A stretch of 64,000 bases of DNA from assembly GCF_001026905.1 (NCBI RefSeq), contig NZ_LAQL01000002.1:496001-560000 (forward strand). Direction: 5' to 3'. The first letter of the stretch is position 1; each line of letters begins with the position of its first letter. Shown piece after piece: positions 1 through 64,000 of the stretch. The translations under genes were made by a program, and so were the position numbers. The stretch is from Kiloniella spongiae (GTDB taxonomy: Bacteria; Pseudomonadota; Alphaproteobacteria; Kiloniellales; Kiloniellaceae). The notes beneath the pieces were generated by a model, which worked only from the letters and a program-made list of their open reading frames with translations, was not told where the DNA came from and searched no databases.

Positions 1-262
1 GGATGAGACACTCTGTTTCACGGAATTGGTTTTCACTATCCACTCTCTGCGCCCAAAGAAGCATGTTTTCCAATGCTGATACATACGTCGCCATCCAAGC
101 ATAGCCATGTGCTGCAAATTGATTTTCTTCGATGCGCACAGCAGAAATACGATCACCATCTAGTGTTTGCTCAAGCAAATAATTACGTGCTTTTTCCTGT
201 AAAGATTTGGCTGATGTAATCGCTTTTTCGCAACGAGAAAAAAACACATAAGTTTCAGACAT
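1..262 (-). CDS. mcd: Methylsuccinyl-CoA dehydrogenase, N-terminal fragment (probable)
   Basis: The gene starts at the ATG at 262, after a GAGG ribosome site, and runs off the left edge, so only about 87 N-terminal residues are visible. They contain the sequence QFAAHGYAWMATYV. This is typical of the extra N-terminal helical domain of the acyl-CoA dehydrogenase subfamily that includes methylsuccinyl-CoA dehydrogenase. That flavoenzyme oxidises (2S)-methylsuccinyl-CoA to mesaconyl-CoA in the ethylmalonyl-CoA pathway and passes electrons to ETF. The catalytic domain is outside the window. The specific assignment leans on the neighbours: ccr lies directly upstream in the same direction and ecm is divergent. 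A generic acyl-CoA dehydrogenase remains possible. Confidence 0.7.
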   Translation of the reverse strand, partial: MSETYVFFSRCEKAITSAKSLQEKARNYLLEQTLDGDRISAVRIEENQFAAHGYAWMATYVSALENMLLWAQRVDSENQFRETECLI

Positions 263-390
263 TTTTCTGCCTCTAGAGAAATAACACCAAAAATAATCAA
301 ATAAATAACCCAGACAAAAATAACCAAACAAAAAAGAGTTGAGTCAAAAATAGCTGGGCAACGATCTATCGAAACAAAAACAAACAATGA

Positions 391-476
391 AAAAGGTCGA
401 TAAGCGCAATAGCTCTCTATGGCTAGTAGCGACAGAGAAATGCATCCGTATAAGCATAACCATCGCGCTTATCGAC
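391..476 (-). terminator. Large stem-loop after ccr: terminator or small structured RNA
   Basis: A perfect 12-bp inverted repeat (GTCGATAAGCGC at 396-407, its complement at 465-476) encloses a 57-nt loop. Reading on the minus strand the stem is followed at once by CC and five Ts. It begins 12 nt after the ccr stop codon. The long loop contains shorter complementary pieces (ATGC/GCAT, CTCT/AGAG), so it may fold further. It could be the ccr terminator, a processed 3' small RNA, or an attenuator before mcd. The stem is seen; the role is inferred. Confidence 0.5.
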
Positions 477-487
477 AGCAGGAAACT

Positions 488-1771
488 CTAGGCGTCAATC
501 ACATCTTCCAACGTGCGTAAGCCCGGCCGCGTTGATTGAACGAGCACTGCCATATTCCCCGGCTTGTGTTCATTATTCATCATCTTGGTATGAGCCCGCG
601 GTATATCATCCCACGAGAAAACTTCAGACATGCAAGGATCAAGACGCTGCTCAATAACCAGTTGGTTTGCCTGCGACGCTTGCTTCAAGTTGGCGAAGTG
701 ACTGCCCTGAATTCGCTTTTGACGCATCCAGACGAACCGCGCATCAAAGGTCAGATTAAAGCCCGTTGTTCCGGCACAAAAAACAACCATGCCACCGCGT
801 TTCACAATATTGCAACTTACCGGGAAGGTTTGTTCGCCCGGATGTTCAAAGACAAAATCAACATCATTGCCCTTACCCGTAATATCCCAAATCGCCTTAC
901 CAAACTTGCGGACTTCTTTCATGTAATCCTTATAGCCCTCGACATCATTTACCTCGGGCAGACGCCCCCAACAATCGAAGTCACGACGATTCAAAACACC
1001 CTTCGCCCCCAAAGACATTACAAAATCACGCTTGGTTTCATCAGAAATAACACCAATTGCATTTGCGCCAGCAGTGGCTATGAGCTGAATTGCCATTGAT
1101 CCCAAACCACCGGATGCCCCCCAGACCAATACATTATGTCCGGGTCTTAGAATATGAGGGCGATGTCCAAACAACATACGATAGGCCGTGGCCAAGGTCA
1201 GGGTGTAACAAGCGGACTCTTCCCATGTCAGGTGACGGGGCCGATGCATAAGCTGTTGAGACTGAACCCGCGTGAATTGCGCAAAAGATCCATCAGGTGT
1301 TTCGTAACCCCAAATACGTTGGGAGGTAGAAAACATGGGATCACCACCATTACACTCTTCATCGTCCCCGTCATCCTGATTACAATGAACAATGACTTCA
1401 TCGCCAACTTTCCAGCGCGTCACTTTTGATCCCACAGCCCAGACAATCCCAGACGCATCAGATCCGGCAATGTGATAGGGCTCTTTATGAACATCAAAGA
1501 CTGAAATTGGCTTGCCAAGACCGGCCCAGACACCGTTGTAATTAACGCCCGCTGCCATGACTAAAACAAGAACTTCGTTGTTTTCCAACTTTGGAATATC
1601 GACGACCTCAACCTGCATCGCCTGTTCAGGATTACCTTGTCGTTCTCTACGAATGGTCCAGGCGTACATCTGCTTAGGCACATGTCCCATCGGGGGAATT
1701 TCCCCAACTTCATAGAGATCTTTTTTTTCCTGGTGCGCCGTTATGTCCACGACTTTTGCTGTTTCACTCAT
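488..1771 (-). CDS. ccr: Crotonyl-CoA carboxylase/reductase
   Basis: Ccr carries out the NADPH-dependent reductive carboxylation of crotonyl-CoA to (2S)-ethylmalonyl-CoA, the key step of the ethylmalonyl-CoA pathway. It is a zinc-independent medium-chain dehydrogenase/reductase. The protein shows the GroES-like N-terminal half, a nucleotide-binding GASGGLGSMA motif and the family's HCNQDDGDDEECNGGDPMF segment. It ends with HKPGNMAVLVQ. I chose the ATG at 1771 (427 residues, close to the usual ~430), with AAGG just upstream. The frame stays open for 40 more codons to 1891, but that extension (MCIAKKSTQA...) does not look like Ccr and lies in the intergenic promoter region. The gene is divergent from ecm, and mcd follows it in the same direction. 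Confidence 0.95.
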   Translation of the reverse strand: MSETAKVVDITAHQEKKDLYEVGEIPPMGHVPKQMYAWTIRRERQGNPEQAMQVEVVDIPKLENNEVLVLVMAAGVNYNGVWAGLGKPISVFDVHKEPYHIAGSDASGIVWAVGSKVTRWKVGDEVIVHCNQDDGDDEECNGGDPMFSTSQRIWGYETPDGSFAQFTRVQSQQLMHRPRHLTWEESACYTLTLATAYRMLFGHRPHILRPGHNVLVWGASGGLGSMAIQLIATAGANAIGVISDETKRDFVMSLGAKGVLNRRDFDCWGRLPEVNDVEGYKDYMKEVRKFGKAIWDITGKGNDVDFVFEHPGEQTFPVSCNIVKRGGMVVFCAGTTGFNLTFDARFVWMRQKRIQGSHFANLKQASQANQLVIEQRLDPCMSEVFSWDDIPRAHTKMMNNEHKPGNMAVLVQSTRPGLRTLEDVIDA

Positions 1772-1918
1772 CTTAGCCTTATCCCCATTCCTGCCACCTT
1801 TTTGGTGGTCTTTGATATCGCCCGGAGCGGCAAAAACTTTCTCACTGTTAAAAATCAGTTTAGCTTGAGTTGATTTTTTTGCAATGCACAATTATTATAT
1901 TTTTACTAAACACTGGAT

Positions 1919-1952
1919 AATATAGTAATTTTATGTCTATATTTTAACATAA
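1919..1952. promoter_or_regulatory. Palindromic elements in the ccr/ecm divergent promoter region
   Basis: The very AT-rich region between ccr and ecm (1772-1987) must hold both divergent promoters. It contains two overlapping inverted repeats: AATATAG (1919-1925) with CTATATT (1937-1943), and TTATGT (1931-1936) with ACATAA (1947-1952). They look like operator half-sites for a dimeric regulator. In other alphaproteobacteria this pathway is controlled by regulators such as CcrR or RamB, but I cannot tell which protein would bind here. Confidence 0.35.
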
Positions 1953-1987
1953 TAGCGACAATAACGAAAAATTCAGGGAAATTTCGA

Positions 1988-4015
1988 ATGTCTGATGGTT
2001 CAAAAAAAACAACCAACAACGCACATGCAGCAAAAACAGCTGATCGCCCCTGGTTATTCAGGACCTATGCAGGTCATTCCACTGCGAAGACATCCAATGA
2101 ACTGTACAAAACGAATCTGAAAAAAGGGCAAACAGGCCTTTCTGTCGCCTTTGATCTTCCGACGCAAACAGGCTACGACTCGGATCATATCCTCGCTCAG
2201 GGCGAAGTGGGTAAAGTAGGTGTTCCCATCTCTCACCTGGGGGATATGGAAACACTGTTTCACGAGATCCCATTGGATCAAATGAATACATCTATGACTA
2301 TTAATGCAACTGCCCCTTGGTTATTGGCGCTCTACATCGCCTGCGCAGAAAAACAAGGTGCGGACCGAAGCAAACTTTCGGGAACAACACAAAACGATCT
2401 AATCAAAGAATATCTGTCTCGTGGTACTTATATTTTCCCTCCACAGCAATCCATGCGCCTTATCACCGATGTGATTTCCTTTACCTATAGCGAAGTACCT
2501 AAATGGAACCCTATGAATGTCTGCTCCTACCACCTTCAGGAAGCTGGGGCGACACCAGTTCAGGAACTTGCTTACGCATTGGCAACGGCCATATCCGTGC
2601 TTGATGCGGTGAAAGCTTCCGGGCAAGTGCCCGATCATGATTTCTCCAAGGTGGTCGGCAGGATTTCATTCTTCGTAAACGCCGGGGTGCGCTTTGTAAC
2701 CGAACTTTGCAAGATGCGCGCGTTTACACGGCTCTGGGATGAAATCTGTCAGGAACGATACGGCGTAACAGAAGAAAAATATCGACGCTTCAGATATGGC
2801 GTACAGGTTAATTCACTTGGTCTCACGGAACAACAACCTGAAAATAACGTCTATCGCATCTTGCTTGAAATGTTGGCTGTTGTCCTATCCAAAGACGCCA
2901 GAGCCCGGGCTGTCCAGCTTCCGGCCTGGAATGAGGCCATGGGACTGCCACGCCCGTGGGACCAACAGTGGTCCCTGAGATTGCAACAAATTGTGGCTTT
3001 TGAATCTGATCTTCTTGAATATGGCGATATTTTCAACGGCTCTACTGAGATTGAAAATAAAGTTCAGGCATTGATGGCCGAAGCAAAGGAAGAACTTGCC
3101 CGCATAGAAGAAATGGGCGGTGCGGTCGCCGCGGTAGAAAGTTCTTACATGAAAGGCAAGTTGGTTGAATCAGCGGCACAAAGATTCAGAGACATCGAAA
3201 ACGGCGACCTCACGGTAATTGGCGTCAATAAGCATACCGAAACAGAGCCCTCTCCCCTAACAACTGGTGAAGACAACGGTTTCTTAAAAACTGATGACGC
3301 AGCAGAAGCCCAACAGGTTGAAAAATTAAAGCTTTGGCGTAAAAACAGAAATGCTGATGACGTTACGCAAGCACTCTCTCAACTCAGAGCCGCAGCGATG
3401 GAAAACAATAACATCATGGAAAGCTCCATCGCTTGTGCACACGCAGGCGTCACAACGGGTGAATGGGCACAAACACTCCGAGAAATCTTTGGCGAGTTTC
3501 GCGCCCCCACAGGTGTTGGACAAAGTACGATCAACGAAAGTGATTTGGATAGCATGACAAAAATACGCTCGGATCTAAATCAACTAGCAGAAAAACTTGG
3601 CCGCCGCCCCAAGATGCTCGTTGGCAAGCCGGGCCTTGATGGTCATTCAAACGGTGCAGAGCAGATTGCTGTACGCGCAAAAGAAGCTGGATACGAAGTC
3701 GTCTACGAAGGTATTCGCTTAACACCGGCACAAATTGTAAATGCCGCATTGGAAGAAGGGGTCCATATTATAGGTCTATCCATTCTTTCCGGGTCGCACG
3801 TCCCCTTGGTAAAAGAGATTATACTGAAAATGGAAAAGGCAGGAATTGCGGACATCCCCTTGGTCGTTGGCGGCATCATCCCAAAGAAAGACGCCGAACA
3901 TCTATTGGAATTAGGTGTTTCCGCCGTCTATACGCCAAAGGATTTCGATCTCGGCTCCATACTCAGCGATATAACGGGCATATTATCTGCCCCTTATAAA
4001 ACGGCTGCGGAATAA
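1988..4015 (+). CDS. ecm: Ethylmalonyl-CoA mutase (coenzyme B12-dependent)
   Basis: Ecm converts (2R)-ethylmalonyl-CoA to (2S)-methylsuccinyl-CoA using adenosylcobalamin. The 675-residue protein has the methylmalonyl-CoA mutase TIM-barrel domain first (about residues 20-390, with SVAFDLPTQTGYDSD). After a charged linker comes the B12-binding domain (about 535-670) with the GLDGHSNG motif, matching DxHxxG, and downstream GLSILSGSH. Length and single-chain architecture fit Ecm; methylmalonyl-CoA mutase large subunits are usually longer. The divergent ccr, the mcd fragment and the adenosyltransferase at 5.9 kb support the assignment. A GGGAAA sequence lies about 5 nt before the ATG. Methylmalonyl-CoA mutase is the main alternative. 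Confidence 0.93.
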   Translation: MSDGSKKTTNNAHAAKTADRPWLFRTYAGHSTAKTSNELYKTNLKKGQTGLSVAFDLPTQTGYDSDHILAQGEVGKVGVPISHLGDMETLFHEIPLDQMNTSMTINATAPWLLALYIACAEKQGADRSKLSGTTQNDLIKEYLSRGTYIFPPQQSMRLITDVISFTYSEVPKWNPMNVCSYHLQEAGATPVQELAYALATAISVLDAVKASGQVPDHDFSKVVGRISFFVNAGVRFVTELCKMRAFTRLWDEICQERYGVTEEKYRRFRYGVQVNSLGLTEQQPENNVYRILLEMLAVVLSKDARARAVQLPAWNEAMGLPRPWDQQWSLRLQQIVAFESDLLEYGDIFNGSTEIENKVQALMAEAKEELARIEEMGGAVAAVESSYMKGKLVESAAQRFRDIENGDLTVIGVNKHTETEPSPLTTGEDNGFLKTDDAAEAQQVEKLKLWRKNRNADDVTQALSQLRAAAMENNNIMESSIACAHAGVTTGEWAQTLREIFGEFRAPTGVGQSTINESDLDSMTKIRSDLNQLAEKLGRRPKMLVGKPGLDGHSNGAEQIAVRAKEAGYEVVYEGIRLTPAQIVNAALEEGVHIIGLSILSGSHVPLVKEIILKMEKAGIADIPLVVGGIIPKKDAEHLLELGVSAVYTPKDFDLGSILSDITGILSAPYKTAAE

Positions 4016-4297
4016 CATTCTGTAATTCTCTCGTTAAGAGAAAAGTCGCTTTAAAGAAAATAACTCGGGCAAGAATTTCTCAACCATAAAGAAACAAGCT
4101 TGAGTATTTCTTCGCGCTCACTAAAAAGTGAGTTCTAATCTTAAAAGACTGCTCCCATTTAATCTTAAGAAAGTTTATGCATGGCCCTTGTAATAGTTGA
4201 TGCCATCCATACATAGATCATCAAATTCAATTTTTTCGTACTTAGACATTTGTTTTGTCAGTACTTTTCAGCTCAATTGATGAGCAAAGAGATCAAA
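4016..4297. other. AT-rich intergenic stretch after ecm
   Basis: No convincing gene is seen between ecm and the small ORF at 4298. One short hairpin (CTCACT 4117-4122, loop AAAA, AGTGAG 4127-4132) is followed by a T-rich but not T-run sequence and may be a weak terminator for ecm. A second non-coding stretch, 4478-4622, leads into the Nudix gene and shows nothing recognisable apart from that gene's ribosome site. Confidence 0.3.
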
Positions 4298-4477
4298 ATG
4301 AACCTTATATTTCGCATCGCTTTTTCAGCAGCCCTTCTTGTCTTCGGTGTTATGTTTCTGGGGCGATCTCACGCACCTAGCGTGCAACCAACAGCCATTC
4401 TTGAATCAAAAAGCTCCCTTGAAACACCACAAGAGTTAATGGAGCTTAAAAAGTCAGAAACAACCATCCACGGCTAG
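4298..4477 (+). CDS. Small putative membrane or exported protein
   Basis: This is a 59-residue ORF from the ATG at 4298; the frame is open upstream to 4250. It begins MNLIFRIAFSAALLVFGVMF, a hydrophobic segment that could be a signal anchor or an uncleaved signal peptide, followed by a polar tail rich in Ser, Glu and Lys. AAAGAG lies about 8 nt before the start and is a weak ribosome site. I do not recognise the family. It stands alone between ecm and the Nudix gene. It could be a chance ORF. Confidence 0.4.
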   Translation: MNLIFRIAFSAALLVFGVMFLGRSHAPSVQPTAILESKSSLETPQELMELKKSETTIHG

Positions 4478-4622
4478 AATAAGCTTTCGAAACGAATTTC
4501 GATTCAAAACAAGCGCTTTCCCCCTAACCATTACATATAAATTCCATTGCCAATAAATCTGGGAAATCGCAATATACTCCTGAAATAGTGCCTCCCCGCA
4601 GCGAATAATTCAGGAGTTCTCT

Positions 4623-5483
4623 TTGTCTTTGTTAGAGCGCGTCAAAACTTGCCATATCTGGCAGCCAGAAAACTACCGTTCCTTTATCATCAATAATGAA
4701 GTTCACGGGCACATCACACATGATCTTTCGACGAAGCTAAAAGATTTTTCCAATGTCTTTAACGTTTCATCACAAAGCGTCGCTCTTTCTTCCGAACTAA
4801 CAACATTTAAAGATCGCACCAACGAAGTCGAGAACGTGATCAAGACCTTGGTAAAAGAAGGTATTATTCCAAGATGGCGGGATGAAGAGTACGCGGTAAC
4901 CAATAGCTGGCATCGGCCACCTCTTTTTAAAATGGATCGCGGCGCTTCTGGCCATTTTGGCATTCGAAGTTATGGTGTTCACGTCAACGGTCTTGTAAAG
5001 ACCGAAGAAGGCTTAAAGGTTTGGGTAGGAAAGCGCTCATTATCCAAACCCAATGCACCGGGAGAACTTGACCATATCGTGGCAGGTGGCCAACCCTATG
5101 GCCTGAGCATACTGGAAAATCTGATCAAAGAAGCCGAAGAAGAGGCCAATATACCGCGCGCAATATCATCAGCGGCCAAAGCAACAGGCATGGTTACCTA
5201 TCGCTGCGAACGCCCCGATGGCCTGAAAAATGATCATCTCTACACCTATGATCTTTATCTTGACGAAAGCTTCACCCCAAAAAACATGGACGGAGAGGTA
5301 GAAGAATTCTACCTTTGGCCCATAGAAAAAATCATTGACCGCATCACAGATACTGATGATTTCAAATACAATGTCAGCCTTGTTTTGATACATTTCCTTA
5401 TCAGAGAAGGATATCTTGCACCTGATGAAGACACCTATTCAGATCTTATAAAAGGTATGCACCGCCAAGACATGGCGTCATAA
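4623..5483 (+). CDS. Nudix hydrolase with N-terminal DUF4743 domain
   Basis: The 286-residue protein has an N-terminal DUF4743-like half (about 1-120) and a C-terminal Nudix fold like that of eukaryotic thiamine pyrophosphokinase-related proteins (Tnr3 type). The Nudix box is seen near residue 157 as GGQPYGLSILENLIKEAEEE. The core KEAEEEAN fits RExxEExG with conservative changes. The usual first Glu is Leu, which is common in this subfamily. Members hydrolyse oxidised or damaged thiamine diphosphate in some organisms; the substrate here is not known. The TTG start is supported by AGGAG at 4612-4616, 6 nt upstream. The gene precedes a HIG1 gene by 49 nt and may be cotranscribed with it. Confidence 0.85.
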   Translation: MSLLERVKTCHIWQPENYRSFIINNEVHGHITHDLSTKLKDFSNVFNVSSQSVALSSELTTFKDRTNEVENVIKTLVKEGIIPRWRDEEYAVTNSWHRPPLFKMDRGASGHFGIRSYGVHVNGLVKTEEGLKVWVGKRSLSKPNAPGELDHIVAGGQPYGLSILENLIKEAEEEANIPRAISSAAKATGMVTYRCERPDGLKNDHLYTYDLYLDESFTPKNMDGEVEEFYLWPIEKIIDRITDTDDFKYNVSLVLIHFLIREGYLAPDEDTYSDLIKGMHRQDMAS

Positions 5484-5532
5484 GGCCGAAAATAAAGATC
5501 AGCACAAAAAGATTATTCCAGGAAAAACAATT

Positions 5533-5730
5533 ATGGACAGTTTTCTAAACATTTTGATGGGGCTTTCGCTTGTTGCAGTCGTCATTATTCTTTTTGCCGG
5601 ACTTATTAGCATGGCCCGTGGCGGTGAATATAACAAAGAACACGCCAACAAATTCATGCGCTATCGTGTCTTGGCTCAAGGTATTGCACTTATTATTTTC
5701 ATGATCGCTTTTTGGGCGAAAGGCCAATGA
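5533..5730 (+). CDS. HIG1 domain twin-transmembrane protein
   Basis: This 65-residue protein has two predicted membrane helices (about 6-28 and 46-63). They are joined by a polar loop with GGEYNKEHANKFMRYRVLAQ, the hallmark of the HIG1 domain. In mitochondria HIG1 proteins are associated with respiratory complexes III and IV. Alphaproteobacterial members are small membrane proteins of unproven function, often found near Nudix and cobalamin adenosyltransferase genes as here. The start is an ATG; upstream AGGAAAA (5519-5525) could serve as the ribosome site. Confidence 0.85.
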   Translation: MDSFLNILMGLSLVAVVIILFAGLISMARGGEYNKEHANKFMRYRVLAQGIALIIFMIAFWAKGQ

Positions 5731-5843
5731 TCAAATGCCAAAATAGTTGAACACACCTTTGCGACTGAAAATTTCAGCTTAATTCATCAAAAGTCAGTCG
5801 CATCGGTGATATATCCCCGAACTCCTTCCAAGGTATTCTGTCA

Positions 5844-5870
5844 AACAGTTAAAGAAAAAGGCCAACTGTT
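5844..5870 (+). promoter_or_regulatory. Inverted repeat in leader of the adenosyltransferase gene
   Basis: AACAGTT (5844-5850) and AACTGTT (5864-5870) form a 7-bp inverted repeat with a 13-nt spacer. The flanks AAAGAAAAAGG and AAAAGAAAAGG also give an imperfect direct repeat about 20 nt apart. It lies 54 nt before the ATG at 5924. It could be an operator or a leader hairpin. It does not resemble a cobalamin riboswitch. Confidence 0.25.
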
Positions 5871-5923
5871 AAAAGAAAAGGAAGGACGACAAACTCAATC
5901 CGTTAGAAAGAGAGCTTGCTGTA

Positions 5924-6487
5924 ATGGTCCAATTGACACGTATCTACACAAGAGGCGGCGACAAAGGTAAAACGTCGCTTGGATCCGGTAAACGCGTCCA
6001 TAAACACGACCTGCGTGTTGAAGCTTATGGAACCGTTGACGAAACAAACGCCATCGTAGGTATTGCACGGCTGCACAGCAAAGATCTTGTTGATGACATT
6101 CTAGCTCGTATTCAAAATGATCTTTTCGATCTTGGCGCAGACCTCTGTTGCCCGGAAGAAAAAGACCCTGAATACCCTCCGTTAAGAATCACTGCCGAGC
6201 AGGTAGAGAGACTTGAACAGGAAATAGATGATTTAAATGCTGATTTAGCGCCTTTGAAGTCATTTATTCTTCCCGGCGGGAGTGAAATTGCAGCTTACCT
6301 GCATCAGGCCAGAACCGTTTCACGCAGAGCCGAACGCTTGGTATCGGCCCTGAGTCAAACAGAAGAAATCAACCCTGAGGGATTGAAATATATCAATCGT
6401 CTTTCCGATTTGTTTTTTGTTCTTTCTCGCCATGTCAATGACAAGGGAGCAAAGGACGTGCTCTGGGTACCCGGGGCAAACCGATAA
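5924..6487 (+). CDS. pduO: Cob(I)alamin adenosyltransferase, PduO/MMAB type
   Basis: This ATP:cob(I)alamin adenosyltransferase makes adenosylcobalamin, the cofactor needed by Ecm. The N-terminus MVQLTRIYTRGGDKGKTSLG contains the TRxGDxGxT ATP-binding signature. The residues VEAYGTVDETNA and the later RTVSRRAERLV helix are typical PduO-type active-site and subunit-contact segments. The length of 187 residues is normal for the stand-alone family, which is unrelated in sequence to CobA/CobO. Its proximity to ecm and etf suggests it serves the ethylmalonyl-CoA pathway. The start is the ATG at 5924, after a GAAAGAGAGC stretch. Confidence 0.92.
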   Translation: MVQLTRIYTRGGDKGKTSLGSGKRVHKHDLRVEAYGTVDETNAIVGIARLHSKDLVDDILARIQNDLFDLGADLCCPEEKDPEYPPLRITAEQVERLEQEIDDLNADLAPLKSFILPGGSEIAAYLHQARTVSRRAERLVSALSQTEEINPEGLKYINRLSDLFFVLSRHVNDKGAKDVLWVPGANR

Positions 6488-6637
6488 TCTTCGGGAGAAA
6501 GTCTTCAGGGGATCATTGACAGGGTATGTCGGCGGGCCTAAGGTTCCCGGCGACTGGCTGTTAGAGAGTAAAGTGACGGGTCTTTAGATTCTTGTCATTT
6601 TGCTTAGGTAAAGCGCGAATATTAAGGATACTTCTAG

Positions 6638-7387
6638 ATGAAAGTACTCGTCCCAATCAAACGCGTTATAGACGCGAACGTGCAGGTTCGGGTTAAATCT
6701 GACCAGACTGGCGTTGAATTAACAAACGTCAAAATGGCGATGAACCCGTTCTGTGAGATTGCGGTTGAGCAAGCTGTACGCATGAAAGAAGCTGGCATTG
6801 CCAGTGAGATCATTGTTGTTTCAGCTGGACCAGCCCAGGCTCAAGAAACTCTCCGTACTGGCCTTGCTATGGGCGCAGATCGTGGCATTCACATTCAGAG
6901 CGACGAAGACCTGCAGCCATTGGCAATTGCCAAACTGCTAAAAGCTGTTGTTGCCAATGAAGAGCCCGGTCTCGTTATCCTTGGGAAACAGGCAATTGAT
7001 GGTGACAACAATCAAACAGGTCAGATGCTTTCTGCCCTTCTTGGTTGGTCACAAGGCACTTTCATCTCTGCTGTTGAAGTGGCAGGTGACAAACTGAACA
7101 TCACACGTGAAGTTGATGGCGGCCTGCAAAACGCAAGCCTTCCAATGCCAGCGGTTCTGACAGTGGATCTTCGTTTGAACGAGCCACGCTATGCATCGCT
7201 TCCAAACATCATGAAAGCGAAGAAGAAGCCTATCGACGCAACATCGCCTGCTGATCTTGGCGTTGATGCTGCCCCACGTGTCAGCACGCTGAAGGTTACC
7301 GAACCGCCTGCACGTGATGCCGGTGTTATCGTTGGTTCCGTTGCCGAACTGGTCGACAAACTCAAGAACGAAGCAAAGGTGATCTAA
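6638..7387 (+). CDS. etfB: Electron transfer flavoprotein, beta subunit
   Basis: EtfB pairs with EtfA to carry electrons from acyl-CoA dehydrogenases (such as the Mcd fragment at the left edge) to ETF-ubiquinone oxidoreductase. The 249-residue protein begins [20 protein letters not shown] and has the family signature around residues 165-185 ([20 protein letters not shown]) and the AMP-binding region [20 protein letters not shown] lies about 10 nt before the ATG. etfA follows after 2 nt. A possible -35 TTGACA (6516-6521) lies in the 150-nt leader, but the matching -10 is poor. Confidence 0.97.
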
Positions 7388-7389
7388 CG

Positions 7390-8322
7390 ATGTCTATTCT
7401 AGTTATCGCCGAACACGACAATTCAAGCATCAAGCCTGCTACGCTAAACACCGTTACCGCAGCAACACAGCTGGGTGATGATGTTCATATTCTTGTTGCG
7501 GGCTCTGGCTGTGCTGCAGCTGGCGAAGCTGCTGCAAAAATCGCCGGTGTTTCCAAGGTTCTTGTTTCTGACGCATCTGAATATGCTCAGGACATTGCAG
7601 AAAACATTGCGCCATTGATCGTTAATCTTGCGTCTAGTTACAGCCACGTACTGGCACCGGCAACGACCTATGGTAAAAATATTCTTCCCCGTGCTTCAGC
7701 ACTGTTGGATGTGCAACAGATCTCAGAGATTACAGCAATTGAATCTGCAGATACTTTTGTTCGCCCGATCTATGCTGGTAATGCGCTGGCAACGGTTCAA
7801 TCTTCTGATGCAATCAAGCTTATTACCATTCGCGGTACAGCTTTTGATGCTGCAGCAGAAGAAGGCGGATCAGCACCAGTTGAAACTGTTGACGCAACAG
7901 GCGATGCCGGTCTTTCCACGTTTGAAGGACAGGAACTGACTAAATCCGAGCGCCCTGAATTGACAACCGCTGGCGTTGTTATTTCAGGTGGTCGCGGTAT
8001 GCAGAACGGCGAAAACTTTGCAATGCTGGAACGCGTTGCAGATAAGCTTGGCGCTGCTGTTGGCGCGTCTCGTGCCGCTGTTGATGCCGGTTATGTACCG
8101 AATGACTACCAGGTCGGCCAGACAGGTAAAGTTGTCGCACCAGATCTCTACATTGCTGTAGGGATCTCTGGCGCGATTCAGCACCTTGCCGGGATGAAAG
8201 ACTCAAAGGTCATCGTTGCTATCAATAAAGACGAAGAAGCTCCAATCTTCCAGGTTGCTGACTATGGCCTGGTTGCGGATCTTTTTGATGCGGTTCCCGA
8301 GCTTGAAAACGAGCTTGGATAA
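7390..8322 (+). CDS. etfA: Electron transfer flavoprotein, alpha subunit
   Basis: EtfA is the FAD-carrying subunit of the ETF heterodimer. The 310-residue protein has the N-terminal nucleotide-binding-like domain and the conserved C-terminal FAD domain. That domain contains [34 protein letters not shown] and [17 protein letters not shown], ending in the usual [15 protein letters not shown]. It starts 2 nt after etfB, so the two are certainly one operon. The perfect hairpin at 8394-8427 ends the operon. Confidence 0.97.
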
Positions 8323-8393
8323 TTTTTTGTCTTATCTCTCTCACTTATTGAGACTTGATATTTCAAAAATCGATCTGCAATGATACCCTACGA

Positions 8394-8427
8394 CAAGACG
8401 CTATCAAACATGGTAGCGTCTTGTTTT
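8394..8427 (+). terminator. Rho-independent terminator of etfBA
   Basis: CAAGACGCTA (8394-8403) pairs perfectly with TAGCGTCTTG (8414-8423) across a 10-nt loop and is followed by TTTT. It lies 72 nt after the etfA stop and just before the hbd leader, so hbd probably has its own promoter or is reached by read-through. Confidence 0.8.
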
Positions 8428-8452
8428 AAATTATAGAGTAGCGGAAAGGCTC

Positions 8453-9346
8453 GTGAAGAGTATGACTATTCAGGATATTAAATCCGTTGGCATTATTGGC
8501 GCAGGGCAAATGGGCAGTGGCATTGCACACGTTAGCTCAATTGCTGGCTTTGATGTTCACATGGTCGATGTTAATCAAGATCAACTTGATGCAGCACTCG
8601 CCACCATCAAAAAGAACATGCAGCGCCAGGCTTCCAAGGGAAAGATATCTGAATCTGACATCGCAACGGCCTTGGGAAGAATAAAAAGCTCACAACAATT
8701 GGAAAGCCTTTCTGATTGTGATGTCGTTATTGAAGCTGCCACTGAAAATGAAGAAATAAAAAAAGATATCTTCCGCAAAGTTTGTCCTTTGATGAAACCG
8801 GAAGCCATTCTTTGCTCTAACACCTCGTCAATTTCCATTACACGCTTGGCTGCTGTCACCAGTCGCCCAGGACAGTTCATGGGCATGCACTTCATGAATC
8901 CTGTTCCAATCATGCAGCTTGTAGAATTGATTCGTGGCATTGCGACAGAGCCAGATACCTACCAAGCAATAAAGGATATGACCCACAAGCTGGGCAAAAC
9001 ATCTGCTTCATCCGAAGATTTCCCGGCCTTTATTGTAAACCGTATTCTTCTGCCTATGATCAACGAGGCAGTTTACACCCTCTACGAAGGTGTCGGCACA
9101 GTTGATTCAATTGACACCGCGATGAAGCTCGGCGCGAACCATCCCATGGGACCGTTGGAACTGGCTGACTTTATCGGGCTTGATACCTGTCTTGCCATCA
9201 TGTCCGTCCTTTATGACGGTCTTGCCGATACCAAATACCGTCCCTGCCCGCTACTGGTGAAGTATGTAGAAGCAGGTTGGGTTGGCAAAAAATCAGGCCG
9301 TGGCTTCTATGATTACGGCGGCGAGACACCTGTACCAACGCGTTAA
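8453..9346 (+). CDS. hbd: 3-hydroxybutyryl-CoA dehydrogenase
   Basis: This NAD(P)-dependent enzyme interconverts acetoacetyl-CoA and (S)-3-hydroxybutyryl-CoA. The Rossmann motif GIIGAGQMGSGIA is at about residues 14-25. The catalytic segment GMHFMNPVPIMQLVEL and the C-terminal domain with FIVNRILLPMINEA and KSGRGFYDY fit the short, single-domain 3-hydroxyacyl-CoA dehydrogenase family (about 290 residues). The start is uncertain: GTG at 8453, with GGAA six nt before it, or ATG at 8462. The gene follows etfBA, as in many butyryl-CoA pathways. The (R)-specific PhaB at 29 kb handles the other stereoisomer. Confidence 0.93.
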   Translation: MKSMTIQDIKSVGIIGAGQMGSGIAHVSSIAGFDVHMVDVNQDQLDAALATIKKNMQRQASKGKISESDIATALGRIKSSQQLESLSDCDVVIEAATENEEIKKDIFRKVCPLMKPEAILCSNTSSISITRLAAVTSRPGQFMGMHFMNPVPIMQLVELIRGIATEPDTYQAIKDMTHKLGKTSASSEDFPAFIVNRILLPMINEAVYTLYEGVGTVDSIDTAMKLGANHPMGPLELADFIGLDTCLAIMSVLYDGLADTKYRPCPLLVKYVEAGWVGKKSGRGFYDYGGETPVPTR

Positions 9347-9363
9347 ACGTATATAGAATACCA

Positions 9364-9408
9364 AAACAAGAAGAGCCATCGTATACTCGTAGATGGCTCT
9401 TCTTGTTT
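9364..9408. terminator. Bidirectional terminator between hbd and the TlpA-like gene
   Basis: A perfect 17-bp stem pairs 9364-9380 (AAACAAGAAGAGCCATC) with 9392-9408 across an 11-nt loop. Both strands end in a short T-rich tract. It sits between two convergent genes and can stop transcription from either side. Confidence 0.8.
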
Positions 9409-9475
9409 CTAATGTTCAAAAAATCTGATCTTGTTTTTAATCCTATATTTTCTTTAAATCAGGCTTTCTATTTGG

Positions 9476-10054
9476 CTATTTGACGGTATAGAAGTCAACC
9501 AGCGTCTTTACTTCCGGCGCATCCCATTCAAAGGGGCCGATTAAGGCACCGACAATCATACCCTCTTTGCTGATCAAATAGGTTGAAGGCAAGCCTCGCA
9601 ATCCAAAAGCACGAGAAACCCGCCCCTTTGGATCCACATATGCCGGTAAATTTTCCAAATTTTTATCTTCGAAGAAAGGCAGTACTTTCTTTAGTCCGGC
9701 CCTATCTTCTGAAAGGGTGACCACCCGAAAGAGATCACTGCCCAATTCAGCCTGTAATCGGTCCAGATCCGGCATCTCCTTTACGCAAGGAGCACACCAT
9801 GTAGCCCAAAAATTCAAGAGAATTACCTGCCCTTCCATTTCCTTGAATGAGCGTAGTTTTCCCTCTTCATCCTGAAAGGTTTCGATCGGCACTGGAATAG
9901 GTGGATCGAACAGAGTAAAGTTCCCCTCGAGTCGCCCTTCAAGTGGAGGTTTATCCACTGCTCCAGCAGATGACGCATTCAACAAAAGCGTTACAGATGC
10001 TGCGCATAGCATGTGAAGAAAACCGGACAGGCGAAGGGCTTTAATCTGGATCAT
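9476..10054 (-). CDS. TlpA/ResA-like periplasmic thiol:disulfide oxidoreductase
   Basis: This is a 192-residue thioredoxin-fold protein with a signal peptide (MIQIKALRLS..., hydrophobic to about residue 30, AGA cleavage-like site). The redox motif LNFWATWCAPC has its cysteines at about 87 and 90, and GLRGLPSTYLI carries the cis-proline. Such proteins reduce cytochrome c apoproteins or other periplasmic disulfides. I chose the ATG at 10054. The longer frame to 10147 would run into the divergent argH gene and add a non-signal-like extension. The divergent start regions of this gene and argH are only about 50 nt apart, so their promoters overlap. Confidence 0.85.
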   Translation of the reverse strand: MIQIKALRLSGFLHMLCAASVTLLLNASSAGAVDKPPLEGRLEGNFTLFDPPIPVPIETFQDEEGKLRSFKEMEGQVILLNFWATWCAPCVKEMPDLDRLQAELGSDLFRVVTLSEDRAGLKKVLPFFEDKNLENLPAYVDPKGRVSRAFGLRGLPSTYLISKEGMIVGALIGPFEWDAPEVKTLVDFYTVK

Positions 10055-10104
10055 TTGTATAAGTCCATAAAGTCGTAAGACCGAATAAGGCGAAAGAGAA
10101 TACC

Positions 10105-11517
10105 GTGTCAGAACCAAAAACAACCAGTGAGACGTCTGCGAATGCAATGTGGGGCGGACGCTTTAGCGTTGGACCTTCCGAAGTTATGGAAAAAATCAAC
10201 GCTTCCATCGATTTTGACAAACGCATGTCCGCACAAGATATTGCCGGGTCAAAAGCTCACTGTAGCATGTTGGTTAAACAAGGTATTATCAACACCGAAG
10301 ATGGCAATGCAATACTTAAGGGTCTAGACACAATTTCGCGAGAAATTGAAAACGGCAGCTTCACCTTCTCTGCTGCTCTGGAAGATATTCACATGAATAT
10401 CGAAAACAGATTGCGCGAACTCATCGGCGACGCAGCAGGCAGACTACACACCGCACGCTCGCGAAACGACCAGGTAGCAACAGATTTCAAGCTTTGGGTT
10501 CGCAGTGCAATTGATGAGCTAGATAAGCAAACTGGTCTTCTGATTGAAGCTCTGATCAAGCAAGCTGAAGAAAATTTTGACGTTATTATGCCCGGCTACA
10601 CCCATCTTCAGGCAGCACAGCCTGTGACATTTGGTCACCACATGCTTGCCTATGTCGAAATGTTCGGGCGCGACAGAAGCCGACTACAAGATTGCCGCAA
10701 AAGATTGAATGAATGTCCCCTCGGTGCTGCTGCACTCGCAGGAACATCCTTCGCTATTGATCGGCATATGACTGCCGAAGCGCTTGGCTTTGACCGTCCT
10801 ACGGCAAACTCGCTGGATTCTGTGTCTGACAGAGACCATGCGCTTGAGTTCATGTCCTCTGGTGCAATTCTGGCAACCCATCTGTCACGTTTTGCAGAAG
10901 AGCTTGTGATCTGGTGTTCTCAAGGTTTCGGCTTTGTCACCCTTTCCGATGCTTTCACTACGGGTAGCTCGATTATGCCGCAAAAGAAAAATCCGGATGC
11001 GGCAGAGCTTATCCGCGGAAAAGTTGGCCGGGTTATAGGTGCAATGAACACGTTATTTGTCGTCATGAAGGGCCTGCCTTTGACCTATGGCAAGGATATG
11101 CAGGAAGATAAAGAACCTGTATTTGATGCTGCAGATACATTGATTTTAAGTGTTACGGCTATGACCGGAATGGTTAGCGACATGATAGCCAACCGTGACA
11201 AGCTACATGCTGCAACAGCTGATGGCTTCTTGACGGCAACAGACCTCGCTGACTGGTTGGTCAAGGAGCTTAATCTTCCTTTCCGAGATGCCCATCATGT
11301 TACAGGTACAATTGTAAAGTTAGCCGAAGACAAAGGCTGTGATATAAGTGATTTGAGCTTAGAAGAAATGCAAACTGTAGAAGCCCGCATTTCTCAGGAT
11401 ATATTCAGAGTTCTTACTGTTGAACAGTCTGCACAAAGCAGAACAAGTTTTGGCGGCACAGCCCCTGAAAATGTTAAGGCCGCTGCTAAAGCCGCCAGAG
11501 AGAGATTTTTGTCATGA
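10105..11517 (+). CDS. argH: Argininosuccinate lyase
   Basis: ArgH cleaves argininosuccinate to arginine and fumarate, the last step of arginine synthesis, and is a homotetramer of the fumarase/aspartase superfamily. The protein (470 residues) begins with the family's MWGGRF element and has the superfamily signature [12 protein letters not shown] near residues 286-297. Other conserved regions are [12 protein letters not shown] and [12 protein letters not shown]. The start is GTG at 10105 after AAAGAGA. The next gene, lptM, overlaps the stop codon by 4 nt (ATGA), and lysA follows: the common proteobacterial order argH-lptM-lysA. Confidence 0.97.
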
Positions 11518-11819
11518 AACAAAGCCGGGCCATAAGAAAAAGTTGGATTGTACCAGGACAACACCTTTTCAATAAAAGATCTCTTGCAACAGCAACTCTT
11601 ATTGGCGCAGGTTTGCTTCTTGCCGCGTGCGGTAAAGTCGGGAGCCTTGATCGCCCCGGCGGAGATTGGGAATATCCACAGCAGTACCCCTATCCACCTG
11701 CTGTAACACCAAACTCTTCAACGACAGGCACGCAAACTACGGATCAACAAAACGCTATACCCGAGAGTTTACAAATACGTAAAAATTCGAAGGTCAAGAC
11801 AAAGACATACGGACAGTAA
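11514..11819 (+). CDS. lptM: LptM-type small lipoprotein
   Basis: This is a 101-residue lipoprotein: a basic N-terminus, a hydrophobic stretch and the lipobox LAAC at residues 36-39. [12 protein letters not shown] follows, the family hallmark CGxxGxLxxP. LptM (formerly YifL) helps mature the LPS translocon LptD in the outer membrane in E. coli. The rest is Pro/Tyr/Thr-rich and low-complexity. It overlaps argH by ATGA and is followed 5 nt later by lysA, so it is translationally linked to both. This copy has a longer N-terminus and tail than E. coli LptM. Confidence 0.85.
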
Positions 11820-11824
11820 AAATT

Positions 11825-13096
11825 ATGAGTGCCTTTGAATACCGCCATGGTCAGCTTCATGTCGAAGACCTGCCACTGGAAGAAATCGCCCAAGAAGTTG
11901 GAACACCTTTCTTTTGTTATTCCACCCAAGCTATGGTGAATGCATACAACTCTTTTTCTGATGCTCTTGCAAAAGCAGGCGTCAAAGGCACAATCTGTTA
12001 TGCACTGAAGGCAAATTCTAACCAGTCTGTTATCCAAACCCTTGCCAAGGCAGGTGCAGGTGCAGACGTGGTCTCTGAAGGAGAACTTCGACGTGCATTG
12101 GAAGCTGGCGTTGACCCGAAGAAAATTGTCTTTGCTGGCGTCGGTAAAAAACCATCCGAAATGGCTGTCGGTTTGAAAGCAGGCATTTTACAGTTCAACG
12201 TTGAATCTTTACCTGAATTAGAAGCTCTGTCTGCTGTCGCCCAAAAAATGGGGGTTACGGCCCCAGTTGCTTTCAGAATCAATCCTGACGTCGACGCAAA
12301 AACCCATGCAAAAATTTCGACTGGAAAAGCAGAAAACAAATTTGGCATTGATATACCAAGCGTTCGGAACTTTGTAGAACAAGCCAAGGTGCTTCCTAAT
12401 ATTGCTGTCGAAAGTCTGGCTGTCCACATTGGATCACAGTTAACAGATGCCAGTCCCTTCAAAGATGCCTTTGCAAGATTGGCAAGTCTCTACAGTGAGT
12501 TACAAACTGCTGGTCTACCGTTAAAACGGATCGACTTTGGCGGCGGTCTTGGCATTCAATACAATGATGAAACACCTCCGGATTTAAGCGAATATGCTCA
12601 AGCCGTTAGTGAAGCCATGCAAGGTTTGGATGCAGAATGTATCTTTGAGCCCGGACGTTTTCTGGTTGGCAACGCTGGTGTTCTGGTAACAGAAACCATC
12701 TATGTAAAAGACGGTACAAATCGTCGTTTTTTAATCATCGACGCAGCCATGAATGATTTGATCAGGCCTTCACTTTACGATGCCTGGCACGACATCACAC
12801 CGTTAAAACAGCCCGATGAAAGTGCCACGCTCACACCATGCGATATTGTTGGGCCAATTTGTGAGTCTGGTGATACTTTTGCCACCCAAAGACCTCTTCC
12901 AGAAATAGACGCAGGTGACTTACTCGCCATGGAATCCGCTGGTGCTTATGGTGCAGTAATGGCTTCGAGTTACAATACTCGACTTAATGCTCCCGAAATT
13001 TTGGTTAAAGGTGATCAATATGCGATTGTACGTAAGCGTATTGATTATGATACACTGATAAAACAGGACATTCTGCCTCAGTGGTTGTCAGAATAA
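11825..13096 (+). CDS. lysA: Diaminopimelate decarboxylase
   Basis: LysA decarboxylates meso-diaminopimelate to lysine, a PLP-dependent fold III enzyme. The PLP lysine lies in CYALKANSN (about residue 61). The glycine-rich phosphate loop is IDFGGGLGIQY. The partner-subunit cysteine lies in CESGDTFA (about residue 346), and EPGRFLVGNAG is also present. The length of 423 residues is normal. It lies in the argH-lptM-lysA operon. The diaminopimelate branch genes dapD and dapE lie further along, at 57-59 kb. Confidence 0.96.
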   Translation: MSAFEYRHGQLHVEDLPLEEIAQEVGTPFFCYSTQAMVNAYNSFSDALAKAGVKGTICYALKANSNQSVIQTLAKAGAGADVVSEGELRRALEAGVDPKKIVFAGVGKKPSEMAVGLKAGILQFNVESLPELEALSAVAQKMGVTAPVAFRINPDVDAKTHAKISTGKAENKFGIDIPSVRNFVEQAKVLPNIAVESLAVHIGSQLTDASPFKDAFARLASLYSELQTAGLPLKRIDFGGGLGIQYNDETPPDLSEYAQAVSEAMQGLDAECIFEPGRFLVGNAGVLVTETIYVKDGTNRRFLIIDAAMNDLIRPSLYDAWHDITPLKQPDESATLTPCDIVGPICESGDTFATQRPLPEIDAGDLLAMESAGAYGAVMASSYNTRLNAPEILVKGDQYAIVRKRIDYDTLIKQDILPQWLSE

Positions 13097-13170
13097 TATA
13101 AGCGACCTTTTCCCTTCTTTTTAAAGGGGCGGTATGTCCAAATGAGCCTACCAAAGGAACATATGGACCG

Positions 13171-15711
13171 ATGGATAGTACCGCCCGAAGAAGACCTCAA
13201 TTAAAGAAACAGGCGATCAGGCCCGAGCTTGGGTTGCCGTGGAAAATTCAGGCAAAAACCAACCTGACCAAAATCATCCTCTTTTGGGAAAATTTCTGGA
13301 AGGCATCCTCGCTTTTTTGGGGAATACTTGGCGCTGTAATTACACTTATCCTTCTGGATTTTCCGGCCCAAATCCCGGTTTGGGGGCATATTTCCTTTCT
13401 TGTTTTATCAGGGATCTTAATTATCTACGCCGGCATTAAGGCACTTTTATCGACAAAGATGCCAACTCGTTACCAAACCTTACGACGCCTTGAGCAAGAC
13501 AATCAACTCTCTCATCGTCCCTTAAGCAGCCTTGATGATCGGCCAATAAAAACATCAAAGACAGGTCTAGGTCTTTGGCTCAACAACAAAAAACGTCTGG
13601 CTGCTTCGCTCAATTCACTCAAATTAACATCACCAAAACCACAGATTTTTAAACTGGATCCTTATGGGTTACGGTCATTAATCATCATGGGATTGTTCAT
13701 TGCCGCTTTTTCATTTCATCAATGGCCAAGTCGTCTGACTTCTGCCTTTGAATTTAAAAAACTAACTTCATTGGCGAACCAACAAGGTACAACCTTTAGC
13801 TTGTGGTTGACCCCACCAGATTACACCGGAATGTCACCTCTTTTTTATGACCAGAGCTTTACCCCGCCTGAAGAAATAAATCTGCCAAAAGGAAGTAAAG
13901 TAATCGCCCAGTTCCACGGCGAAGAAACCCCACCGGATATTCAACTCGGCGCGCATACCTTCCCAACAGAGCAAACGGGCAAGCTCAACCATCAAAGCGA
14001 ATTTGTGATTGAACAAAGCGGCACATTAGAGATTGGAAGTTCATTTTCATCACTGATCAGTACCAAGATTAATCTTATCGAAGACTCTCCGCCAAAGATC
14101 TTTCTCACCGAACAACCGCAAGGTAACGATCTGGGATTGCTTAGGATCAGTTATGAGGCACACGATGACTACGGCACCAATCTGCTCACCATTGAACTTT
14201 GGCCCATGGGCGACACGTCGGAAGCCGAAAAAACACAAATAAAGCTTCCCCTGCCTGCAAGTAAAGTGACTGAATACAAGGGGCAACATTATCTTGACCT
14301 CACAGACAATATTCTTGCTGGGGAAGAAGTCTGGTTTCAACTTTCTGTACAAGATCTTATCGAGCAACAAAGCCAAACTGACGCTATAAAAATTATAATA
14401 CCTGAACGTGATTTTACACACCCCCTAGCCCAACAGCTTGTACAGCTCCGCAAAGATCTGAACACTCCAGGAAGCAAACTAGATGTTATCGCAACACTGG
14501 GATTGCTGGTGAAAAAACCGGAAACCTACAATCACGATAGCCTTGTGGCCTTAACAATGAGTATTGCGGGGAAACATCTGCTTTTTAATCACACGCCACC
14601 GGCAGTCAAAGAAAGTCAAAGTATCCTTTGGAAAACAGCATTGCATCTTGAAGATGGTCGCATCAGTACCGCACAAAGAGAACTAAGAAACATTCAGCAG
14701 CAGCTACGAGATGCCCTGAGTTCAAATGCAGATCAAGATGAAATCTCTCGCCTTATGGATCAATTACAACAGGCTGTGGATCAACTTTTGACAAACATGC
14801 TGGAAGATTTCTTAAACAACGCTGACAAAAAGGCTCCGGCACAAGCATCCGACAATGCCCAAACAATTGAAAGTAAAGATCTCCAGAACATGATTGAGCA
14901 AGCTCGCATGCTTGCTGAAAACGGTTCAATGGAAGAAGCAATGGAGATGTTATCCCAGCTTCAGAATATGCTTGAAAACCTTGCGTTCCAGCAGGGGCAG
15001 CAACCTGGCAACAATGCTAACGATGTAGGTCGGGAAACATTCGAAAAACTTCAAGAACTCACAAAGAGACAGGAAGAACTTCTGGAAAATAGCTACAAAC
15101 GGCAACAAGAAGCTCAGAAGCAGCAAGACGGAAATGGATCTAAACCCTCACCTCAGACCATGCCAGGCGATGGTCGTCCCGGCGAGCAGGCCAGAGAACA
15201 AAAAAATGAACGCTATCGTGATGCCAAAAGCCAGGAACGTATTCGGCAAGAGCTTGAACAGATGATGGAAAATATTCAGGAACTGCTTGGTAATTTACCC
15301 GAAGATTTTGATCAGGCCGAGCAATCTATGGGGATTGCCCGTGACGCCCTTCAAGGTCAGGATGGTGAAGGAAAAGAGAATGAACAAGCTGTTCGCGCAC
15401 AGACTAGAAGCTTGCGAAAACTGCAAAATGGTACTGAGCAAGCAGCTGCAAAATATTTAAAAATGCTCAGCCAGGCTCCTGAGCGGGGGAGCGGCTGGGT
15501 CAGAGGTAAAGATGGATCTGGCCGAGATCCATTTGGAAGAAACATCGGAAACAAAGGAGGAAGCATCGCCAAGCAAGGCGTTCCCCTACCAAACGAAACC
15601 GATGTTATGAGAAGTAGGTCTATCTTGGAAGAACTAAGAAACAGGCGCAATGACCGTCAACGCTCTCAAGAAGAAAGAACCTATATACAGAAACTGCTGG
15701 AGCGCTTTTAG
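13171..15711 (+). CDS. TIGR02302/DUF4175 family large membrane protein
   Basis: This 846-residue protein has a basic N-terminus, two close membrane helices (about 46-64 and 72-93) and a third near 169-186. A beta-rich extracytoplasmic part follows. The C-terminal half is long, Gln/Glu-rich and helical, likely coiled coil (about 480-740), ending in a Gly/Arg-rich tail. This matches the alphaproteobacterial TIGR02302 family, which usually follows lysA as here; its function is unproven. The ATG at 13171 is chosen. An ATG at 13163 is in another frame and stops after 13 codons. AAGGA lies about 12 nt upstream, a long spacing. Confidence 0.85.
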   Translation: MDSTARRRPQLKKQAIRPELGLPWKIQAKTNLTKIILFWENFWKASSLFWGILGAVITLILLDFPAQIPVWGHISFLVLSGILIIYAGIKALLSTKMPTRYQTLRRLEQDNQLSHRPLSSLDDRPIKTSKTGLGLWLNNKKRLAASLNSLKLTSPKPQIFKLDPYGLRSLIIMGLFIAAFSFHQWPSRLTSAFEFKKLTSLANQQGTTFSLWLTPPDYTGMSPLFYDQSFTPPEEINLPKGSKVIAQFHGEETPPDIQLGAHTFPTEQTGKLNHQSEFVIEQSGTLEIGSSFSSLISTKINLIEDSPPKIFLTEQPQGNDLGLLRISYEAHDDYGTNLLTIELWPMGDTSEAEKTQIKLPLPASKVTEYKGQHYLDLTDNILAGEEVWFQLSVQDLIEQQSQTDAIKIIIPERDFTHPLAQQLVQLRKDLNTPGSKLDVIATLGLLVKKPETYNHDSLVALTMSIAGKHLLFNHTPPAVKESQSILWKTALHLEDGRISTAQRELRNIQQQLRDALSSNADQDEISRLMDQLQQAVDQLLTNMLEDFLNNADKKAPAQASDNAQTIESKDLQNMIEQARMLAENGSMEEAMEMLSQLQNMLENLAFQQGQQPGNNANDVGRETFEKLQELTKRQEELLENSYKRQQEAQKQQDGNGSKPSPQTMPGDGRPGEQAREQKNERYRDAKSQERIRQELEQMMENIQELLGNLPEDFDQAEQSMGIARDALQGQDGEGKENEQAVRAQTRSLRKLQNGTEQAAAKYLKMLSQAPERGSGWVRGKDGSGRDPFGRNIGNKGGSIAKQGVPLPNETDVMRSRSILEELRNRRNDRQRSQEERTYIQKLLERF

Positions 15712-15743
15712 AGGTATCTCGCAGGAAACAGAATCGTTCAGGT

Positions 15744-16112
15744 CTAACTTTCTTTTACACCTAAGGCTTCTTCTGCTGCGTCGCAAATTTCCTGAAGGCT
15801 AAAGGGTTTTGTCACAACTTTAAAAATCAATTCTTCCAGATTATGCGCCCGTTGTTTTTCTGCCGAATAACCGGTCATAAGTAACACGGGCATATCAGGT
15901 GCATCTTTTGCGACCTTGAGAGCCAACCCGATACCATCCAATCCCGGCATAACAATATCAGTGATCAATAAATCATATGTATCTTCACCAAGAGCCTCTA
16001 AGGCTTGCATTCCGTCGCCAACGGCTTTTACATCGTGATTTTTATGCGTCAAAGCCCGTGCGACAAAACTACGAACAGCATTATCATCTTCAGCTATCAA
16101 AATCTTCGACAT
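15744..16112 (-). CDS. cpdR: Single-domain response regulator, CpdR-like
   Basis: This is a 122-residue receiver domain without an output domain. The acidic pair is D9-D10, the phosphoacceptor D52 lies in LLITDIVMPG, T80 and K102 (TKPF) complete the active site. The sequence ILIAEDDNAVRSFVARAL...GDGMQALEAL closely resembles Caulobacter CpdR. When unphosphorylated, CpdR localises ClpXP and promotes degradation of CtrA and other cell-cycle proteins. A CtrA-type box lies 33 nt upstream (16145-16159). The gene is convergent with the DUF4175 gene. Another CheY-like role cannot be excluded. Confidence 0.8.
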   Translation of the reverse strand: MSKILIAEDDNAVRSFVARALTHKNHDVKAVGDGMQALEALGEDTYDLLITDIVMPGLDGIGLALKVAKDAPDMPVLLMTGYSAEKQRAHNLEELIFKVVTKPFSLQEICDAAEEALGVKES

Positions 16113-16144
16113 ACAGGCCCACCGCTAACACGTTACACTTATGG

Positions 16145-16159
16145 TTAACATTACGTTAA
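16145..16159. promoter_or_regulatory. CtrA-type box upstream of cpdR
   Basis: A perfect TTAA-N7-TTAA (TTAACATTACGTTAA) lies 33 nt before the cpdR start codon. This is the full consensus of the CtrA response regulator in Caulobacter and relatives. Its position is compatible with control of cpdR, a gene that itself belongs to the CtrA degradation pathway. Confidence 0.55.
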
Positions 16160-16233
16160 TTAGAGGATATCACGGAGTTACCAGTGACGCCATGCTTGAA
16201 AAATAACGCGTTGAAAGACCACAGCTAATGGAT

Positions 16234-17019
16234 TTATTCTGCAACAGGAGAAAAATCCGGATTTTGTAAAGCATCCTCGTCCGATATAAAGTTCACATTG
16301 ACCAGCTTAGCTTTGGAACTGTTCACCAGTTCAATTAAAAACGTAATTTTTTCTTCCGGATCAAGATAAGCGACATCAGCAATAATCGTCTTACGAGATA
16401 CAGCCTCACCACTCTCTGTTCTCATTGCACCAAGTAATTTAGGCACAACAACCTTCTTATCGGTCGTGTTCTGAATTTCACCAGTTATAACAATAAGCTT
16501 CTGACCATCCCGCGAGGCCCGCTCAATCTCTTGATTTTCTATCGCAAGCCCATAACCAACAGGATAAACTTGGAGATCGAGAAAGTCATAAACCTTCATT
16601 GCCTCGGGGACGGTATTTACAATTTGAATACGTACAGATTGATCAGCAACAGCGTAACCCGCGCCTCCACCCAAGATAAGAAGCAATAGCCAGGCAATGA
16701 GCCCACCTTTGCCTTTCTTCTTCTCTTTCTTTTTATCCGCCGCAAAGCCTTTCGGGCGCTTGGAGCGTACATTCCCAGGCTCAACAAAATCATCATCCAA
16801 CGGCGAAGGTTCCGGTGGCATTGGTGAGGGTGTATCCGCAGAAGATGCCGCTACATTTTCATCAGTAGGAATGTCCGCATCCGTCGGCGTAAATTCAAGC
16901 TCTGGCTCCTGAAACCATGTATGCCGACAGCTACTGCATCGAACTTTTCGCCCGGAATCACCCAAGGCTTCAGAGGCAATTCGGAATTTGCTACTGCATT
17001 CAGGACAAGAAACAATCAT
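16234..17019 (-). CDS. MJ0042-type zinc-ribbon protein with DUF3426 domain
   Basis: This is a 261-residue protein. The N-terminal zinc ribbon has CPECSSKF and CSSCRHTW pairs (about residues 5-36). An acidic Pro/Ser-rich linker follows. After a Lys-rich patch there is one transmembrane helix (about 107-127), and then a DUF3426 domain. The family is frequent in proteobacteria but its function is unknown; the layout suggests a membrane-anchored protein with a cytoplasmic zinc site. I chose the ATG at 17019, which has GGTGA about 8 nt upstream, over the GTG at 17031. It is divergent from ftsE, an arrangement seen in related genomes. Confidence 0.8.
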   Translation of the reverse strand: MIVSCPECSSKFRIASEALGDSGRKVRCSSCRHTWFQEPELEFTPTDADIPTDENVAASSADTPSPMPPEPSPLDDDFVEPGNVRSKRPKGFAADKKKEKKKGKGGLIAWLLLLILGGGAGYAVADQSVRIQIVNTVPEAMKVYDFLDLQVYPVGYGLAIENQEIERASRDGQKLIVITGEIQNTTDKKVVVPKLLGAMRTESGEAVSRKTIIADVAYLDPEEKITFLIELVNSSKAKLVNVNFISDEDALQNPDFSPVAE

Positions 17020-17196
17020 GCGATTTTTCACCAGCGAAGAAACTAAATTGGCCTTAATTTATACGGGCCATAAAATACGATGGCAAGTAAGGCCTTACAC
17101 AACGGACGTTTTTGTTCTCTGATCAATGATTTATCAGGGGACAAGGCTTTACGCTAGCGGACAAAATATGTCATTGTTTCTCCGTCATTCACCACT

Positions 17197-17913
17197 ATGG
17201 ATTTCAAACTTTTGGTCCGCTTTCAAGATGTTCATTTGCGTTATGGCTCTGGCCCCGATGTCCTGCATCAGGTCAATTTAACTCTCGCACCGGGTTCTTT
17301 CCACTTTATGGTTGGGCCAAGTGGTGCAGGAAAATCATCCCTATTGCGCTTGATGTACCTGGCACATCGTCCGTCTTCTGGTCGTCTCAGTATTTTTGGA
17401 CGGGACGTATCCCAACAAGACCGAAAAGAACTGACCATGCTAAGACGACGCATTGGCATTATTTTTCAAGATTTTCGACTACTTGATCATCTGACCGCAT
17501 TGGAAAATGTTGCCCTGCCGCTCACGATTACCGGGCAGTCACTAGATAAAGTCAGACGAAATGTAAGTGAATTACTCTCCTGGGTTGGCCTTGCTGATTA
17601 TCTGGATGCGAAACCGCCAACATTATCTGGCGGTCAACAGCAACGTGTTGCGATTGCACGCGCTGTTATTGCACGTCCCAGCCTGCTTTTAGCTGATGAA
17701 CCAACAGGGAATCTGGATGATAAGATCGCTGAGCGGTTACTCTTCCTGTTTGAAGAACTGAATAAACGCGGCACAACCATTGTCGTGGCATCCCATAATG
17801 AAGGACTGGTAAACCGTTTTAATCACCCCGTTTTTAAAATAGTGAATGGCGAAGTAAGACTGATCCGGAACCAACAAAATTCTCCTGTAACACCGACAGC
17901 GGAGAACATGTAA
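17197..17913 (+). CDS. ftsE: Cell division ATP-binding protein FtsE
   Basis: FtsE is the ATPase of the FtsEX complex, which couples divisome assembly to peptidoglycan hydrolase activation. In the 238 residues, Walker A is GPSGAGKSS (40-48), the ABC signature is LSGGQ (144-148) and Walker B is LLLADEP (164-170). The Q-loop FQDFRLLDHLTALENVALPL is typical of FtsE. The ftsX start overlaps the stop codon (TAATG), so translation is coupled. The start region lacks a clear ribosome site; ATG 17197 is the first good start. Confidence 0.95.
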   Translation: MDFKLLVRFQDVHLRYGSGPDVLHQVNLTLAPGSFHFMVGPSGAGKSSLLRLMYLAHRPSSGRLSIFGRDVSQQDRKELTMLRRRIGIIFQDFRLLDHLTALENVALPLTITGQSLDKVRRNVSELLSWVGLADYLDAKPPTLSGGQQQRVAIARAVIARPSLLLADEPTGNLDDKIAERLLFLFEELNKRGTTIVVASHNEGLVNRFNHPVFKIVNGEVRLIRNQQNSPVTPTAENM

Positions 17914-18803
17914 TGTTTGGGAACAAAAACGATGTGCCTCTCGACAGAGACGCATCCAGCAGGTTTTTACCTTGGTTGATCGCCATGATGGTTTATCTGG
18001 CCACCATGTCGCTGATTATCGCAATCACAATGAACAAACTTGCCAATCGCTGGGACCAGGGTCTTTCAAGTAGCTTAACAATACAAATTCCTGCCGAACC
18101 TTCCGCAGAAAAGCGTCGAACCCTAGAAAAACAACTCAAAACCTTTATTACGAAGATCGAAAACCTGGATAATATTTCACGGGTTGAACAGCTAAATGAC
18201 ACCGAGTTAAACAAACTTATGGAACCCTGGTTAGGCAAGGATATATTACTTCATGATTTACCTATTCCTTACCTGATCTCAATCGAACTAGACAGTTCCA
18301 GCGCCAAAACAATTGATGAAATAAAGCTTATTCTGGCACAAGATATTCCTAATGCCAGTGTTGATGATCATCAACGATGGCTTGGCAATCTGTTAGGCCT
18401 AACCAAAATCATTCAAATCATTGCCCTACTGGTCGTAATCTTGGTTGGCGGAGCAGCAGCCTTAATGGTTATTCTCGTCACTCGTATGGGCCTCGCGATT
18501 CATCGTCAGGTTGTTGAACTTTTCCACCATATGGGTGCACATGATTCATACATCGCTTCACGCTTTCAGTTTCACGCCTTGAAGCTCAGCATCGTCGGCG
18601 GCCTTTCAGGACTACTTCTTGCGGGCATCACAGTTGCCAGCTTCAGTTCTCTATTAGGACAGGCAAATAGTGCTATTCTTCCGACACTCACATTCACTTC
18701 TGGTGAATGGGGTTTACTCTTATTAATGCCATTATCTGCTTCTTTAATTGCAATGATGACCGCTAGGTTAACTGTATTAAGAAGTTTGGCTTTAATGCCG
18801 TAA
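17913..18803 (+). CDS. ftsX: Cell division protein FtsX
   Basis: FtsX is the membrane partner of FtsE; its extracytoplasmic loop recruits peptidoglycan hydrolase activators. The 296-residue protein has a membrane helix at about 22-44 and a large extracytoplasmic loop (45-165). Three more helices lie at about 172-195, 220-245 and 265-290, the usual FtsX topology. It is coupled to ftsE by a one-base TAATG overlap and is followed by a YdcF-like gene 21 nt later. Confidence 0.93.
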   Translation: MFGNKNDVPLDRDASSRFLPWLIAMMVYLATMSLIIAITMNKLANRWDQGLSSSLTIQIPAEPSAEKRRTLEKQLKTFITKIENLDNISRVEQLNDTELNKLMEPWLGKDILLHDLPIPYLISIELDSSSAKTIDEIKLILAQDIPNASVDDHQRWLGNLLGLTKIIQIIALLVVILVGGAAALMVILVTRMGLAIHRQVVELFHHMGAHDSYIASRFQFHALKLSIVGGLSGLLLAGITVASFSSLLGQANSAILPTLTFTSGEWGLLLLMPLSASLIAMMTARLTVLRSLALMP

Positions 18804-18824
18804 TGATCAGGGAAGACTTTTTCG

Positions 18825-19454
18825 TTGTTCAATAAACCTATTCGTAAAAGATATGTTCTTTTAAAGCTCGGATCCTTCATCACCGTCGCTGTCCTATTAT
18901 CATGCGTGCTTGGTTTTTTCTGGTTTGCAACCAACCTGCCAGAAGAAGTCACAAATGATACAGAAGCAGCCGATGTTATTGTTGTACTGACAGGGGGAAG
19001 TGACCGCATAAACACTGGCCTTGATTTATTAGAACTCGGTACAGCCAAAAAACTTTTCATATCAGGCGTTTATAAAGGCGTTGAAGTTCAGGAACTTCTG
19101 AGATTATCACAGCGTGCGCCCAAAAATTTGGAATGTTGTGTCAAACTGGGATATCAGGCCGATGACACGCGGGGAAATGCACTCGAAAGCCAAAACTGGA
19201 TCGAAGAAGAGGGCTACAGCTCATTACGACTTGTCACAGCCGCCTACCATATGCCAAGAAGTCTTCTGGAATTCAGAAATGCGATGCCGAACATTAAAAT
19301 TCTGCCTCACCCTGTCTTTCCGCAACATGTGAAACAAAAAGACTGGTGGCTCTGGCCCGGTAGCATGACCTTGATTTTATCAGAATATGTTAAGTTTCTG
19401 ATGGCTCATGTCAGGATCTGGCTTGAAGATTTACAGGCAATATTGATTGGATAA
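18825..19454 (+). CDS. YdcF/SanA-family (DUF218) membrane-anchored protein
   Basis: This is a 209-residue protein with one N-terminal membrane helix (about 13-35) and a DUF218 domain. The domain shows ADVIVVLTGGSDRINTGLDLL, ISGVYKG, DTRGNALESQNWI and VTAAYHMPRSLLEF, the usual motifs of the SanA/ElyC/YdcF family. E. coli relatives affect envelope integrity and lipid carrier use; the activity is unproven. The start is TTG at 18825, supported by AGGGAAG at 18809-18815. Its place after ftsEX and before plsC suggests an envelope role. Confidence 0.85.
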   Translation: MFNKPIRKRYVLLKLGSFITVAVLLSCVLGFFWFATNLPEEVTNDTEAADVIVVLTGGSDRINTGLDLLELGTAKKLFISGVYKGVEVQELLRLSQRAPKNLECCVKLGYQADDTRGNALESQNWIEEEGYSSLRLVTAAYHMPRSLLEFRNAMPNIKILPHPVFPQHVKQKDWWLWPGSMTLILSEYVKFLMAHVRIWLEDLQAILIG

Positions 19455-19461
19455 AGACCCG

Positions 19462-20193
19462 ATGATTTTTTTAAGATCCCTTACGTTCAATATTTGCTAT
19501 TTAATCTGGTGCGCCATTTTCTTCACGCCATGCCTTATACTCATGGTTTTTCCACAGCGATTTATGTTACAGGCAGGACACTACTGGGCGCTTGTAATTT
19601 TCTGGTTGCTCAAGGTCATCTGCGGCACCACCTATGAAATTCGCGGACAAGAGAATATCCCCAAAGAAGGTGGCTTTTTGCTGGTCAGCAAGCATCAATC
19701 TGCATGGGAAACCATTGCTTTAATGGCTTTCTCAGACAACCCCTGCTTTATTCTGAAAAGAGAACTCCTGATGATACCTTTTTTTGGATGGTATTTATGG
19801 AAAGGCGGCGTTGTTGCCATTAATCGCAAGGCGGGAATCAAAGCGCTTCGCCAGATGATTAAGGAAGCAAAAGAGCCCTTGGACAATGGCCGTCCGGTTA
19901 TCATCTTTCCCGAGGGAACACGAGCAACCCCGCATCAGGAACCAAACTATCAGACCGGAATTATCGCGCTCTACAGTGGCTTGAATGTTCCTGTTTGTCC
20001 TGCTGCTGTAAATTCGGGATTATTCTGGGGCAAAGATGCTTTTGTTAAAAAGCCCGGGAACATTGTACTGGAATACCTGCCTGTTATCCCCGCGGGTCTT
20101 AACAAGAAAGTGTTCATGAAAACAATGCAGGACACCATTGAGAACGCCAGTAATCGCCTTATGAACGAAGCTGAACAGAAACAAGAGGCGTAA
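19462..20193 (+). CDS. plsC: 1-acyl-sn-glycerol-3-phosphate acyltransferase
   Basis: PlsC acylates lysophosphatidic acid to phosphatidic acid in the inner membrane. The protein (243 residues from this start) has an N-terminal membrane segment and the acyltransferase motif KHQSAWET, an HX4D-type site with Glu in place of the usual Asp. This variant occurs in related alphaproteobacteria. FPEGTR and a later PVCPAAVNSG motif are also seen. The ATG at 19462 gives the typical MIFLRSL start. A TTG at 19447 would overlap the upstream gene. The next gene begins directly after the stop codon. Confidence 0.9.
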   Translation: MIFLRSLTFNICYLIWCAIFFTPCLILMVFPQRFMLQAGHYWALVIFWLLKVICGTTYEIRGQENIPKEGGFLLVSKHQSAWETIALMAFSDNPCFILKRELLMIPFFGWYLWKGGVVAINRKAGIKALRQMIKEAKEPLDNGRPVIIFPEGTRATPHQEPNYQTGIIALYSGLNVPVCPAAVNSGLFWGKDAFVKKPGNIVLEYLPVIPAGLNKKVFMKTMQDTIENASNRLMNEAEQKQEA

Positions 20194-20400
20194 ATGGCAA
20201 AGCCACGGAAATGTCCAAAATGTTCAACAGAAATCGGTATTGACGAAGACATCTGTTACGCCTGTGGTGAGAATGTTCCCTTTAACCATCCTTGGTACAT
20301 AATGCCCGTAGGGGGCATTATTGTTATTGGTCTCTTCTGGCTTCTGACTGATTTTGATGCACTGATCCAATACGTAATGCAAAGCATCCCCGATAAATAA
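20194..20400 (+). CDS. Small zinc-ribbon membrane protein
   Basis: This is a 68-residue protein. Two CxxC pairs (CPKC at about 8-11, CYAC at about 22-25) form a likely zinc ribbon. One transmembrane helix follows (about 36-52, MPVGGIIVIGLFWLL). It begins at the base after the plsC stop codon, so it is certainly in that operon. The function is unknown. The layout is a miniature of the larger zinc-ribbon membrane protein at 16.2-17.0 kb, but no homology is visible beyond the ribbon. Confidence 0.75.
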   Translation: MAKPRKCPKCSTEIGIDEDICYACGENVPFNHPWYIMPVGGIIVIGLFWLLTDFDALIQYVMQSIPDK

Positions 20401-20519
20401 AGCCAGGCAAATGAAACAAAACTCCCCCAAAACATTCAAAACGCACAGGCAACAGGAATAAATCTATAGCCATCGTTTTAGGTATCGTGATTTTTCTTTA
20501 GATCACTGCTTCTCTAATA

Positions 20520-21110
20520 TCAGGGAATGTGTTTTTGCGCATCAACCACGTTATTCAAAAGGTCTTCAAGGCCGGGATCATCAATACTCAGTGCTTTGAG
20601 ATGGGAGACGGTATTTTCAAGATACTCAATACATTTACCACTACTGCCTACACCCTGTAGAATGTGTGCAATCAGTTGTTGATTATTTAAGCGACCTGCA
20701 TATTGATCATGCTTTGTGTCCGCGACAAACGTTGCCGCAATTACCTTCTCTCCTGATTTCAGAGAGATCTCATACCATCCAGGATGATACACGCCTGAAA
20801 TCATTTCTCGTTCAAAAAGATAATCCATCACCACAGCACGTTCTGCCGCAGGAACTTTATAAGCCATTCCAACACAGGAACCGCCTTCATCCAGCCCGAG
20901 AACAAGTCCCGGACATTCTGGTGTTCCACGGTAAAAGAAAGAATAGATACAAAAATGCCGATGAAAGCCATTCAACACAGCAGGCTGGACCTCGATATGT
21001 GGGAAACCGGGGTTCCACATTAAGGAGCCATAACCAAATACCCAGAAATCCTGGCCCTCTTCGAGCGGTAATTTCGAATCATAAAAGGCCCTTAATTCAG
21101 GGGTCGACAT
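20520..21110 (-). CDS. ChaC-like gamma-glutamylcyclotransferase
   Basis: ChaC-type enzymes cleave glutathione to 5-oxoproline and Cys-Gly. The 196-residue protein has FWVFGYGSLMWNPGF, the glycine-rich substrate loop, and the catalytic glutamate region YLFEREMISGVYHPGW. RGTPECPGLVLGL and GMAYKVP also fit. It is convergent with the small zinc-ribbon gene and divergent from the DUF2125 gene. Confidence 0.9.
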   Translation of the reverse strand: MSTPELRAFYDSKLPLEEGQDFWVFGYGSLMWNPGFPHIEVQPAVLNGFHRHFCIYSFFYRGTPECPGLVLGLDEGGSCVGMAYKVPAAERAVVMDYLFEREMISGVYHPGWYEISLKSGEKVIAATFVADTKHDQYAGRLNNQQLIAHILQGVGSSGKCIEYLENTVSHLKALSIDDPGLEDLLNNVVDAQKHIP

Positions 21111-21234
21111 TGCTCTGTTTCTCCGAATCGTCTATGGCTTAGGGAAAGGTGAGTGTAACGATTGCTTATCAAAACGAAAAGCGACGCCCACAATTAAAAT
21201 GATTTAGTTCCACAGAACCAAGGGTCGAGATAAA

Positions 21235-22296
21235 ATGATGGTAGATACTGACAAAAGCGTCCGTCAGTCATCAAGCATTGCAAAGAAGCTGATCACATCT
21301 GGTCTGATCTTATGCCTACTCTGCCTTTCCTTTTCTGTTGCCTTTTGGTTTTGGGCAGCAAATCAGATGGAAACAAGCCTGAATCGGTGGAGTGAAAAAC
21401 AACGATCCCGAGGATTTGAGATTTCACATAGTCCTCTATCCGTAAGCGGTTTTCCCTTTCTGGTTCGCGCAGAGTTGGAAGAAGCACGGATAAAATCCCC
21501 CGAAGGGTGGTATTGGCAAACATCTCGTCTCAGCGCAGAAGCAACGCCCTGGTCGCCTTTGAGCATGATCATAGACCTCAGCGCAAACCATATCATTGAT
21601 GGCCTTCCAAACAATCACCCCGCCATAACGATCGAAAGTGAATGGGCAAAATCTACTGCCCAGCTAACCCTGGAAGGTGAGTTACTCAACGCCCGCCTTC
21701 AGGCAGATAAACTCGTTATCACGCGTAAAAGTCATCACCCACTCACAGTGGCGACACTGGACACAACACTAGGCCCCCTGAAACCAGCGTCGGCCGGTAA
21801 TTCGCTTCAAGAATTCAATATTTTAATCAAAGCACAGGATATTAATCATCCAGAGTTGAACAAAACACCTTTAGAGAGCCCGATATCCCAATTGAATCTG
21901 GATGGCACGCTTTATGGTGCAATTCCAAAAACCAAGCTCAAAAAAGCTCTCCATATATGGCGAGATACTGGTGGATTTTTATCTCTACATGATATGAGCT
22001 TACGCTGGGGACCTCTCTTGCTGGATGCCAGGGGAAAAATAACCGTGGACAACCAACTCAGACCTTCGGGGCATCTTGATAGCAGGATTGAAGGAGCTGG
22101 TGCAGTTGTCAAAAAGCTTGAAAAAACTGGCATTATAAACAAAGGCCAAAGCTTTGGCATAAAGCTATCATTAGCCGCTTTAGGAAAAACAAATGAACGC
22201 GGGCGCCATGAAATAGCAGTTCCGCTTATTATGAAAGATGGCTGGCTATCAATTGGCCCCGTTACATTACTTCGCCTACCGCCTGTCTCCCAATAG
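21235..22296 (+). CDS. DUF2125 family protein
   Basis: This is a 353-residue protein with an N-terminal signal anchor (about 20-42) and a long beta-rich extracytoplasmic domain. The segment SLNRWSEKQRSRGFEISHSPLSVSGFPF is characteristic of DUF2125, an alphaproteobacterial family of unknown function that resembles AsmA/YdgA-type envelope proteins. The start is one of two adjacent Met codons (21235, 21238) after GGTCGAGATAAA. A strong bidirectional terminator follows, before the convergent prephenate dehydrogenase gene. Confidence 0.8.
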   Translation: MMVDTDKSVRQSSSIAKKLITSGLILCLLCLSFSVAFWFWAANQMETSLNRWSEKQRSRGFEISHSPLSVSGFPFLVRAELEEARIKSPEGWYWQTSRLSAEATPWSPLSMIIDLSANHIIDGLPNNHPAITIESEWAKSTAQLTLEGELLNARLQADKLVITRKSHHPLTVATLDTTLGPLKPASAGNSLQEFNILIKAQDINHPELNKTPLESPISQLNLDGTLYGAIPKTKLKKALHIWRDTGGFLSLHDMSLRWGPLLLDARGKITVDNQLRPSGHLDSRIEGAGAVVKKLEKTGIINKGQSFGIKLSLAALGKTNERGRHEIAVPLIMKDGWLSIGPVTLLRLPPVSQ

Positions 22297-22305
22297 ATAA
22301 CTCTT

Positions 22306-22345
22306 AATAAAAGAGCTCACTTCAAAAGAAGTGAGCTCTTTTATT
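22306..22345. terminator. Bidirectional terminator between DUF2125 and tyrA
   Basis: A perfect 18-bp stem pairs 22306-22323 with 22328-22345 around an AAAA loop, with TTTTATT and its mirror at the ends. It serves both convergent genes and reaches to within 5 nt of the tyrA stop codon. Confidence 0.85.
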
Positions 22346-22349
22346 ACAA

Positions 22350-23282
22350 TCAATCCTGAGGACTATCAGGCTCTCGAGCATCAAACGTACCCGCCTGATG
22401 AGCATCAACAATGCCACGGCGTATATCACGGGTTTTCCGAAAGCGATCTTCCAGGACGTCCCCTTCGCCCCATCTCACAGCTCTCTGCAACACGGATAGG
22501 TCCTCGGAAAATCTTTGCAGCATTTCCAGAACGGCTTCGCGATTATTCAAAAACACATCACGCCACATAATGGGATCAGAGGCGGCAATACGCGTAAAGT
22601 CGCGAAAACCACCCGCTGAAAACTTCACAACATCAGCCTGTTGAGTTTCCTCTAGATCCGTTGCCGTCCCCACGATTGTGTATGCGATCAAGTGTGGTAA
22701 ATGAGACGTAATGGCCAAAACCTTATCATGATGATGAGCCGTCATTGTCTCTACCATGCTGCCCATAGCAGCCCAGTAATCAGTAATACGATCAAGCGCC
22801 TTGCTATTGGTTCCGGGAACAGGCGTTAAAATACACCAGCGACCTTCAAACAATTCTGCAAATCCGGCCTCGGGGCCTGAATGCTCTGTACCTGCAATCG
22901 GATGCCCCGGAACAAAATGCACACCATCAGGTAAATGCGGTCCCACGTCACGAATAACAGACTCTTTGACCGAACCAACATCCGTGACGATTGCCCCTTC
23001 TTTCAAGGCCGGAGCCATAGCACAGGCCAAATCATCATAGGTACTAACCGGCGTACAAAGGATAACCAGATCAGCATCAACCACAGCTTCAGCAGGTGTT
23101 TCATAAACGGCATCGACCAAACCTAACCGCATGGCTGTGTCTCGTGTACTTTGGCTACGAGCACAGGCGGTAATTTCTTTCGCCAAGCCATTCTTGCGAG
23201 TTGCGCGGGCTAGGGACGAGCCAATCAGCCCAATCCCGACCAGCGCGATTTTATTAAACAGTGGTTCTTTTTTTTCAGTCAT
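22350..23282 (-). CDS. tyrA: Prephenate/arogenate dehydrogenase
   Basis: This enzyme oxidatively decarboxylates prephenate (or arogenate) in tyrosine synthesis. The 310-residue protein has the Rossmann motif ALVGIGLIGSSLARA near residue 13, TDVGSVKE, and the catalytic HFVPGHPIAGTEHSG with its two histidines. SHLPHLIAY is also seen. Its start codon overlaps the end of hisC by 8 nt, so it is the last gene of the chorismate mutase-hisC-tyrA operon. Cyclohexadienyl dehydrogenase (TyrC) is an equally valid name. No chorismate mutase domain is fused here. Confidence 0.92.
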   Translation of the reverse strand: MTEKKEPLFNKIALVGIGLIGSSLARATRKNGLAKEITACARSQSTRDTAMRLGLVDAVYETPAEAVVDADLVILCTPVSTYDDLACAMAPALKEGAIVTDVGSVKESVIRDVGPHLPDGVHFVPGHPIAGTEHSGPEAGFAELFEGRWCILTPVPGTNSKALDRITDYWAAMGSMVETMTAHHHDKVLAITSHLPHLIAYTIVGTATDLEETQQADVVKFSAGGFRDFTRIAASDPIMWRDVFLNNREAVLEMLQRFSEDLSVLQRAVRWGEGDVLEDRFRKTRDIRRGIVDAHQAGTFDAREPDSPQD

Positions 23283-24357
23283 TGATAAATGCGGTGAGAC
23301 TATCGACCACCACCCTCATCTCATCTTCGGTTCCGATTGAAATACGTATATGTTCTGCCAATCCATAGGCCGACATACCACGCACCAGAACGCCTTTATT
23401 TTTCAGGAATGTCAGAGCAGCTGCGGCACGTTCGCCAGAACCAAAGTTCACAAGAACAAAGTTGCCAACAGAATCATGCGTCACCAAACCAAGTTCAGAC
23501 ACCTGTTGGCGGAACCAGTTAAGCAGACGACTATTAAGCTCTTTTGATCGGGCAATGTGTTCTTTGTCCTTGATCGCGGCAACACCAGCGGACTGTGCCG
23601 CCAAGCTGACATTAAACGGTCCGCGAACACGGTTAAGAACATCAGCAACTTCTGTGGAACAGTAGGCCCATCCCAAGCGAAGCGACGCAAGACCGTGGAT
23701 CTTAGAGAAGGTGCGTGTCATGACAACATTGTCATTCTCTTCAACCAAGATCGCACCACTAATGTAATCCGCGTTATCGACATATTCACAATAGGCTGCA
23801 TCGATAACCAGAAGCACATCATCCCGTAATTCAGCACGCAGCTTGCGCAGTTCTGTTTCCGTAACATAGCTTCCGGTTGGATTGTTCGGGTTTGCCAAGA
23901 ACATAATGCGCGTTTTATCCGTCACAGCTGCCAGCATGGCATCAACATCAATACGCAGATCTTTTTCCCCGGCTTTGACAGGAACACCACCGGCAATCTT
24001 GGTCCCAATAGGATACATTAAAAAGCCGTGTTCATTATAAACGACTTCATCATCAACACCGACATATGCGTTAATCAAAAGACCTAACAATTCATCAGAA
24101 CCGGCCCCGCACACAATTCTGTCTGCGTCCAGATCTTCTGCTTCTGCAATCCCTGTTCTCAGTAAATAAGAGCCGCCGTCCGGATATCGATGAAGGTCTT
24201 CTGCAATCGCTAGATAAGCTTTCTTAGCCGTGTCTGAAGCACCAAGTGGGTTTTCATTCGAAGCCAAGCGGCAAATCCGATCGACACCTTCAACTTTAGA
24301 TTCTCCACCAACATATGGGGATACATCCATAATTCCGGGTTGCGGTTTTAAAGCCAT
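23275..24357 (-). CDS. hisC: Histidinol-phosphate aminotransferase (aromatic aminotransferase)
   Basis: HisC is a fold type I PLP aminotransferase. The 360-residue protein has LASNENPLGAS, FLANPNNPTGSYV, the PLP lysine in TFSKIHGLASLRLGW and the arginine anchor HIRISIGT. In this operon, between chorismate mutase and prephenate dehydrogenase, it probably works on aromatic substrates (4-hydroxyphenylpyruvate, phenylpyruvate) as well as or instead of imidazole acetol phosphate. A separate histidine operon copy may exist outside the window. Confidence 0.9.
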   Translation of the reverse strand: MALKPQPGIMDVSPYVGGESKVEGVDRICRLASNENPLGASDTAKKAYLAIAEDLHRYPDGGSYLLRTGIAEAEDLDADRIVCGAGSDELLGLLINAYVGVDDEVVYNEHGFLMYPIGTKIAGGVPVKAGEKDLRIDVDAMLAAVTDKTRIMFLANPNNPTGSYVTETELRKLRAELRDDVLLVIDAAYCEYVDNADYISGAILVEENDNVVMTRTFSKIHGLASLRLGWAYCSTEVADVLNRVRGPFNVSLAAQSAGVAAIKDKEHIARSKELNSRLLNWFRQQVSELGLVTHDSVGNFVLVNFGSGERAAAALTFLKNKGVLVRGMSAYGLAEHIRISIGTEDEMRVVVDSLTAFIND

Positions 24358-24409
24358 TGTAAAAACTCTCTTATTTTACTGAATAGTTATCGGCAACGTA
24401 CCGACGAAA

Positions 24410-25255
24410 TTATGCGCCCATTAACGGAACGGCATAACCACCGATTGTCCAGGCATGTGTAATCCTCTGATCAGACAATTCGGCTAGTTTGGCCAGGCGC
24501 TCATCGCCCGGGGCCACATAGTCATCCACCTCGATCAGTTGCAAACAAACTGATGGATCAGGCGTATGAATCTGAATGTTAATTGGTTTCAAGTCAGATT
24601 TTTCCAACAAACTCGTCAAGGTCGAACGGGACAAAGGTTCAGCAGATTCGACCACGATATAACTGCGATCATGATCTGTTCTTTCCTGCGCGCCCAATCC
24701 AACGATAACGGCCTCTGGTCCATCCGTACTAGACATCTGATAAAACGGTAAGCGTGCAATAATTCTGGCGTTCGTTGCAGCTTCACCCTGAGCAAGAGAA
24801 AGCCACCAGGGATTACCTTCGCCGGCCTGCGGCAAAGGAAGAACGCCCGCCGTTGCATCACCATCTGTGACTTCCCGAAGAACACTCATTACGGTCTGTC
24901 GACTGGAAATCGGCGTTTCCATGCCAAAATGTTCCCGTGCCAGATCGTAGTAAGTATTATCGGCTTCGGGGACATGCACAGAAACTGAAAATCTGCTTTC
25001 CAACTGTAATGTACTTGCAAAAATTTCTCGCCAAAGGCGGACAATCGCGGATTTGGGAAGAATACCGTCATGCCGTTTGACAAGACAGCGTAAAACTTCC
25101 GCTTCTCTTCCCGCATTAAGACTTGTAGAAGATTTTCCTTTTTCCTGAACGACAGACTGGACAACCTCTGCCCGTCTCATAAGAAGATCATGAAGTTGGT
25201 TATCAATATCGTCAATCTGGCTTCGTAAAGAAGAAAGTTTATCTTTTTCAGACAT
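24410..25255 (-). CDS. Chorismate mutase with C-terminal prephenate dehydratase-like remnant
   Basis: The 281-residue protein starts with an AroQ-type chorismate mutase domain (residues 1-90: LRSQIDDIDNQLHDLLMRRA, later EVLRCLVKRHDGILPKSAIVRLWREIF). It converts chorismate to prephenate. The remaining 190 residues contain scraps that recall prephenate dehydratase (YDLAREHFG, TAGVLPLPQ) and an ACT-like end. The dehydratase catalytic TRF motif and the regulatory ESRP/GALV motifs are not visible. It is probably a mutase with a decayed or regulatory C-terminal half, as seen in other Rhodospirillales. First gene of the operon with hisC and tyrA. Confidence 0.8.
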   Translation of the reverse strand: MSEKDKLSSLRSQIDDIDNQLHDLLMRRAEVVQSVVQEKGKSSTSLNAGREAEVLRCLVKRHDGILPKSAIVRLWREIFASTLQLESRFSVSVHVPEADNTYYDLAREHFGMETPISSRQTVMSVLREVTDGDATAGVLPLPQAGEGNPWWLSLAQGEAATNARIIARLPFYQMSSTDGPEAVIVGLGAQERTDHDRSYIVVESAEPLSRSTLTSLLEKSDLKPINIQIHTPDPSVCLQLIEVDDYVAPGDERLAKLAELSDQRITHAWTIGGYAVPLMGA

Positions 25256-25459
25256 AATTTTTAAAGGCCTGTGATTCTCTATTCCAGAGAAGAGATAGAC
25301 ATAGCGAAGTCAAAAAGTAAAAGGAAAGATTCAGGAATTTAGCACTGTTTCACGTCTGATTATCACCAAAGGTCCCTAACAAAGAAGCGTAACAGAGACA
25401 CGCCTTGTTCTAAACCGAGTTTCCAGCTGCCAACTTCAGGCTAAAGGTAAAATTTGAGA

Positions 25460-26230
25460 TCACGAATCTTGCTGCGACTTTGATACACGGTCAGCATTTG
25501 ATGTATTTTGAAAAGCCTGAGGAGCACTCACCAGGCTCGGGCGGCGAATACTTTGAACTTTTTTCGGTGTTCCCGGAACATATAACTGCTTGCCAGCCTC
25601 AACAGTCAAAACACCTGCAAAGGTTGGGAAGAACCTTTTACCCATTCTCTCCCAAGCTGGTGCCGATTGAAGAAATGTTAGACGCTGACTTGGCGGCACA
25701 TAAAGCGAGCGGTTGGTACGCATCGGTACGAATAGCGTATCGTTCAAAAGCTGTGAAATTTGTGACCGGCTAAAGGGATGCCCCCAGCCAAAGGGCGTTT
25801 TATCCACACGTGCCCAAATACCTCGTCTATTCGGAGCAACAATTAACAATCGGCCGTCGCCTGTCAGAACACGCCATATTTCCCTCAGCATATCCCGCAG
25901 GTATTCACTGCTTTCCAGGCCGTGGACCAGCAAGACCCGGTCAATAGAATAATCTGGCAGAGGAAGTTTTGTTTCATCCACCAAGGACGTCTTGCCTGGT
26001 CCGCCACGGGGCCAGTGACAGACACCTTGCGACGCAGGCATAAAGGCCAACACTCGGTCAGCTTCATCTTCGAATTGTGTGAGATAGGGCGTGGTATAGC
26101 CAAGCCCCAGAACTGACTTACCTTTCAGATTTTTCCAATGATCACGAATATTTCCACGGATGACGTGTGCGGCGGTCTCCCCCAATCGGGTGCCGTAAAA
26201 TCCCTGAAGATCAACAACGTCAGTCCACAT
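25460..26230 (-). CDS. Class I SAM-dependent methyltransferase
   Basis: This is a 256-residue protein. The SAM-binding glycine motif is SVLGLGYTTPYL (about residue 40), followed by an acidic loop. The post-motif SIDRVLLVHGLES and LREIWRVLTGDGRLLIVAPNRRG are typical of the methyltransferase 11 superfamily. The C-terminus is basic. The substrate is unknown. The gene lies divergent from gloB, an arrangement often seen in alphaproteobacteria, and upstream of the chorismate mutase operon but separated from it by about 200 nt with nothing recognisable. Confidence 0.85.
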   Translation of the reverse strand: MWTDVVDLQGFYGTRLGETAAHVIRGNIRDHWKNLKGKSVLGLGYTTPYLTQFEDEADRVLAFMPASQGVCHWPRGGPGKTSLVDETKLPLPDYSIDRVLLVHGLESSEYLRDMLREIWRVLTGDGRLLIVAPNRRGIWARVDKTPFGWGHPFSRSQISQLLNDTLFVPMRTNRSLYVPPSQRLTFLQSAPAWERMGKRFFPTFAGVLTVEAGKQLYVPGTPKKVQSIRRPSLVSAPQAFQNTSNADRVSKSQQDS

Positions 26231-26372
26231 TATTTTCCCTGCTTCTCACTTAATGTTTTCTGTCGCCAAAAACCAGCGACAGAGATCATAACCAAAAATA
26301 AAAACGATGGTCGATCTTTAAAACATAGGGCGCTAAGATCACCTTAACAAATGAAAAGCCAAAAACACTTCT

Positions 26373-26394
26373 CGCTTGCGAACTATCGCAAGCG
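26373..26394 (+). promoter_or_regulatory. Perfect hairpin in the gloB leader
   Basis: CGCTTGCGA (26373-26381), loop ACTA, TCGCAAGCG (26386-26394) form a perfect 9-bp palindrome. It ends 21 nt before the gloB start codon. No T-run follows on either side, so it is not a normal terminator. It may be an operator or a 5' UTR stem near the ribosome site. Confidence 0.4.
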
Positions 26395-26415
26395 TTCAAT
26401 TGGGACAAATATACA

Positions 26416-27180
26416 ATGCTTGATGTCAGACAAATCCCCATACTCAGTGATAATTACAGCTATTTGATCAAAGACACTGAAACAGGCGCGGTTGCCGTCA
26501 TTGATCCCGGTGTTTCGGACCCAATTCTGGATAAAGCAGATGAATTCGGCTGGCAGATTACAGATATAATTCTGACACACCATCATTATGACCACATTGA
26601 TGGCTTGGCTGACATAAAGCAGAAAACCAATGCAAAGGTAACAGGTCCCAAAAGGGATCAACACCGCATTGAGGGTATGGATGCGCTGGTCGACGGCGGA
26701 GATAACATCCAGTTTGGATCGAGAACAGCAAAAGTATTTTATGTACCCGGTCATACATTGGGACACATCGCCTATTGGTTCGAGGAAGATAATATTCTAT
26801 TTCCCGGAGATAGTCTGTTTTCATTGGGATGCGGGCGTCTTTTCGAGGGCACGCCGGAAATGATGTGGCAATCTCTGCAACAATATCTACCTCTTCCTGA
26901 AAAAACGTGCATCTATTCGGCACATGAATATACTCTTTCAAATGCCGAATTTTCGCTGACAATTGATCCCGATAATTCAGATTTGAAAAACAGAGTTGAA
27001 AAAATCAAAAGCCTGCGGAAAAATAACGAACCGACAGTACCAAGCCTGTTAGGTGAAGAACTAAAAACCAACCCTTTCCTGAGACCCAACGATATCGGAA
27101 TTAGAAAAAACCTGAGCATGCTCTCCGCAACAGATGCAGATGTGTTCAAGGAAATCCGGAAACGCAAAGACAACTTTTAA
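26416..27180 (+). CDS. gloB: Hydroxyacylglutathione hydrolase (glyoxalase II)
   Basis: GloB hydrolyses S-lactoylglutathione to lactate and glutathione in methylglyoxal detoxification. It is a binuclear metallo-beta-lactamase-fold enzyme. The metal motif THHHYDH is at 54-60, VPGHTLGH supplies another histidine, PGDSLFSLGCGR the bridging aspartate and YSAHEYT another ligand. The length of 254 residues is normal. A GST gene follows 55 nt later. Confidence 0.95.
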   Translation: MLDVRQIPILSDNYSYLIKDTETGAVAVIDPGVSDPILDKADEFGWQITDIILTHHHYDHIDGLADIKQKTNAKVTGPKRDQHRIEGMDALVDGGDNIQFGSRTAKVFYVPGHTLGHIAYWFEEDNILFPGDSLFSLGCGRLFEGTPEMMWQSLQQYLPLPEKTCIYSAHEYTLSNAEFSLTIDPDNSDLKNRVEKIKSLRKNNEPTVPSLLGEELKTNPFLRPNDIGIRKNLSMLSATDADVFKEIRKRKDNF

Positions 27181-27235
27181 CGTCCTCTTAAAAGCCAAAC
27201 GATCCTTTACCCGTATCCTAATATCGGAGCCATCA

Positions 27236-27853
27236 ATGTATTTATGTTTTTCGCCCACCTCTCCCTATGTCCGTAAAGTACTCATGCTTGCCATGGAAAA
27301 AGGACTGGATAGTGAGCTTCATCTCGTTCCCATGGGAACCTTCACAAAGGATTCTGAGATTTGGCAGAAAAATCCGTTGGGGAAAGTTCCCGCACTTGAA
27401 ACACGTGAAGGAACTGTTCTATGTGATTCACCGCTGATCTGTGAATATCTGGAGAGTCTGAACCAATCTCCTGCGCTTGTTCCCCCATCAGGCGATGCCC
27501 GCTGGAAAGCTCTGAATTTTCATGCTCTTGCAAATGGCATTATGGATGCCAGCCTTTTGAGAACAATGGAACGCCGTCAACGCCCAAGTGAACATCAACT
27601 TGAATCTGTACATGAAGCACAAAAATTCAAAATCGACACAACATTGGATGTGTTTGAGCAAGCAGTTATAGACAAAGCTCTCGGGGAAGGTTTTGGTCTC
27701 GCAGAAATCAGTCTCGCTTGTGCTCTGGCTTATCTGGATTTCAGATATGCAGATGAAGACTGGCGTACAGGTCGCCCTGGTCTTAGCCGTTGGTTCAAAG
27801 GCGTTTCAGAACGAGCTTCCTTTGTTAAAACATCCCCGCCAGCAGGCTCATAA
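27236..27853 (+). CDS. Glutathione S-transferase family protein
   Basis: This is a 205-residue protein with a thioredoxin-like GST N-terminal domain: CFSPTSPYVRKVLMLAMEKGL and NPLGKVPALETREG with the cis-proline, then DSPLICEYLE for glutathione binding. A helical C-terminal domain follows. I chose the ATG at 27236 because GGAG (27226-27229) lies 6 nt before it and the fold begins there. The frame is open further upstream, overlapping gloB. The downstream cupin gene starts 3 nt after its stop. Confidence 0.9.
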   Translation: MYLCFSPTSPYVRKVLMLAMEKGLDSELHLVPMGTFTKDSEIWQKNPLGKVPALETREGTVLCDSPLICEYLESLNQSPALVPPSGDARWKALNFHALANGIMDASLLRTMERRQRPSEHQLESVHEAQKFKIDTTLDVFEQAVIDKALGEGFGLAEISLACALAYLDFRYADEDWRTGRPGLSRWFKGVSERASFVKTSPPAGS

Positions 27854-27856
27854 AAT

Positions 27857-28285
27857 ATGAACAGCTATTCAGCACAAGAGATAATCAAGTATCTAGATCT
27901 TCAGCCTCATCCGGAAGGGGGCTGGTACAAAGAAACCTATCGCCACCAACCTTCTGATGGCGGCAGAGGAGATCAAACGGCAATTTTCTTTTTACTGGAA
28001 AAGGGCCAAAGTTCGCACTGGCACAAAGTAGATGCGGTAGAGATGTGGCATTGGTATGCAGGTAGCCCACTTACCCTGAAATCTCATGATGATAAAGCAG
28101 AGACCATCGTTACATTAGGGCCGGACGTTATTGCAGGGCAAACGCCACAACACATCATTCCCAAAGACCATTGGCAGGCCGCCAGTGCAGAGCGGGGGTG
28201 GGTTCTTGTTGGATGCACTGTCGCGCCCGCTTTTGAATTTGATGGGTTCGAGCTGGCTCCCCCAGATTGGACACCGGGAAAATAG
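27857..28285 (+). CDS. Cupin_5 (DUF985) family protein
   Basis: This is a 142-residue double-stranded beta-helix protein. LQPHPEGGWYKETYR, SHWHKVDAVEMWHWYAGSPL and VLVGCTVAPAFEFDGFEL are the conserved blocks of the DUF985/cupin_5 family. The family folds like sugar epimerases and is often found next to GST or oxidoreductase genes. No activity is established. It is tightly linked to the GST gene (3 nt). Confidence 0.88.
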   Translation: MNSYSAQEIIKYLDLQPHPEGGWYKETYRHQPSDGGRGDQTAIFFLLEKGQSSHWHKVDAVEMWHWYAGSPLTLKSHDDKAETIVTLGPDVIAGQTPQHIIPKDHWQAASAERGWVLVGCTVAPAFEFDGFELAPPDWTPGK

Positions 28286-28315
28286 TGCTCTCCCTATCAA
28301 ACCAAAAGCATGTGT

Positions 28316-28999
28316 TTACGCCCCGGCATAGTCCTTTAACATCATTAAAAGCTGGCGCATATCGTCAAAAACGGCATAAGCACCAGCTTCTATCAACTTT
28401 CGCCCCTGCCCCTCTTTATCCGAAATATGACCCGCACCAACAAAACCAAGAACAGCTATTCCTGCATTTTTGGCCGCGGTTACACCTGTCACTGTATCTT
28501 CAATAATCAGAGCCTGTTCAGGTTTTGCTTTCATCATTTCACAAGCCATCAGATGCAAATCCGGCGCAGGCTTTGGGTGTTTGACCATAGATGAACTAAA
28601 GCGCCTCTCTTGCGGAAAAAACATCCCGAGACCCGTTTCATCCAGCGCACTATCCAATCGATCAGTTCGGCTGTTTGAAGCTACGCAAAAAGGATAGTCG
28701 AGAGTTGAAAGCGCCTCTTTGATAAAGGGAAGCGTTTTAAGTTCACCCGCCATCTGATCAATCGTGGCACGTTCAACAATTTGCGCAAAGTCTTCCGGCA
28801 ACTTCGTATCAGAAATCTTGTTGAAATGATCCCTGATAGCCTCATCCGTATAGCCTGCAAATTGATTGGCGACTTCTTTCGGACTTAAGGTAACAGAGTA
28901 ATCCGCAAGCGCCTGGGAAACGACCCTTGCTGCCAATGACTCACTATCGACAAGAACACCATCACAATCAAAAATAACCAGCTCTGGAAAAATCGTCAT
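28316..28999 (-). CDS. HAD-superfamily phosphatase/phosphomutase
   Basis: This is a 227-residue HAD hydrolase of the CbbY/Gph type. Motif I is VIFDCDGVLVDSE, motif II is the serine in VASNSRTDRL, motif III is the lysine in KHPKPAPDLHL and motif IV is IIEDTVTGVTAAKNAG. A helical cap sits between motifs I and II. The substrate is unknown; a small sugar phosphate or phosphoglycolate is likely. The ATG at 28999 has GAGAAG about 5 nt upstream and starts just before motif I. Confidence 0.87.
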   Translation of the reverse strand: MTIFPELVIFDCDGVLVDSESLAARVVSQALADYSVTLSPKEVANQFAGYTDEAIRDHFNKISDTKLPEDFAQIVERATIDQMAGELKTLPFIKEALSTLDYPFCVASNSRTDRLDSALDETGLGMFFPQERRFSSSMVKHPKPAPDLHLMACEMMKAKPEQALIIEDTVTGVTAAKNAGIAVLGFVGAGHISDKEGQGRKLIEAGAYAVFDDMRQLLMMLKDYAGA

Positions 29000-29081
29000 C
29001 AGCTTCTTCTCACTTACCCTAAGATTTTTGTATTCCAATGATTTACTAGTGATTTATGGCGGAAACAAGACTGATAAAAGA

Positions 29082-29118
29082 AACCCGTTGTCTCAGTAGA
29101 GGGCTGAAACAACGGGTT
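29082..29118 (-). terminator. Terminator downstream of phaB
   Basis: AACCCGTTGT (29082-29091) pairs with ACAACGGGTT (29109-29118), with extra CTCAG/CTGA pairing inside. On the minus strand the stem is followed by TTTCTTTTATC. It lies about 60 nt after the phaB stop codon and would end the phaAB transcript. Confidence 0.75.
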
Positions 29119-29179
29119 ATTAATCACACGACAAGGGCACTGTTTCACTTAAGCCCACCCCCGCTTAATCTATGGAGTT

Positions 29180-29905
29180 TTAATCCATATATTGGCCACC
29201 ATTCACGCTAAGGGTCGAACCTGTCACAAAGCCGGATTTTTCAGAAGCCAGAAAGACGACACAATCAGCCACTTCTTCTGGCTCGCCCAAACGCCCAACA
29301 GGTATTTGAGAGATAATCTTGCTATTGAGAATTTCCTCGGGAACAGCCCGCACCATTTCTGTTCCGATATATCCCGGTGCCACAACATTTGCTGTGATGC
29401 CCTTACTTGCATTCTCTTGCGCAACAGACTTGGTAAATCCGATGACACCGGCTTTCGCCGCCGCATAGTTTGCCTGACCAAACTGTCCCTTTTGGCCATT
29501 GATCGATGAAATACTGATCACTCGCCCGTACTTGCGCTCACGCATGCCATCAATAACGCCCCGCGTCATATTGAACAGGGAATTGAGATTGGTGTCGATC
29601 ACGGCCTGCCACTTGGCCTGATCCATTTTATGCAACGTTGTATCCCGTGTAATACCCGCATTGTTCACAAGAACGTCTATTGCACCCAATTCTTTCTCTA
29701 CTTGGACAATGCCTTCCTGACAGGCATCAAAATCGCCAACATCCCATTTAAAAACCGCGATTTTATTGTCATCCCGGAACTTTTGCGCAGCTTCGTCATT
29801 TCCAGCATAACTGGCTGCAACACTGTACCCAGCCTTTTTCAAGGCAATCGAAATGGCCGCACCAATTCCTCTGGTACCTCCGGTCACAAGAGCAACACGA
29901 GACAT
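29180..29905 (-). CDS. phaB: Acetoacetyl-CoA reductase
   Basis: PhaB reduces acetoacetyl-CoA with NADPH to (R)-3-hydroxybutyryl-CoA, the monomer for polyhydroxybutyrate and also the entry to crotonyl-CoA. The 241-residue short-chain dehydrogenase shows TGGTRGIGAAI, DVLVNNAGITRD, the catalytic serine in ISSINGQKGQFGQ and YAAAKAG, and GYIGTEMV. The FGQxNYAAAKAG block is typical of PhaB. It follows phaA on the minus strand after a 190-nt gap and ends before the terminator at 29.1 kb. Confidence 0.95.
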   Translation of the reverse strand: MSRVALVTGGTRGIGAAISIALKKAGYSVAASYAGNDEAAQKFRDDNKIAVFKWDVGDFDACQEGIVQVEKELGAIDVLVNNAGITRDTTLHKMDQAKWQAVIDTNLNSLFNMTRGVIDGMRERKYGRVISISSINGQKGQFGQANYAAAKAGVIGFTKSVAQENASKGITANVVAPGYIGTEMVRAVPEEILNSKIISQIPVGRLGEPEEVADCVVFLASEKSGFVTGSTLSVNGGQYMD

Positions 29906-29994
29906 TTTATTTCCCTTCGTTATTTGCTGTCTCAGGGCATAGCCCTAACTTTCTGTAACTTAACCCAGGATTTTTTGATAAAATCGAGAGGCAT

Positions 29995-30075
29995 CTACAA
30001 AAAAGGCCGCCCCAAAAACAAAGGCAGCCCATCCACAAAGAGTTGCTGCCGATGATATTTTTGTTTTTGCTTCAT
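29995..30075 (-). CDS. Possible 26-residue peptide between phaA and phaB
   Basis: A short ORF starts at the ATG at 30075, preceded by CAGGGAGA, one of the better ribosome sites in this region, 5-6 nt away. It encodes a basic, Gln-rich start (MKQKQKYHRQQ) followed by LFVDGLPLFL. I do not recognise it. It may be a real short peptide, a truncated remnant of a longer gene, or a chance ORF. In another frame the same DNA is open and could encode the end of a helical membrane peptide, but that frame has no good start. Confidence 0.25.
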   Translation of the reverse strand: MKQKQKYHRQQLFVDGLPLFLGRPFL

Positions 30076-30095
30076 CAACAGTCTCCCTGATTTCC

Positions 30096-31271
30096 TTAAT
30101 CGCGCTCGACACAAAGAGCAATTCCCTGTCCGCCGCCGATACAAAGGGTTGCAAGCCCTTTTTTCACATCACGTCGCTGCATTTCATGAAGCAACGTCAC
30201 CAGCACACGTGCACCAGAAGCTCCAATTGGATGCCCCAAGGCAATTGCGCCACCGTTTACATTCACAATATCTTCATTCCAGCCAAGCTCCCGGTTAACG
30301 GCAATAGCTTGTGCAGCAAACGCTTCGTTGGCTTCAACCAACTCTACATCATCAATCGACCACCCGGCTTTTTCTAGTGCCTTGCGGCTGGCCGGGATAG
30401 GGCCAGTCCCCATAATGGCGGGGTCCACGCCAGCCGTCGCCCAAGACACAATTTTTGCCAGCGGTTTAATGCCATCAGCTTGCGCCTTGCTTTCCGACAT
30501 CATCACAACCGCCGCCGCACCATCATTGATACCAGATGCATTACCAGCGGTGACCGTACCTTCACGATCAAAAGCAGCTCTTAGTTTGGCCAAACCTTCT
30601 GCCGTTGTGTCCGGTTTTGGATGCTCGTCAGCCGCCACAACAACTTCGCTACGACGCGTTTTCACTGTAACGGGAACAATCTCATCTTTGAAATACCCAG
30701 CTTCCTGAGCAATCGCCGCTTTTTGCTGAGACCCTGCAGCAAAAGCATCCTGATCTTCGCGGGATATATTAAACTTCGTGGCAATATTTTCTGCTGTTTT
30801 TCCCATATGATAATCATTCATTGCACACCACAATCCGTCCTTGATCATAGTATCAACAAGTTTGACATCACCCATTTTGGTCCCCGTGCGCATGTGGGAA
30901 ACATGCGGGGCCAAACTCATATTCTCCTGACCACCAGCAACAACAACCTCTGCATCACCCAAAGCAATGGATTGATATCCCAAAGCCACAGTCCGCAAAC
31001 CCGACCCACAAATCTGGTTAATGAGATAGGCAGTCTTTTCGTTTGGAATACCTGCGCCTAAAGCAGCTTGACGTGCAGGGTTTTGTCCATCTCCGGCAGT
31101 AAGAATCTGCCCCAATATAACTTCGTCAACATCTTCAGGTGAAACACCTGCCCGCGCCAGAGCTTCGCGAATAGCAACCGTTCCAAGCTCCGCAGCCGGA
31201 ACCGTCGAAAGCCCCCCCCCGAAAGCGCCAACCGGGGTTCTCGCGGCCCCAACAATAACAACACCAGACAT
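30096..31271 (-). CDS. phaA: Acetyl-CoA acetyltransferase (beta-ketothiolase)
   Basis: PhaA condenses two acetyl-CoA to acetoacetyl-CoA. The 391-residue thiolase has the nucleophilic cysteine in [14 protein letters not shown] (about residue 89), NEAFAAQA and [16 protein letters not shown] with the catalytic histidine. The C-terminal base cysteine lies in [13 protein letters not shown]. The length matches biosynthetic thiolases. It lies upstream of phaB. A GCAGTGCA element shared with the phaR promoter region lies about 110 nt before the start codon. Confidence 0.96.
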
Positions 31272-31379
31272 TACAGATACCTTTCAGAAAACTGTATCTC
31301 AAACAATATGATCAAAAAACCAGAGGCCCGTTTTGTTAGAGCGACCAGCTCGCACTACCCTATTCACTACCAGCGCATG

Positions 31380-31390
31380 CTGCACTGCAA
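31380..31390 (-). promoter_or_regulatory. Possible PhaR-binding site upstream of phaA
   Basis: CTGC-ACT-GCAA (plus strand) differs by one base from the CTGC-N3-GCAG palindrome reported for PhaR of Paracoccus and Rhodobacter relatives. Read in the direction of phaA it contains GCAGTGCA, an 8-mer also present upstream of phaR at 33145-33152. The 230-nt region 31272-31501 otherwise shows only AT-rich sequence. Confidence 0.4.
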
Positions 31391-31501
31391 AATTATTACA
31401 CAAACCATAACGAAGCTAGCTATGAAAAATCAAGAGAATATTACGTCATTATGACATATAAATTTATTTTTTCACATAATTATTGAAATTATATTGCATT
31501 T

Positions 31502-32581
31502 TTATGCTATTATTTGTTTCATCCAATCTGACACTAGAATCCATGATTTTGATTGTGCACCGCGACTAACCATCATGCCAATGTGCCCTAAAGAGATGCG
31601 AACAACGGTACTGTTCGCGATTAATTCTGCCGCAGCAAGAGACGAAGCTTTTGGGACAATACGATCATTATCAGACACAACAGATAGTGTTGGCAATTGC
31701 ACTCTGTCTAAGGTAATCGCTTCACCTGCAATAGACCAGAGACCTTTTTTAGTCAGGTTTTCTCCGTACCATTCCAGCAGGCATTCTTTGGCAACCCTGT
31801 GCGTAAGAGGCACACCATCGTTCAACCAATCTTCCAGATATACAAAAGTTTTTGCTTGTTCTGTGTTTTCATCAAGTGATCTGAAGCGAGAAAACTTTCG
31901 CAAAGACAGTGTCGGATCTAACGAGGCAAACAAACCTTGTAGTATTTCACTCGGCAGGTGCCCAATCGACTGAACCAAGGGCATAAGACATTGAAGCCAT
32001 TTCCCCTGTTGCATCGCTCTTTCGTCCTCGTCCTCGTGGAAATCCCAGGGACTGGCAATCAAAACCAAGGAACGGATCTTTGGCTGACTTAATACAGTCA
32101 AAGCCGTCGCTAAGGTTCCCCCCATGCAATAACCAACGACGTTTGGCTTTTGACCGCATTGTTCTACAATATTGTCCAAAGCAGGCTGTAGATACTGAAC
32201 AATATAATCTTCAAGCCCAAAATCACGCTCTGCTAAATCAGGCTGCCCCCAGTCCATAACGTAAGGCGCCCAGCCTTCTCCGGCTAACCACCTGAGGAAA
32301 CTTTTTTCCTGCATTAAGTCAAGAATGTAGTAGCGATTGACCAAAGAAGGGATGATAAAGAGAGGATACCCTCCCCTAGCTTCAGAGTAATCCAAAAGCG
32401 ACGCAGAACCTTGGGACCAGACAACAGGCATTTCGTTTCGCGAGTTTACGAAATTTGCATTCTGATATTTCTTGATTCCCTCTTGATAGAAAGAAAATCG
32501 GCGCGCAATGGCACGATCTATCGCCTGTGGGAATTCCAACGGATCTGATCCAGCAATCTTACTCGCGATCTGTGCCTTCAT
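31502..32581 (-). CDS. phaC: Class III-type poly(R)-hydroxyalkanoic acid synthase, PhaC subunit
   Basis: PhaC polymerises (R)-3-hydroxyacyl-CoA into polyester. From the ATG at 32581 (GGAA a few nt upstream) it has 359 residues. The lipase-like box is GYCMGG with C152, D306 in SDNDRIVP and H333 in LGHIGMM. These positions nearly match the class III synthase of Allochromatium (C149, D302, H331). The frame is open to a TTG at 32755, but that extension is basic and not conserved-looking. The gene overlaps the upstream PhaE-like ORF by 23 nt. Confidence 0.85.
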   Translation of the reverse strand: MKAQIASKIAGSDPLEFPQAIDRAIARRFSFYQEGIKKYQNANFVNSRNEMPVVWSQGSASLLDYSEARGGYPLFIIPSLVNRYYILDLMQEKSFLRWLAGEGWAPYVMDWGQPDLAERDFGLEDYIVQYLQPALDNIVEQCGQKPNVVGYCMGGTLATALTVLSQPKIRSLVLIASPWDFHEDEDERAMQQGKWLQCLMPLVQSIGHLPSEILQGLFASLDPTLSLRKFSRFRSLDENTEQAKTFVYLEDWLNDGVPLTHRVAKECLLEWYGENLTKKGLWSIAGEAITLDRVQLPTLSVVSDNDRIVPKASSLAAAELIANSTVVRISLGHIGMMVSRGAQSKSWILVSDWMKQIIA

Positions 32582-33002
32582 CGTTTCCGGAATTTTTGGA
32601 ACCAGCTTCGAGCTTGGCAATTTGTCTTGTAAGATCCCCAAGCCGAGTTTTGAGCTCTGCAATGTCATCAGGGCAGACATCATGTGCATTGGCAACGGAA
32701 TCGGACTTTTCTTGCGATTGGCTCCCACCAGTTTCAGTCCCTTTTTCTTGCCCAAAACCTTGGTTCAACATCATTTGGAAAGGGGAAGGCCCCTCCGGCG
32801 CATCTGGACGATAAGTATTATGGTAGAAAGCTTCCCATTGTCTGTACAGATCAATTATGGCCGGATCTATATCAACCGACAAATCAGCCATCAGATGCCA
32901 TGGCGTAAGCTGTAAACTGGAAAGATGGGTAATCCATAGATCAAGATACTCATCAGCAAGTAGATCAATGTCTTTTTCTCTGTCCAAGAAGCCCTCTCTC
33001 AC
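32559..33002 (-). CDS. PhaE-like short synthase partner (putative)
   Basis: This 147-residue acidic protein lies directly upstream of phaC and overlaps it by 23 nt. The N-terminal 70 residues contain DLLADEYLDLWITHLSSLQ and a Trp/Tyr-rich part. The middle is low-complexity (Gly, Ser, Gln). The C-terminal part DIAELKTRLGDLTRQIAKLE is a coiled coil, the feature usual at the end of PhaE. PhaE of class III synthases is about twice as long, so this would be a compact form. GTG 33002 lacks a ribosome site; TTG 32987, preceded by GAGAGGG, may be the true start. Confidence 0.55.
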   Translation of the reverse strand: MREGFLDREKDIDLLADEYLDLWITHLSSLQLTPWHLMADLSVDIDPAIIDLYRQWEAFYHNTYRPDAPEGPSPFQMMLNQGFGQEKGTETGGSQSQEKSDSVANAHDVCPDDIAELKTRLGDLTRQIAKLEAGSKNSGNDEGTDRE

Positions 33003-33144
33003 ATAATATAAGCATTCGTATTGCGTTGGCTAAAAGCTATATTCGCACAAGCAATGAGAAAAACAGACAAAAAATTCTCTTTTTTTAAGGCTTTTACGCC
33101 CTATTCATTGACAGAGAGCATCGCAGCGCAGCAATATTTAATAA

Positions 33145-33152
33145 GCAGTGCA
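33145..33152 (+). promoter_or_regulatory. Possible PhaR-binding element upstream of phaR
   Basis: GCAGTGCA at 33145-33152 lies 62 nt before the phaR start and also in the promoter region of the divergent phaE-like/phaC genes. The same 8-mer occurs upstream of phaA. Autoregulation by PhaR is known in other bacteria, so this is a reasonable operator candidate. Confidence 0.35.
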
Positions 33153-33213
33153 CAAACAGCAATGAGCCAGCACTAGAAACTGGCGTATATAATAAGCATT
33201 GGAGGCGAGGATC

Positions 33214-33837
33214 TTGGCGACCTCAAAATCAGGGAATACCGACGACGCAATCGTCATAAAAAAATATGCGAACAGACGTTTGTATAATACGGCAACCAGT
33301 AGTTACGTCACCCTCGACCACTTATGTCAGATGGTCAAAGATGATGTCGACTTTGTTGTCTATGATGCAAAATCAGGAAACGACATCACACGATCAGTCT
33401 TAACCCAGATCATTGTCGAAGAAGAGGCCAAAGGGCAAAATCTACTACCGATTTCCTTCTTACGCCAGTTGATCAGCCTTTATGGCGATTCCATGCAATG
33501 GGTTGTTCCCAAATATCTGGAACACATGATGGAAGGCTTCTCTGAAAATCAGGATAAAATGCGCCAGTCTATGCAAGAAACCTTTGGCGGTATTTTTCCT
33601 TTTGGCAATCTGGATGAGATGAACAAGCAAAACATGGCTCTTTTTGAGAATGCCATGCAGATGCTATCTCCTTTCCAAAATGCCAATGCTTCGCCCCCTC
33701 CAAGGGACGAAGAACCAACCAAAAAACAGACTGCACCTCAAACTGCACCTCAGGCAGACAACGGCGGGTTTGACGATCTAAAAACTCAAGTTGAACAACT
33801 ACAAAAGCAACTTGATGCTCTAAGTAAAAAGAAATAG
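33214..33837 (+). CDS. phaR: Polyhydroxyalkanoate synthesis repressor PhaR
   Basis: PhaR is a DNA-binding repressor that also binds polyester granules and controls phasin and other pha genes. The 207-residue protein has the family N-terminal DNA-binding domain with IKKYANRRLYNTATSSYVTLDHLCQMVKDDVDFVVYDAKSG and TRSVLTQIIVEEE. A granule-associated middle part and a C-terminal coiled coil (LKTQVEQLQKQLDALS) follow. TTG 33214 is chosen because GGAGG (33201-33205) lies 8 nt upstream; the frame also opens at TTG 33199. Divergent from the phaE-like/phaC genes. Confidence 0.92.
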   Translation: MATSKSGNTDDAIVIKKYANRRLYNTATSSYVTLDHLCQMVKDDVDFVVYDAKSGNDITRSVLTQIIVEEEAKGQNLLPISFLRQLISLYGDSMQWVVPKYLEHMMEGFSENQDKMRQSMQETFGGIFPFGNLDEMNKQNMALFENAMQMLSPFQNANASPPPRDEEPTKKQTAPQTAPQADNGGFDDLKTQVEQLQKQLDALSKKK

Positions 33838-33891
33838 CAGATAGGATTAAGGCCAGCTCAGCAAAAAAGACATCCATCGATCAGACTTAAG

Positions 33892-33921
33892 AAGGGGTCC
33901 GAATAATATCGGGCCCCTTTT
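33892..33921 (+). terminator. Terminator downstream of phaR
   Basis: AAGGGGTCCGA (33892-33902) pairs with TCGGGCCCCTT (33909-33919) with a single G-T pair, a 6-nt loop and TTTT at the end. It follows phaR and lies before the convergent GGDEF/EAL gene. Confidence 0.8.
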
Positions 33922-33982
33922 ACTCTCACCAAAACCTGGCTTGTTATTCGTTCAGATTTTGTTGTTAGCTTGGGTATTAATA

Positions 33983-35758
33983 TTAGTTTGGAAAAATGAT
34001 CGATTTCTTCGTAGTTGCATTTTCGACAAGCCAATCAGGCTTAATCTCCGGTTTCCCAAAATAAAATCCCTGAAGCAGGTCAACCCCTTCACGAGAAAGA
34101 AAAACAGCTTCTTCGGCAGTCTCTACGAATTCGGCAATTGTTGTATGGTTCAATGCTTTCGCCAAACCAAGTAGGTTTCGTACAAAAATCTGGTTTTCTT
34201 CATTATCAAGAATACCAGCGATAAAAGAGCCATCAATTTTAATAATATCAACGGTCAGCGTTTTCAAATGCCTGAATGTCGTATAGCCCGCACCGAAATC
34301 ATCTATCGCAACTTTACAGCCCAATTGACGTACAGCAGAAACAAAGCGCGCTGATTCTTCCAAATCATGGAGCGCCGCCGTTTCAGTAATTTCAACGATC
34401 AGGCGCTTGGCGATATCAGGTCGAGACTTGACACGCGATGATAATGCTCTAAGCCAACTACGATCCGACGCCGTCAAACCCGATATGTTCAGAGACATCG
34501 TAATGTTCGGATACCGGACGAGATCTTCCAAGGCCAACTCGAGAACTCTTCGATCAATGACCCGCATCATACCTAGCTGTTCGACCACAGGAATGAACTT
34601 GCCCGCAGGAACAATCTTGCCGTCGCGATCAAACATACGCAAAAGAGCTTCGACCAAAACGAGTTCGTGACTTTCAGAATCCACTATCGGTTGATAGGCC
34701 AAAGCAATACGATCTTCTTTCAGCGCAAGCTTCACTTCCTCACCAATAATCATACTGGTTCGATAGTTCTCACACTGTTCCGTCGTCAACTTGTACGGCT
34801 TAACACAATCACGTCCGTTAGACTTCGCATCCAGCAAAGCACTCTCTGCCTTGGCAAAAGCATCAAAGCTTGTTTTGGTCTGCTCGGGAAAATCAACGAA
34901 GCCAACAGATACAGTCACATAAATACGTTCATCGTTAATTTCAAAAGGAGTTTCGCGAACGGTCTGCAAAATCCGGTCTGCAATCGCATCAGCTTCGTCA
35001 TGAGAAGCCACACTCATAATAACACCGAATCGATCTCCACCGAGACGACCGACAATATCTGCACCACGAATACTCTTATCCAGTCGCTCACCAACTTCAA
35101 CCAAGACTGCATCCCCGGCTTCAAAACCATAAGCCGTATTAATCATACCAAGATGATCTACACCAACAGCCAAAAACGCGCCGACATTACTATATCTAAT
35201 AGCCTGTTCGAGAGAGAAATCCAGAGATTCCCGTAATCTTAATTTATTAAAATGCCCGGAAAGCTCGTCATAACTGGCCAAATATTCAAGCCGGGCTTCA
35301 GCCTGTTTTTTGACTGTAACAGGTCGCAAGACGCCAGTTAACCGCGTTGGCGCGCCTGTGGTAGAAACATCAACAGCACCACGATCATGTACCCATTGAA
35401 AATTACCCGCTCCATCACGAATACGATATTCACAATCGTAATAGGCCTCGCCGGCAAAATGATCCGTTAGGTTCCGCATCCTGGCGGGAAGATCTTCTGG
35501 ATTGATACGGTTGTGGTAGGTTTCGCCCGTTGCCGGAATCAAATTAGCCTCCAGGCCAAACAAGGAAGCTGCCCTGCCCAACCACATAAGGCTATCTGTT
35601 GCCAAATCCCATTCGTACATGACATCGCCAGATGACTCCAATGCGGTGGTCATCTGATCCAGAAGAGAAAGATCTATGTTATTATCACGAGCGGACCGGA
35701 GCACGGTCTGTCTACTCCTACCTGAAGATGGACAACTATAAATACCCGTACGAAACAC
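33983..35758 (-). CDS. PAS-GGDEF-EAL protein, likely c-di-GMP phosphodiesterase
   Basis: This is a cytoplasmic protein of up to 591 residues with PAS (about 40-150), GGDEF (160-325) and EAL (340-585) domains. The cyclase motif is degenerate, GGDRF at 240-244, though the RxxD inhibitory site (R231, D234) remains. The EAL residues look complete: Q356, E370-A-L, N424, E456, D486-D487, K507, E543. It is therefore probably a phosphodiesterase regulated by the inactive cyclase domain. The start is uncertain: GTG 35758, or GTG 35704 after AGGAG. It is convergent with phaR. Confidence 0.9.
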   Translation of the reverse strand: MFRTGIYSCPSSGRSRQTVLRSARDNNIDLSLLDQMTTALESSGDVMYEWDLATDSLMWLGRAASLFGLEANLIPATGETYHNRINPEDLPARMRNLTDHFAGEAYYDCEYRIRDGAGNFQWVHDRGAVDVSTTGAPTRLTGVLRPVTVKKQAEARLEYLASYDELSGHFNKLRLRESLDFSLEQAIRYSNVGAFLAVGVDHLGMINTAYGFEAGDAVLVEVGERLDKSIRGADIVGRLGGDRFGVIMSVASHDEADAIADRILQTVRETPFEINDERIYVTVSVGFVDFPEQTKTSFDAFAKAESALLDAKSNGRDCVKPYKLTTEQCENYRTSMIIGEEVKLALKEDRIALAYQPIVDSESHELVLVEALLRMFDRDGKIVPAGKFIPVVEQLGMMRVIDRRVLELALEDLVRYPNITMSLNISGLTASDRSWLRALSSRVKSRPDIAKRLIVEITETAALHDLEESARFVSAVRQLGCKVAIDDFGAGYTTFRHLKTLTVDIIKIDGSFIAGILDNEENQIFVRNLLGLAKALNHTTIAEFVETAEEAVFLSREGVDLLQGFYFGKPEIKPDWLVENATTKKSIIFPN

Positions 35759-36198
35759 TGATATTCACGTTAAATTTCATTAAATAATAGCGATTAAGTC
35801 ATTAACGAATGCTGAATCTGACTCAGAATTAATCGCAAAAAAACAAATGATTGTTTTTGTATATTGGCTTTTTGAAACTCAGTTGCAAGGAACTTATTTT
35901 TTCTTTGAGAACAAAACCTTAGAAAACCAAATACAATACACAGAAAGTAAATAAATTACGCAAAGCGGTTTACAAAATAAGCAAAGACAACAAAGCACAA
36001 TATACTTAACACTAAAAACAAATTAACTTACCAATATTGGTTAACAAAAAGTTAATACACATTCATGGAAAGTATAAAAAATTATTTTTCAATTATTTTC
36101 TACAACATCTATTGAAATCCGTTATCAAAAGGTCTATTTCACACTAAAATAATGTAAACGCCTGCTATGTAAGCATTGGTTTTAAGTGAGTAAATTTA
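35759..36198. other. AT-rich intergenic region before the XRE gene
   Basis: This is 440 nt without a gene, very rich in A and T, with divergent promoters expected for the GGDEF/EAL gene and the XRE regulator. It contains a 12-bp palindrome ACCAATATTGGT (36030-36041), the CtrA-type box at 36041-36055 and a TTAA-N6-TTAA (35770-35783) close to the GGDEF/EAL start. No small ORF with a ribosome site is seen. Confidence 0.5.
36041..36055. promoter_or_regulatory. CtrA-type box upstream of the XRE regulator
   Basis: TTAA-N7-TTAA (TTAACAAAAAGTTAA) lies about 140 nt before the XRE start codon and directly next to a 12-bp palindrome. It matches the full CtrA consensus. The region is AT-rich, so a chance match is more likely here than at cpdR. 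Confidence 0.4.
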
Positions 36199-36594
36199 GT
36201 GACTAGCGTAAAAAAAAATCCAACGACTACACACCGTATTGAAAACCATGTAGGACAGAAAATACGTGAACGTAGAACCATGCTGGGCCTGACACAGCAA
36301 CAGCTGGCTGATTTAATCGGTGTTACCTATCAGCAAGCCCATAAATATGAGCGCGGTATAAATCGGGTCTCTGCGGGCCGCCTGTTTGAGATATCACAGG
36401 TTTTAGGTGTTGAAGTAAGCTTTTTTTACGAAGGACTGGATAACAATCACGATGCCGTCAACGAACGTCAACGCATGTGCCTAGATCTTGCCAGAAACTT
36501 CACCAATATCAGAAATGAAAAGCATCAAGATGCCCTAAGCATGTTGTGCAGAGTTTTATCCGAGCAATCATTGTCAGATCCCGAAGCAGCTTAA
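36199..36594 (+). CDS. XRE-family transcriptional regulator
   Basis: This is a 131-residue protein with a helix-turn-helix (about residues 20-75: IRERRTMLGLTQQQLADLIGVTYQQAHKYERGINRVSAGRLFEISQVLGV). A helical C-terminal tail follows. This type, with SFFYEGL after the HTH, is common in Rhodospirillales and Rhizobiales; its targets are unknown. The start is GTG 36199, with AGTGAG 8 nt upstream. A CtrA-type box and a palindrome upstream suggest regulated expression. It is convergent with rfbB. Confidence 0.88.
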   Translation: MTSVKKNPTTTHRIENHVGQKIRERRTMLGLTQQQLADLIGVTYQQAHKYERGINRVSAGRLFEISQVLGVEVSFFYEGLDNNHDAVNERQRMCLDLARNFTNIRNEKHQDALSMLCRVLSEQSLSDPEAA

Positions 36595-36632
36595 ACATCA
36601 TCCCTCCTGAACATAAACAAAGACCATTTATC

Positions 36633-36675
36633 AAGCGGGTAGTGAGTAGATATATCTAGTAGGCATTACCCGCTT
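36633..36675. terminator. Hairpin between the XRE gene and rfbB
   Basis: AAGCGGGTA (36633-36641) pairs with TACCCGCTT (36667-36675), and TAGATATATCTA inside is self-complementary. It overlaps the last base of rfbB and lies between convergent genes. T-runs are weak, so the terminator call is tentative. Confidence 0.5.
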
Positions 36676-37742
36676 CATTTAAAAATAACACCCAATCTTT
36701 CCTGATTATATGTTTCAGCTTGGATTTGACGCCACCAGGGTTGGTTTTCAATATACCAATCAACGGTATCTGCCAGCCCTTTATCGAAAGTTATCTTTGG
36801 GAACCATCCTGTTCTTGCCTTGAATTTAGAAGCATCAAGGGCATAACGCTGATCATGCCCCGGACGATCTTCAACGCTTTTGATTAAGCCAGAAAACGGC
36901 GCCCGTTCTAAATAAGTCTGATCCATACGATCACAAATACCCTCAACCACAGATCGATTTGTTTGCTCTTCTCCAGACCCGATTAAATAGGTGTCACCAA
37001 TATCACCCTTTTCCACTGCTAAAAGTAAAGCTTCAACGTGGTCAGTAACATGTATCCATTCTCGAATCTGACTTCCATCTCCATAGAGAGGCAGCGACTT
37101 ATTATCAATGGCATTAGCAACCATTAGAGGAATTAATTTCTCTGGAAATTGCCATGGCCCGTAATTGTTACCGCAATTTGTCGTAATCGTTGGCAATCCA
37201 TAAGTATGCCACCAAGCTTTTGCAAGATGATCCGAGGCTGCTTTGGAAGCTGAATAGGGCGATCGTGGATCATAAGAACTGGTTTCACTAAAAAAACCGC
37301 TTTCCCCCAACGATCCGTAGACTTCATCAGTAGAAATATGCAGCAGGCGAAATTGATTCGATTTACCCTGTTCGTTCCAAAAATTCAACGCTGCTTGTAA
37401 CAGGTTAAATGTGCCAATCACGTTACTTTGTATGAAGTCACCCGGACCATCAATCGACCGATCCACATGACTTTCTGCAGCTGCATGAATCACAATATCT
37501 GGCTGAGCATCCCTAAATGCGTCTTTAACAGAAACACTGTTCTCAAGGGCTGCCTTTTTTAAAGAAAAACGATTCTGAAAGCCCTCTAACCTCCCTAAAT
37601 CAGCAGCATAAGTCAGCTTATCCAGGACCGTAATCTCCTTAATATTCAAACAACTTAATTGTCGGACAATCTCTGCCCCGATAAACCCGGCACCACCTGT
37701 CACAAGAACCCTTTTGTCTTTCCAATAACGTTCGACACTCAT
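36675..37742 (-). CDS. rfbB: dTDP-glucose 4,6-dehydratase
   Basis: RfbB forms dTDP-4-keto-6-deoxyglucose, a precursor of rhamnose and other deoxy sugars of surface polysaccharides. The 355-residue extended SDR protein shows VTGGAGFIGAEI, HAAAESHVDRSIDGP, STDEVYGSLGE, SPYSASKAASDH (catalytic Tyr and Lys) and NNYGPWQFPEKLIP. The partner genes rfbA, rfbC and rfbD are not in the window, so it stands alone. Its neighbours (XRE regulator, CheY-like protein) give no sugar pathway. Confidence 0.93.
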   Translation of the reverse strand: MSVERYWKDKRVLVTGGAGFIGAEIVRQLSCLNIKEITVLDKLTYAADLGRLEGFQNRFSLKKAALENSVSVKDAFRDAQPDIVIHAAAESHVDRSIDGPGDFIQSNVIGTFNLLQAALNFWNEQGKSNQFRLLHISTDEVYGSLGESGFFSETSSYDPRSPYSASKAASDHLAKAWWHTYGLPTITTNCGNNYGPWQFPEKLIPLMVANAIDNKSLPLYGDGSQIREWIHVTDHVEALLLAVEKGDIGDTYLIGSGEEQTNRSVVEGICDRMDQTYLERAPFSGLIKSVEDRPGHDQRYALDASKFKARTGWFPKITFDKGLADTVDWYIENQPWWRQIQAETYNQERLGVIFK

Positions 37743-37835
37743 TGAGAGACCTCAATTAAAATGGGATGGGTATAAAACAAGAAGAACAAATAATTAAACT
37801 CTTCACCAGTTTACACGGACAAATATTTGAAAATA

Positions 37836-38282
37836 CTAGCCGATTTCCAAAAATTCTTCATCGCTCGAATCATCGGCGACGGACATGGATGAAATATCAA
37901 CAATTCGACATAGACGTCGATGAAGGATTTCAATCGAAACAGGTTTTGCCAAAACGTCACTAACACCTGATTGAATTGCTTCCATCACGCGTTCATATTC
38001 GGTGTGCCCTGTTAAGAGAATAATTGGTACCCGACTATAGAAACCACCCTCTTTTCTGAGATCACGGGTGAAATCCAAGCCATTTACAGGCTCCATTTCC
38101 CAGTCCGTGATAATAATATCAGGCTTCTTAAATCTTAGCTCTTTCCGAGCTTCTTCAACATCAGAGATATATTGAACGCTATAAATCCCCATCGCATTGA
38201 AGATCGTCTTCACAATGCGCAGCATGTGCACACTGTCATCGATAACCATTACATTCAATCCCGACAGGTCGTAGGCGGACAA
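37836..38282 (-). CDS. CheY-like single-domain response regulator
   Basis: This is a 148-residue receiver domain. It has D15-D16, phosphoacceptor D60 in IIITDWEMEPVNG, T91 and K113 (LAKPVS). A short Ser/Asp/Glu-rich acidic tail follows. There is no output domain and no adjacent kinase; the kinase at 44.8 kb is far away. A chemotaxis or phosphorelay role is possible. It lies downstream of tRNA-Arg on the minus strand and is separated from it by about 230 nt with no recognised feature besides the tRNA terminator. Confidence 0.85.
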   Translation of the reverse strand: MSAYDLSGLNVMVIDDSVHMLRIVKTIFNAMGIYSVQYISDVEEARKELRFKKPDIIITDWEMEPVNGLDFTRDLRKEGGFYSRVPIILLTGHTEYERVMEAIQSGVSDVLAKPVSIEILHRRLCRIVDISSMSVADDSSDEEFLEIG

Positions 38283-38512
38283 ATTAACCTCGCAAGCTTC
38301 CTTAAAACCGTCTTGAACAAAACTATAGCAGAAATATCTGCTTCATAGAGTGATCTCAGACTTATAGCCCGAAGCCAGACATAAAAAAAAGTCACGATGT
38401 GAATCCTAAACAAAAATTATCATTTGATTCAGGTCACAGATAATTTGAATTTAGGTAAGGCAGGCTATTTGCAAAAATATAGAGAAGAAACAGAACTCAA
38501 AAAATGGGCAAG

Positions 38513-38540
38513 AAAAAAGCCCGGCTTTAGGCCGAGCTTT
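38513..38540 (-). terminator. Terminator of tRNA-Arg
   Basis: On the minus strand AAGCTCGGC pairs with GCCGGGCTT (one G-T pair) around CTAAA, followed by a run of Ts. It begins 7 nt after the tRNA CCA end. Confidence 0.75.
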
Positions 38541-38547
38541 ATCAGAA

Positions 38548-38624
38548 TGGCGCACCCGTCAGGACTCGAACCTGAAACCTCTTGATTCGTAGTCAAGTGC
38601 TCTATCCAATTGAGCTACGGGTGC
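38548..38624 (-). tRNA. tRNA-Arg (anticodon ACG)
   Basis: This is a 77-nt cloverleaf. The acceptor stem GCACCCG pairs with CGGGTGC and is followed by G and an encoded CCA. The D-arm is AGCTCAATTGGATAGAGC. The anticodon stem CTTGA/TCAAG holds the loop CTACGAA, giving anticodon ACG (arginine, read as ICG after deamination). The T-arm contains GGTTCGAGTCC. All stems pair. Confidence 0.96.
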
Positions 38625-38929
38625 GTTTCAAAGCGTCTCCAGAGTAGATCCCTGAAAACGAGGCGGAACTTACCCCTGCTTCTATGAGGACGCAAGCCCT
38701 AAATCGCAGATTCGTGTTTTTTTTTAATCTCATGCCTAACTATCAATTACTTGGTGGGAAAACTCTTGTCCCTGAGACTCCCTTCAAGTAGTATCTGGCC
38801 TAAGTATTTTGGGGGGTTGGTCAACTCGTGTATCTTTTCGGGCGTTTTTCCCGTATCAATTATAGTAATAATACTAGATTTGAGAGATGATATATTTGGC
38901 TGACCACAATCAACAGTGCGGACTTGTCA
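38625..38929. other. Intergenic region between tRNA-Arg and the lipoprotein gene
   Basis: This 305-nt stretch holds the tRNA promoter (38667-38695) on its left. On its right is the upstream region of the lipoprotein gene, AT-rich near 38860-38900 with TATAGTAATAATAC that could hold a -10. A 35-codon ORF at 38684 has no ribosome site and is not called. Confidence 0.5.
38667..38695 (-). promoter_or_regulatory. Promoter of tRNA-Arg
   Basis: On the minus strand TTGCGT (38690-38695) and TAAGTT (38667-38672) are spaced by exactly 17 nt, with a GC-rich stretch between. The tRNA begins 42 nt downstream. The hexamers are imperfect matches to TTGACA/TATAAT. Confidence 0.4.
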
Positions 38930-40093
38930 ATGGGATCCATTAAATCCTCTGTTTTGCGTAATACCGTTACAGCTTTGGCTGCGGTGATGTTATTAAATGG
39001 TTGTTCTTTTACCGAAGAAGCCTTGTGGCCTTCTATCACCGGGGAAGAAGCTGCGGAAGAAGCAACGACGAATGCTGCAGAGGCACCTGTCGTTCCTGAT
39101 ACAGTTGTAACCGATAACATCTCTGGCTTGCCTTTGCTGGGCTCAACCATTTTTGAATCTCCTGGTGTTACACCGGGACAACCAACAGGGACGCATGTTG
39201 GCAAAAAGGTTGAAGAGCTACGCGGTGATCTTTCGAGACTTCAGGCTCGCTTGATACATCATAATAATAATTTGCAGACACAGCGTAACAACGCACGTGG
39301 CAGCGCTGGAACTTACCATTCCATTATTGCCGCAATGAATACGCGTCTTCAGGTTGGAACCACACCGGGTAACCCGCAGATGGTGAACGGGTGGAATAAA
39401 GCCCAGCAAGAATTGGAAGCTGTTGGCGCAAGTATTACCAACTTGAACAGTCTCTCTAATGAAGCCGGATCAACTTCGGCGCTTGCAGCATTTGTTCTGG
39501 ATTCAGCGAAATCCACCTACGAACTGCGTGGTGCTTTAGACGAAGATCACAGACAGCTTGCTGTTCTGGAAGACGAAGCGAATCAGACCGTTGTTATCCT
39601 CGACCGCCTTATGAACGAGCTAACCGAAGATATTGCACGTACGCAGAACTATTTCTCTGCGGAACGTACAAATCTGACGGCACTTCAGGTTGCAGTAGAT
39701 AATGGTGAATTCATCGGCGGCAACCTCGGTAGCAGGACTTTTGGTCTTCCTGTACCTCCGCCCCCGGGCGGGCCTGCTGGCCTTGTCGGTCGTCAACCAC
39801 CTTTGGCAATCATTCGTTTTGATCAGCCAAATGTGAATTACGAACAAGCACTTTTCACTGCCGTAAGCCGCGCATTGGATCGTCGCCCGAGTTCTGCTTT
39901 TGATTTGGTAACGGTTGCACCTGCGCGTGGGAACTCAGCTCAAATTGCTTTGGCAACAAGCAAATCCCGCAAATACGGTGAAGATGTTATGCGTTCGTTG
40001 ACGAAGCTTGGCTTACCAGCTTCTCATGTGTCGCTTTCATCAACCAGCAATCCAGGCGCTCAGGTTCCAGAAGTTCATGTTTACCTTCGGTAA
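38930..40093 (+). CDS. Lipoprotein with coiled-coil and possible OmpA-like C-terminal domain
   Basis: This 387-residue protein (ATG 38930; TTG 38924 also possible) has a lipoprotein signal peptide ending LLNGC, with C25 the lipidated cysteine. A short Glu/Ala-rich spacer and a long helical part with coiled-coil character (about 85-255) follow. A Pro-rich linker PVPPPPGGPAG comes next. The last 110 residues (IIRFDQPNVNYEQALFTAVSRAL to VMRSLTKLGLP) recall an OmpA-type fold. No family is recognised with certainty. An outer-membrane or periplasm-spanning role is plausible. A perfect terminator follows. Confidence 0.75.
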   Translation: MGSIKSSVLRNTVTALAAVMLLNGCSFTEEALWPSITGEEAAEEATTNAAEAPVVPDTVVTDNISGLPLLGSTIFESPGVTPGQPTGTHVGKKVEELRGDLSRLQARLIHHNNNLQTQRNNARGSAGTYHSIIAAMNTRLQVGTTPGNPQMVNGWNKAQQELEAVGASITNLNSLSNEAGSTSALAAFVLDSAKSTYELRGALDEDHRQLAVLEDEANQTVVILDRLMNELTEDIARTQNYFSAERTNLTALQVAVDNGEFIGGNLGSRTFGLPVPPPPGGPAGLVGRQPPLAIIRFDQPNVNYEQALFTAVSRALDRRPSSAFDLVTVAPARGNSAQIALATSKSRKYGEDVMRSLTKLGLPASHVSLSSTSNPGAQVPEVHVYLR

Positions 40094-40110
40094 CTTGATC
40101 TGATAATGAT

Positions 40111-40145
40111 AAAAAGCGGTATCATTTTTGATACCGCTTTTTTTT
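40111..40145 (+). terminator. Terminator downstream of the lipoprotein gene
   Basis: A perfect 14-bp stem pairs AAAAAGCGGTATCA (40111-40124) with 40129-40142 around a TTTT loop, followed by further Ts. It lies 18 nt after the stop codon. Confidence 0.9.
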
Positions 40146-40237
40146 GCATAAAATTTATGTACTTCACAGACAAGAGATGTGCTTCGAATTAGCCCATACG
40201 AACAATCTCGAAAATAGTTTTGAATTGAAATAACATC

Positions 40238-40516
40238 ATGCACCCTGACGATATTGCTACACTAGGCACACCCAAAGACTATAGCGCAAACCTTTATAAG
40301 TTTTATCTAGAGGTTGTTGATTTTGACGGCACGGTACTGAAAATAGTCAAAACATATTTTGGTGAAGCGAGAGCTAGCTTCATAACCCCCATCGATCATG
40401 GGTATGAATTGATAATGCCAATTCAAGCGGCTCCAGATCTTGTCAGAGAACTGTCGCTGGAAAACTTAGCCATTTATCAATTAACTCGTTACGCTAAAGT
40501 TTCTGGCTCTTGGTAG
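40238..40516 (+). CDS. Hypothetical protein
   Basis: This is a 92-residue ORF with no signal peptide or membrane helix. The composition is normal for a small globular alpha/beta protein (LYKFYLEVVDFDGTVLKIVKTYFGEA). The family is not recognised. No clear ribosome site precedes the ATG. It stands alone between a strong terminator and the exporter gene 46 nt downstream. Confidence 0.5.
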   Translation: MHPDDIATLGTPKDYSANLYKFYLEVVDFDGTVLKIVKTYFGEARASFITPIDHGYELIMPIQAAPDLVRELSLENLAIYQLTRYAKVSGSW

Positions 40517-40562
40517 CACTCCACCAAAAATTAACAACAAAACATGATAAATAATTTATAGT

Positions 40563-41330
40563 TTGGATTCTCCTTTGCCTCAGGAACTTCTCCCCCTTAT
40601 CGGCGTCATTCTTTTTGTTTCCAGCCTGATTCAAGGCGCTGTTGGCTTTGCATTTGGCCTCATCGCCTTAACGTTCCTAACACTGCTTGGCATAGAGTTA
40701 AGCGTAATAGTTCCCCTACTTCTCTCTGCAAGTATCGCCCAACTTGTCGTTGGCGTTTACAAGTTAAGAGAGCACATCAAATATCCCCCCCTGATAAAGG
40801 GTTCTCTTATACGCTATATCACCCTCCCTCTAGGCATTCTTTCTCTTGGTTACATAACCGCAACGATTGATAAAACACAGATAGAGCAATTGGTCGGAGT
40901 TTTAATTCTGGCAATTGTTGCAGTCCAAATTATTGTACGCCCTATTCCAAGAGATAAATTACATTGGCTCTGGACTTCCCTTGCATTTAGCGCCAGCGGA
41001 TTTTTTGCAGGTCTAATTGCCGTTGGCGGCCCTCCGATTGTCTTATGGGTCATGGCGCACAAATGGACAAACCAACAGATTAGAAGCTTCCTTTTTGCAA
41101 GTTTTCTCGCTTCTGCACCAATTAACTTCATCACCTTGTATTATGTTCTTGGCGACAACGTCTTATCTCCCATGATCTATGGCTTTGCCTTCTCTCCCCT
41201 GATTGCCCTTGGATCTCATCTAGGCGTAAAACTCGGCCACGCGTTCTCTCCAGAAAAGCTTCGAACGATCGCCTTTTCAATCCTTGCCATAAGCTCTCTT
41301 TCATCCATCGCAGCACCTCTGTTACACTAA
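40563..41330 (+). CDS. TauE/SafE family membrane exporter
   Basis: This is a 255-residue polytopic membrane protein with about eight predicted helices. SLIQGAVGFAFGLIALTFL near the start and ASGFFAGLIAVGGPPIVLWVM in the middle are the two repeated family motifs. The family exports sulfite, sulfoacetate or other organic anions; the substrate cannot be told. The start is probably TTG (40563 or 40575), with no good ribosome site, so it is uncertain. Confidence 0.87.
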   Translation: MDSPLPQELLPLIGVILFVSSLIQGAVGFAFGLIALTFLTLLGIELSVIVPLLLSASIAQLVVGVYKLREHIKYPPLIKGSLIRYITLPLGILSLGYITATIDKTQIEQLVGVLILAIVAVQIIVRPIPRDKLHWLWTSLAFSASGFFAGLIAVGGPPIVLWVMAHKWTNQQIRSFLFASFLASAPINFITLYYVLGDNVLSPMIYGFAFSPLIALGSHLGVKLGHAFSPEKLRTIAFSILAISSLSSIAAPLLH

Positions 41331-41437
41331 TTTAATAGCATTGCAGCCTGAGTAGACGAGGTTTGCCCTTCTAGAGGTTGAGATTTTTCGCCAGTTCTGC
41401 TTTATTCCGGCATCATTTAAAATTGGAGTCGAAAACC

Positions 41438-41917
41438 GTGTCCGAACAACCAAAAACTTTTCCCGTATCCTGGGAACAATTACACCGTGATGCCAAGGCC
41501 CTGTCATGGCGCCTGATGAACGAAGGCCCCTTTGAAGGCATTCTTGCTGTCACACGTGGCGGCCTGGTCCCAGCAGCCATTATCGCGCGCGAACTGGATA
41601 TCCGCCTTATCGACACGGTTTGTATTGTCAGCTATTCCAGCGACAACAAACAGGGTGAACTTAAAGTTCTGAAAGACTCACCAAAAGAAAGTAAAGGCTG
41701 GCTGATTGTTGACGACTTGGTCGACACAGGAAAAACAGCCCGCGCTGTTCGTGAGATGATGCCAGACGCTCACTTCGCCACGCTTTACGCAAAACCTGCT
41801 GGCCGCGATATCGTTGATAGCTTCATTACAGAGGTCAGCCAGGATACCTGGATTTACTTCCCTTGGGATCTTGCTCTACAGACTGTTCCACCGTTGGTTA
41901 AGGGTAAATACGACTAA
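41438..41917 (+). CDS. gpt: Xanthine phosphoribosyltransferase
   Basis: Gpt salvages xanthine and guanine to XMP and GMP using PRPP. The 159-residue protein has [31 protein letters not shown] and the PRPP loop [13 protein letters not shown] (about 88-100). I chose GTG 41438, which has GGAG (41425-41428) 9 nt upstream and gives the normal family length. The frame opens 20 codons earlier. Confidence 0.93.
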
Positions 41918-41942
41918 GCCAACGTCGCAAAAATATTCGGCT

Positions 41943-42800
41943 CTACCGGCTGATTGGGTAGTTATCAATCAGTCGGGTATTGCCAAGCCAAGCAGCGACA
42001 AAAACCCGTCCATTCAAAAGATTATCCCGGTCTGCGACATCCCCCAGAAGTTCAAGATCTTCTTCTGATCTGACTTCGAGATAATCGATTCGCTCAAATC
42101 CGCTATCCAGAATAACCTTCCGTCCCCATTCCAAAACGTGATCAACGGCTTCACCCTGACGAATCAGATCAGCAATGGTGCTTTCAACCTTGTATAAAGT
42201 TGGCGCAATCGCTCGTTGTTCTTCTGATAGCCTGCGATTACGGGAAGACAGGGCAAGATTATCGTCTTCGCGAACTGTTGGAACACCGATAACATCAACG
42301 CTTAAATCCAGATCACTGGCGACACGCTGGATCAAGAGGTACTGCTGAAAATCCTTCTGTCCGAAATAAGCCCGATCCGGCGACGTTTGAATAAGCAGCT
42401 TAGAGACAACCGTTGTAACCCCGTCCATATGTCCCGGGCGCGTTGCCCCGCAAAGACAATCCTGCATAGTCCCCACTGCAACTGTGGTGCTATACCCATT
42501 GGGATAGATTTCATCAACCTGAGGCAAGTAGACTAGGTCTACACCAGCCTCTTCCAGCTTTTTCAGATCGGCATCCGTATCTACAGGATAGGTAGCCAGG
42601 TCACTCTTATTATCGAACTGTCTGGGATTAATAAAAATCGTAGCAATAACGCGATCATTATCTGTCTTAGCAGCATCCACCAACGAGAGATGGCCTTCGT
42701 GTAGCGCCCCCATGGTCATCACTACGCCAATTTCCTGCTTATCAGCTTTCCAGTCAGAAACCAGAGCGCGAAGATCCCGTTTGGATTTTACAATACGCAT
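41943..42800 (-). CDS. panC: Pantothenate synthetase
   Basis: PanC joins pantoate and beta-alanine with ATP to make pantothenate, the precursor of coenzyme A. The 285-residue protein (ATG 42800 after GGAAGAG) shows VVMTMGALHEGHLSLV with the HxGH-type motif, IFINPRQFDNKSDLATYP, the AYFGQKDFQQ loop and SSRNRRLSEEQR. The open frame extends upstream to 42914, without PanC-like sequence. It is convergent with gpt. panB is not in the window. Confidence 0.96.
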   Translation of the reverse strand: MRIVKSKRDLRALVSDWKADKQEIGVVMTMGALHEGHLSLVDAAKTDNDRVIATIFINPRQFDNKSDLATYPVDTDADLKKLEEAGVDLVYLPQVDEIYPNGYSTTVAVGTMQDCLCGATRPGHMDGVTTVVSKLLIQTSPDRAYFGQKDFQQYLLIQRVASDLDLSVDVIGVPTVREDDNLALSSRNRRLSEEQRAIAPTLYKVESTIADLIRQGEAVDHVLEWGRKVILDSGFERIDYLEVRSEEDLELLGDVADRDNLLNGRVFVAAWLGNTRLIDNYPISR

Positions 42801-43045
42801 TACTCTTCCCATTAAACCCTGATAAGGGGGCATTGCCTTAAAATAAAATACTTGCGCGACCTTATAAACAAACGTCAATCGCGACACAAATAGCTTTGCC
42901 ACAAATCCTAACAAAGGGCTTGTTGCACTGCAACAACTCCCCCTACCCCATAATCTCCGTTATACTCGGATATAAGGCTAAGCTTGCAGGCACGCTAGAT
43001 TTCACTAGACTGCCGTCAAATTTACATCTTAACGAAAGTATTATT

Positions 43046-44251
43046 ATGAGCGCTGCTCTCGATCTCAAACAACGCCCCACCATTCGCCTGAAACCAAAGG
43101 CACAAAAAAGACTTCTGAATGGCTATCCCTGGGTTTTTTCCAACGAGATTGAAGTCAACGCTGAAACAAAACAAATTCCAGCCGGAACGGTTGTTAGAAT
43201 TGAAGCCAATGATGAACAACCACTGGGAACAGCTATATACAATCGCCAACCACTAATTGCGGCTCGATTACTAAGCCCCAGTGCCAAAACAATTATTGAC
43301 GAGGATTTCTTTGTCGAAATCCTACAAAAAGCACTCTCACTTCGTGAAACTCTGTTTAATGTCCCCTACTATCGCCTGATCCATGCTGAAGCGGACGGTA
43401 TCCCCGGCACTATTATTGATCGTTATGGCGACACCTTGGTTCTGCAGGTTAATACCGCAGGTATAGAGAATCTTCTGCCTGTACTACTCACGGCTCTGGA
43501 TCGTGTGCTGGATCCCAAAACCATCGTACTCCGCAACGATACGCCTTCTCGTTTACTTGAAGGACTCGAATGTTATGACAAAGTCGTCAAAGGCGAACTG
43601 GATGGTCCGATCAAGGTCATTGAGCACGAGGCGACTTTCTTTGCCGAACTTCAGGAAGGCCAGAAAACCGGATGGTTCTTTGACCAGCGGGATAACAGAA
43701 AACTGGCCGCTCGCTTCGCCAAAGATGCAGATGTACTTGATTGTTATTCCTTTGCAGGTGGCTTCACAGTTCAATCCGCCCTGGCAGGTGCCAAGTCAGT
43801 CACAACTGTTGATCGCAGCCAGACTGCACTGGATCTGGCAGCCAAAGCAGCAGAAGAAAACGGCGTTGCAGATAAATGTAACTTTGTAAAAGCTGAAGTA
43901 TTCAACCACCTCGCCAAGCTTGCGAATGATGGCGAGAGCTTTGATCTCGTAATTGTTGACCCTCCGGCTTTTGTGAAAAGCAAAAAAGATATCCAACAAG
44001 GGTCAAAAGGCTATCGCAAGCTCGCCAGATTAGCCGCAAAGCTTGTTAAATCCGGGGGCTACCTGGTTGTTGCTTCTTGTTCTCATCACATGGATATAGA
44101 TAACTTTGCGGATCAAACACGCAAAGGGCTTTTGGATGCGACCAGAAAATCTCGCCTACTCTTTACCCGTGGTGCTGGTCCTGATCATCCCGTACATCCG
44201 TTCCTACCCGAATCCGAATACCTCAAGCTTCAGCTCTACATTCTGGATTAA
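43046..44251 (+). CDS. rlmI: RlmI-like 23S rRNA (cytosine-C5) methyltransferase
   Basis: This is a 401-residue protein with an N-terminal PUA domain (about 8-85: IRLKPKAQKRLLNGYPWVFSNEI) and an RlmI-type methyltransferase domain. That domain has GWFFDQRDNRKLAARFA, the SAM site VLDCYSFAGGFTVQSALAGA, the catalytic DPPAF and KGYRKLARLAAKLVKSGG. RlmI methylates 23S rRNA; the exact nucleotide is not certain here. The start is ATG 43046; the open frame goes further upstream. The following GNAT gene overlaps the stop codon by one base. Confidence 0.88.
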   Translation: MSAALDLKQRPTIRLKPKAQKRLLNGYPWVFSNEIEVNAETKQIPAGTVVRIEANDEQPLGTAIYNRQPLIAARLLSPSAKTIIDEDFFVEILQKALSLRETLFNVPYYRLIHAEADGIPGTIIDRYGDTLVLQVNTAGIENLLPVLLTALDRVLDPKTIVLRNDTPSRLLEGLECYDKVVKGELDGPIKVIEHEATFFAELQEGQKTGWFFDQRDNRKLAARFAKDADVLDCYSFAGGFTVQSALAGAKSVTTVDRSQTALDLAAKAAEENGVADKCNFVKAEVFNHLAKLANDGESFDLVIVDPPAFVKSKKDIQQGSKGYRKLARLAAKLVKSGGYLVVASCSHHMDIDNFADQTRKGLLDATRKSRLLFTRGAGPDHPVHPFLPESEYLKLQLYILD

Positions 44252-44742
44252 TGCCTGTGACAATCCCGGGGACAATCCCGGGGACAACCACCGGAACAAT
44301 CAGCGTAGATTTCCTTCGTAATCATCGTGATTGCTTAGAAATCTGTGCTGATTGGGAATACGTGACCTGGGGAAAGAGTTACGGCTGGACAAGGGAAAAC
44401 GTTCTCAAAAGTTATCATGACATGACTGAGGACGATAATGTTGAACAGGCATTTATCGCCTTATCTGAAGGCAAACCAGTCGGGACAGCCCTCTTAATTG
44501 AAAATGACCACAAAGACTACAAGCACTTTCGTCCGTGGCTTGCGGCACTTTATGTTGACGCCCCTCATCGCCGCAAAGGTGTTGCCCGAAAATTGGTGAA
44601 GCTTGTCGAAAAAACTGCGCATGAGCGAGGTGAAAAACAACTATTTCTCTATACCCTTACACCAGAAATATACCGGGCAATGGGATGGAAAATCGTGGAA
44701 CAATTCGGGGATAACAAATTTCTTATGAAAATCATTTTTTAA
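44251..44742 (+). CDS. GNAT-family N-acetyltransferase
   Basis: This is a 163-residue protein with a GNAT fold. LAALYVDAPHRRKGVARKLVKLVEKTA contains the acetyl-CoA loop (RxxGxA), and AMGWKIVEQFG follows near the end. The substrate is unknown. Translation is coupled to the RlmI-like gene by TAATG. The first residues after Met-Pro-Val are a run of Thr-Ile-Pro-Gly repeats (see the 12-bp repeat), which are not part of the fold and look like recent expansion. Confidence 0.85.
   Translation: MPVTIPGTIPGTTTGTISVDFLRNHRDCLEICADWEYVTWGKSYGWTRENVLKSYHDMTEDDNVEQAFIALSEGKPVGTALLIENDHKDYKHFRPWLAALYVDAPHRRKGVARKLVKLVEKTAHERGEKQLFLYTLTPEIYRAMGWKIVEQFGDNKFLMKIIF
44259..44294 (+). repeat. 12-bp tandem repeat in the GNAT gene start
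   Basis: GACAATCCCGGG occurs twice exactly (44259-44270, 44271-44282) and once degenerate (GACAACCACCGG, 44283-44294); AACAATCAGCGT follows as a further decayed copy. The period equals four codons and encodes TIPG-TIPG-TTTG. Copy number could vary without shifting the frame. Confidence 0.8.
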
Positions 44743-44752
44743 GAACAGATGA

Positions 44753-46177
44753 TTAACCGAACATCTGTGATTTTGCGCTCGTTACACTAGACTTGATAGG
44801 AAGCTCCAGACAGAAACATGCACCGCCCAGCTCAGAAACATCAAGCCAGATATCCCCCCCATGCGCTCGCATCAAATCACGGGTAATTGCAAGACCCAAG
44901 CCTGAACCATTTTTGCGTGTAGAGCCCTTAAAAGGCTTGAAAAGATTGGCTCTGATTTCCAATGGGATTCCCGGGCCATCATCCGCGATTGAGACAATTA
45001 AACAGTCGAGTTCGGTTTGCAATCGTATCTCCGCAGTCTTAGCTCCGGCTTGTTCTGCGTTACGGGCAAGATTCTCAAAGACTCGATAAAGCTGTTCCCA
45101 ATCTCCGGAAACATTTGTTCCCGGCGGAATATGGTTTTGCACGGTAATATCAACGGATTCAGCAACCTTAAGTGTATCAGCAACCTCGCCAGCCAATTCA
45201 TGAAGATCAAAGTCCATAATATCAAGCTGAGGCGCCCCTTCTTTGGAAAAATTCAGCATTTGCCCACAGATATGTACCGCCCGATCAATCGCCGCGAGTA
45301 AGACAGGCGCGACTTCGCGAACTTCAGGATCTTCACTTCTATTCAACCGATCAGAAATCAATCGGGCCGTGGCCAATCCGTTTCTCAGATCATGATTTAT
45401 CTTGGCCGCAGCCGTACCAATAGCCGCCAGTCGGGTTTTCTGTCCCAAAGACGATTGTAAAGATACCTGCATAGACGCCAGTTCGGATTCGGCAACCCCC
45501 ACTTCATCTGTACGTGTAGAGGGCCTGATAATGCGAGTCGCATCTTCCGGTGCATCTCGAAATTGGATCATGCTTCGTGTGATTCGCCGTAGAGGTTGCA
45601 CCATTAACCAATGCAGGCTGACAAAAACAAGTGCGGCGGTCATCAAGGCAATGCCCAAAGAAAGTGCCAAAATACGCCAGGAATATTCATACATGTCCCA
45701 GCGCATAGGTGTTTCACTCATTACCACTTCGACAAGAACGTTTTCATTTTTTGGCGAAGGGCCTACGATTCGTAGGACTCGATGTCGAGTTTGCCCCAGC
45801 GCAACAAAAGCATCCTTAATCAGACCAAAGAAACTTTCTTCCCTCAGGTCGTAAGTCGCATCAATCTCGACCTCTGCACTGCTCATCAGCTTCAACTTAC
45901 CTTGCCCGGGTCGCTGCAAGGCCACGGCCAGAGCATTCACATGGCTCAGCAATTCCTTTTCCAGATCCTCACTCACCATCATATCATCGGTCGCATCCAG
46001 TGCGAGAATGGCAAGGTGCGCATCCGCCAGATGCTCTTGAAGGTAAACCAGACGAAACCGCGCAATGGATGGTGCGAAAATAAGAATTTCAGCAAGCAGA
46101 ACAAAGATAGCCGTCAGAATCAGAAGTTTTGCTGACAAGCTGGTAATAAAGGGTGGCAGTTGAATTTTTCCGGCCAT
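44753..46177 (-). CDS. Membrane sensor histidine kinase
   Basis: This is a 474-residue protein with a membrane helix at about 15-36, an extracytoplasmic sensor domain to about 165 and a second helix at 166-188. HAMP (190-243) and a histidine kinase core follow. The phosphoacceptor is probably H262 in KINHDLRNGLATA, with N-box ENLARNAEQAG, DDGPGIP and GSGLGLAITRDL. No response regulator gene is adjacent. Gene order with the flavoprotein upstream gives no clear signal. It is convergent with the GNAT gene. Confidence 0.9.
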   Translation of the reverse strand: MAGKIQLPPFITSLSAKLLILTAIFVLLAEILIFAPSIARFRLVYLQEHLADAHLAILALDATDDMMVSEDLEKELLSHVNALAVALQRPGQGKLKLMSSAEVEIDATYDLREESFFGLIKDAFVALGQTRHRVLRIVGPSPKNENVLVEVVMSETPMRWDMYEYSWRILALSLGIALMTAALVFVSLHWLMVQPLRRITRSMIQFRDAPEDATRIIRPSTRTDEVGVAESELASMQVSLQSSLGQKTRLAAIGTAAAKINHDLRNGLATARLISDRLNRSEDPEVREVAPVLLAAIDRAVHICGQMLNFSKEGAPQLDIMDFDLHELAGEVADTLKVAESVDITVQNHIPPGTNVSGDWEQLYRVFENLARNAEQAGAKTAEIRLQTELDCLIVSIADDGPGIPLEIRANLFKPFKGSTRKNGSGLGLAITRDLMRAHGGDIWLDVSELGGACFCLELPIKSSVTSAKSQMFG

Positions 46178-46212
46178 GGAACCACTATTTCATTTTAAAG
46201 ACGAAGGGAAGC

Positions 46213-47628
46213 TTATCCAAATTTGGCAAGGAAACGAACAATCTTCTTCACACGATCACTAAAAAGCGACTCTGTATAATAGCTGCCCGCGACACGTTTA
46301 CTGACTTCCGAGAGTGTTGGATAGGGAGCAATAACGTTTGCCATATCGCCAATCTTCATCCCTTTGGACAAAGCGAGGCCCCAAGGAAGTATCAACTCAC
46401 CAGCCTGAAGCCCGACAATAGACGCCCCCAGAATTTTACCTTTCTGGCTCGTAATCACTTTGACCTTGCCTTCAGTCCGGCGTTCCGCTCGGGCGCGATC
46501 ATTATCCGCAAAAGACCAGTTAAGAACCTTGTGCTGAACACCTTGTTTTTTCGCATCCGTTTCCGACAGACCAACGTGGGCCAACTCAGGATCCGTATAG
46601 GTTACCCACGGCACTGCGTTGTACGAAACTTTCGCTGGCAACCGGAACAAAGCGCTTCGGATGATAATACCCGCGTCATAGGCAGCCATGTGCGTAAACT
46701 GATAGCCACCGGTTACATCCCCTGCCGCATAGATCTTTCGATTGGACGTACGAAGGCCTTTATCAACCGCAATTCCCTGACGTTCAACCTTGACCCCTGC
46801 AGCTTCAAGGTTGAGCTTCTCAAGATTAGGAATACGTCCCGCAGCCAGTAAAAGATGCGTCCCGCTGATGTCGCGCTCTTCGCCATTGGTCTCAACGCGC
46901 AGGATAACCCCCTCTGAACTTTTCTCTGCAGAGAGGACTTTGGTTTGCTCCAACAAGGAAATACCATCATTCTCTAGGCGATCACGAATAACAGACACCA
47001 GATCCGGATCGTCCTTTGGCATTATACTTGCCATCTCAACAATAGAGACCTCACTCCCCAAATTGCGGAAAGCCTGTCCCAACTCACAACCGATTGGACC
47101 ACCGCCAACAATAATGATTTTTTTGGGCAAGTCAGTCAGATCAAAAACAGATTCATTAGTTAGAAAAGAAACGCTTTCAATCCCTTCGATTGGCGGCACC
47201 ATTGCACGGGATCCCGTCGCAATAACAAAGCGTCGCGCCCGAATTGTGACATCTCCAGCCTTTAGGGTTTTAGAATCAACAAACTGCCCGGATGCTTGAA
47301 TAACCTTCACACCCAAAGCTTCAAAACGTTCGACCGAATCATGAGGTTCTATATCTGCAATTACGTCTTTGACATGATCATGGACTTTTTGGAAATCCAC
47401 CTCTGGTGCGCCATAATTCACGCCAAATTCAGGTGATTTTTTCCAAGTCCGCACAACTTTTCCTGCAGTAAGTAACGCTTTCGAGGGGATACAGCCATAG
47501 TTCAGACAATCCCCGCCCATCTTACCAGCTTCGACAAGAACCGTATCAGCGCCCATCTGAACAGCGCCTGCAGCTATAGATAAACCAGCTGAACCACCAC
47601 CGATAACGCAGATATCTGTTTTGATCAT
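46213..47628 (-). CDS. Mercuric reductase-like FAD/NAD(P) disulfide oxidoreductase
   Basis: This is a 471-residue class I flavin disulfide reductase. It has CVIGGGSAGLSIA, the redox-active disulfide in GGDCLNYGCIPSKALL, a second nucleotide site IIVGGGPIGCELGQ, YAAGDVTG, and the dimer interface with VTYTDPELAHVGLSE. It lacks the N-terminal metal-binding domain and the C-terminal vicinal cysteines of true MerA, so mercury reduction is not supported. ATG 47628 has GGGGAAG 5 nt upstream and is preferred to 47640 or 47667. A TVP38 family gene lies directly upstream. Confidence 0.87.
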   Translation of the reverse strand: MIKTDICVIGGGSAGLSIAAGAVQMGADTVLVEAGKMGGDCLNYGCIPSKALLTAGKVVRTWKKSPEFGVNYGAPEVDFQKVHDHVKDVIADIEPHDSVERFEALGVKVIQASGQFVDSKTLKAGDVTIRARRFVIATGSRAMVPPIEGIESVSFLTNESVFDLTDLPKKIIIVGGGPIGCELGQAFRNLGSEVSIVEMASIMPKDDPDLVSVIRDRLENDGISLLEQTKVLSAEKSSEGVILRVETNGEERDISGTHLLLAAGRIPNLEKLNLEAAGVKVERQGIAVDKGLRTSNRKIYAAGDVTGGYQFTHMAAYDAGIIIRSALFRLPAKVSYNAVPWVTYTDPELAHVGLSETDAKKQGVQHKVLNWSFADNDRARAERRTEGKVKVITSQKGKILGASIVGLQAGELILPWGLALSKGMKIGDMANVIAPYPTLSEVSKRVAGSYYTESLFSDRVKKIVRFLAKFG

Positions 47629-47766
47629 GTTCTTCCCCATATGTGCGTCTTTTTGCAAACTATACACAAGACACCGCTCTCTATCTCAAATAAGTTGATC
47701 AGCAACACCGCAAACAACATACCTGAAATTTGCCAAGCAACTTCAATGACCCGTTAACGTCGAAAT

Positions 47767-48522
47767 TTAGGCCTGTTTCTTTTTGCAGAATTTTTTGTAA
47801 AGGACAGGAATGAGTGAGAGTAACGCCAGCCCCAGAATTGGCAAAAGAATCTCTGGCTTCAGAATAATACCCAAATCAGGTGTACCACCACTACGGAACA
47901 GTGCATCCAAGCCATTGCCAACAGATGCATAGACAAAGGTTCCGGGAATAATGCCGATAAATGTTGCGACAATATAGTTCCGAAGCGAAACCCCGACAAA
48001 GGCAGGAACAAGATTAACCAACCAAAAAGGGAATAAAGGCACTAACCTAAGGACAAGAAGATAACTCAATTCGTTTTCATGGAATCCTTCTTCCATTTTC
48101 TTCAGATACCCCTGTGCTTTTTCTCGCAGAATATCCCGAAATGCTGTCTTTGCTGCCAGAAACACCAACGTTGATCCTATAGTTGCGGCAACAACAGCAT
48201 AAATTCCGCCAAACCAAGTCCCGAAAAGGAATCCGCCAGCAATAGTCAGGAAAGAACCACCAGGAATAGAGAAAGCAATTGCCACGGTATAGAGAGCAAC
48301 AAAAGAAAGAATAGCAACAAAGGCCCGTTCCTCGACGAATCCGTTCAAGGTTTCCCTGTTCTCTCTCAGCGCATCAAAGCTGAGGTATTGGTGCCACCCC
48401 AATGAATACACGATAATCAAGCCCACAACTAATATAAGCAGCGGAAACATACGCTTCAGCAAGGAAGCTTGTTCTTTATCATCGTTATTTGTTTCAGTCA
48501 TACTGGTATCGGTATCTATCAT
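47767..48522 (-). CDS. TVP38/TMEM64 (SNARE-associated) membrane protein
   Basis: This is a polytopic membrane protein of about 251 residues (ATG 48522; the frame opens at GTG 48576, and ATG 48501 is possible). SIPGGSFLTIAGGFLFGTWFGGIYAVVAATIGSTLVFLAAK and RLVPLFPFWLVNLVPAFVGVSLRNYIVATFIGIIPGTFVYA are the family's two conserved blocks. These are DedA-like lipid or small-molecule transport domains of uncertain role. The pairing with the flavoprotein just downstream is common in bacteria and suggests a joint task. Confidence 0.87.
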   Translation of the reverse strand: MIDTDTSMTETNNDDKEQASLLKRMFPLLILVVGLIIVYSLGWHQYLSFDALRENRETLNGFVEERAFVAILSFVALYTVAIAFSIPGGSFLTIAGGFLFGTWFGGIYAVVAATIGSTLVFLAAKTAFRDILREKAQGYLKKMEEGFHENELSYLLVLRLVPLFPFWLVNLVPAFVGVSLRNYIVATFIGIIPGTFVYASVGNGLDALFRSGGTPDLGIILKPEILLPILGLALLSLIPVLYKKFCKKKQA

Positions 48523-48892
48523 GGAAATACATTTTTGATGTAATAGCTTAAAATACAAGCCTATCAAGCCAATCACACAGGGATGTGATCAAACGAGAGG
48601 GGCTAAGCACCAAGTTTACAACGAAACTTCCTACTTTTATCTTTATAACAGTAAAAAGTGCTGTGAATTACCTTAAAACATTGATAGAACCTGCCCAACG
48701 GTGGTTGGTAACGGTCTTCGTTCATTGTGTTTCTACTGAAAATTCAGGGTATTCCCCATGATAATTCAGAGAAAAGCTTCTGTTTTTCGAGGGAATCCAT
48801 TGAATCGGGCTGACAGGCGTTGACAGATGCTCAGTGCCCGCTTATACACCGACCACTATTTTCGACAACCTTCCGGATAACGGAGAATTAAA
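48523..48892. other. Intergenic region upstream of rpmH
   Basis: This is a region of about 370 nt between divergent genes. It contains the strong promoter listed separately and a small palindrome ATCACA-N6-TGTGAT (48572-48589). I looked for a cluster of DnaA boxes (TTATCCACA-like), as the rpmH region is the origin in some bacteria, and saw none. Confidence 0.5.
48820..48848 (+). promoter_or_regulatory. Sigma-70-type promoter of rpmH
   Basis: TTGACA (48820-48825) and TATACA (48843-48848) are separated by exactly 17 nt. The -35 is perfect and the -10 has one or two mismatches. It lies 44 nt before the rpmH start and should drive the rpmH-rnpA-yidD-yidC operon. Confidence 0.75.
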
Positions 48893-49027
48893 GTGAAGCG
48901 CACTTTTCAGCCGAGCGTATTGGTTCGCAAACGCCGCCATGGCTTTCGCGCCCGTAAAGCTACCGTAGGCGGTCGCCGCGTCCTAGCTAACCGTCGCTCA
49001 AGAGGTCGTAAGCGTCTATCCGCTTAA
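48893..49027 (+). CDS. rpmH: 50S ribosomal protein L34
   Basis: This 44-residue, highly basic protein begins [21 protein letters not shown] and ends [11 protein letters not shown], the complete L34 sequence. The start is GTG 48893, with GGAG at 48882-48885 seven nt upstream. rnpA starts 4 nt after the stop codon, the usual order. Confidence 0.98.
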
Positions 49028-49031
49028 GACT

Positions 49032-49442
49032 ATGATGCTCGAAATCGGAAAGCTTAAAAGGCGGTCCGAGTTTCTTCGGGTAGCAGCGACGCATAATAAA
49101 TGGGTCACACCCGGCTTGATTATTCAAGCCATGCGGCGTCAACCTGAAAGCTCTTCTAACTCAGAAGAGCTTTATAGGTCTGGCGCTATTCGCATTGGTT
49201 TTACCGTTACCAAAAAAGTTGGTAATGCTGTGATCAGAAATCGGGTAAAACGCCGTTTACGTGCCGCTGCAGCAGAAATACTTTCCGAATATGGGAAAGC
49301 CGAACACGATTATGTTCTGATAGGACGAAAAACAACACTCTTTCGTCCATATGATGATCTTAAAAACGATCTAAAAATAGCTCTGCAACGAGTTAAGACA
49401 GATCGAAAGAAAGCATCAGGTCCCAAAAGACCACAGAGCTGA
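49032..49442 (+). CDS. rnpA: Ribonuclease P protein component
   Basis: RnpA is the protein subunit of RNase P, which matures tRNA 5' ends. The 136-residue basic protein has KRRSEFLRVAA near the start and the signature RIGFTVTKKVGNAVIRNRVKRRLRAA. The stretch QPESSSNSEELYRSG is an insertion common in alphaproteobacteria. Two Met codons stand at the start (49032 and 49035). It lies in the rpmH operon. Confidence 0.96.
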   Translation: MMLEIGKLKRRSEFLRVAATHNKWVTPGLIIQAMRRQPESSSNSEELYRSGAIRIGFTVTKKVGNAVIRNRVKRRLRAAAAEILSEYGKAEHDYVLIGRKTTLFRPYDDLKNDLKIALQRVKTDRKKASGPKRPQS

Positions 49443-49468
49443 TACCCGATTAACGAGAGGACACAATA

Positions 49469-49738
49469 TTGAAAATATTACGTGCACTCCTTTTAGGGTT
49501 CGTAAAGCTGTACCAATACGGAATCTCTCCCTATACTCCCGCAAGCTGCCGTTACCACCCCACATGCTCTGAATATGCAAGCGAGGCTATTGTCACGCAT
49601 GATGCATTGCGGGGTAGCTGGTTAGCTCTAAAACGTCTTTCTCGTTGCCATCCCTGGGGTGGCCACGGATATGATCCTGTACCAGAACCATCTGACAGCA
49701 ATCATTCCCATGATTGTCATGTCACGAACAACCGTTGA
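49469..49738 (+). CDS. yidD: Membrane protein insertion efficiency factor YidD
   Basis: This is an 89-residue protein with [34 protein letters not shown] and [16 protein letters not shown], the conserved family blocks with their cysteines. YidD aids membrane insertion by YidC. The start is TTG 49469 with GAGAGGA upstream. The last residues ([11 protein letters not shown]) are His-rich. yidC starts 11 nt after its stop codon. Confidence 0.94.
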
Positions 49739-49749
49739 GCCGATCACTG

Positions 49750-51537
49750 ATGCAAAACGAAGATCAACGTAATATTCTTCTTGCTGTCGTCTTGTCCGCC
49801 GTCATTCTTTTTGGCTGGACCTTTGCGCAAGATTACTTCTTCCCACCAAGCCAGGAACAGATTGCTGCCAGAGAAGCTGCACAACAGCAGCAAACACAAG
49901 CAAACATTGCTTCTGACAGTTCAATTCCAGAAGTACCAGGCGGAACTAACAACCTTCTGAAGCTAATCGAAGGTCGTCCAAGAGAAGAAGCTTTAGCCGA
50001 TGCTAAGCGGATAATAATCGACACCCCGACGGTTGAGGGTAGTATTTCCCTCACAGGTGGTCGGATCGACGATCTCGTTCTCAAGAATTATCAGACAAGC
50101 ATTGAAGAAGGCAGCCCGAACGTTGTTCTTCTCTCTCCTGCACAAACTAAAAATCCATATTATGCAGATTTCGGATGGATTTCTTCTGATAGAAAGCTTG
50201 TTGTACCAGACAATAAAACAGTTTGGACGACAACAGACGCAAGCTTGACACCGGAAAACACTGTCACTCTGACATGGAACAATGGTTCTGGCCTGAAGTT
50301 CGAGCGTGAGCTTTCTATTGATGATGGCTATATGATCAGCATAAAACAACGCGTTGTAAATACGTCTGACGAGCGCGTCGATCTGGCTCCTTACAGTCTT
50401 GTTTCCCGCACAAACACACCCGAAACACTTGGATACTACATTCTACACGAAGGTCCAATCGGTGTTCTGGGCGGCAGCCTGACCGAAGTTGATTACTCAG
50501 ACCTCAAAGAAGATGGCAACGTTGCGCTTCCAAGTACAGGTGGATGGCTCGGTATCACAGATAAATATTGGCTGACGGCCCTGATCCCGGATCAAAGCAA
50601 AGAAGTCAGCACGCGGTTTATCTATAGCGGTAAAAACGGCCCAGATCGGTATCAAACAGATTACTTCTATAACGTAGAAGCTGTTGCAGCAGGTGGAACA
50701 CTCGAATTCAGCAGTAACCTGTTTGCTGGCGCGAAAGAAGTTCCTCTTATCGATCAGTACACTGATGACCTCGGCATTCAAGATCTTGATCTTGCTGTGG
50801 ATTTTGGTTGGTTCTACTACATCACCAAACCTTTCTTCTATGCGCTTCACTGGCTAACAGGAATTGTTGGTAATGTTGGCCTTTCGATTATGGCCTTGAC
50901 CGTTATTATCAAGCTTTTCCTATTCCCCTTGGCAAACAAATCATATGTTTCCATGGCTAAAATGCGTAAGCTACAACCAAAGTTGGTGACCCTGCGCGAA
51001 AAGTTTGGCGATGATCGTCAGAAGCTTAATCAGGAAATGATGACTCTCTACAAGCAAGAGAAGGTCAATCCAATGGCCGGCTGTTTGCCCATTGTTATCC
51101 AGATTCCGATTTTCTTCTCTCTCTACAAAGTTCTCTTTGTAACTCTAGAGATGCGTCAGGCACCTTTCTATGGCTGGATTCATGATCTATCTGTTCCTGA
51201 TCCTACTTCACTGGTGAACGGCTTTGGTCTGTTCCCATGGGGAATTCCAGAAGCAGACACACTGATTGCCTTCCTGAATATCGGTATCTGGCCTGTGCTC
51301 ATGGGTATCTCAATGTTCCTACAGCAACAGTTGAATCCACAACCGACAGACCCTGTACAGGCAAAAGTCTTTCTGTTCATGCCATTGTTCTTCACCTTCC
51401 TTCTTGGGACATTCCCGGCCGGACTTGTGATTTACTGGACCTGGAACAACCTGCTTTCAATTATTCAGCAAGCTGTGATTATGAAAAAAGCTGGCGTTCC
51501 TTTGGGACGAACAGCAGCGGCAGAAACAAAAAGCTAA
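49750..51537 (+). CDS. yidC: Membrane protein insertase YidC
   Basis: YidC inserts and folds inner-membrane proteins, alone or with Sec. From ATG 49750 it has 595 residues: a first membrane helix (about 9-27), a large periplasmic beta-supersandwich domain (about 60-355) and the conserved insertase core with five helices. The core holds GNVGLSIMALTVIIKLFLFPLANKSYVSMAKM and NPMAGCLPIVIQIPIFFSLYKVL. The earlier TTG/ATG start at 49714 adds 12 residues overlapping yidD and is less likely. It is followed by a perfect terminator. Confidence 0.97.
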   Translation: MQNEDQRNILLAVVLSAVILFGWTFAQDYFFPPSQEQIAAREAAQQQQTQANIASDSSIPEVPGGTNNLLKLIEGRPREEALADAKRIIIDTPTVEGSISLTGGRIDDLVLKNYQTSIEEGSPNVVLLSPAQTKNPYYADFGWISSDRKLVVPDNKTVWTTTDASLTPENTVTLTWNNGSGLKFERELSIDDGYMISIKQRVVNTSDERVDLAPYSLVSRTNTPETLGYYILHEGPIGVLGGSLTEVDYSDLKEDGNVALPSTGGWLGITDKYWLTALIPDQSKEVSTRFIYSGKNGPDRYQTDYFYNVEAVAAGGTLEFSSNLFAGAKEVPLIDQYTDDLGIQDLDLAVDFGWFYYITKPFFYALHWLTGIVGNVGLSIMALTVIIKLFLFPLANKSYVSMAKMRKLQPKLVTLREKFGDDRQKLNQEMMTLYKQEKVNPMAGCLPIVIQIPIFFSLYKVLFVTLEMRQAPFYGWIHDLSVPDPTSLVNGFGLFPWGIPEADTLIAFLNIGIWPVLMGISMFLQQQLNPQPTDPVQAKVFLFMPLFFTFLLGTFPAGLVIYWTWNNLLSIIQQAVIMKKAGVPLGRTAAAETKS

Positions 51538-51561
51538 TCAACGTTTCTGTACGACACTTTC

Positions 51562-51593
51562 AAAAGGCCCTGACACAGATGTCAGGGCCTTTT
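51562..51593 (+). terminator. Terminator downstream of yidC
   Basis: A perfect 14-bp stem pairs AAAAGGCCCTGACA (51562-51575) with 51580-51593 around CAGA and ends in TTTT. It closes the rpmH-yidC operon; engB then has its own start region. Confidence 0.88.
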
Positions 51594-51712
51594 GTGTTAA
51601 TCCTTGCTGAAAGCCGGAACAAAGACTATTCATCATCCCGCTCTCAAATGTAATAGTATATTTCCCACGATAGAATGCTGGGCCTGAGATGCAGGGTCAA
51701 AGGAGAGAAAAT

Positions 51713-52393
51713 ATGACTGACGATATTCAAAGCTTCGGCAACCGCTTCGATAACCCCGAAGAGGATCCCGCAATGCTGGAAGCTGGTCGATTGCTTTTCG
51801 CAAAGCCCTGTGACTTTATCTTAGGCGCCACAAAAGATGAGCATATTGGAAGCTATAACCTGCCAGAAATAGCCTTTGCTGGACGATCCAATGTGGGAAA
51901 ATCAAGCTTGGTCAATGCGCTGACAGGACAAAAAACACTGGCGCGTACCTCGAACACACCCGGACGCACCCGTCAATTGAACTTCTTTGATCTTGGTCAG
52001 AAGCTCATACTGGTTGACCTGCCGGGGTACGGCTATGCACAGGCTTCAAAATCTGACATCGCCTATTGGACAAACCTTACCCGTAACTACCTGCGCGGGC
52101 GGGCTGAACTAAAGCGTATTTTGCTTCTGATCGATTCACGGCACGGTGCAAAAGACAGTGACCGCCAAATCATGGATGAACTCGATACCTCGGCTGTTTC
52201 TTACCAGATTGTCATGACAAAAACGGACAAAATCAAGCCAACTCCGCTGGCTGAAGTTGAAAAAAAGCTCGCAGCCGAACTTGCCAAACGTCCAGCTGCA
52301 CATCCGCAAATTATGAAAACGTCATCCGCAAAATCCGTGGGCATCGCCGAACTCAGAGCAAGTATCGCCGCGCTTACACAACAAGGGGGATAA
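51713..52393 (+). CDS. engB: Ribosome biogenesis GTPase EngB (YsxC/YihA)
   Basis: EngB is a small essential GTPase acting in 50S subunit assembly and linked to division in some species. The 226-residue protein has G1 AGRSNVGKSSLVNAL, G2 SNTPGRTRQLNFF, G3 DLPGYGYA and G4 TKTDK. The start is ATG 51713, with AGGAG at 51701-51705. The upstream extension to 51689 is in frame but lacks a ribosome site. It lies between yidC and argB, the common alphaproteobacterial order. Confidence 0.95.
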   Translation: MTDDIQSFGNRFDNPEEDPAMLEAGRLLFAKPCDFILGATKDEHIGSYNLPEIAFAGRSNVGKSSLVNALTGQKTLARTSNTPGRTRQLNFFDLGQKLILVDLPGYGYAQASKSDIAYWTNLTRNYLRGRAELKRILLLIDSRHGAKDSDRQIMDELDTSAVSYQIVMTKTDKIKPTPLAEVEKKLAAELAKRPAAHPQIMKTSSAKSVGIAELRASIAALTQQGG

Positions 52394-52511
52394 ACGACTA
52401 TGTTTTCACCTGTGAAATATTTCGCTATAAGCTGTTAAACACAATAACCATCACATCCCTATCAAGTACCTTATTCCATACTCAAACATAACGAATTCAA
52501 AGGTCGCCAAG

Positions 52512-53420
52512 ATGACAAGCAAACATGCCAAGGACCCCAGAAAGTGGCTTAGAACAGCCCAGACAATTTCAGAGGCCTTGCCGTTTATGCGACGTTATTC
52601 CGGCAAAAAAGTTGTCATCAAGTACGGTGGTCATGCCATGGGGGATGCAGATCTTGCAGACAAGTTCGCCCACGACATCGTTCTGTTAAAACAAGTTGGC
52701 ATAAGCCCCATCGTTGTTCACGGCGGTGGCCCGCAAATTGGCGAGATGTTGAAAAGACTTGCTGTAAACAGCGAATTTGTTGACGGCCTGCGGGTGACTG
52801 ATGCCGAGACTGTTGAAATCGTTGAAATGGTCCTGTCCGGCAAAATCAATAAAAGCATTACAGCCGCAATTAACAAGGCCGGTGGTACCGCCGTCGGCGT
52901 TTCCGGAAAAGACGGAAGTCTTATCAAAGCTCGTAAATTGCAGCGGACGATTAAAGATCAGGATTCAAATATAGAAAAGGTTCTTGATCTCGGCTTTGTT
53001 GGTGAGCCAGAAGAAATTAACCCCGATTTTCTGCTCGAACTTGATCGCTCTGGTATGATCCCCGTTATCGCGCCAATCGGCTATGGGCCGAACGGAGAGA
53101 CCTACAACATCAACGCAGATACGGCAGCCGGGGCCATTGCCGCAGCGGTTGGTGCCTCACGTTTGTTGTTGATGACAGATGTTGCCGGCGTTCTGGATAA
53201 ACAGGGAAGCCTGATTTCAGAACTAACCATTCCAGAAGCGCAAGAGCTGACACAGGACGGAACAATCAGTGGCGGAATGATTCCCAAACTTGAAACCTGT
53301 CTGGAAACTGTTCGTGGCGGTGTAGATGCCGCCGTTATTCTGGACGGGCGTATCGCACATTCCATGCTGCTGGAAATCTTTACTGATTGTGGAATCGGTA
53401 CGATGATTAAAAAAGCCTGA
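52512..53420 (+). CDS. argB: Acetylglutamate kinase
   Basis: ArgB phosphorylates N-acetylglutamate in arginine synthesis and is often arginine-inhibited. The 302-residue protein has [29 protein letters not shown], and later [28 protein letters not shown] and [18 protein letters not shown], typical of the amino acid kinase family. The N-terminal extension (about 30 residues) is common in the arginine-sensitive form. It lies 118 nt after engB, with no recognised element between. argH lies at 10.1 kb. Confidence 0.96.
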
Positions 53421-53488
53421 GATTAAAAGTGAGATTAAATATCTTGGTAATAACCGAACACCTTCAATAGATAAACTGAGTTAACAAG

Positions 53489-54769
53489 TTACTCTGCATC
53501 ATCGATGTAAAGAGTAACTTGCCATTCAAGTTCTTTATCCGAAATCGGAACATCACCATTTTCATCGGCCTTAATTGACTGTTGCGGCGGGATGCCTGCA
53601 AGACGCAACTGGACGATATTTGCAAGTTCCATAGAAAACCCGGCCTTCCAAACCAAGGCAACCACCGTTTTAGCAGCTCTTGAGAGAATCATTCTCCGAG
53701 CAACGAGCGGTGGAAGCTCAGCAACCTTGGCAAGAGCATGAATAGCAAACTCACGATCACCACAGTGCAGTCGTGTGGTAATGCGATCTTCAGTCAACTT
53801 CCTTGATTTATGTAGCTTTTCAACTTCGGCCTCTATGGCCTTTTCATCTTCATCGCTGATATTCTCGTCAAGGACATCATCAACTTCCATCCGCTTGCGG
53901 ACTTCCAGTCCAATAGCTGTAGAGACTTCAGGATCCAAATCAGGCCGATCCAGTAAATTCTCCAAAAGAGTTTCTGCAACGAATCCTGCCAAACGCTTTA
54001 GAGATAAAGGAGAAAGCTTTGGACGTTTCACAAGGGGCTTATGCCAAACTTCAACCCCAGGGGCTTGCTCAACCAACTGATCCAGCGTTTCTTCGCGAAT
54101 TTGTGCCGATTGATTATCCAACATGGATGCAATCGCATCATTATCTTTAGTCTCGACAATTGCATCGGTAATTTTCTCGCCAAGATTCGACCGACGAGAA
54201 ATTGCTTTTAGTCTCGATCCACGAACACCATCCCAGATGATTTTCAACAGATCTTCGTCTGTTAAAATCGGGGATGATTGAAGCACAGGCGACGCCACAC
54301 TATCAACATCATCAGACGCAAGTCTACGCACGATAGACACAGGTATCGTATCCAAGTCTTTCACGGCTTCAGAAATAACTGTACGAATTTTATCTTGCTG
54401 ATCTTCAATAAGGATTTCGAGTGTTTTTATAACGAAATCATGTGCTTTTCGTTGTGATTTTTGATCGAGATCAGGTGCCAGTTTGCTAATTTTCTCTGCC
54501 AGTTCCAGTCGAACCTGACCATCTTTATCTTTTGCAAGTAGCAAATCGGCTTGCTTTGGCGTTAAAGCGTTTGATGCAATTGCCTGACGTACATTAGCAT
54601 CACCATCATCAGCTAGATAGTAAAGAATTTCAGGCTGAATATCCTGGCGACTAGCCAAAGATAACCTGACATTACGATCCTTACTTTCTGCCATTTCCTT
54701 GGCATCTTCGTACGCTAACGCTGGTTGCATTCCTTTACTATCCTTTGAAGAATCGGTTGGTTTTATCAT
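53489..54769 (-). CDS. DUF2336 protein
   Basis: This is a 426-residue helical protein without membrane segments. The DUF2336 region shows repeats like DRNVRLSLASRQDIQPEILYYLADDGDANVRQAIASN, which resemble HEAT-type repeats. The C-terminal region has a conserved RRMILSRAAKTVVALVWKAG segment. The family is alphaproteobacterial and its function is unknown. It overlaps the diguanylate cyclase gene upstream by 4 nt (ATGA), so the two are coupled and probably function together in c-di-GMP signalling. Confidence 0.82.
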   Translation of the reverse strand: MIKPTDSSKDSKGMQPALAYEDAKEMAESKDRNVRLSLASRQDIQPEILYYLADDGDANVRQAIASNALTPKQADLLLAKDKDGQVRLELAEKISKLAPDLDQKSQRKAHDFVIKTLEILIEDQQDKIRTVISEAVKDLDTIPVSIVRRLASDDVDSVASPVLQSSPILTDEDLLKIIWDGVRGSRLKAISRRSNLGEKITDAIVETKDNDAIASMLDNQSAQIREETLDQLVEQAPGVEVWHKPLVKRPKLSPLSLKRLAGFVAETLLENLLDRPDLDPEVSTAIGLEVRKRMEVDDVLDENISDEDEKAIEAEVEKLHKSRKLTEDRITTRLHCGDREFAIHALAKVAELPPLVARRMILSRAAKTVVALVWKAGFSMELANIVQLRLAGIPPQQSIKADENGDVPISDKELEWQVTLYIDDAE

Positions 54770-56469
54770 GAGCCAACCTCATCATTTTTTTCACCAACAA
54801 TGTAAACACCGTTTTTACCGGATCGTTTCACCCGGTACATCGCTTCGTCCGCATGTATCAACAGATCAGCCAAATTCTGTTCTTCGCGCGCTATAAAAAG
54901 GTACCCACCAACAGAAGCACTTAAAGACCATTTAGGATCATCCTCCCTCGAAAACGCAGGAATAAGAGCTTCCAGAAGGTCTTGAGCCTTTCCTGTTGCT
55001 TCACGTTCAGGAACCGCAGGTAAAAACAGAACGAACTCATCTCCACCCAAGCGGCAAATCCAGTCATTCCGTCTTGTCTTACTCTTCAAAACTTCGGCAA
55101 AATCTTTTAGAACTTTATCCCCTTCCTGATGCCCATAAGCATCATTTACATACTTGAAATTATCAAGATCCAGATAGAGCAATAAATGTGTTCTTTCATC
55201 GCCAATATTATCTGCGATAAAGCCATCAAGAAGGTGTTCAAAGTGCCGGCGATTTAAAAGCCCCGTTAATGGGTCTGTGCTGGAAAGAGCCTGAAGTTCT
55301 TTATGATGTCCAAATTGCTGTAATGAGATACCAATCTGAATCTGTATTCGTTCAAGAAGCTCGCCTTCGCCTGGTGACCAAGACACTCGTCCTCCTTTGC
55401 GCCACAAACAAATAGATCCATTCACTTGATCTCTGAATTTAGCGCTTACTGCAACCAAAACACCATCTGAACTGGTTTCTTGATAAACAGTTTCACCCAT
55501 TTCCAGAGCAGCTTGAACCCGTGCAATAGCATCAAGCTGTAAGGCCTCTCCTTCTTCTGCAACTGGTTGCCAAACATCACCATCAAAATGACTTATCATG
55601 ACAGCATCAACCGGCAATGCAGGAATAAGACAGGACGCGACAGATACCAGCATTTTCATGGGCACCATTTCGCTACGGGCTATTTCTAAAATTCGATTGT
55701 AAACACGCTCGCGATGAATTTCGTTTGCCTGCAACAATTCGTCATGACGTAACTTGGTAATATCACGGCAGAATCCACGGTTTCCATGCCATGTCTCATA
55801 ATCCCCCCAAAGAGGCATCGACGTCACCAACAAACAACGTTCGTCACCAAAGCTATCTTTGACCCATATCTCTTCTTCCTCACAAGGGACTCTGCAAGAG
55901 AAAGGATTGGTGATAATTGAAGACGGATCAGCAAAGAGACTTACAGCATCCGACCCTGATAACTCTGCAGCTGAGAAACCCACGCCACCTTCGGGTGTTA
56001 TGAAGCTAATCTTTCCTTCCCTGTCTGTTTCCCAAGCAAAATCACAGGCGGCTTCCAAAAGATCACGATAGCGTTGTCGGGATTCAATAAGCGCAGCACG
56101 CAAGTTCCGCTCAAGAGAGATATTACGACCGAGTAAAAGTGCTGATGCACCATCAGACCAAGGTAATAAAGCAAGATCAAATGCGCCAAGAACTCTACTG
56201 GCTTCATCACGTCCCGCGCGGACCAGCAAAGGGTTAACCTGGGCGGCACGGCCACTCAGCGCAGATTGTAGAGCATCATGATATTCTTCCGATCCACCAC
56301 GTTTAATAAACGTGCATAACAGATCTGCTTGCTCATTCGCACTGGAAACGGTGCCGTTTCTTTCAACAAAAAGTACAGCCCCAGGAAAGTCTGAAAAAGG
56401 CCCGCCAGGAATTGTAACACCCCACTGTTCCTTATCGGTTTTATTCGGCAAATTACCACTCTTGTTCAT
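54766..56469 (-). CDS. PAS-GAF-GGDEF diguanylate cyclase
   Basis: This is a 567-residue cytoplasmic protein with two PAS-like regions (about 25-120 and 128-245) and a GAF-like region (about 255-385). The GGDEF domain follows (about 395-555). The active-site motif GGDEF is intact at 475-479, the metal site is DLDNFKYVND and an RxxD inhibitory site (R466, D469) precedes it by five residues. It should make c-di-GMP and be feedback-inhibited. The DUF2336 gene follows with a 4-nt overlap. A CtrA-type box lies 74-88 nt upstream of the start codon. Confidence 0.9.
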   Translation of the reverse strand: MNKSGNLPNKTDKEQWGVTIPGGPFSDFPGAVLFVERNGTVSSANEQADLLCTFIKRGGSEEYHDALQSALSGRAAQVNPLLVRAGRDEASRVLGAFDLALLPWSDGASALLLGRNISLERNLRAALIESRQRYRDLLEAACDFAWETDREGKISFITPEGGVGFSAAELSGSDAVSLFADPSSIITNPFSCRVPCEEEEIWVKDSFGDERCLLVTSMPLWGDYETWHGNRGFCRDITKLRHDELLQANEIHRERVYNRILEIARSEMVPMKMLVSVASCLIPALPVDAVMISHFDGDVWQPVAEEGEALQLDAIARVQAALEMGETVYQETSSDGVLVAVSAKFRDQVNGSICLWRKGGRVSWSPGEGELLERIQIQIGISLQQFGHHKELQALSSTDPLTGLLNRRHFEHLLDGFIADNIGDERTHLLLYLDLDNFKYVNDAYGHQEGDKVLKDFAEVLKSKTRRNDWICRLGGDEFVLFLPAVPEREATGKAQDLLEALIPAFSREDDPKWSLSASVGGYLFIAREEQNLADLLIHADEAMYRVKRSGKNGVYIVGEKNDEVGS

Positions 56470-56542
56470 GTTATACTTTTCCTGGTGATGCTTTCACAGC
56501 AGCCGACAGAAGCTATTTTCGTCCAAGTCTAAATCAGCACAG

Positions 56543-56557
56543 TTAACACCGACTTAA
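56543..56557. promoter_or_regulatory. CtrA-type box in the diguanylate cyclase/nucleotidase intergenic region
   Basis: TTAA-N7-TTAA (TTAACACCGACTTAA) matches the full CtrA consensus and lies in the divergent gap between the diguanylate cyclase operon (start 56469) and the nucleotidase gene. It could serve either gene. Its GC-containing spacer makes it less likely than an all-AT match to be a composition artefact. Confidence 0.5.
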
Positions 56558-56648
56558 ACTTCTAATTTTGCATATTTAATTCTGCAAAGACGATTCTCAC
56601 TTGGCTAATGCTAAAAATCTGACTAGGCATTCTCTAATAGAAAATGAA

Positions 56649-57347
56649 ATGTACGACAGTTTGGAAGCAGCAAAAATGGCAAGTCTAGACGACAGAGATG
56701 TTTGGTTATTTGATTTGGATAATACGCTCTATCCTGCCTCATCCAATTTATTCGGACAAATTGAACAGCGTATGGGGAGTTTTATACAAGAATTTCTCGA
56801 CCTTGATCCTATCGCTGCAAAAAAAGTTCAAAAAGATTATTTCCATCGCTATGGCACCACACTCAAAGGCCTCATGGTCAATCATAATTTGGCACCGGAT
56901 CGCTATCTGAATTATGTGCACGATATAGATTTTGACGTGATTTCACCCAACGCTGCCTTGAATCAAGCACTCTCTGATTTACCCGGTAGAAAGCTTATCT
57001 TCACCAATGCATCAAACATTCATGCATCAAACGTAATGGAACGTTTGGGTGTTAGTCATCATTTCGAAGGTATTTATGATATTGCTGATGCAGACTACAT
57101 TCCCAAGCCAGCACAGTTTCCCTACGACGACATTATCAAAAGACATAACATAAACCCAAAACGCTCGGTGTTTTTTGAAGATTCAGCCAAAAATCTAAAA
57201 CCTGCTGCTGAAATGGGTATGACAACGGTTTGGGTGAAAACGGATACAGACTGGGCATCGGTTGGCGCCACAGATGATGAAGGAAAAGTTGCTGATTTTA
57301 TCCATCATCATACTGATAACTTAGTTAAATGGTTAAACGCTTTATAA
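56649..57347 (+). CDS. Pyrimidine 5'-nucleotidase (HAD superfamily)
   Basis: This is a HAD phosphatase of the SDT1/YjjG-like pyrimidine 5'-nucleotidase family. It has motif I VWLFDLDNTLYPAS, motif II KLIFTNASNIHA, the lysine in IPKPAQFPYD and motif IV FFEDSAKNLKPAAEMGM. It removes phosphate from UMP or CMP, perhaps damaged nucleotides. The start is uncertain: ATG 56649 (232 residues) is used; TTG 56601 and ATG 56676 are other options. dapD follows 181 nt downstream. Confidence 0.87.
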   Translation: MYDSLEAAKMASLDDRDVWLFDLDNTLYPASSNLFGQIEQRMGSFIQEFLDLDPIAAKKVQKDYFHRYGTTLKGLMVNHNLAPDRYLNYVHDIDFDVISPNAALNQALSDLPGRKLIFTNASNIHASNVMERLGVSHHFEGIYDIADADYIPKPAQFPYDDIIKRHNINPKRSVFFEDSAKNLKPAAEMGMTTVWVKTDTDWASVGATDDEGKVADFIHHHTDNLVKWLNAL

Positions 57348-57528
57348 AGCCAGAGATAATCCATTATAGAAACCACCCTCCCCAAATTGGGGGCCAAAAG
57401 AGGATGAATCGTATAACATCCGGTTCTAGGCCTGTAAGCGTTTGACAAGCTAATAACCTCTGCCGCATTGTCCCCTCCAAAGCCGTGAGGGCTCAATCCG
57501 ACAATCGTTGACGATGGGACATATCATT

Positions 57529-58371
57529 ATGAACGCTGATATCCAGAATAGCATTGAAAGTGCCTGGGAAAATAGAGACCAGGTAAGCGCAGCAACAACA
57601 GGTGAAATTCGCGAAGCCGTAGACGAAGCTCTTATGTTGATGGATTCCGGTCAGCGCCGTGTTGCCGAAAAAGGACCTGATGGCTGGGTAGTTAATCAAT
57701 GGCTTAAAAAGGCCGTGCTTCTGTCATTCAGACTAAATGATATGTCTCTTATTGCTGGCGGCCCCGGCGAAGCGACAAACTGGTGGGATAAAGTACCCTC
57801 AAAATTTGAAGGTTGGTCTGGAGAGCAATTTGCGTCTGCTGGCTTCCGCGCCGTCCCTGGCAGTATCGTTCGTCGTTCAGCCTATATCGCGCCCGGTGCT
57901 GTCTTGATGCCAAGTTTTGTCAATCTAGGCGCCTATGTTGATAGCGGAACCATGGTTGATACCTGGGCAACCGTTGGTTCTTGCGCTCAAATTGGTAAGA
58001 ATGTTCACCTATCTGGCGGAACCGGTATCGGTGGTGTTCTGGAGCCCTTACAGGCTGGCCCGGTTATTATTGAAGACAATTGCTTCATTGGCGCCCGCGC
58101 CGAAGTAGCTGAAGGTGTTATTGTAGAGGAAGGTTCCGTCCTTTCCATGGGCGTTTACATCGGCGCATCCACCAAAATTATTGATCGCGAAACTGGTGAA
58201 ATTTTCATGGGTCGCGTTCCAGCTTATTCTGTGGTTGTTTCCGGCACACTTCCCGGCAAACCTCTTGCGGATGGAACACCGGGGCCAAACCTGTACTGTG
58301 CTGTTATTGTTAAACGTGTTGATGAGCGCACGCGTTCAAAAACATCCATTAACGATCTCTTACGCGACTAA
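57529..58371 (+). CDS. dapD: Tetrahydrodipicolinate N-succinyltransferase
   Basis: DapD succinylates tetrahydrodipicolinate in the succinyl branch of lysine/diaminopimelate synthesis. The 280-residue trimeric left-handed beta-helix protein has hexapeptide repeats ([40 protein letters not shown]) and [18 protein letters not shown] chose ATG 57529, which gives the normal length. GGGA lies about 10 nt upstream. dapE follows after 20 nt, so they form an operon. Confidence 0.96.
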
Positions 58372-58391
58372 CCAGACCGGAGCGAAAATAA

Positions 58392-59555
58392 ATGACTGTC
58401 GAGAACCCTGCCTCTGCACTTGAAGTCAGCCAGGCACTTATCCGATGCCCCTCTGTTACTCCAGAGGAAGGCGGGGCTCTCGACCTCATGGAATCGCTTT
58501 TAAAACCTTTGGGGTTTGAATGTCATCGTCTTCCCTTTAGCTGTGAAGAAACTTACGGTGTCGATAATCTCTATGCTCGTTTGGGAACAAACGGCCCTGT
58601 ATTTGGCTATGGAGGGCATACCGATGTGGTTCCCATCGGAGATGCAAATGCCTGGAGTGTCGATCCTTTTGGTGGAACGGTTGTTGATGGCAAATTGATT
58701 GGCCGTGGTACAGTGGACATGAAGGGATCTATAGGGGCCTATGTTGCCGCTCTGACCCGCTTTTTGAAGTCACCTGAAGGCAAAAGTTTGAATGGTTCGC
58801 TGAACCTGATCATCACAGGGGACGAAGAAGGTCTTGGTCTGAACGGAACCCGCAAAGTTCTCGACTGGATGACCGACAAAGGCGAGAAAATGGACGTTTG
58901 TCTCGTCGGCGAACCAACCAGTAATACAGCCCTCGGCGACATGGTCAAAATTGGCCGTCGTGGATCTATGAATTTCGCCCTAACCGTTCGCGGTATTCAA
59001 GGACATACAGCCTATCCACAACTGGCTAACAACCCGTTGCATCCCGCTATAAACATGCTGCACAACTTATTGCAAGAACCCTTGGATAGCGGCACAGAGC
59101 ACTTCCCTCCTTCCAGCCTTCAGCTAACAAGTGTTGATGTGGGAAATCCTACTACAAACGTTATCCCGGCAGAAATTACAGCCAATTTTAACGTGCGCTT
59201 TAATGATCTCTATACCTCTGAACAAGTAGAAGCCTGGGTCAGGGAACGCCTTCACCGCGCCGATTTTGACTATGATCTGAAAATTCGCGTGTCAGGAGAG
59301 TCATTTTTGTGTCCACCAGGTCCTTTTAGCGATCTGATAGGTAATTCCATTCTTGATGTAACCGGTGTGAAAACTGAATTGGGAACATCCGGCGGCACAT
59401 CTGATGCACGATTTATCAAAGATTACGCGACAGTTGCTGAATTTGGCCTCTTGAACGATACTGCCCACAAAGTGGATGAACACTGTACAGTTCAGGAACT
59501 GGAAGATTTATCCAAAATTTATGAAACAATGCTGAGGGGATATTTCAACGCGTGA
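58392..59555 (+). CDS. dapE: Succinyl-diaminopimelate desuccinylase
   Basis: DapE removes succinate from N-succinyl-LL-diaminopimelate with two zinc ions. The 387-residue M20 protein has the metal motif GHTDVVP (H76, D78), GRGTVDMKGSIGA (D109) and TGDEEG (E145-E146). The dimerisation domain carries QGHTAYPQLANNPLH, and GTSGGTSDARF supplies another site. CGGAG lies 9 nt before the ATG. The next gene overlaps its stop by 4 nt (GTGA). Confidence 0.96.
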   Translation: MTVENPASALEVSQALIRCPSVTPEEGGALDLMESLLKPLGFECHRLPFSCEETYGVDNLYARLGTNGPVFGYGGHTDVVPIGDANAWSVDPFGGTVVDGKLIGRGTVDMKGSIGAYVAALTRFLKSPEGKSLNGSLNLIITGDEEGLGLNGTRKVLDWMTDKGEKMDVCLVGEPTSNTALGDMVKIGRRGSMNFALTVRGIQGHTAYPQLANNPLHPAINMLHNLLQEPLDSGTEHFPPSSLQLTSVDVGNPTTNVIPAEITANFNVRFNDLYTSEQVEAWVRERLHRADFDYDLKIRVSGESFLCPPGPFSDLIGNSILDVTGVKTELGTSGGTSDARFIKDYATVAEFGLLNDTAHKVDEHCTVQELEDLSKIYETMLRGYFNA

Positions 59556-60127
59556 TCCCTACTCTCGCAGAAATAAAAATAAACTTGGGAAATGCCCTGC
59601 TGTATATGCGCTTTAATAGCGTACAAATAGCGCCCACGCCTGTTAATGAAGAGAACTTCTGGAAGTCGTTTTTTGCCGCAGTTCTCTGTATCCCCAGCAC
59701 AATTTATTTAACAATTGCCCAACCGCTCGAAACAGAACCAACCATTGATCTCTTTGCTCTATTCCTTATTGATTCGCTTTTTTATGTCATAAGTTGGATT
59801 GCCTATCCGATTATCATGCATCTGCTGTTGCTTCTGCATAAAAAAGAAAAACAATTTGGCGTATTTATAATTCATTATAATTGGCTTCAAGTATGGCAAT
59901 TACTTGCCTTCACTTTATTGTTCTTTATTTTACAAACAGATCTCCTACCGGATTATTTAGGAGCCTTTCTATATCTAATCACCCTATTGTACGTCCTCAT
60001 GGCGCAAGCGTATATGACGAAAACGACGCTTGAAACAGGCTGGTTTTCAGCAACTGCTTTTGTATTTTTCAATCTTGTTCTGGCACAGGCGATACTCGCA
60101 CTGAATCAGGACATGATGTACTTGTAG
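59552..60127 (+). CDS. Membrane protein of unknown function
   Basis: This 191-residue protein has about five predicted membrane helices (roughly 37-56, 65-95, 105-130, 135-150 and 163-183). There is no recognisable motif. The start GTG overlaps the dapE stop (GTGA), so it is translationally coupled to dapE. It resembles in layout the small membrane proteins seen between dapE and truA in related genomes. No function can be given. Confidence 0.7.
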   Translation: MIPTLAEIKINLGNALLYMRFNSVQIAPTPVNEENFWKSFFAAVLCIPSTIYLTIAQPLETEPTIDLFALFLIDSLFYVISWIAYPIIMHLLLLLHKKEKQFGVFIIHYNWLQVWQLLAFTLLFFILQTDLLPDYLGAFLYLITLLYVLMAQAYMTKTTLETGWFSATAFVFFNLVLAQAILALNQDMMYL

Positions 60128-60153
60128 GCATCCCAACTGAAGATTAACTATTA

Positions 60154-60954
60154 CTACTGGACTGTTGGCTCTTTACCAACAGTTGGATTATGAGCAACAT
60201 CATCTTCAGACAGAGGATCAAAACCGACAGAGACAAAATACAATCCCCAAGCCGGAGCCATCTCGCCAGCCTGACTACGGTCTTTAGCTTCCAGAACTCG
60301 CTTCAAATCTTCTTTTGTCCACTTCCCCATTCCGACCCTTTTTAAAGATCCCGTGATATTACGCACCTGATGATAGAGGAATGAACGGGCAGATAACTCA
60401 ATACGAATTTCTTCGCCCTGTTGTGTAACGGAAATCCGGTTAATGGATTTTACAGGAGATTTAGCCTGACAATCCTTTGCACGAAAAGATGTAAAATCAT
60501 GAACACCAACCAAGATTTGGGCAGCGTCGTGCATCGCACGTATATCCAGTTTTTGGGGTACAAACCATGCTTTATTATGATCAAGAACAAGATGCGCCCG
60601 ACGATTTATTATGCGGTAGAGATAACTGCGTTCCGTCGCAGAAAATCGTGCATGAAAATCATCATCGACAAGCTCTGCATCCAGCACGGCAACCTTGGCC
60701 GGACGTATATGGAAGTTGATTGCTTCCCTGACTTTGTGCGCAGGAAAATCTTTTTCCAAGTCCATTGACGCAACCTGCCCTAGCGCATGCACGCCACTAT
60801 CCGTTCGTCCCGAGGCAAAAACCTGTACTCGCTCACCACTAAATTTAAAAATGGCTTCTTCCAGTACTTCCTGAACAGAGATCTGTTCCTTTTGGCGTTG
60901 CCAGCCAAAAAAATCCGTGCCGTCATATTCAATGATGAGCTTATAGCGAGGCAT
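60154..60954 (-). CDS. truA: tRNA pseudouridine synthase A
   Basis: TruA makes pseudouridine at positions 38-40 of tRNAs. The 266-residue protein has YDGTDFFGWQRQ, the catalytic aspartate D52 in ASGRTDSGVHALGQ, and SFLYHQVRNITGSL. The last 15 residues are acidic and not conserved-looking. It overlaps the fmt stop by one base (TAATG), giving coupled translation in the def-fmt-truA order. Confidence 0.96.
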   Translation of the reverse strand: MPRYKLIIEYDGTDFFGWQRQKEQISVQEVLEEAIFKFSGERVQVFASGRTDSGVHALGQVASMDLEKDFPAHKVREAINFHIRPAKVAVLDAELVDDDFHARFSATERSYLYRIINRRAHLVLDHNKAWFVPQKLDIRAMHDAAQILVGVHDFTSFRAKDCQAKSPVKSINRISVTQQGEEIRIELSARSFLYHQVRNITGSLKRVGMGKWTKEDLKRVLEAKDRSQAGEMAPAWGLYFVSVGFDPLSEDDVAHNPTVGKEPTVQ

Positions 60955-61907
60955 TATAGGTCTTGAGCCTCACACGTTTGCGCCAAATTCGTCCCCTTTT
61001 TGAGAGGAAACCCGTTCAAAAATGCCTGGCGATCCATCATACCTTTGCCCGGACGTTGCAATCGCTCAATCCGAAGTGCATTCTCTCCACAGGCGACCAA
61101 TAGGTCATCGTCGATTAAAGTTCCCGGCAGCGCGGCTTGAGGCTTCTCAACAAAAGAGACTTCCTGAACTTTAAAGCGATCCCCTTGATAGGTGAAATGT
61201 ACACCAGGCCAAGGGGTCAAGGCACGTACCTTGCGCTCAAGGTTTTGAGCTGGTTGCGCCCAGTCCAATTCACTTTCATCACGGGATAATTTTTTGGCGT
61301 AAGTTATACCGTCTTCGGGTTGGGGAGTTGGCGCCAAGTAACCACTCTCGAGTCCATCAAGCGCTTTGACAATCAATTTCCCACCAAGCGCCGAAAGCGC
61401 ATCATGCAAGGAGGATGCTGTTGTTGCAGATGTGATATCGACCCTACCTTCAAGAATGATATCCCCCGCGTCAAGCTCTTCAACCATTTGCATAATGCAA
61501 ACACCGCTTTGCTGGTCGCCCGCTTCTATCGCACGTTGAATCGGTGCAGCCCCGCGCCAACGCGGCAACAACGAGGCATGCACATTGATACATCCCATTT
61601 TCGGTGCATAAAGAGCCTCGGTCGGTAGGATTAGGCCATAAGCGACCACCACAGCCACATCAGCATTATGCTCTCTAAAAGAATCCTGAACTTCAGAATT
61701 TCGGAATGTTTTGGGTGTAAAGACGGGCCACCCCTGATCAACAGCAAAGGTATGAACGGGTGACCGTTTTTCCTTCTGTCCTCTTCCTGCCGGGCGTGGC
61801 GGCTGGCTATAGACAGCGACAATTTCGTGCCCGTTTTCCGCCAGAGACCGTAAACAAGGAACGGAAAAATCAGGAGTTCCCATAAAAACGATACGTAACG
61901 GTTTCAT
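60954..61907 (-). CDS. fmt: Methionyl-tRNA formyltransferase
   Basis: Fmt formylates initiator Met-tRNA. The 317-residue protein has VFMGTPDFSVPCL, PPRPAGRGQKEKRSPV, the formyl-site block INVHASLLPRWRGAAPIQRAI with the catalytic histidine, and the C-terminal OB-like domain. It lies between def and truA on the minus strand. A 78-nt gap separates it from def. Confidence 0.97.
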   Translation of the reverse strand: MKPLRIVFMGTPDFSVPCLRSLAENGHEIVAVYSQPPRPAGRGQKEKRSPVHTFAVDQGWPVFTPKTFRNSEVQDSFREHNADVAVVVAYGLILPTEALYAPKMGCINVHASLLPRWRGAAPIQRAIEAGDQQSGVCIMQMVEELDAGDIILEGRVDITSATTASSLHDALSALGGKLIVKALDGLESGYLAPTPQPEDGITYAKKLSRDESELDWAQPAQNLERKVRALTPWPGVHFTYQGDRFKVQEVSFVEKPQAALPGTLIDDDLLVACGENALRIERLQRPGKGMMDRQAFLNGFPLKKGTNLAQTCEAQDL

Positions 61908-61985
61908 CCCATATTCCTTGTTATATTCTTTACCGCGATATTTACAAAAATCCGTTTACGAGACAGGTACGAACGAAAAGAGAAA

Positions 61986-62504
61986 TTATCCCGCAGCCTT
62001 GGCCGCAACAACTTTCTTCAACTTTTTCATGATCATGCCACGCTTTAACTTTGAGATATGATCAACAAAAAGGACACCATCAAGGTGATCAATCTCATGC
62101 TGGATACAGATAGCCAAAAGGCCATCAGCCTCAAGCTCGATCTTTTTCCCTGTTTCATCAAGATAGGTCATTTTTATCGCAGCAGGTCGTTCCACATCTG
62201 CATACTGTTCAGGTAAAGACAAACACCCTTCCTGATAAACCGAATACTCGTCTGATTCCCACGTGACTTCTGGGTTTACCATACAATAGGGCTGATTTTC
62301 TTCTTTATCATCACTAACATCGACAACAATAACCCGCTTGGTCACACCAACCTGACAGGCCGCAAGACCGATCCCTGGTGCTTTGTACATTGTCTCAAGC
62401 ATACTCGTCAGCAGTTCACGAATTTCATCGTTCACTTCTTTAACTGGCTCACAAACGACTTTAAGAACCGGATCTGGGGCAATGACGATATCAAGAATAG
62501 CCAT
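61986..62504 (-). CDS. def: Peptide deformylase
   Basis: Def removes the formyl group from nascent N-termini using an iron centre. The 172-residue protein has all three motifs: GIGLAACQVG (44-53), EGCLSLP (92-98, C94) and QHEIDH (135-140, metal ligands H136 and H140, catalytic E137). It is the first gene of the def-fmt-truA group and is divergent from rmuC, with about 205 nt between them. Confidence 0.97.
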   Translation of the reverse strand: MAILDIVIAPDPVLKVVCEPVKEVNDEIRELLTSMLETMYKAPGIGLAACQVGVTKRVIVVDVSDDKEENQPYCMVNPEVTWESDEYSVYQEGCLSLPEQYADVERPAAIKMTYLDETGKKIELEADGLLAICIQHEIDHLDGVLFVDHISKLKRGMIMKKLKKVVAAKAAG

Positions 62505-62709
62505 GATTACTCGCTATTTTCACATATTAAAATTAACCTGCTGACGCCTCTACCACTGGAAACTTCAGCTCTTTTCTCTTAGGTATTGCCTCATAGCCGT
62601 CAGGTCAAGCAAAGCCTTGATCAAAAACCTCTGCTGACGAAGCTATATAGCCCATGCTAGACTGAGACTAGAATCGCAAAATGTTCTTTTACACTCAATT
62701 GGATAACCT

Positions 62710-64000
62710 ATGGATCTCACTGTTCTCTTGACTGGCGGCACCGCTGGTTTCGGTATAGCACTTATCATCGGCCTGCTTATCAACCTTAAAACAAGAAGTC
62801 AGGCGGCCGAGTTAAGCGCATTAAACCAAAGCTTGGATAGCCGAAAACAGGAACTATCCCAAGAGCTGGGAAAACAGCAAGCTGAGTATATTAAGTTACG
62901 CACAGAGCGCGAAGAAATACATGAAGCCTATACAGATGCAGCGACCCGTGCCGCCACGGAAGAACAAAGAGCATCACGTATTCCGGAACTAATCGATCAA
63001 GTCAAAACCCTTGAGCAGGATAATCTGGATTTACGAAATCTCTTGGCACGTCAAGAAAGTGAAAAAACAGAAATGCGGACCACACTCAACAAAGAGCGTG
63101 AAGCACAAGTTGAGAAGTTACAAATTCTGGACGAAGCCCGCGTAAAGCTGACAGAACAGTTTGAAAATCTTGCGAACCGCATCCTGGACGAAAAATCACA
63201 GAAATTTACCGAGCAAAACAAAAAAGGGCTGGAAACGCTTTTAAATCCTTTAAGAGAAAACATTCAGGGCTTCCAGAAACGTGTTGAAGAAACCTATGAC
63301 AAGGAATCAAAAGAACGATTTTCTCTCCATAAAGAAGTGCAAAGGCTGGCCGATCTAAACAAGCAGGTCAGTGAAGACACCAATAACCTGACCAAAGCAC
63401 TCAAAGGACAAAGCCAAACTCAAGGAGCCTGGGGAGAAATGATCCTGGAAATGGTTCTTGAGAAATCCGGTTTGAGTAAAGGACGGGAATACGACGTTCA
63501 ACAATCCATGAACACCGAAGAAGGTAAGCGTTATCGTCCAGATGTTGTTGTTCACCTCCCCAATGGCAAGGATATTGTTATTGATTCAAAAGTATCCCTG
63601 ACCGCCTATGAGCGCTTTCATTCTACAGAAGAAGAAGACCAAAAGAATATTGCCCTTTCCGAACATGTCATCTCTATCCAGAACCACGTGAAAGACCTTT
63701 CTCAAAAATCCTATCACGAGCTGGAAAGTATTCGTTCGCTGGATTACGTCCTACTCTTTATGCCAATCGAAGGAGCCTTTAGTGTTGCTGTTCAAAGTCA
63801 ACCTAATCTTGTGGGGCAAGCACTGGAGAAAAATGTTGTTCTTGTAACCCCTTCAACACTATTACTCGCTTTGAGAACCGTTGAAAACATATGGCGTTAC
63901 GAAGACCAAAATCAGAATGCCCAGGAAATAGCGAAACGTGCCGGACAATTGTTTGATAAGTTTGTCGGGTTCACCGAAGATCTTGAAAAAGTTGGTAAGT
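62710..64000 (+). CDS. rmuC: DNA recombination protein RmuC, truncated by the window edge
   Basis: This ORF begins at ATG 62710 and continues beyond the right edge (430 codons visible). It has a short N-terminal membrane anchor (about 4-24), a long coiled coil (about 30-220) and the start of the RmuC nuclease-like domain. That domain shows GQSQTQGAWGEMILE, RPDVVVHLPNGKDIVIDSKVSLTAY and LLFMPIEGAF. RmuC limits recombination at inverted repeats in E. coli. Divergent from def. Confidence 0.93.
   Translation, partial: MDLTVLLTGGTAGFGIALIIGLLINLKTRSQAAELSALNQSLDSRKQELSQELGKQQAEYIKLRTEREEIHEAYTDAATRAATEEQRASRIPELIDQVKTLEQDNLDLRNLLARQESEKTEMRTTLNKEREAQVEKLQILDEARVKLTEQFENLANRILDEKSQKFTEQNKKGLETLLNPLRENIQGFQKRVEETYDKESKERFSLHKEVQRLADLNKQVSEDTNNLTKALKGQSQTQGAWGEMILEMVLEKSGLSKGREYDVQQSMNTEEGKRYRPDVVVHLPNGKDIVIDSKVSLTAYERFHSTEEEDQKNIALSEHVISIQNHVKDLSQKSYHELESIRSLDYVLLFMPIEGAFSVAVQSQPNLVGQALEKNVVLVTPSTLLLALRTVENIWRYEDQNQNAQEIAKRAGQLFDKFVGFTEDLEKVGK

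Follow-up and report, generated by a model that had tools for sequence, protein, structure and literature searches.

Results

Organisation of the locus

The DNA analysed here, referred to as the window, is a 64-kb stretch of the Kiloniella spongiae genome (G000; 4.47 Mb in 76 contigs), in which a TTAA-N7-TTAA sequence precedes the gene of a single-domain response regulator close to ftsE. The features of this locus are as follows.

13171..15711, plus strand: DUF4175/TIGR02302 gene, convergent neighbour (family scan)
15744..16112, minus strand: gene of a single-domain response regulator, CpdR-like (group A), PF00072
16141..16148, minus strand: TTAACCAT, the ungapped CtrA motif known from Caulobacter
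16145..16159, minus strand: full CtrA-type box (predicted), TTAACATTACGTTAA, which becomes TTAACGTAATGTTAAC when read towards the gene
16164..16172, minus strand: candidate extended -10 element TGATATCCT, a match to the pattern TGnTATnnT
16234..17031, minus strand: MJ0042-type zinc-ribbon gene, conserved neighbour (family scan)
17197..17913, plus strand: ftsE (TIGR02673, above cut-off)
17913..18803, plus strand: ftsX-like gene (TIGR00439, 70 bits where the cut-off is 255)

The box is separated from the start codon of the response regulator gene (ORF 15744-16112, minus strand) by 32 bases; the spacing of 33 nt given in the initial annotation holds if the step is counted, but the intervening bases number 32. 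In the window the box is a palindrome out to the fifth base on each side (TTAAC-N5-GTTAA), and its second half is overlapped by the ungapped motif named in PMC6180460 (in excerpt). TTAACCA is present in 14 of the 23 family upstream regions described below. The zinc-ribbon gene accompanies the response regulator gene at 37 of the 42 loci L013-L054, 21/23 family loci and 26/26 class loci, while ftsE and the DUF4175 gene lie near group A genes in many loci, within the reach of the flanks examined.

Conservation of the box in Kiloniellaceae

Twenty-three family genomes, including that of the window, were compared using the best match of the window gene from each, covering Kiloniella (g1, n = 9) and the genera g2 (n = 4), g3 (n = 1), g4 (n = 1) and g5 (n = 8). 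An exact TTAA-N7-TTAA was found in 20 of the 23 upstream regions (300 bp), compared to 0.18 expected from dinucleotide shuffles, and the remaining three (L100, L101 and L108) carry a box with one mismatch; as the genomes are related, these family counts overstate independence. Among all spacings from 0 to 20 in the same upstream regions, N7 gave 20 hits and the runner-up four, and no exact box was observed elsewhere in those 23 loci (0 in 68,862 bp). The exact box is distributed over the genera as 7/9 (g1), 4/4 (g2), 0/1 (g3), 1/1 (g4) and 8/8 (g5). Its distance to the gene differs by genus, being 32-33 nt in g1, 124-164 in g5, 159 in g4 and 189-210 in g2, and the sequence surrounding it is dissimilar between genera. 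Given that the box distances are unalike between genera, what has been kept is the motif itself rather than a copied block of sequence.

Within Kiloniella, seven of the eight half-site columns are invariant, compared with two of the seven spacer columns and 13% of the others. The upstream regions of g5 have lost the outer C/G symmetry (TTAAGCCTTGCTTAACCA) and retained TTAA-N7-TTAAC. A block of about 20 bases that directly follows the box (ACCACGCGGTGGCAGTTTG or close) is likewise conserved in g5 (L102-L107, L109 and L111), and is perhaps a promoter or the site of a second regulator.

Outside the family, an exact box was found in 5 of 33 loci of the set L021-L054 (0.06 expected), from which L035 was dropped as truncated and in which L021 and L022 share one box and L024 apparently represents the genome of L108. 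Among the class-wide loci the box is exact in 3/26, one of the three (L265) having an uncertain start codon; the 33-locus and 26-locus sets may overlap.

Motif counts in the window and the genome

The window holds four matches to TTAA-N7-TTAA, three of them intergenic (16145, 36041 and 56543) and one coding (27177). The three intergenic matches had been reported in the initial annotation and are borne out here; the coding match had gone unmentioned. The mean count in 100 dinucleotide shuffles was 1.89, and four or more matches were reached in 17 of the 100, so that the window count is not significant and was rejected as evidence for the box. The matches other than that at 16145 are listed below.

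27177..27191, no strand assigned: fourth TTAA-N7-TTAA match, coding, not judged functional
36041..36055, no strand assigned: second intergenic box, flanked by an EAL-GGDEF gene and the gene of an HTH regulator
56543..56557, no strand assigned: third intergenic box, flanked by a GGDEF gene and the gene of a HAD-type pyrimidine 5'-nucleotidase

The match at 27177-27191 falls at the junction of glyoxalase-II-like and glutathione-S-transferase-like genes. In the nine Kiloniella genomes, the 36041 box, which precedes the HTH gene, is exact in five, carries one mismatch in three and could not be placed in one (L193), with additional conserved blocks lying downstream of it. The 56543 box, which precedes the GGDEF gene, is exact in 9/9; the interval 54766-56469 was noted together with this region, the gap between the GGDEF and HAD-type nucleotidase genes.

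Genome-wide, 104 TTAA-N7-TTAA sites were counted in 4.47 Mb vs 226 for the pattern read backwards, and over-representation of N7 sites as such was therefore rejected. Only an intergenic, spacing-specific excess is informative. This was examined in a sample of 864 kb, made up of the window plus 40 segments of G000, with rough gene calls that assigned 84.5% as coding. Intergenic TTAA-N7-TTAA occurred 24 times, the highest of 21 spacings (others: mean 14.1, sd 3.4, maximum 21), with six matches in coding DNA. The extended form TTAA-N7-TTAAC gave 15 intergenic sites, compared to a mean of 4.35 (sd 1.8, maximum 8) for the 20 other spacings, and three sites in coding DNA. TTAA-N7-TTAAC is thus enriched between genes specifically at N7 in this sample. 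The longer TTAA-N7-TTAACC was also tried as a sharper genome-wide motif and was rejected, as three sites at N7 and four at N16 indicate no spacing specificity.

With other spacings averaging 14 intergenic sites against 24 at N7, many lone N7 sites must be due to chance, and it is conservation that marks out the site at 16145. The significance of the box accordingly derives from its conservation, spacing and position, not from the window count.

Outside the window, seven neighbours of strict intergenic boxes were family-scanned, and these include a Tad-pilus-like vWA protein, a PAS_5 protein, a hybrid histidine kinase and a chemoreceptor as well as a TauE exporter, a DUF465 protein and a solute-binding protein. 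Strict boxes were located near the vWA gene (L203, 5958), the chemoreceptor gene (L226, 7341) and the hybrid histidine kinase gene (L223, 14867), and these three would fit a CtrA motility and signalling regulon.

The CtrA relay of Kiloniella spongiae

CtrA is encoded by the genome, as evidenced by 423.8 bits on NF045991 (equivalog cut-off 350), and ChpT (PF10090), RcdA (PF07323) and SciP (PF06627) are encoded by genes passing the respective cut-offs. A CckA-like kinase reached 773 bits on a model named after Brucella, whose cut-off is 1000, and the next protein in the genome scored 163; none of the 14 control genomes exceeded the cut-off of this model either. Of the three relay genes whose presence the initial annotation had proposed to check, ctrA and chpT pass, and the CckA-like kinase is by far the best match but stays below the cut-off.

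Of 21 genomes, 13 have an exact box within 450 nt upstream of ctrA (g1 9/9, g2 4/4, g5 0/7, g4 0/1); the other two of the 23 family genomes yielded no ctrA at the threshold applied. In K. spongiae, ctrA sits at the end of an apparent chemotaxis gene run, opposite a fliI-like gene, these names being assigned by eye and not by family scan. The corresponding stretch (L237; G000:C14:8001-28000) has a CtrA-type box in the ctrA-fliI gap, with chpT some 10 kb off.

The initial annotation had read 16145-16159 as a full CtrA box. This assignment is upheld by the family conservation, the N7 enrichment and the presence of ctrA, and as a prediction on comparative evidence it is well supported. From these sequence data, CtrA very probably binds the box and controls the gene. 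As a whole, the locus is probably best explained as a conserved CtrA site in the promoter of a CpdR-like receiver beside ftsE, although the thin occurrence of the box outside the family, the lack of a ctrA promoter box in g5 and g4, and the non-specificity of TTAA-N7-TTAACC weigh against this explanation.

Direction of the predicted control

The sign of control may differ from activation in Kiloniella. A TGnTATnnT sequence lies immediately upstream of the box in a position shared by seven of the nine Kiloniella genomes, and this candidate -10 element would place the start of transcription within the box. In CtrA-activated promoters the box is located near -35, while in repressed promoters of Caulobacter a half-site covers the -10 region (PMC6180460, in excerpt). 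With the box covering the predicted transcription start and only 32 nt from the start codon, the arrangement suggests that CtrA represses the gene in Kiloniella, in which case any loop would be double-negative. On the other side, the start site is itself a prediction, and a scan for sigma-70 consensus promoters before the gene returned no minus-strand site and a single plus-strand match at chance level. Moreover, the boxes of g2, g4 and g5, at 124-210 nt, are far enough upstream to suit activation. We therefore put repression in Kiloniella forward tentatively, at somewhat less than an even chance.

The receiver belongs to a clade apart from CpdR-model proteins

The window gene, whose closest named relatives are from Kiloniella species (96% identity to K. 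majae), encodes a protein consisting of the receiver domain alone (PF00072 only). The phosphorylation pocket, comprising acidic residues, aspartate, threonine and lysine (AEDD, KPF), is present in 23/23 family proteins, with the pocket aspartate of L110 shifted by an insertion. The group has a signature of about TGY-[SA]-AE-[KR]-QRAHNL. Of 387 genomes sampled from the class, 80 contain a match to the window protein at E <= 1e-30, counted on the match alone.

In the initial annotation this gene was labelled cpdR. If so, CtrA would directly activate the adaptor that helps ClpXP to destroy CtrA, as in Caulobacter, whose cpdR is described as a target of direct activation by CtrA (PMC4433202, in excerpt). 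Consistent with this label, the CpdR model NF046022 is the top NCBIfam model of the protein, and RcdA is encoded in the genome. However, the protein reaches only 106-107 bits on NF046022 and fails its cut-off of 180. A different gene in this genome (C12:265064-265414; L142, with counterparts L139-L147) scores 151 bits. The counterparts of the latter, designated group B, score 146-154 bits in the nine Kiloniella genomes, 177-179 in eight of g5 and 184 in four of g2, the last exceeding the cut-off. In g3 and g4, no gene scored above the window's own group on this model. The cut-off was passed by 1 of 14 control genomes, which we take to be Caulobacter, the only alphaproteobacterium recognised among the matching controls.

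Phylogenetic analysis gave the same picture, as a branch separated groups A and B in every one of 200 bootstrap trees; the tree comprised 16 A and 11 B rows with no named Caulobacter CpdR, and its long branches make deeper joins unsafe. The 32 matches listed in a search of solved structures carry other receiver names, none of them CpdR. Furthermore, an exact box was found upstream of group B (300 bp) in 3 of 21 cases, all from g2, and in 9/9 Kiloniella genomes the better CpdR candidate has no box within 300 bp, even allowing one mismatch.

With 106 of 180 bits and another gene of the genome fitting better at 151 bits, the window gene is not the CpdR orthologue, and the earlier label does not hold. 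On sequence comparison, it belongs instead to a distinct clade of ftsE-linked single-domain response regulators. It is distinctly unlikely that the gene is cpdR and that CtrA drives its own adaptor from this box. The feedback through CtrA degradation that had been derived from CtrA control of cpdR does not follow either, because the window gene is not the CpdR orthologue and the better candidate has no box within 300 bp. Labels of cpdR given by eye in early-branching alphaproteobacteria may thus pick the wrong gene. A limited literature search, covering CtrA and CpdR with single-domain regulators and Kiloniella, returned nothing identified as this gene.

Other explanations of the box

The palindromic form of the window site, TTAAC-N5-GTTAA, together with the palindromic nature of TTAA itself, would also be in keeping with a regulator other than CtrA. 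Yet the loss of the outer symmetry in g5, where TTAA-N7-TTAAC is kept, speaks for the direct-repeat form, and both the N7 spacing and the TTAAC end fit the known CtrA site (PMC6180460, in excerpt) in a genome that encodes CtrA, leaving such a regulator highly unlikely. A chance match is hardly credible: the window count is not significant and other spacings yield an average of 14 intergenic sites against 24 at N7 in the 864-kb sample, but 20 of 23 family genomes against 0.18 expected have the box at this gene, with none in the flanks, and it is conserved at unalike positions in several genera.

Discussion

A putative circuit around CtrA

The explanation favoured here, a conserved CtrA site in the promoter of a CpdR-like receiver beside ftsE, suggests the following scheme. 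CckA and ChpT would activate CtrA, which would recognise TTAA-N7-TTAAC as a direct repeat with two TTAA halves, and binding would tie the amount of the receiver to CtrA activity. The receiver has its phosphorylation pocket intact but lacks an output domain, and most likely contacts a histidine kinase or a phosphotransfer protein. CckA or ChpT is a plausible partner, and through such a contact the circuit around CtrA would become a feedback loop. By analogy with known systems, the receiver may act back on the CtrA relay in this way.

These steps differ in strength. CtrA control of the receiver is likely from the sequence, and any feedback would run through the receiver, a part for CtrA degradation being no more than hypothetical. 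The sign of control and the feedback loop are speculative and stand below even odds. A more specific version, in which Kiloniellaceae feedback operates via an ftsE-linked receiver talking to CckA or ChpT and not via CpdR, with repression by CtrA in Kiloniella, is unlikely.

CtrA-controlled single-domain regulators are already known as feedback elements of the relay, CpdR in Caulobacter and Osp in Rhodobacter. If the present reading is true, a further lineage with a family-conserved box beside the division gene ftsE would suggest that different receivers have been used to rebuild the circuit on more than one occasion. If repression also holds in Kiloniella, a double-negative switch would replace the negative feedback reported in Caulobacter and Rhodobacter.

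Comparison with known CtrA-controlled receivers

The predicted site at 16145-16159 shares with the CtrA full site, TTAA-N7-TTAA with a TTAAC end (PMC6180460, in excerpt), the two halves, the N7 spacing and the TTAACCAT extension. As at cpdR of Caulobacter crescentus, the box precedes the gene of a single-domain receiver; there, however, the receiver is CpdR itself and acts against CtrA, whereas the window gene is not the CpdR orthologue and CtrA control is predicted. The same question of CtrA and cpdR has been addressed by ChIP-seq and expression in Sinorhizobium meliloti and Hyphomonas neptunium. In the former, according to excerpts of PMC4433202, CtrA was bound at cpdR1 with expression unchanged, from which it follows that binding need not mean control; in the latter, cpdR is not regulated by CtrA according to excerpts of PMC7200025.

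On functional analogy, the closest working analogue would be Osp of Rhodobacter sphaeroides, a single-domain regulator that is activated by CtrA and inhibits CckA, and that was found in Rhodobacterales only, as stated in excerpts of the Osp paper (PMC9430884). Both genes have a CtrA-type site upstream of a single-domain response regulator, and in the case of Osp expression is CtrA-dependent and the protein feeds back on the relay. The two differ in the phosphorylation pocket, as Osp, compared here by its published description, is without the two acidic residues and the lysine that group A proteins have in 23/23.
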